A DNA stretch of 12,647 nt from Acidobacteriota bacterium (lineage in GTDB: Bacteria > Acidobacteriota > Terriglobia > Acidiferrales > UBA7541), in assembly GCA_003131705.1 (NCBI GenBank), contig PKUY01000416.1:8607-21253 (forward strand). Reading direction: 5' to 3'. A model generated the notes under the pieces. It had not been told where the DNA came from and made no database searches. It worked only from the letters and a program-made list of their open reading frames with translations. Shown in pieces: positions 1-12,647 of this stretch. Every line of letters starts with the position of its first letter. Position 1 is the first letter of the stretch. Made by a program: the position numbers and the translations under genes.

Positions 1-163
1 TAAGATCGGGTGAATTTTCTTTTGCCTGAGCATCGTTCTGGCCGGCGGAAACAATCGGCGCGCTCGCGCCGAAATAAAGGCACGCAAGAGTGAGCGAGAC
101 GCCGAGGAGAAGCTCAGCGACCTTGCATGGGCAACTCACTCGATCGTGATTATTCACTTTCAT
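1..163 (-). CDS. Secreted protein, N-terminal part (runs off left edge)
   Basis: This reading frame starts at the ATG complementary to 161-163 and stays open to the window edge, giving 54 residues. A strong ribosome binding site, GGAGG (169-173), lies 5 bases upstream of the start, which is the main support for a real gene. The N-terminus has a charged stretch (MKVNNHDR), then a hydrophobic core at about residues 18-32 and a small-residue region ending in APIVSAGQ. This looks like a Sec signal peptide with cleavage after VSA at about residue 40. The product is therefore probably periplasmic, outer-membrane or secreted. A Cys-Pro-Cys occurs at residues 11-13, before the hydrophobic core, so it is not a lipobox. 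The mature part visible is only about 14 polar residues, so no family can be named. It is transcribed divergently from the exporter genes. Confidence 0.72.
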   Translation of the reverse strand, partial: MKVNNHDRVSCPCKVAELLLGVSLTLACLYFGASAPIVSAGQNDAQAKENSPDL

Positions 164-168
164 GCGCG

Positions 169-173
169 CCTCC
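169..173 (-). promoter_or_regulatory. Ribosome binding site of the left-edge secreted protein
   Basis: GGAGG on the minus strand, 5 bases before the ATG at 163. It decides the start of a gene whose remainder is outside the window. Confidence 0.75.
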
Positions 174-258
174 GATTTTCGGCGTTAAACCCGGCAGCTA
201 TGAACCAGCCGCAGCGTAAATGCCGTGTGCCCACCGAATATCGGTCGTGAGCAAGGGA

Positions 259-287
259 ATTCTAACATCGGTCCCCGGGCATTGCAG
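259..287 (-). promoter_or_regulatory. Weak promoter candidate for the left-edge gene
   Basis: On the minus strand a -10-like TAGAAT (259-264, five of six consensus bases) is preceded at 17 bases by CTGCAA (282-287, three of six). Transcription would begin near 252, leaving a leader of about 90 bases. The -10 box overlaps the left arm of the inverted repeat at 262-271, so a protein or structure at that repeat could affect this promoter. The call rests on box matching only. Confidence 0.28.
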
Positions 288-334
288 TTTTGGCAGGCAA
301 CCCCGCCATGCGCCTGACAGACTGCCGATGTTAG
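262..334. repeat. Inverted repeat with 10-bp perfect outer arms
   Basis: The outer arms CTAACATCGG (262-271) and CCGATGTTAG (325-334) are exactly complementary and 53 bases apart. Inner complementary arms (285-288/321-324 and 294-298/312-316) leave a 13-base loop at 299-311. No T-tract follows on either strand, so it does not look like an intrinsic terminator. It could be a structured leader, an operator pair, or the remnant of a small palindromic repeat element; the sequence does not decide between these. Confidence 0.6.
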
Positions 335-424
335 CTGCGTTCGTTGAGGACGCGGCGGGCATCCAGACCGCGCAGGATTGCATCGTCCACAGTATGCCCT
401 TCGCGCAACCGCGCGGTGTTTGCA

Positions 425-454
425 TAGGCAAGCCCGGAAGCGGTCTGTTACAAT
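425..454 (+). promoter_or_regulatory. Promoter candidate for the exporter genes
   Basis: TACAAT (449-454) matches the sigma-70 -10 consensus at five of six bases. TAGGCA (425-430) gives four of six -35 matches at 18-base spacing. Transcription would start near 461, which is downstream of the possible GTG at 458 and upstream of the ATG at 497. This supports the ATG as the start of the adaptor gene. Confidence 0.45.
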
Positions 455-496
455 TTCGTGAATTCCGCGGCAGGCCGCGCGGAGCCGCGGCCAATC

Positions 497-1732
497 ATGG
501 CGGAAAATAAAAAACGCAATACGGTCATTCTAATTCTTCTCGCCGGGCTCGTGGTGCTCGTCATCACGGTATTCGCCTTGCGCCGGCAGCCACCGGTGGT
601 GCCGGTTCTGAGCGTTACGCGCGAGGATCTGAACGTGACCATCGCCAGTAACGGCAAGGTCGAACCGCTTTCCCCGGCAGTTGCCCACGCAGAATTCCCG
701 ACATTCGTTGAGAAAGTGGTGGCGACCGAGGGCCAGACGGTCCATGGTGGCCAAGTGATCCTGACGCTCGATGCGGCCGAAATTCGCTCGCAGCTCGCGC
801 AGGGGCGCGCCGATCTGCTTGCCGCGCAGAACGATTTGCGAAATGCGCGCGCGGGAGGTCCGCCGGACCAGGTGGCTCAGCTTCAGGGCGATTTGCAGGC
901 CGCGCAGTTGCAGGTTGCCAATCTCGAACGCACAGAGAACTCACTCGAAGTTCTCGTCGCCAAACACGCAGCGACACAGGATGAACTTGCGCAGAACCAG
1001 GCGAGCCTCGCAAAAGCGCGCGGAAATCTTCAGGCGCTGGAAGCACGCAAACAGGATTTGACGCAGCGCTCGTCTGTGAATGTCGAAGCAGCGAACCTTC
1101 GCGTCAGCCAGACGAAGGAGCAGGTCCAATCGCTCGAAGAAAAGTTGCTGTCCGCAACCGTTACGGCTCCTACTGATGGCACGTTATATTCGCTCCCGGT
1201 ACATCGTGGCGACTACGTGAAGGTAGGTGACACGCTCGCCGAGATGGCAGATCTGCGCCATGTGCGTGTTCGCGCTTTTGTTGACGAGCCCGATCTTGGT
1301 TTGCTCGAGCCGAACCAGAACATCGAAGTGACGTGGGACGCAAAGCCGGGGATTACCTGGAAGGGCCGCACCGAGCAGGTGCCGAAACAAGTAGTCGCGC
1401 GCGGGATGCGCAGCGTGGGTGAAGTTCTTTGCTCGGTCGACAACGGCCGTCTGGAGTTGTTGCCGAATATAAACGTGCAGGTTCGGATCATGGTTCGCGA
1501 GCTGCACGGAGCCCTGGTCATCCCCCGTGCCGCAGTGCGCGAAGATAATGGTCAGCGCTATGTGTTCGTGTTTCAGGGCAACACGGTTCGCCGTCGGGAC
1601 ATCTCGGTAGGAGTTGCTAGCGCATCGAAGTACGAAGTCCTGTCCGGTTTGACTACGGCCGACCGAATCGCGGAGCCGGCCGACCTCGAGCTGATGGACG
1701 GTATGGAAGTTCGCCCCGGGGAGGTAAATTGA
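497..1732 (+). CDS. Membrane-fusion (periplasmic adaptor) protein, HlyD/MacA-like
   Basis: This is the periplasmic adaptor of a tripartite exporter. It links the inner-membrane permease to the TolC-type outer-membrane channel encoded downstream. From the ATG at 497 it has 411 residues. A single membrane anchor spans residues 8-28. The first half of the lipoyl-like (barrel-sandwich) domain lies at about 68-92 and contains VVATEGQTVHGGQVILTLD. A long coiled-coil hairpin rich in Ala, Gln, Leu and Glu runs at about 97-217. The second lipoyl half follows (about 218-253: TVTAPTDGTLYSL then VKVGDTLAEMADL), then a beta-barrel (about 254-335) and a membrane-proximal domain (about 336-411: VIPRAAVRED). 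An in-frame GTG at 458 would add 13 residues, but it lies upstream of the predicted transcription start and the residues look non-coding. The spacing of GGAG (481-484) to the ATG is long at 12 bases. The substrate cannot be read from the sequence. Confidence 0.88.
   Translation: MAENKKRNTVILILLAGLVVLVITVFALRRQPPVVPVLSVTREDLNVTIASNGKVEPLSPAVAHAEFPTFVEKVVATEGQTVHGGQVILTLDAAEIRSQLAQGRADLLAAQNDLRNARAGGPPDQVAQLQGDLQAAQLQVANLERTENSLEVLVAKHAATQDELAQNQASLAKARGNLQALEARKQDLTQRSSVNVEAANLRVSQTKEQVQSLEEKLLSATVTAPTDGTLYSLPVHRGDYVKVGDTLAEMADLRHVRVRAFVDEPDLGLLEPNQNIEVTWDAKPGITWKGRTEQVPKQVVARGMRSVGEVLCSVDNGRLELLPNINVQVRIMVRELHGALVIPRAAVREDNGQRYVFVFQGNTVRRRDISVGVASASKYEVLSGLTTADRIAEPADLELMDGMEVRPGEVN
1718..1724 (+). 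promoter_or_regulatory. Ribosome binding site deciding a TTG start
   Basis: GGGGAGG lies 4 bases before TTG at 1729-1731, inside the end of the adaptor gene. The TTG overlaps that gene's TGA stop (TTGA), so translation of the two is probably coupled. Confidence 0.7.
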
Positions 1733-2772
1733 CCGAACCATTGCGCGAATTAGCCGGAAGGATTGGGAACGTAATCTTCGCTGTTCTCTTCGCAGCTATA
1801 ATTTTCGCGAAGTCTGCGCCACAGCCGGCTCTTGCCGCAGCAGCCCTGCCGGACGCGTCGGGTGCGATCCAGGCAGCCCAGCGTCAGTTCAATTTGGGGA
1901 AGTACGCCGCCGCAATTTTGACGCTGCGATCCGCCGTGGCGCAAAATTCTTCGAGCGCCGAAGCGTATTACTGGCTAGGGCGGTGCTACTACGAAACCCT
2001 CGATTACGACAATTCGGCCGATCAGCTGGAAAAAGCTGTCTCGCTCGATCCCAGGAATTCCGTGTATCACCAGTGGCTCGGCCGCGCCTATGGAGGCAAG
2101 GCGGACCGCGACAGAAGCTTCTCCATGGCGAAAAAGGTGAAGAAGGAGTTTCAAACCGCCGTCAACCTGAATCCGTCGAATGTTGCTGCGCGCCGCGACC
2201 TGGAAGAATATTTGATCGATGCGCCGTGGATCGCGGGTGGCAGTAAGGATGACGCGTTGGAGCAGGTGAATGCTATCGCCGCGCTCGACCCCATCCAGGG
2301 CCATCTAGCACGCGCGCTCTACGATCGCGAAGGCATGAAGAAACTCGACGAAGCCGAAACTGAACTTCGACAGGTGCTGAGCGCGAAGCCGAAAACAGCG
2401 GATCCGTATTTCGAGATCGCGGAATTTTATCAGACCCAGAACAAACCATCTGACCTGATGGCGGCCATCGACGCCGCAGCGCAGGTGAGCCCGAACGATT
2501 CGCGGCTGACATATTATCGCGGCATTGCTGCGGTGCTTTCGAACACGAACCTGCCCCGCGCCGAGCAAGATTTTAAGTCGTATCTGGCCAGCGCGCCGGA
2601 CCTCAGCGACTGGCCCCCGCACGCTGCCGCGCGCGAGTGGCTAGGCAGGCTCTATGAACTGCAGGGGAATCGCACGGAGGCAGCGGAGCAATATCGCGCC
2701 GCGCTGCAACTGGAACCTAAGCGCAAGGAAGCGCGCGCGCGGTTACAGAAACTCGAAAAGAGCTCGCAGTAG
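1729..2772 (+). CDS. Secreted tetratricopeptide-repeat protein
   Basis: This is a 347-residue protein with an N-terminal hydrophobic signal at about residues 13-38 (core VIFAVLFAAIIFA, then PALAAAA), so it is probably periplasmic or membrane-anchored. The rest is a chain of tetratricopeptide helices. Clear repeats are at about 43-110 (AEAYYWLGRCYYETLDYDNS, then LEKAVSLDP) and 297-345 (REWLGRLYELQGN, then YRAALQLEP). More diverged repeats occur at about 135-150, 205-260 and 275-290. TPR domains bind proteins and there is no catalytic signature. The TTG start is favoured because it follows a strong ribosome binding site and overlaps the stop of the adaptor gene. Its place between adaptor and permease suggests it assists that exporter, perhaps as a scaffold or in delivering substrate; this is inference. 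The internal region around residues 165-175 (PWIAGGSKDDA) resembles a loop seen in other TPR chaperone-like proteins, but I cannot name a closer family. Confidence 0.85.
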   Translation: MTEPLRELAGRIGNVIFAVLFAAIIFAKSAPQPALAAAALPDASGAIQAAQRQFNLGKYAAAILTLRSAVAQNSSSAEAYYWLGRCYYETLDYDNSADQLEKAVSLDPRNSVYHQWLGRAYGGKADRDRSFSMAKKVKKEFQTAVNLNPSNVAARRDLEEYLIDAPWIAGGSKDDALEQVNAIAALDPIQGHLARALYDREGMKKLDEAETELRQVLSAKPKTADPYFEIAEFYQTQNKPSDLMAAIDAAAQVSPNDSRLTYYRGIAAVLSNTNLPRAEQDFKSYLASAPDLSDWPPHAAAREWLGRLYELQGNRTEAAEQYRAALQLEPKRKEARARLQKLEKSSQ

Positions 2773-2782
2773 GGAAGCATCG

Positions 2783-2808
2783 CGGTCCCTCTGGACTTTA
2801 TTTTATTG
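2783..2808 (+). terminator. Very weak hairpin plus T-rich run between TPR and permease genes
   Basis: GTCC (2785-2788) and GGAC (2793-2796) form a 4-bp stem with a CTCT loop, extendable by one G-T pair. It is followed directly by the T-rich stretch TTTATTTTATT. It could cause partial termination between the TPR gene and the permease gene, which are 98 bases apart, but the stem is short and the call is tentative. I see no good promoter in the same gap. Confidence 0.2.
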
Positions 2809-2870
2809 CAATGGCGGTATCCGATGGTGTGGTCCTGAAACGCTGAATTTCTGGTTAAGGCGTCACCTGC

Positions 2871-4115
2871 ATGTCAATCACGCGCAATACATCGGCATTC
2901 TGGGGCGAGACGTGGCAACTCGCCATGCAAGCGTTGCGCGCCAACAAGATGCGCGCGATGCTGACAATGCTCGGCGTCATCATCGGCAGCGGTTCTATCG
3001 TTCTGGTGGTCACCGTCGCTCTGGCGGGGAAGCGTTACATTCTCTCGCAGATTGAAAGCGTCGGAGCAAACCTGGTCTATGCCACGGTTGTTAATTCGAC
3101 TGACTCCGAGTCTCTAAACCTCGCGGACCAGATTACGCCTGCAGATCTGGCGGCCGTGAAGGCCGATCTTCCGCGATTGATCGTCCGCGCGGCGGGGACC
3201 AACACTTTGCCGATGAATATAACCGTCAACGGCGAGGAACATCTCATCAATCTGGTTGGCGTTACCGAAGGCTTCGACGGTATTCGCAACCTCGAAATCC
3301 TTCACGGGCGCTATTTCGACGAAGACGATCACGCCTCGCGGGGCAAGGTGTGTCTGCTTACCCAAGATCTCGCGCGGCGCGTATTTCCTTCCGAGAATCC
3401 GGACAACAAGGATATTCGTATCGGCGAGCTTCACTTCACGGTGATCGGCGTCTTCAAAGAACGTGTCGCCGGCCTCGGTCAGACGGAGATTACGCACCAG
3501 TCCGCGATTATTCCATTCTCACTGCTGCAATACTACACGGGCACGGATCACTTTAAGACGCTCTACGCGCAAGCGGACCGGCCGGAAGACGTCCCTATCG
3601 TCACGCGGCAGGTCGCGGAGATTCTTCACGGCCTCCATCGACCAGGCGCCCAGTACCGCGTGCAGAATCTGACCGGCATTTTGGAGACGGCGCGGAATAT
3701 TGCGCTGGCGCTCACGGTTGTGCTGATTCTGATCGCGCTGATTGCGCTCGTCATCGGCGGCATCGGCATCATGAACATCATGCTCGTGACCGTTACCGAG
3801 CGAACGCGCGAGATCGGAATTCGCAAGGCGATTGGCGCGTCGGGAGACGCTATACGCTACCAGTTCCTCATGGAGGCGACAGCCATCAGCGGAACAGGCG
3901 CGCTTGCCGGGATCGGCATTGCCGTCGCCATTCCAGCCCTGCTCAATTTTTCGCTCGGGTTTTTTCCGGAGGCGGGCGACATTCACGTTCCGGTGTCATG
4001 GATCTCAGTCGTGCTAGCGTTCGTAGTATCCTGCTCCACGGGCCTTGTGTTTGGTTATCTTCCCGCCAATCGCGCGGCAAGGATGCAACCAACGGAAGCG
4101 CTTCACCATGAATAG
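2871..4115 (+). CDS. MacB/FtsX-type ABC transporter permease without a fused ATPase
   Basis: This is a four-helix type VII ABC permease of 414 residues, the inner-membrane component of a mechanotransmission exporter. Helix 1 is at about 28-52 (MLTMLGVIIGSGSIVLVVTV). A large periplasmic domain follows (about 55-272, the MacB_PCD region). Helices 2-4 are at about 276-306, 332-362 and 374-396. The conserved coupling segment after helix 2 is clear: GIGIMNIMLVTVTERTREIG, then IRKAIGAS, at about 297-324. The C-terminal end GYLPANRAARMQPTEAL is also typical. E. coli MacB carries its ATP-binding domain on the same chain (about 650 residues); here that domain is absent, and no ATPase gene is in the window. 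The ATG is preceded by TAAGG (2856-2860) at 10 bases, a modest ribosome binding site. It works with the adaptor and the TolC-type channel on either side. The substrate is unknown; macrolides, peptides, lipids and siderophores are all handled by this family. Confidence 0.9.
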   Translation: MSITRNTSAFWGETWQLAMQALRANKMRAMLTMLGVIIGSGSIVLVVTVALAGKRYILSQIESVGANLVYATVVNSTDSESLNLADQITPADLAAVKADLPRLIVRAAGTNTLPMNITVNGEEHLINLVGVTEGFDGIRNLEILHGRYFDEDDHASRGKVCLLTQDLARRVFPSENPDNKDIRIGELHFTVIGVFKERVAGLGQTEITHQSAIIPFSLLQYYTGTDHFKTLYAQADRPEDVPIVTRQVAEILHGLHRPGAQYRVQNLTGILETARNIALALTVVLILIALIALVIGGIGIMNIMLVTVTERTREIGIRKAIGASGDAIRYQFLMEATAISGTGALAGIGIAVAIPALLNFSLGFFPEAGDIHVPVSWISVVLAFVVSCSTGLVFGYLPANRAARMQPTEALHHE

Positions 4116-4169
4116 CGGCGTGAGTCGCGTTGTGAACCGTCCCGCGAGCAACCCGCGAGACAAGAGCCA

Positions 4170-5510
4170 ATGACTCAATTTAGACCGACCATCCTGATTT
4201 TCGCTGGAGTGCTCCTGGCACTTCTCGCGGCCGGCCCTGCTCGCTGCCAGAGCGCCGCAGCGAGCTCCGAAACATTGACGCTGCAGCAAGCGGTGACTCT
4301 CGCTTTGCAGAACAGCCGCGACGTCAAACTCGCCCAAGTGCAATACAACGTCGCGCTCGGCGAAGTCGGCGTGGACCGCGCAGCGTTCCGGCCCAATCTG
4401 TACACAGGGTCGGGAGCAGCCTACACCCACGGTTTCCCGTCGCTACCCGGTGGTAACGCCCCGGCCGTCTTCCAGATGGACTACACCCAGACGCTGTTCA
4501 ATCCATTGCTCAAGGGCGAGCAGCATGCGGCCGAGGATCGTGCGAAGAATCAAAGACTCCAGCTCGATCGGACGCGCGACGACGTCATTGTCCGCGCGGC
4601 CACAGCCTATCTCGATCTGGCGAAGGTCCGGCACTCGCTCGATTTGATGCGCAGCGAGCAGGCCAGCGGAGCGAAGATCCTCGAAGCGATCCGCGAACGG
4701 CTTGCGGCGGATCAGGAGCTTCCCATCGAGGTCACGCGAAGCCAACTAGCGCTGGCGCGCGTGCAGGAACGCGTGGTGAAGCTGGAGAACCGTGAAGGCG
4801 AACTCGACGCGCAGCTTCGCGATCTGGCGGGCATTCCAGACAGCCAGTCGATCCGGGTGGAAACGGACGAGCCCGCCTTTTCTGCTGAGCTTGCCGCCGA
4901 CGTTGCCGCCGTCCGGGCTGAAAGCGAGATGGTGGATCTCGCGATGAAGAACGACCGCAGCATTGAGGAAGCCGATAACGAGCGCATGGCGCGCGAGCAG
5001 CTTTTGCGAGGCGCGAAATTGAGTTACTGGCCCACCGTCGACCTCGTCGGTGAGTACAGCATCTTGAGCAAGTTCAATAACTACGGCGAGTTTTACAAGA
5101 AGTTCGAACGCAACAACGTCAACATCGGCGTGCAGGTGACCATTCCTCTGTTTGCCGCGAAAACCTCCGCAAACGTAGCCTTGGCCAAGAGCCAACTGAC
5201 CGCTGCCGAGCTAACGCTCGGCAACAAGCGGCAGGAAGTGCGTCTCGATGTGCTGCTGAAGGCCCGCAGTGTGCGCGAGGTGGATGCCAGCCTTGAGGTC
5301 GCGCGCCTTGATCTCCAACTCGCGCAGGAAACCCTTCAACTCGCACAGGCCAGGTTCGACCAGGGGCGTGTGACCCTGCAGGAAATCGAGCAGGCGCATG
5401 TGGACGAGAACGACAAATGGATGGCCTTTCTGGATGCCGATTTCGCCCGCCAGCACGCCCAGCTCACTCTCTTGCAGGCCACCGGACAACTGGCAAAGGT
5501 CTTCCACTGA
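4170..5510 (+). CDS. TolC-family outer-membrane efflux channel
   Basis: This 446-residue protein has a signal peptide (about residues 1-26: hydrophobic ILIFAGVLLALLAA, cleavage near PARCQS). The cysteine is not in a good lipobox, so this is probably an ordinary signal-peptidase I substrate. The mature protein shows the two outer-membrane-efflux repeats of the TolC family. The first opens with LTLQQAVTLALQNSRDVKLA (about 36-55), and the second begins near residue 250 with similar long amphipathic helices. The C-terminal part has QETLQLAQARFDQGRVTLQE (about 390-409) and ends with LLQATGQLAKVF, as usual in the family. It forms a trimeric barrel and periplasmic tunnel that completes the exporter with the adaptor and permease upstream. 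The gap from the permease is 54 bases, and a weak AAGAG (4162-4166) precedes the ATG. It is very probably co-transcribed. No intrinsic terminator is evident after the stop. Confidence 0.9.
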   Translation: MTQFRPTILIFAGVLLALLAAGPARCQSAAASSETLTLQQAVTLALQNSRDVKLAQVQYNVALGEVGVDRAAFRPNLYTGSGAAYTHGFPSLPGGNAPAVFQMDYTQTLFNPLLKGEQHAAEDRAKNQRLQLDRTRDDVIVRAATAYLDLAKVRHSLDLMRSEQASGAKILEAIRERLAADQELPIEVTRSQLALARVQERVVKLENREGELDAQLRDLAGIPDSQSIRVETDEPAFSAELAADVAAVRAESEMVDLAMKNDRSIEEADNERMAREQLLRGAKLSYWPTVDLVGEYSILSKFNNYGEFYKKFERNNVNIGVQVTIPLFAAKTSANVALAKSQLTAAELTLGNKRQEVRLDVLLKARSVREVDASLEVARLDLQLAQETLQLAQARFDQGRVTLQEIEQAHVDENDKWMAFLDADFARQHAQLTLLQATGQLAKVFH

Positions 5511-5540
5511 GCTAGATAGGGGAAACACTACCAGAAAATC

Positions 5541-5569
5541 TTGGGGGCACGTGCGAAATCGAGTAGAAT
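5541..5569 (+). promoter_or_regulatory. Promoter candidate for the hpnJ operon
   Basis: TAGAAT (5564-5569, five of six -10 bases) lies 17 bases after TTGGGG (5541-5546, three of six -35 bases). This would start transcription near 5576, about 50 bases before hpnJ. The spacer contains the 8-bp palindrome GCACGTGC (5547-5554), which could be an operator; no regulator is identified. Confidence 0.4.
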
Positions 5570-5625
5570 AAACGAGTTGATGCCGTTAGCTATCTTAGTT
5601 TTTATTTCTGAGGGGTGGTGAACGC

Positions 5626-7146
5626 ATGGCGTCTGTCATGAAGACTCTTTTGGTGAATCCGCCAAGTTTCGAAAAATTTGACGGCGGTGCGGGCTCCCGC
5701 TGGCCCGCTACCCGTGAGATCGAGTCCTACTGGTACCCGGTCTGGCTCGCGTATCCCGCGGGCATGTTGCCCGGCAGCCGGATGCTGGACGGCCCTCCGC
5801 ACCATATCACTCCGGCCGAAGTCATCAGCATCTCGCACGATTATGAATTTGTCGTGCTGTTCACCTCGACGGTGGGTTTTCTCGCCGATCTGCGCATGGC
5901 TCGCGGTATGAAGGAGAAGAAACACGATATTAAGATCTGTTTCGTGGGCCCGCATGTGCAGATCAAGCCGGCGGAGAGCCTGCTGGCGAGTTCCGATCTT
6001 GATTTCGTCGTGCGCGGGGAATTCGACCACGCCGTCGTGGAATACGCGCAGGGAAAACCTCTCTCGGAAATCGCGAATGCGAGTTACGTGAAGGACGGAA
6101 AAATCGTCCACAATCCGTCGCGTCCGCTGATGCAGACCGAAGAACTTGACGCGCTTCCATTTGCGACCGAGGTATATCAGAAGAACATCCAGATCGAAAA
6201 ATACAACGTGCCATTCCTCCTTCATCCGTTCATTTCTTTCTACACCGCGCGAGGTTGTCCGGCGCTTTGCACGTTCTGCCTGTGGCCCCAGACGCTGTCC
6301 GGCCACGCCTGGCGCACGCGTTCGGTCGAAAGCGTCGCGCGCGAATTCAAGCAGGCGCACAAGATGTTTCCGCAGGCCAAGGAATTTTTCTTCGACGACG
6401 ACACGTTTAACATCCGCAAGGATCGCGTCGTCGCGCTCTGCAAGGAATTCAAGCCCGTGGGTTTTCAGTGGTCGTGTACGGCCCGCGTGCACGGAGACTA
6501 CGAAACGCTCAAAGCCATGGCTGATGCAGGCTGCCGCTTGCTGATTGTCGGCTTTGAATCCGGCGACGCCCAGATTCTTAAGAACATCAAGAAGGGCCAG
6601 ACGCTCGAAATGGGCCGCAACTTCGTCAAGAACTGCAAGAAGGTCGGCATCCACGTCCACGGCGACTTCATCATCGGTCTTCCGGGCGAGACGAAAGAAA
6701 CCATCGAGAGGACCATTAATTTTGCGAAGGACCTCGATTGCGAAACTATCCAGGTTTCGATGGCCCACGCGTATCCCGGCACCGAGCTGTACGATCAGGG
6801 CACGCGCGAAGGTTTCCTCGCAGGCGAAGCGATCACCGACGACGGCGGCCACCAGCTTCCGCACCTCGAATACCCCGGCCTCTCTAAGGAATACATGGTC
6901 GAGTCGGTCAACCGCTTTTACGACAGTTACTACTTCCGTCCGAAAGTTGCCTGGCGCATCGTTCGCGACTCGCTGTGGGACGGACACGAACGCAAGCGTC
7001 TCTATCATGAAGCTGTGGATTTCTTGAAACTTCGTGCGGATCGCCGGAAGGTTGCGAAGGCGAGTGGCGGCGTCGACAAGAAAGCCATCGTTTCCGTGCC
7101 GTCAATGAACGGGCAATCGGAAGTTGGTGAGTCGCAAGGCGCATGA
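5626..7146 (+). CDS. hpnJ: Hopanoid radical SAM enzyme HpnJ (cyclitol ether formation)
   Basis: HpnJ is a B12-binding-domain radical SAM enzyme. In characterised bacteria it is needed to turn the glucosamine headgroup of bacteriohopanetetrol into the cyclitol ether, after HpnI adds the sugar and HpnK deacetylates it. The protein has 506 residues. The N-terminus carries the signature I associate with this family (KTLLVNPPSF, then DGGAGSRWPATREIESYWYP). A cobalamin-binding-type domain spans about 60-180 (FVGPH at 106-110, DFVVRGE at 126-132). The iron-sulfur motif CxxxCxxC is C211, C215 and C218, inside YTARGCPALCTFC. A radical SAM barrel follows with GFESGD and HGDFIIGLPGET, then AYPGTELYD near residue 388. 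The tail from about 470 is Lys/Ser/Gly-rich and looks poorly conserved. The ATG at 5626 is preceded by GGTGGTGA (5614-5621) at 4 bases; the ATG at 5638 is an alternative. It overlaps the next gene by 4 bases (ATGA). Confidence 0.88.
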   Translation: MASVMKTLLVNPPSFEKFDGGAGSRWPATREIESYWYPVWLAYPAGMLPGSRMLDGPPHHITPAEVISISHDYEFVVLFTSTVGFLADLRMARGMKEKKHDIKICFVGPHVQIKPAESLLASSDLDFVVRGEFDHAVVEYAQGKPLSEIANASYVKDGKIVHNPSRPLMQTEELDALPFATEVYQKNIQIEKYNVPFLLHPFISFYTARGCPALCTFCLWPQTLSGHAWRTRSVESVAREFKQAHKMFPQAKEFFFDDDTFNIRKDRVVALCKEFKPVGFQWSCTARVHGDYETLKAMADAGCRLLIVGFESGDAQILKNIKKGQTLEMGRNFVKNCKKVGIHVHGDFIIGLPGETKETIERTINFAKDLDCETIQVSMAHAYPGTELYDQGTREGFLAGEAITDDGGHQLPHLEYPGLSKEYMVESVNRFYDSYYFRPKVAWRIVRDSLWDGHERKRLYHEAVDFLKLRADRRKVAKASGGVDKKAIVSVPSMNGQSEVGESQGA

Positions 7147-7556
7147 AGTCGCAGGAAGGCCTGCACCTCAAGACCATCGTCCTGATCGTGATCATGGTCT
7201 CGGTCGCGCCGCTGGGCGATATGTTCCTCGGTAAGGGCATGAAGGTCATATCCCCGATGGCGAGCTGGGCGCCGGGCGATATTTTCCGTTTTTTCTTTCA
7301 GGCATTTACGTCTCCCACGATATGGCTCGGCATCGGGCTGCTGCTAGCTTTCTTCATCGCGTACATGATTGTTCTTTCCTGGGCTGACTATAGTTACGTC
7401 CTGCCCGCATCGTCGATTTCTATTTTGGTGGTCGCGCTGCTTGGCTATTTCGTGCTCCACGAAGTGGTCAAACCCACTCGCTGGGCGGGCGTGGCGATCA
7501 TTTGCCTGGGCGTATTTACCGTAGGCCACACATCGCCGCGGACTACGGAGCTTTAG
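7143..7556 (+). CDS. Small four-helix DMT/SMR-like transporter subunit, first of a pair
   Basis: This 137-residue membrane protein has four predicted helices, at about 10-29, 58-80, 84-104 and 111-128. Its size matches half-transporters such as EmrE or ArnE/ArnF rather than ten-helix EamA proteins. Helix 1 contains GDMFLGKGMK (25-34). This aligns without gaps to the helix of EmrE bearing the essential acidic residue Glu14, with Asp26 in its place here. The C-terminal half has the EamA/SMR signature: SYVLPASSIS (84-93), then LHEVVKPTRWAGVAIICLG (105-123). The ATG overlaps the hpnJ stop (ATGA), indicating translational coupling. It is homologous to the next gene, so the two probably form a heterodimer. 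From the family and context it may flip a lipid-linked or glycosylated hopanoid intermediate across the inner membrane; that substrate is inference. Confidence 0.8.
   Translation: MKSQEGLHLKTIVLIVIMVSVAPLGDMFLGKGMKVISPMASWAPGDIFRFFFQAFTSPTIWLGIGLLLAFFIAYMIVLSWADYSYVLPASSISILVVALLGYFVLHEVVKPTRWAGVAIICLGVFTVGHTSPRTTEL
7547..7550 (+). promoter_or_regulatory. Ribosome binding site deciding a GTG start
   Basis: GGAG lies 5 bases before GTG at 7556-7558. That GTG shares one base with the TAG stop of the preceding gene (7554-7556). It favours this start over the ATG at 7502, whose extra 18 residues are polar and unlike the partner protein. Confidence 0.65.
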
Positions 7557-7936
7557 TGGTGGTCACGAAATTCGTTTTTTACTTCCTGATTATTTTTCCC
7601 GGCACGTGCGGCGAAATGTGCGTTTCGCGCGCAATGAAGACCGTTGGCGAAGTCACGGACTTCAGTCCGCGTGCGATAGCCAGCGTGATCGGTCGCGCCA
7701 TGAAGGTTCCCTGGTTCTGGATCGGCCTGACGATGATGACGGCGGGCTTTTTTTCGCTGCTGGGAATGCTGTCGCTCGCCAACGTGAGCTTCGTCTTTCC
7801 CGCCACCGCGCTCAGCTACGCCGTAGGCACTCTCGGCGGCAAATTATTTCTCGGCGAGCGAGTCACTCCCCAACGCTGGGTCGGCGTTGCGCTGGTTTGC
7901 GTGGGTGTGGCCCTGGTCGTGATCGGCAAGGGCTAG
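7556..7936 (+). CDS. Small four-helix DMT/SMR-like transporter subunit, second of a pair
   Basis: With the GTG start this protein has 126 residues and four predicted helices, at about 4-22, 53-75, 78-98 and 107-124. Helix 1 contains GEMCVSRAMK (19-28). This lines up with GDMFLGKGMK of the preceding protein and with the Glu14 segment of EmrE; Glu20 is the equivalent residue. The second half, SFVFPATALSYAVG (78-91) and ERVTPQRWVGVALVCVG (101-117), is clearly homologous to the partner, including the PxRWxGVA motif. The pair therefore arose by duplication and probably acts as a heterodimer, as ArnE and ArnF do for a lipid-linked amino sugar. A longer frame from an ATG at 7502 exists, but it overlaps the partner by 55 bases and lacks a good ribosome binding site. 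It is followed after 18 bases by hpnI in the same operon. Confidence 0.8.
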   Translation: MVVTKFVFYFLIIFPGTCGEMCVSRAMKTVGEVTDFSPRAIASVIGRAMKVPWFWIGLTMMTAGFFSLLGMLSLANVSFVFPATALSYAVGTLGGKLFLGERVTPQRWVGVALVCVGVALVVIGKG

Positions 7937-7954
7937 CGTACGAAGGATTCCCTA

Positions 7955-9133
7955 ATGACTGGCTGGACGGCGGTTCGCGAGGCGCTCCTCCTTCTGGCAC
8001 TCGCGCCGTTCGCCTACTATCTGCTCGCGATATTCGCGGCAGGGCGATTTTTCCGCAAAAGAGTTTCCATCCCTTCCGATGTTGCGTCCGAGTTCACTCC
8101 ACCCGTCAGCATTCTGAAACCGATTCGCGGGCTCGACCGCGAAACCTGCGAAAACTATGCAAGTTTCTGCCTGCAAGATTATCCGGCGTTCGAGATTCTT
8201 TTCTGCGTGTCGGACGATTCCGACCCTGCGATTCCGGTCATTGAAAAACTCATTCGCGATTTCCCGAAGCGCGGCATCCGTCTGTTGATTGGCTCGGAGC
8301 CCCTTGGCGCGAGCGACAAGGTCAACAAACTTTGCCGGATGGTTCGCGAGGCAAAGCACGACATCGTAATCGTGAGTGACAGCGACGTGCGCGTCGATCC
8401 GGGTTTCTTGCGCGCCGTGGCCGCGCCGTTTCGCGATCCCAAAGTCGGCGGCGTCACCTGTCTTTATCGCGGCCTCACCGACGGCTCCTTCGCTGCCGAT
8501 CTGGAAGCCATTGGCAACAGCACGGATTTTGCGCCGGGCGTTCTGGTCGCGTGGCTCCTCGGTGGGCGCAGTTTGAACTTCATGCTCGGCGCCGTGATGG
8601 CAACCACCAAAAAACATCTCGCCGAAATCGGCGGATTCGAATCGCTCGTGGATTATTTTTGCGACGACTACGAGCTCGGCAACCGCATCGCAGCACGCGG
8701 CTATCGCATCGAGCTCAGCTGCTTTCCCGTGGACATCGTTTACCCGCGAGAAACGATTGGCAGCGCGTTTCGCCACCAGGTTCGCTGGAATCTGAGCATT
8801 CGCTATTCGCGCTTCTGGGGCCATCTCGGCTTGATTTTCACGCAGGGGCTCGTTTGGTCCTTGGTGGGCCTGTTTCTTGCACGGTCTTGGCCTGCGGTTT
8901 TCGCGTTCACGGCGGGATATTCCTTGTTGCGCTACGAAGTGGCGCTCAGCGTCGGCGCGCGGGGGATGGAAGACAAACTCGTGAGGCGGAAACTGCAGAT
9001 GCTGCCGCTGCGCGACGCCTTCGCATTCGTCGTGTGGCTCGCAAGCTTCTTCCCGCAGCGCATCCACTGGCGCGACCGCGAGTTCTACGTCAGCGAAAAA
9101 CGCCTCATCCCGATGCCGCCGCGCCAGTCTTAG
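7955..9133 (+). CDS. hpnI: Hopanoid glycosyltransferase HpnI (GT21, ceramide glucosyltransferase-like)
   Basis: HpnI transfers N-acetylglucosamine from UDP-GlcNAc to bacteriohopanetetrol in the cyclitol ether route, at the cytoplasmic face of the inner membrane. The protein has 392 residues. It shows an N-terminal membrane helix (about 8-30), a family GT21 catalytic domain (about 48-290) and hydrophobic C-terminal segments (about 292-330 and 353-368). The catalytic landmarks are in the order and spacing known for ceramide glucosyltransferases. They are CVSDDSD (84-90), SDSDVRVDP (141-149), the third acidic motif DDYELG (237-242) and HQVRW (274-278). The last corresponds to the (Q/R)xxRW motif but has His in first place. 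KPIRGLD (55-61) and GGFESLVDYFCDD (226-238) are also typical. AAGGA (7943-7947) precedes the ATG by 7 bases. It is the last gene before a terminator candidate. Ceramide glucosylation is a possible alternative, but the neighbouring hpnJ favours the hopanoid role. Confidence 0.85.
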   Translation: MTGWTAVREALLLLALAPFAYYLLAIFAAGRFFRKRVSIPSDVASEFTPPVSILKPIRGLDRETCENYASFCLQDYPAFEILFCVSDDSDPAIPVIEKLIRDFPKRGIRLLIGSEPLGASDKVNKLCRMVREAKHDIVIVSDSDVRVDPGFLRAVAAPFRDPKVGGVTCLYRGLTDGSFAADLEAIGNSTDFAPGVLVAWLLGGRSLNFMLGAVMATTKKHLAEIGGFESLVDYFCDDYELGNRIAARGYRIELSCFPVDIVYPRETIGSAFRHQVRWNLSIRYSRFWGHLGLIFTQGLVWSLVGLFLARSWPAVFAFTAGYSLLRYEVALSVGARGMEDKLVRRKLQMLPLRDAFAFVVWLASFFPQRIHWRDREFYVSEKRLIPMPPRQS

Positions 9134-9178
9134 CTGCCCGTCGCCGGCAGTTTATAAGATCCGATTGCGTGCTCCCCG

Positions 9179-9207
9179 TTGACGAAACGATTGTCCGCCA
9201 GTAAAGT
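9179..9207 (+). promoter_or_regulatory. Promoter candidate upstream of tRNA-Gln
   Basis: TTGACG (9179-9184, five of six -35 bases) and TAAAGT (9202-9207, four of six -10 bases) are 17 bases apart. Transcription would start near 9214 and reach the tRNA at 9256. A terminator-like hairpin lies between this start and the tRNA, so the pairing of promoter and tRNA is uncertain. Confidence 0.45.
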
Positions 9208-9214
9208 AGAAGCA

Positions 9215-9238
9215 GGTCGCGCGTTTGCGGCCTTTTTT
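9215..9238 (+). terminator. Intrinsic terminator candidate after hpnI
   Basis: GGTCGC (9215-9220) pairs with GCGGCC (9227-9232) as a 6-bp stem with one T-G pair and a GCGTTT loop. Six T residues follow (9233-9238). This is the classical rho-independent form and would end the hpnJ-hpnI transcript about 100 bases after hpnI. Confidence 0.6.
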
Positions 9239-9255
9239 GTTGTCTCCCCCTCGGC

Positions 9256-9330
9256 TGGGAGGTCGTACAATTGGCAGTACATCAGATTCTGGATCTGATT
9301 ATCCTGGTTCGAGTCCAGGCCTCCCAGCCA
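9256..9330 (+). tRNA. tRNA-Gln, anticodon CTG
   Basis: The 75-base gene folds fully. The acceptor stem pairs TGGGAGG (9256-9262) with CCTCCCA (9320-9326), followed by discriminator G and an encoded CCA. The D stem is GTAC/GTAC with an AATTGGCA loop. The anticodon stem TCAGA/TCTGA encloses TTCTGGA, giving anticodon CTG for codon CAG. The T arm is CCTGG-TTCGAGT-CCAGG. The acceptor sequence and the G discriminator agree with bacterial glutamine tRNAs, whose E. coli form also begins TGGGG and ends CCCCAGCCA. Confidence 0.96.
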
Positions 9331-9400
9331 ATCTTCGAAGAGCTGCAAATTTCCCTGGAAATCTGAGGAATCCATAAAGGAAGCGAGTTCTGTTCCCGCG

Positions 9401-10720
9401 TCAGCTCCCGCTGAAATCCGCTTGTTTCAGCGGCCGGACGAGGAGCGTGAGGGCGAAGCCTACCACGAGAAAGCATGCGAGCACGCGCAGCGGCTGATCG
9501 TAGATGTGGACTCGACTTTCTCCGGGCGCGAGCGCAGCTTTGGCGCGCTCGGAGAGCTGCGTGATGATCACGGGTCCCACAACGGCTGCAGCGCTCCACG
9601 CCGTCAGCAGCGCGCCGTGAATCGCACCCACGTTATCTTCGCCGAAGATATCCGCGAGGAAAGCGGGAACGGTTGCAAAACCTCCGCCGTACATCGTGAA
9701 CACCGTGAAGATCGCAATCTCGAACGGCACCCACGAGCCGTTCGCGGCGAAGGTCGGGATTAGCAGGAAGAGCGCGACCTGCACAATGAAGAACGTGAGA
9801 TACGTATTTCGACGGCCAATATAGTCCGATAGAGAAGCCCAGAAAAAGCGCCCCCCTGCGTTAAACAGACTGATGATCGAGACAATCGCTCCGGCTTCGA
9901 GTGCCGTCTTGCGGAACAGGTCCTGCATCATGGGCGAGGCCTGAGCGAGAATCCCGATTCCCGCCGTGACGTTGACAAACAAGATGCCCCACAGCAGATA
10001 GAACTGCACCGTACCCAGCGCGTCGTTGCGGCTCACGCTACGGGCGGTGATCATCTTGTTGGTGCGCATGGAAGGAGTCCACCCGGCAGGTTTCCAGTTT
10101 GGCGGTGGCCGGCGAATGATGCGTGCGCCGATCATCATGATGATGAAATATGTGACGCCGAGAACCATCATCGTGCGCGCTACGCCAAAAAGGCCCATAC
10201 AGTAGACATTCAAGTAGCCCGCGAGAAACGCTCCTCCGCCAAAGCCCATGATGGCCATTCCCGTCGCCATCCCGCGCCGGTCCGGAAACCATTTTACGAG
10301 CGTGCTCACCGGCGAAATGTAGCCCAGCCCGCAGCCGATTCCCCCAATGAGCCCCATGCCGATCCACACCAGCACCGATTGGTGGATCGCCAAGCCGAGG
10401 CCTCCGATGACGAGTCCGCTGCCGAAGAAAAATGCCGCAGCGGTCGCGGCCGCGCGCGGACCGCGCCGCTCGACCCAAGGTCCGCCGACCGCGGCGCTCA
10501 ACCCAAGCAGGACAAGCGCCGTCGTGAAGGTCGTGTAGGGAGGACTGAACCACCAGGGTGAAGTGGGGAAGATCGCTTTGATCGGGCGATTGAACGTGCT
10601 CCAGGCGTACACCGAGCCGATGCAAATGTGAACGGCTACGGCCGCGACCGGAATCAGCCAGCGATTGAAAGCCGGTACAGCTTCTGCCTGCGCAAGCCCA
10701 GCAGTCTGCGGTGTCGCCAC
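9401..10720 (-). CDS. OFA-family major facilitator transporter
   Basis: This is a twelve-helix MFS carrier of the oxalate/formate antiporter (OFA) family, 439 residues from the GTG at 10720. It moves small organic acids across the inner membrane; the exact substrate cannot be read. Family features include HICIGSVYAWSTFNRPI (31-47) in helix 1 and the motif-A-like ERRGPR (84-89) between helices 2 and 3. GIGCGLGYISPVSTLVKWFP lies at about 127-146, with DRRGMATGMAIMGFGGGAF just after it. The central linker RRPPPNWKPAGWTP (203-216) is typical of the family, and SDYIGRRNT (298-306) is the second-half motif A. An ATG at 10834 would add 38 residues with no hydrophobic or family-like character. The GTG start is preferred because GAGGAG (10729-10734) lies 8 bases before it and the protein then begins just ahead of helix 1. 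It is convergent with the tRNA and divergent from the AsmA gene. Confidence 0.88.
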   Translation of the reverse strand: MATPQTAGLAQAEAVPAFNRWLIPVAAVAVHICIGSVYAWSTFNRPIKAIFPTSPWWFSPPYTTFTTALVLLGLSAAVGGPWVERRGPRAAATAAAFFFGSGLVIGGLGLAIHQSVLVWIGMGLIGGIGCGLGYISPVSTLVKWFPDRRGMATGMAIMGFGGGAFLAGYLNVYCMGLFGVARTMMVLGVTYFIIMMIGARIIRRPPPNWKPAGWTPSMRTNKMITARSVSRNDALGTVQFYLLWGILFVNVTAGIGILAQASPMMQDLFRKTALEAGAIVSIISLFNAGGRFFWASLSDYIGRRNTYLTFFIVQVALFLLIPTFAANGSWVPFEIAIFTVFTMYGGGFATVPAFLADIFGEDNVGAIHGALLTAWSAAAVVGPVIITQLSERAKAALAPGESRVHIYDQPLRVLACFLVVGFALTLLVRPLKQADFSGS

Positions 10721-10728
10721 GAAAACGT

Positions 10729-10734
10729 CTCCTC
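10729..10734 (-). promoter_or_regulatory. Ribosome binding site deciding the GTG start of the OFA transporter
   Basis: GAGGAG on the minus strand lies 8 bases before GTG at 10720. A second purine-rich AGGTGA (10735-10740) sits directly upstream. Confidence 0.65.
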
Positions 10735-10751
10735 TCACCTGATGTTTGAGA

Positions 10752-10782
10752 TCTATGCCAGAAATGTTCAGACTGCGGTCAA
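10752..10782 (-). promoter_or_regulatory. Weak promoter candidate for the OFA transporter
   Basis: On the minus strand TTGACC (10777-10782, five of six -35 bases) is followed at 19 bases by CATAGA (10752-10757), a poor -10 with three matches. The -35 is good, but the spacing and the -10 are not, so this is tentative. Confidence 0.28.
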
Positions 10783-11020
10783 CATCCTCGGTGATTTGTG
10801 CGCCACTGATAACACGAAAGCTGGTCGGAAACAAACTCGAATTGGAGAAAAATGGCGCTCTGATGTTCCCGAATTCTCATCATCGCGTTACACAACTGAC
10901 AAACTAAAGTCCGCGTCGGTCAAGTGAAGAAAAGGCAAGCATTTCCTCACTTGTGCTGCTTTCTTGAATTTGCTGCTGGCGAGTCCATGCCTCCGAGCCA
11001 ACTTCTTCGCGGAAACTTTC

Positions 11021-11049
11021 TCGCCTCTCGTAATTCTCGGTAGTATGAT
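11021..11049 (+). promoter_or_regulatory. Promoter candidate for the AsmA gene
   Basis: TATGAT (11044-11049) matches five of six -10 bases. The -35 at 17 bases (TCGCCT, 11021-11026) is poor, with three matches. Transcription would start near 11056, giving a leader of about 65 bases. Confidence 0.35.
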
Positions 11050-11107
11050 ACGGCTGCCTAGCGCCCCGGATGGAGTCGCCGCGCGCCCCGCTTGAAGAGA
11101 GCTTCCC

Positions 11108-11113
11108 TGGAGG
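11108..11113 (+). promoter_or_regulatory. Ribosome binding site of the AsmA gene
   Basis: TGGAGG lies 6 bases before ATG at 11120. It fixes the start of a gene whose end is outside the window. Confidence 0.75.
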
Positions 11114-11119
11114 TTCGAT

Positions 11120-12647
11120 ATGAAGAAAATTCTCATCATCGTCGGGATCGTTGTCGCCGTGTTGCTCGTCATCGTGATCGCGCTGCCGTTTGTCATTGAC
11201 GTGAACCGGTTCAAGCCGACTCTGGAAACCGATCTTACAACCGCGCTTAACCGCAAAGTTGAAATCGGAAATATCGAGCTTTCGATACTCTCTGGTGGAG
11301 TGAAGATAGACAACGTGGTGATCGCTGACGATCCTGCTTTTAGCGCATCGCCTTTCCTGCAGGCGAAGCAACTTACCGCGGGCGTGGCGCTCTTCCCCTT
11401 GATTTTTTCGAAGAAGCTCGAGGTCAGTTCTTTCACCGTAACTGAACCGCAGGTTTCGCTCCTACGCTCCGCTGGCGGAAAATGGAATTACTCGAGCCTG
11501 GGCGTTGCAGGACCTAAGAAAACGGATACGTCCTCGCCGACGGATTTCTCCGTGCAAAAACTGACGCTTTCCAATGGCACGATTGTCGTCGGCACGACCG
11601 GCGCGCACGGCAAGACGCAAACGTACCAGAGCGTGAACCTCGAGGCATCCGACCTCTCCTATATCTCGCAGTTTCCTTTCAAGTTCTCTGCAAAAACTCC
11701 GGGTGGCGGCGATGTAAAAATTCAAGGGAAGGCCGGCCCCATCGATTCCGCCGACGCTTCGCTCACGCCCCTTGACGCCACGATTGGCGCCGAGAATGTG
11801 GATTTGGCTTCCACCGGATTCGTCGATTCGTCTTCCGGTATCGCCGGAGTGGTCGATTTTCACGGCAATCTTACGTCCGACGGCCATCAGATGACTTCGA
11901 AGGGCACGGTCAAAGCCGAAAAGATTAAACTTGTCCCTGCGGGCGCGCCTTCCAAGGTTCCTGTTAACCTCGATTACGACACGAGCTACGATTTGAAGAG
12001 CCAGAAGGGTGACCTGAAGCAGGGCGACGTCCACATCGGCAAGGCACTGGCTCATCTCACAGGCGTGTATGAAACCGCTGGCGCCACCACAAATGTGCAA
12101 ATGAAGATGACCGGGCAGGGAATGCCCGTGACGGATCTTGAGGGCGTATTGCCGGCTGCCGGAGTCCTTCTTCCGTCCGGCGCGTCGCTTCAGGCCGGCG
12201 CTCTCAATTTGAGCCTCGCGATCAGTGGGCCGGCCGATAAGCCGGTAATAAGCGGACCCGTGAATCTTTCGAACGCCAAGCTCGCCGGTTTCAATTTGAA
12301 ATCAAAACTCGGAGCGCTTTCTTCATTCCCAGGGCTCGGCGGGGGAGGCGGCGGCTCGGACACGGAGATCCAGTCGCTCAGCACGGACCTTCGCGTGGAT
12401 TCCGAAGGGACCCATGCGAATAATTTGAATATTGTTGCGCCCTCGATCGGAACGGTCACTGGCAACGCGAACGTCAGTCCGAACAATCAGCTCAATTGCA
12501 AGATGTCCGCAAAACTTGCGGGCGGCATCGGCACGGTAACTTCGGCGCTCTCATCTTTCGGGGGCGGCGGGAAATCGAACGGGGGCGGCATTCCGTTCAC
12601 CGTCACCGGCACGACATCGAATCCTATCTTCCTTCCGGACGTCGCCG
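11120..12647 (+). CDS. AsmA-family protein (incomplete at right edge)
   Basis: The frame is open from the ATG at 11120 to the window edge (509 codons), with no stop or frameshift. A single N-terminal membrane anchor at about residues 3-25 (ILIIVGIVVAVLLVIVIALP) places the rest in the periplasm. The AsmA N-terminal domain follows: VNRFKPTLETDLTTALNRKV (28-47), the SGGVKIDNVVIADDPAFS region (58-75), and VTEPQVSLLR then GGKWNYSSL (107-127). This Pro and Trp-Asn pattern is typical of the family. The later part is a long beta-rich region with AsmA_2-like character. It has two glycine-rich linkers, each after the sequence ALSSF, at about 399-412 and 476-490. AsmA/TamB/YhdP-type proteins act in outer-membrane biogenesis and probably in lipid transport across the periplasm. 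A role in moving hopanoids would fit the neighbourhood, but this is only inference. The C-terminus is not seen. Confidence 0.86.
   Translation, partial: MKKILIIVGIVVAVLLVIVIALPFVIDVNRFKPTLETDLTTALNRKVEIGNIELSILSGGVKIDNVVIADDPAFSASPFLQAKQLTAGVALFPLIFSKKLEVSSFTVTEPQVSLLRSAGGKWNYSSLGVAGPKKTDTSSPTDFSVQKLTLSNGTIVVGTTGAHGKTQTYQSVNLEASDLSYISQFPFKFSAKTPGGGDVKIQGKAGPIDSADASLTPLDATIGAENVDLASTGFVDSSSGIAGVVDFHGNLTSDGHQMTSKGTVKAEKIKLVPAGAPSKVPVNLDYDTSYDLKSQKGDLKQGDVHIGKALAHLTGVYETAGATTNVQMKMTGQGMPVTDLEGVLPAAGVLLPSGASLQAGALNLSLAISGPADKPVISGPVNLSNAKLAGFNLKSKLGALSSFPGLGGGGGGSDTEIQSLSTDLRVDSEGTHANNLNIVAPSIGTVTGNANVSPNNQLNCKMSAKLAGGIGTVTSALSSFGGGGKSNGGGIPFTVTGTTSNPIFLPDVA

Follow-up and report, generated by a model that had tools for sequence, protein, structure and literature searches.

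How does a hopanoid that carries a polar headgroup cross the inner membrane? Hopanoids are bacterial lipids that resemble sterols, and as far as the accessible text of the hopanoid literature surveyed extends, no protein is assigned to this step for the polar forms. The window analysed here, a stretch of 12,647 nucleotides from contig PKUY01000416.1 of an acidobacterial genome, raises the question through two small membrane proteins encoded between genes of hopanoid headgroup synthesis. Many acidobacteria with genes for decorated hopanoids carry this pair where some other bacteria have HpnL. With such a pair of SMR-type proteins in the position of HpnL, a lineage-wide operon offers a concrete and testable candidate for hopanoid crossing, and the pathway of a biomarker is tied to a transporter fold that has been studied well.

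The operon comprises four genes on the forward strand. The first, hpnJ (5626-7146), encodes a B12-binding radical SAM enzyme of hopanoid headgroup (cyclitol ether) synthesis, which reaches 709.4 bits against the TIGR03471 equivalog cut-off of 577.6 and contains the Pfam domains Radical_SAM and B12-binding, both over cut-off. It is followed by s1 (7143-7556; 137 amino acids) and s2 (7556-7936; 126 amino acids, with a GTG start at 7556), which encode the first and the second small SMR/DMT-like protein, and by hpnI (7955-9133), encoding the family 21 glycosyltransferase that acts as bacteriohopanetetrol GlcNAc transferase. HpnI passes its TIGR03472 equivalog cut-off narrowly (323.5 bits against 310) and matches Glyco_transf_21 at 146.3 bits. 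The tight packing described in the first-pass annotation holds to the base, with overlaps of 4 and 1 and a gap of 18, and its naming of hpnJ and hpnI is upheld by the two equivalog scores. On the 3′ side of hpnI, on the same strand, stands a terminator-like hairpin with a T tail (9214-9233; 8 pairs, then TTTTTGTTGT), a match to the consensus only, in a region with 11 such sites against 6.1 expected. The exact headgroup is uncertain because HpnK over its cut-off was not found in this genome, which is 81% complete; an HpnK-like (YdjC) protein, encoded elsewhere, scores 224.5 bits against 232.6.

What kind of proteins are s1 and s2? Both are predicted to adopt the SMR fold, with four transmembrane helices each. 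Their scores against EamA (PF00892), 22.2 bits for s1 and 27.2 for s2, lie below the gathering score of 28.2 and stem from matches confined to the domain's second half, and those against the NCBIfam ArnE model (23.6 and 33.3 bits) lie far below the cut-off of 92. A sequence search of solved structures with the s2 alignment returned only weak matches, to NIPA2 and a CMP-sialic acid transporter, at E of 0.011 or above. The arginine and lysine bias of s2 is negative in all 32 aligned rows (mean -7.4), and that of s1 averages +1.3, being positive in 21 rows, even in 8 and negative in 3; the two biases are thus opposite on average, but not in the window's own s1, whose value is -1. The predicted fold and the opposite average bias would fit a paired flippase. 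An acidic residue in the first transmembrane helix is conserved as D or E in 32/32 rows of s2 and 24/32 of s1, the other eight having N. By the M-K motif this residue (D26 of s1, E20 of s2) presumably fits the central glutamate of SMR proteins, yet its identification as that glutamate was dropped, since the superpositions, judged by their first aligned residues, put it about a helical turn off.

Across the phylum, the pair keeps company with hpnJ. Our survey covered 247 genomes, 38 of them with an HpnJ match, and in 33 of these 38 the pair is found 3′ of hpnJ in the same orientation; in one more it sits on a different contig. The gap from hpnJ to the pair is at most 200 bp in 23 of the linked loci, 0.8-1.5 kb in nine and 7.9 kb in one, and a 4-bp overlap joins s1 to s2 in 27 of the 33. 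At E<=1e-8, 28 of the hpnJ genomes contain just two matches to the s1 profile, six contain three or four, and four have none; because of these counts and the same-strand linkage, the placement of the pair beside hpnJ is more than chance. This neighbourhood survey, which the first-pass annotation had suggested, speaks for a durable association between hpnJ and the pair within Acidobacteriota. There are variants of the layout: five genomes of one family have the order hpnJ-hpnK-s1-s2, with hpnI as the next mapped gene in four, and a single relative of the pair lies downstream of hpnI in four cyclase-bearing genomes that lack hpnJ.

In Burkholderiaceae and others, a different protein stands beside hpnI-hpnJ-hpnK. 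HpnL (TIGR03476) is a membrane protein of proteobacterial hpn clusters, listed without an established function in the accessible part of PMC12583986. Like the pair, it is placed beside hpn headgroup genes; unlike the pair, it belongs to another family, with 318 profile positions and annotation as a lysylphosphatidylglycerol synthase domain protein. HpnL itself was rejected as the flippase of the window's genome, where its profile gave no match at E 0.001. Among the 38 hpnJ genomes a clear HpnL signal appears only in G029 and G192, both pairless and with HpnJ of the proteobacterial type, and weak matches occur in G095 (36.4 bits) and G063 (21.9 bits), both pair-bearing and both with the match away from hpnJ. 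This mutual exclusion amounts to one or two events, because a single split in the HpnJ tree underlies it. Outside the phylum, we took the best 80 of 541 relatives, ranked by a proteobacterial-like HpnJ and all near the proteobacterial HpnJ type, so that these loci say little on acidobacterial-type HpnJ in other phyla. The pair stands beside hpnJ in none of these best 80 loci and HpnL occurs in the flanks of 31, while the other 49 have none, in some cases owing to a contig end. A whole-genome search of 50 of these 80 found matches to the pair family in 17, mostly weak singles; the exceptions are a two-gene pair in G260 and a strong single match in G251, neither on the hpnJ contig stretches examined.

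Our preferred reading, to which we give a probability of roughly 55%, is that s1 and s2 form a heterodimeric SMR-type flippase for the product of HpnI and HpnJ, in the slot that HpnL often holds in Proteobacteria. It draws on the gene calls, the conserved linkage, the predicted SMR fold, the average charge bias and the HpnL pattern, and from these we infer dimer formation, flipping, substrate and direction. HpnI and HpnJ would make a bacteriohopanetetrol with an amino-sugar or cyclitol headgroup, starting in the cytoplasmic leaflet, where enzymes that use sugar nucleotides and SAM act. The two small proteins would assemble as an antiparallel SMR-type heterodimer and move the decorated hopanoid to the outer leaflet of the inner membrane, from where it would pass on to the outer membrane.

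The closest known model is ArnE/ArnF, described in the accessible text of PMC9574504 as an SMR-family flippase of undecaprenyl phosphate-aminoarabinose, with a glycolipid flippase role. The first-pass annotation had called the pair ArnE/ArnF-like, and the resemblance stands for two small four-helix proteins with a predicted SMR fold, encoded by adjacent genes in a lipid headgroup operon; it does not extend to family membership, the scores being under the curated ArnE cut-off, nor to the neighbours of s1 and s2, which are enzymes of the hopanoid and not of the Arn pathway. As far as the same source goes, Asn frequently takes the place of the central Glu in lipid SMRs (PMC9574504), whereas s2 keeps an acid in its first helix, at what may be the corresponding site, in all 32 rows.

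The genes s1 and s2 stand beside enzymes for lipid-linked sugar headgroups. Their substrate could also be another glycolipid, such as a polyprenyl-phosphate sugar or a product of an HpnI-family glycosyltransferase that is not a hopanoid, with the proximity to hpnJ reflecting shared regulation of envelope lipids. We regard this as possible, though rather unlikely. In G249 a distant relative is part of an Arn-like operon that also encodes an ArnT-type transferase, a DegT aminotransferase and a GT2 protein, another in G251 adjoins a PMT_2 protein, and the second pair of G233 is some 5 kb away from an HpnI-like gene that scores below cut-off. Four genomes (G215, G169, G201 and G074) have a related pair with neither hpnJ nor a squalene-hopene cyclase match. 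Pairs without an hpn link had been named beforehand as evidence against a hopanoid role, and this evidence is present in part, through these four genomes. Along with them, G208 counts against strict specificity: its hpnJ is of the acidobacterial type, an unrelated protein of 281 amino acids is encoded between that gene and hpnI, and the genome has no match to the pair. A contig end was rejected as the cause, the hpnJ-hpnI gap being sequenced and occupied. Against another glycolipid speaks the fact that E<=1e-42 is reached only by the 34 s1 copies of hpnJ genomes and by the second pair of G233; linkage to hpnJ holds for 33 of the 34, and the remaining copy is linked to hpnE and genes of the squalene synthase type. 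Moreover, the cyclase is present in 36/38 hpnJ genomes and 5/5 genomes of the single-gene clade, against 63/247 overall.

An exporter of small cations or drugs, merely travelling with the hopanoid genes, would have the fold predicted here, which is that of EmrE and Gdx-Clo, and the conserved acid of the first helix agrees with it. The pair nonetheless shares only 10-15% identity with these two structures in superpositions and has another operon setting, Multi_Drug_Res (PF00893) has no match in the whole genome, some relatives accompany lipid-sugar enzymes, and the linkage to hpnJ is kept over five families (f1, f2, f3, f33, f51) despite changing outer flanks, all of which makes such an exporter improbable. 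A role without transport, as a membrane anchor or partner subunit that keeps HpnI and HpnJ together, is one that the tight overlap here and the proximity to hpnJ in relatives might suggest, but we consider it very improbable: the transporter fold and charge pattern speak against it, and in 25 of the 33 linked loci hpnI does not come next among the mapped genes behind the pair, HpnI being encoded elsewhere in those genomes.

If the pair is a hopanoid flippase, delivery to the outer membrane has to follow. HpnN is given in the accessible part of PMC12583986 as an RND-type transporter of hopanoids to the outer membrane; hopanoid trafficking would be common to it and the pair, but HpnN is large, with 862 profile positions. 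It was rejected as the transporter in the 38 hpnJ genomes, none of which has a match over cut-off; the matches are weak and partial, and the two best (G029 and G208) fall in pairless genomes. Upstream of hpnJ, on the same strand, lies an export-like block: an HlyD/RND-type periplasmic adaptor (458-1732; TIGR01730, 152.2 bits against a cut-off of 94.9), a TPR-repeat protein (1729-2772; TPR families of Pfam) whose gene overlaps that of the adaptor by 4 and recurs beside it in relatives, a MacB/FtsX-type permease (2871-4115; MacB_PCD 113.2 bits, FtsX 68.4 bits) with no ABC_tran ATPase domain in the Pfam scan, and, directly upstream of hpnJ, a TolC-type outer-membrane factor (4170-5510; OEP 127.6 bits). 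A same-strand tolC precedes hpnJ in 25 of the 38 loci, and the permease stands between the TPR gene and tolC, on that strand, only in the window's genome and G095. A doubtful extension of our reading would take 458-9133 as a single acidobacterial hopanoid unit, in which HpnI and HpnJ decorate, s1-s2 flips in place of HpnL, and adaptor, TPR protein, permease and TolC replace HpnN in delivery to the outer membrane. Were it true, HpnL and the pair would be two unrelated solutions of one step, and HpnL would gain a function.

A protein in a similar setting is already in print: the hopanoid cluster of Leptospirillum ferriphilum includes an EamA-like protein that, in the accessible text of PMC12654047, is given no role. 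Like the pair, it clusters with glycosyltransferase, B12-binding, radical SAM and squalene-hopene cyclase domains; a single protein is named there, against two genes here, and the comparison is by description only. In the accessible portions of PMC12654047, PMC4990936, PMC7231039, PMC5462960, PMC12583986, PMC8886135 and PMC9574504 the two-gene pair is not described, which is not proof of its absence in print. Within those same portions, the EamA gene of PMC4990936 is not tied to hopanoid genes, the word EamA is absent from PMC7231039, and PMC5462960 mentions no transporter, EamA, hpnL, hpnN, flippase, permease, efflux or multidrug protein. For strain KBS83, the available text of PMC5462960 does mention two further genes that separate hpnJ from other clusters, and these may be the pair.

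Open reading frames and sequence place the four genes of the hopanoid headgroup operon at exactly the coordinates proposed in the first-pass annotation: hpnJ (5626-7146), s1 (7143-7556), s2 (7556-7936, with a GTG start) and hpnI (7955-9133). Both HpnJ and HpnI score above the relevant NCBIfam equivalog cut-offs, the latter narrowly, and the two small proteins encoded between them (the pair) are predicted to be four-helix membrane proteins of SMR/DMT-like fold, each with sub-threshold matches to EamA and ArnE. A terminator-like hairpin (9214-9233) lies 3′ of hpnI, followed by a tRNA-Gln gene (9256-9330). The MFS gene at 9404-10834 (-), whose product matches an NCBIfam L-lactate transporter (345.3 against a cut-off of 320), is convergent with the hpn genes. 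The source genome is fragmented, with a completeness of 81%.

Among 247 genomes of the phylum searched with HpnJ (E<=1e-100), 38 gave matches, 35 of them above the cut-off, and the loci of the 37 other hpnJ genomes were mapped with profiles built from the proteins of the window and their relatives. The pair occurs downstream of hpnJ and on the same strand in 33 of the 38 loci, at a distance of <=200 bp in 23, 0.8-1.5 kb in nine (five of them with hpnK inside the gap) and 7.9 kb in one. In 27 of these 33 loci s1 and s2 share 4 bp, and in eight the first gene mapped beyond the pair is hpnI, at a distance of 733 bp in L047. The alignment comprised 32 pairs, that of G163 being excluded because its proteins are identical to those of G094. 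No pair was found in the hpnJ stretch of five genomes. One of them, G195, carries it on a separate contig adjoining hpnE and squalene synthase-type genes; G029 and G192 have an HpnJ of proteobacterial type, and G030 a remote HpnJ-like protein under the cut-off (346.9 bits). In G208, whose hpnJ is of acidobacterial type, a 281-aa protein without any Pfam or NCBIfam match (L074, 1102-1947, -) is encoded in the slot before hpnI, perhaps a third occupant of this position.

An s1 profile, with <=16 candidates scored per genome so that weak copies may escape, matched 70 of the same 247 genomes at E<=1e-8. E<=1e-42 was reached by the s1 copies from 34 hpnJ genomes and by a single further copy, in a second pair of G233 some 5 kb from an HpnI-like gene (299.3 against a cut-off of 310). 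Next in rank came pairs in four genomes (G215, G169, G201 and G074) where neither hpnJ nor squalene-hopene cyclase was found at the thresholds used, nor any hopanoid gene among the tested neighbours; at loci L110-L113, which hold these pairs lacking a cyclase or hpnJ match in the genome, the tested neighbours include no lipid gene either. The survey supports a lasting link of the pair to hpnJ in the phylum, and these four genomes count in part against it. Third in rank were single genes in G203, G037, G235, G066 and G196, all five with a cyclase match (in G066 on the same contig, ~5 kb away), and in four of the five the single SMR/DMT-like gene lies 0.4-0.9 kb downstream of an above-cut-off HpnI. 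These four genomes (loci L116-L119) are without hpnJ, and in L116 and L119 hpnI has a 2-hydroxyacid dehydrogenase gene on its opposite side. The other 27 genomes, mostly of family f24, matched more weakly, with best E-values between 4e-20 and 1e-11, and only G246 among them has a cyclase match.

The pair appears to take the position of HpnL, a membrane protein of proteobacterial hpn clusters with no established function according to the passages of PMC12583986 available. None of the 38 hpnJ genomes has HpnL above the cut-off, and lower matches occur only in G029 (111.7 bits, directly after hpnK), G192 (72.3 bits, at the start of a contig), G095 (36.4 bits) and G063 (21.9 bits), the last two away from hpnJ and in genomes with the pair. 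The signal is clear only in G029 and G192, and both clear-signal genomes are therefore pair-less. In an HpnJ tree of 37 of the 38 genomes (G103 excluded), 19 of 80 loci outside the phylum and two plasmid loci, G029 and G192 group with the outside rows (SH-aLRT 94), 34 other genomes form one clade (SH-aLRT 97) and G030 is separate. The mutual exclusion is a trait of two HpnJ lineages, not a series of many independent tests.

Those 80 outside loci are the best 80 of 541 relatives that an HpnJ alignment found in genome contigs, the ranking being relative to the HpnJ of G029, which is proteobacterial-like; acidobacterial-type HpnJ of other phyla would rank lower, and this set is silent on such loci. 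By record title they are Proteobacteria, except for one Gemmatimonadetes, one Rokubacteria and an entry called simply "bacterium". Within their flanks, where many contigs stop early, the pair profiles gave no matches and an HpnL profile built here matched in 31 of the 80, as in Mycetohabitans (order hpnI-hpnJ-hpnK, then an HpnL-type protein) and Paraburkholderia. Whole-genome searches of 50 of the 80 genomes found pair-profile matches in 17; G260 has a two-gene pair, G251 a strong single match, and the rest are weaker. Among the five sites examined, the G249 match has an ArnT-type transferase on one side and a DegT aminotransferase on the other, and a GT2 comes next, while the G251 match adjoins a PMT_2 protein; no hpn genes were seen at the five beyond weak hpnI-profile matches (24-30 bits). 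The available text of PMC12654047 lists, in the hopanoid cluster of Leptospirillum ferriphilum, an EamA-like protein alongside glycosyltransferase, B12-binding and radical SAM domains, and that of PMC7231039 reports hpnI and hpnJ in Leptospirillum. If this EamA-like protein were related to the pair, the hopanoid link would reach another phylum.

Because HpnI, as we assume, uses a sugar nucleotide and HpnJ combines a radical SAM with a B12-binding domain, the headgroup should form on the cytoplasmic side. In the simplest reading, a paired SMR protein at this point would flip the HpnI/HpnJ product. The analysis shows the gene calls, the linkage, the fold as a prediction and the HpnL pattern; we infer the dimer formation, substrate and direction of the pair. 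The idea of a dedicated hopanoid transporter is partly supported, and it widens to a lineage-wide pair in the HpnL position that is SMR-like yet does not belong to the curated ArnE family.

Bacteriohopanetetrol is converted by HpnI, then HpnK, then HpnJ, as set out in part of PMC12583986. Excerpts of PMC5462960 list hpnI and hpnJ without hpnK in acidobacterial SD1 and SD3 strains, and all three genes in Chloracidobacterium thermophilum B, which produces cyclitol ether. All 38 hpnJ genomes gave some HpnK match (partial in G192 and G030), six of them above the cut-off. The window genome encodes an HpnK-like YdjC protein (L126, 3410-4270, +; 224.5 bits, just below the HpnK cut-off of 232.6), and similar proteins occur away from hpnJ in most hpnJ genomes. 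The order hpnJ-hpnK-s1-s2-hpnI is found in G096, G123 and G165, genomes of 3.7 Mb each in two contigs, one of ~1.0 Mb.

Upstream of hpnJ and on the same strand (458-5510) lie genes for an HlyD-type adaptor, a TPR protein, an ATPase-less MacB/FtsX permease and TolC, and the scanned genes of the window contig showed no ABC ATPase. Given that none of the 38 hpnJ genomes has HpnN above its cut-off, an export role for this block, suggested by linkage, is thinkable. A TolC-type gene precedes hpnJ on the same strand in 25 of the 38 loci, excluding a more distant one in L040 (the distance is 2.2 kb in L058 and 7.7 kb in L053), and 20 of these 25 have an HlyD gene. Only the window and G095 carry the permease between the TPR gene and tolC on the same strand; in G121, G073 and G084 the permease match is on the opposite strand. 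Beyond the MFS gene, the start of an AsmA/DUF748-type protein (11120-12646, +) reaches past the window end; in other bacteria, AsmA-like proteins are linked to the transport of envelope lipids.
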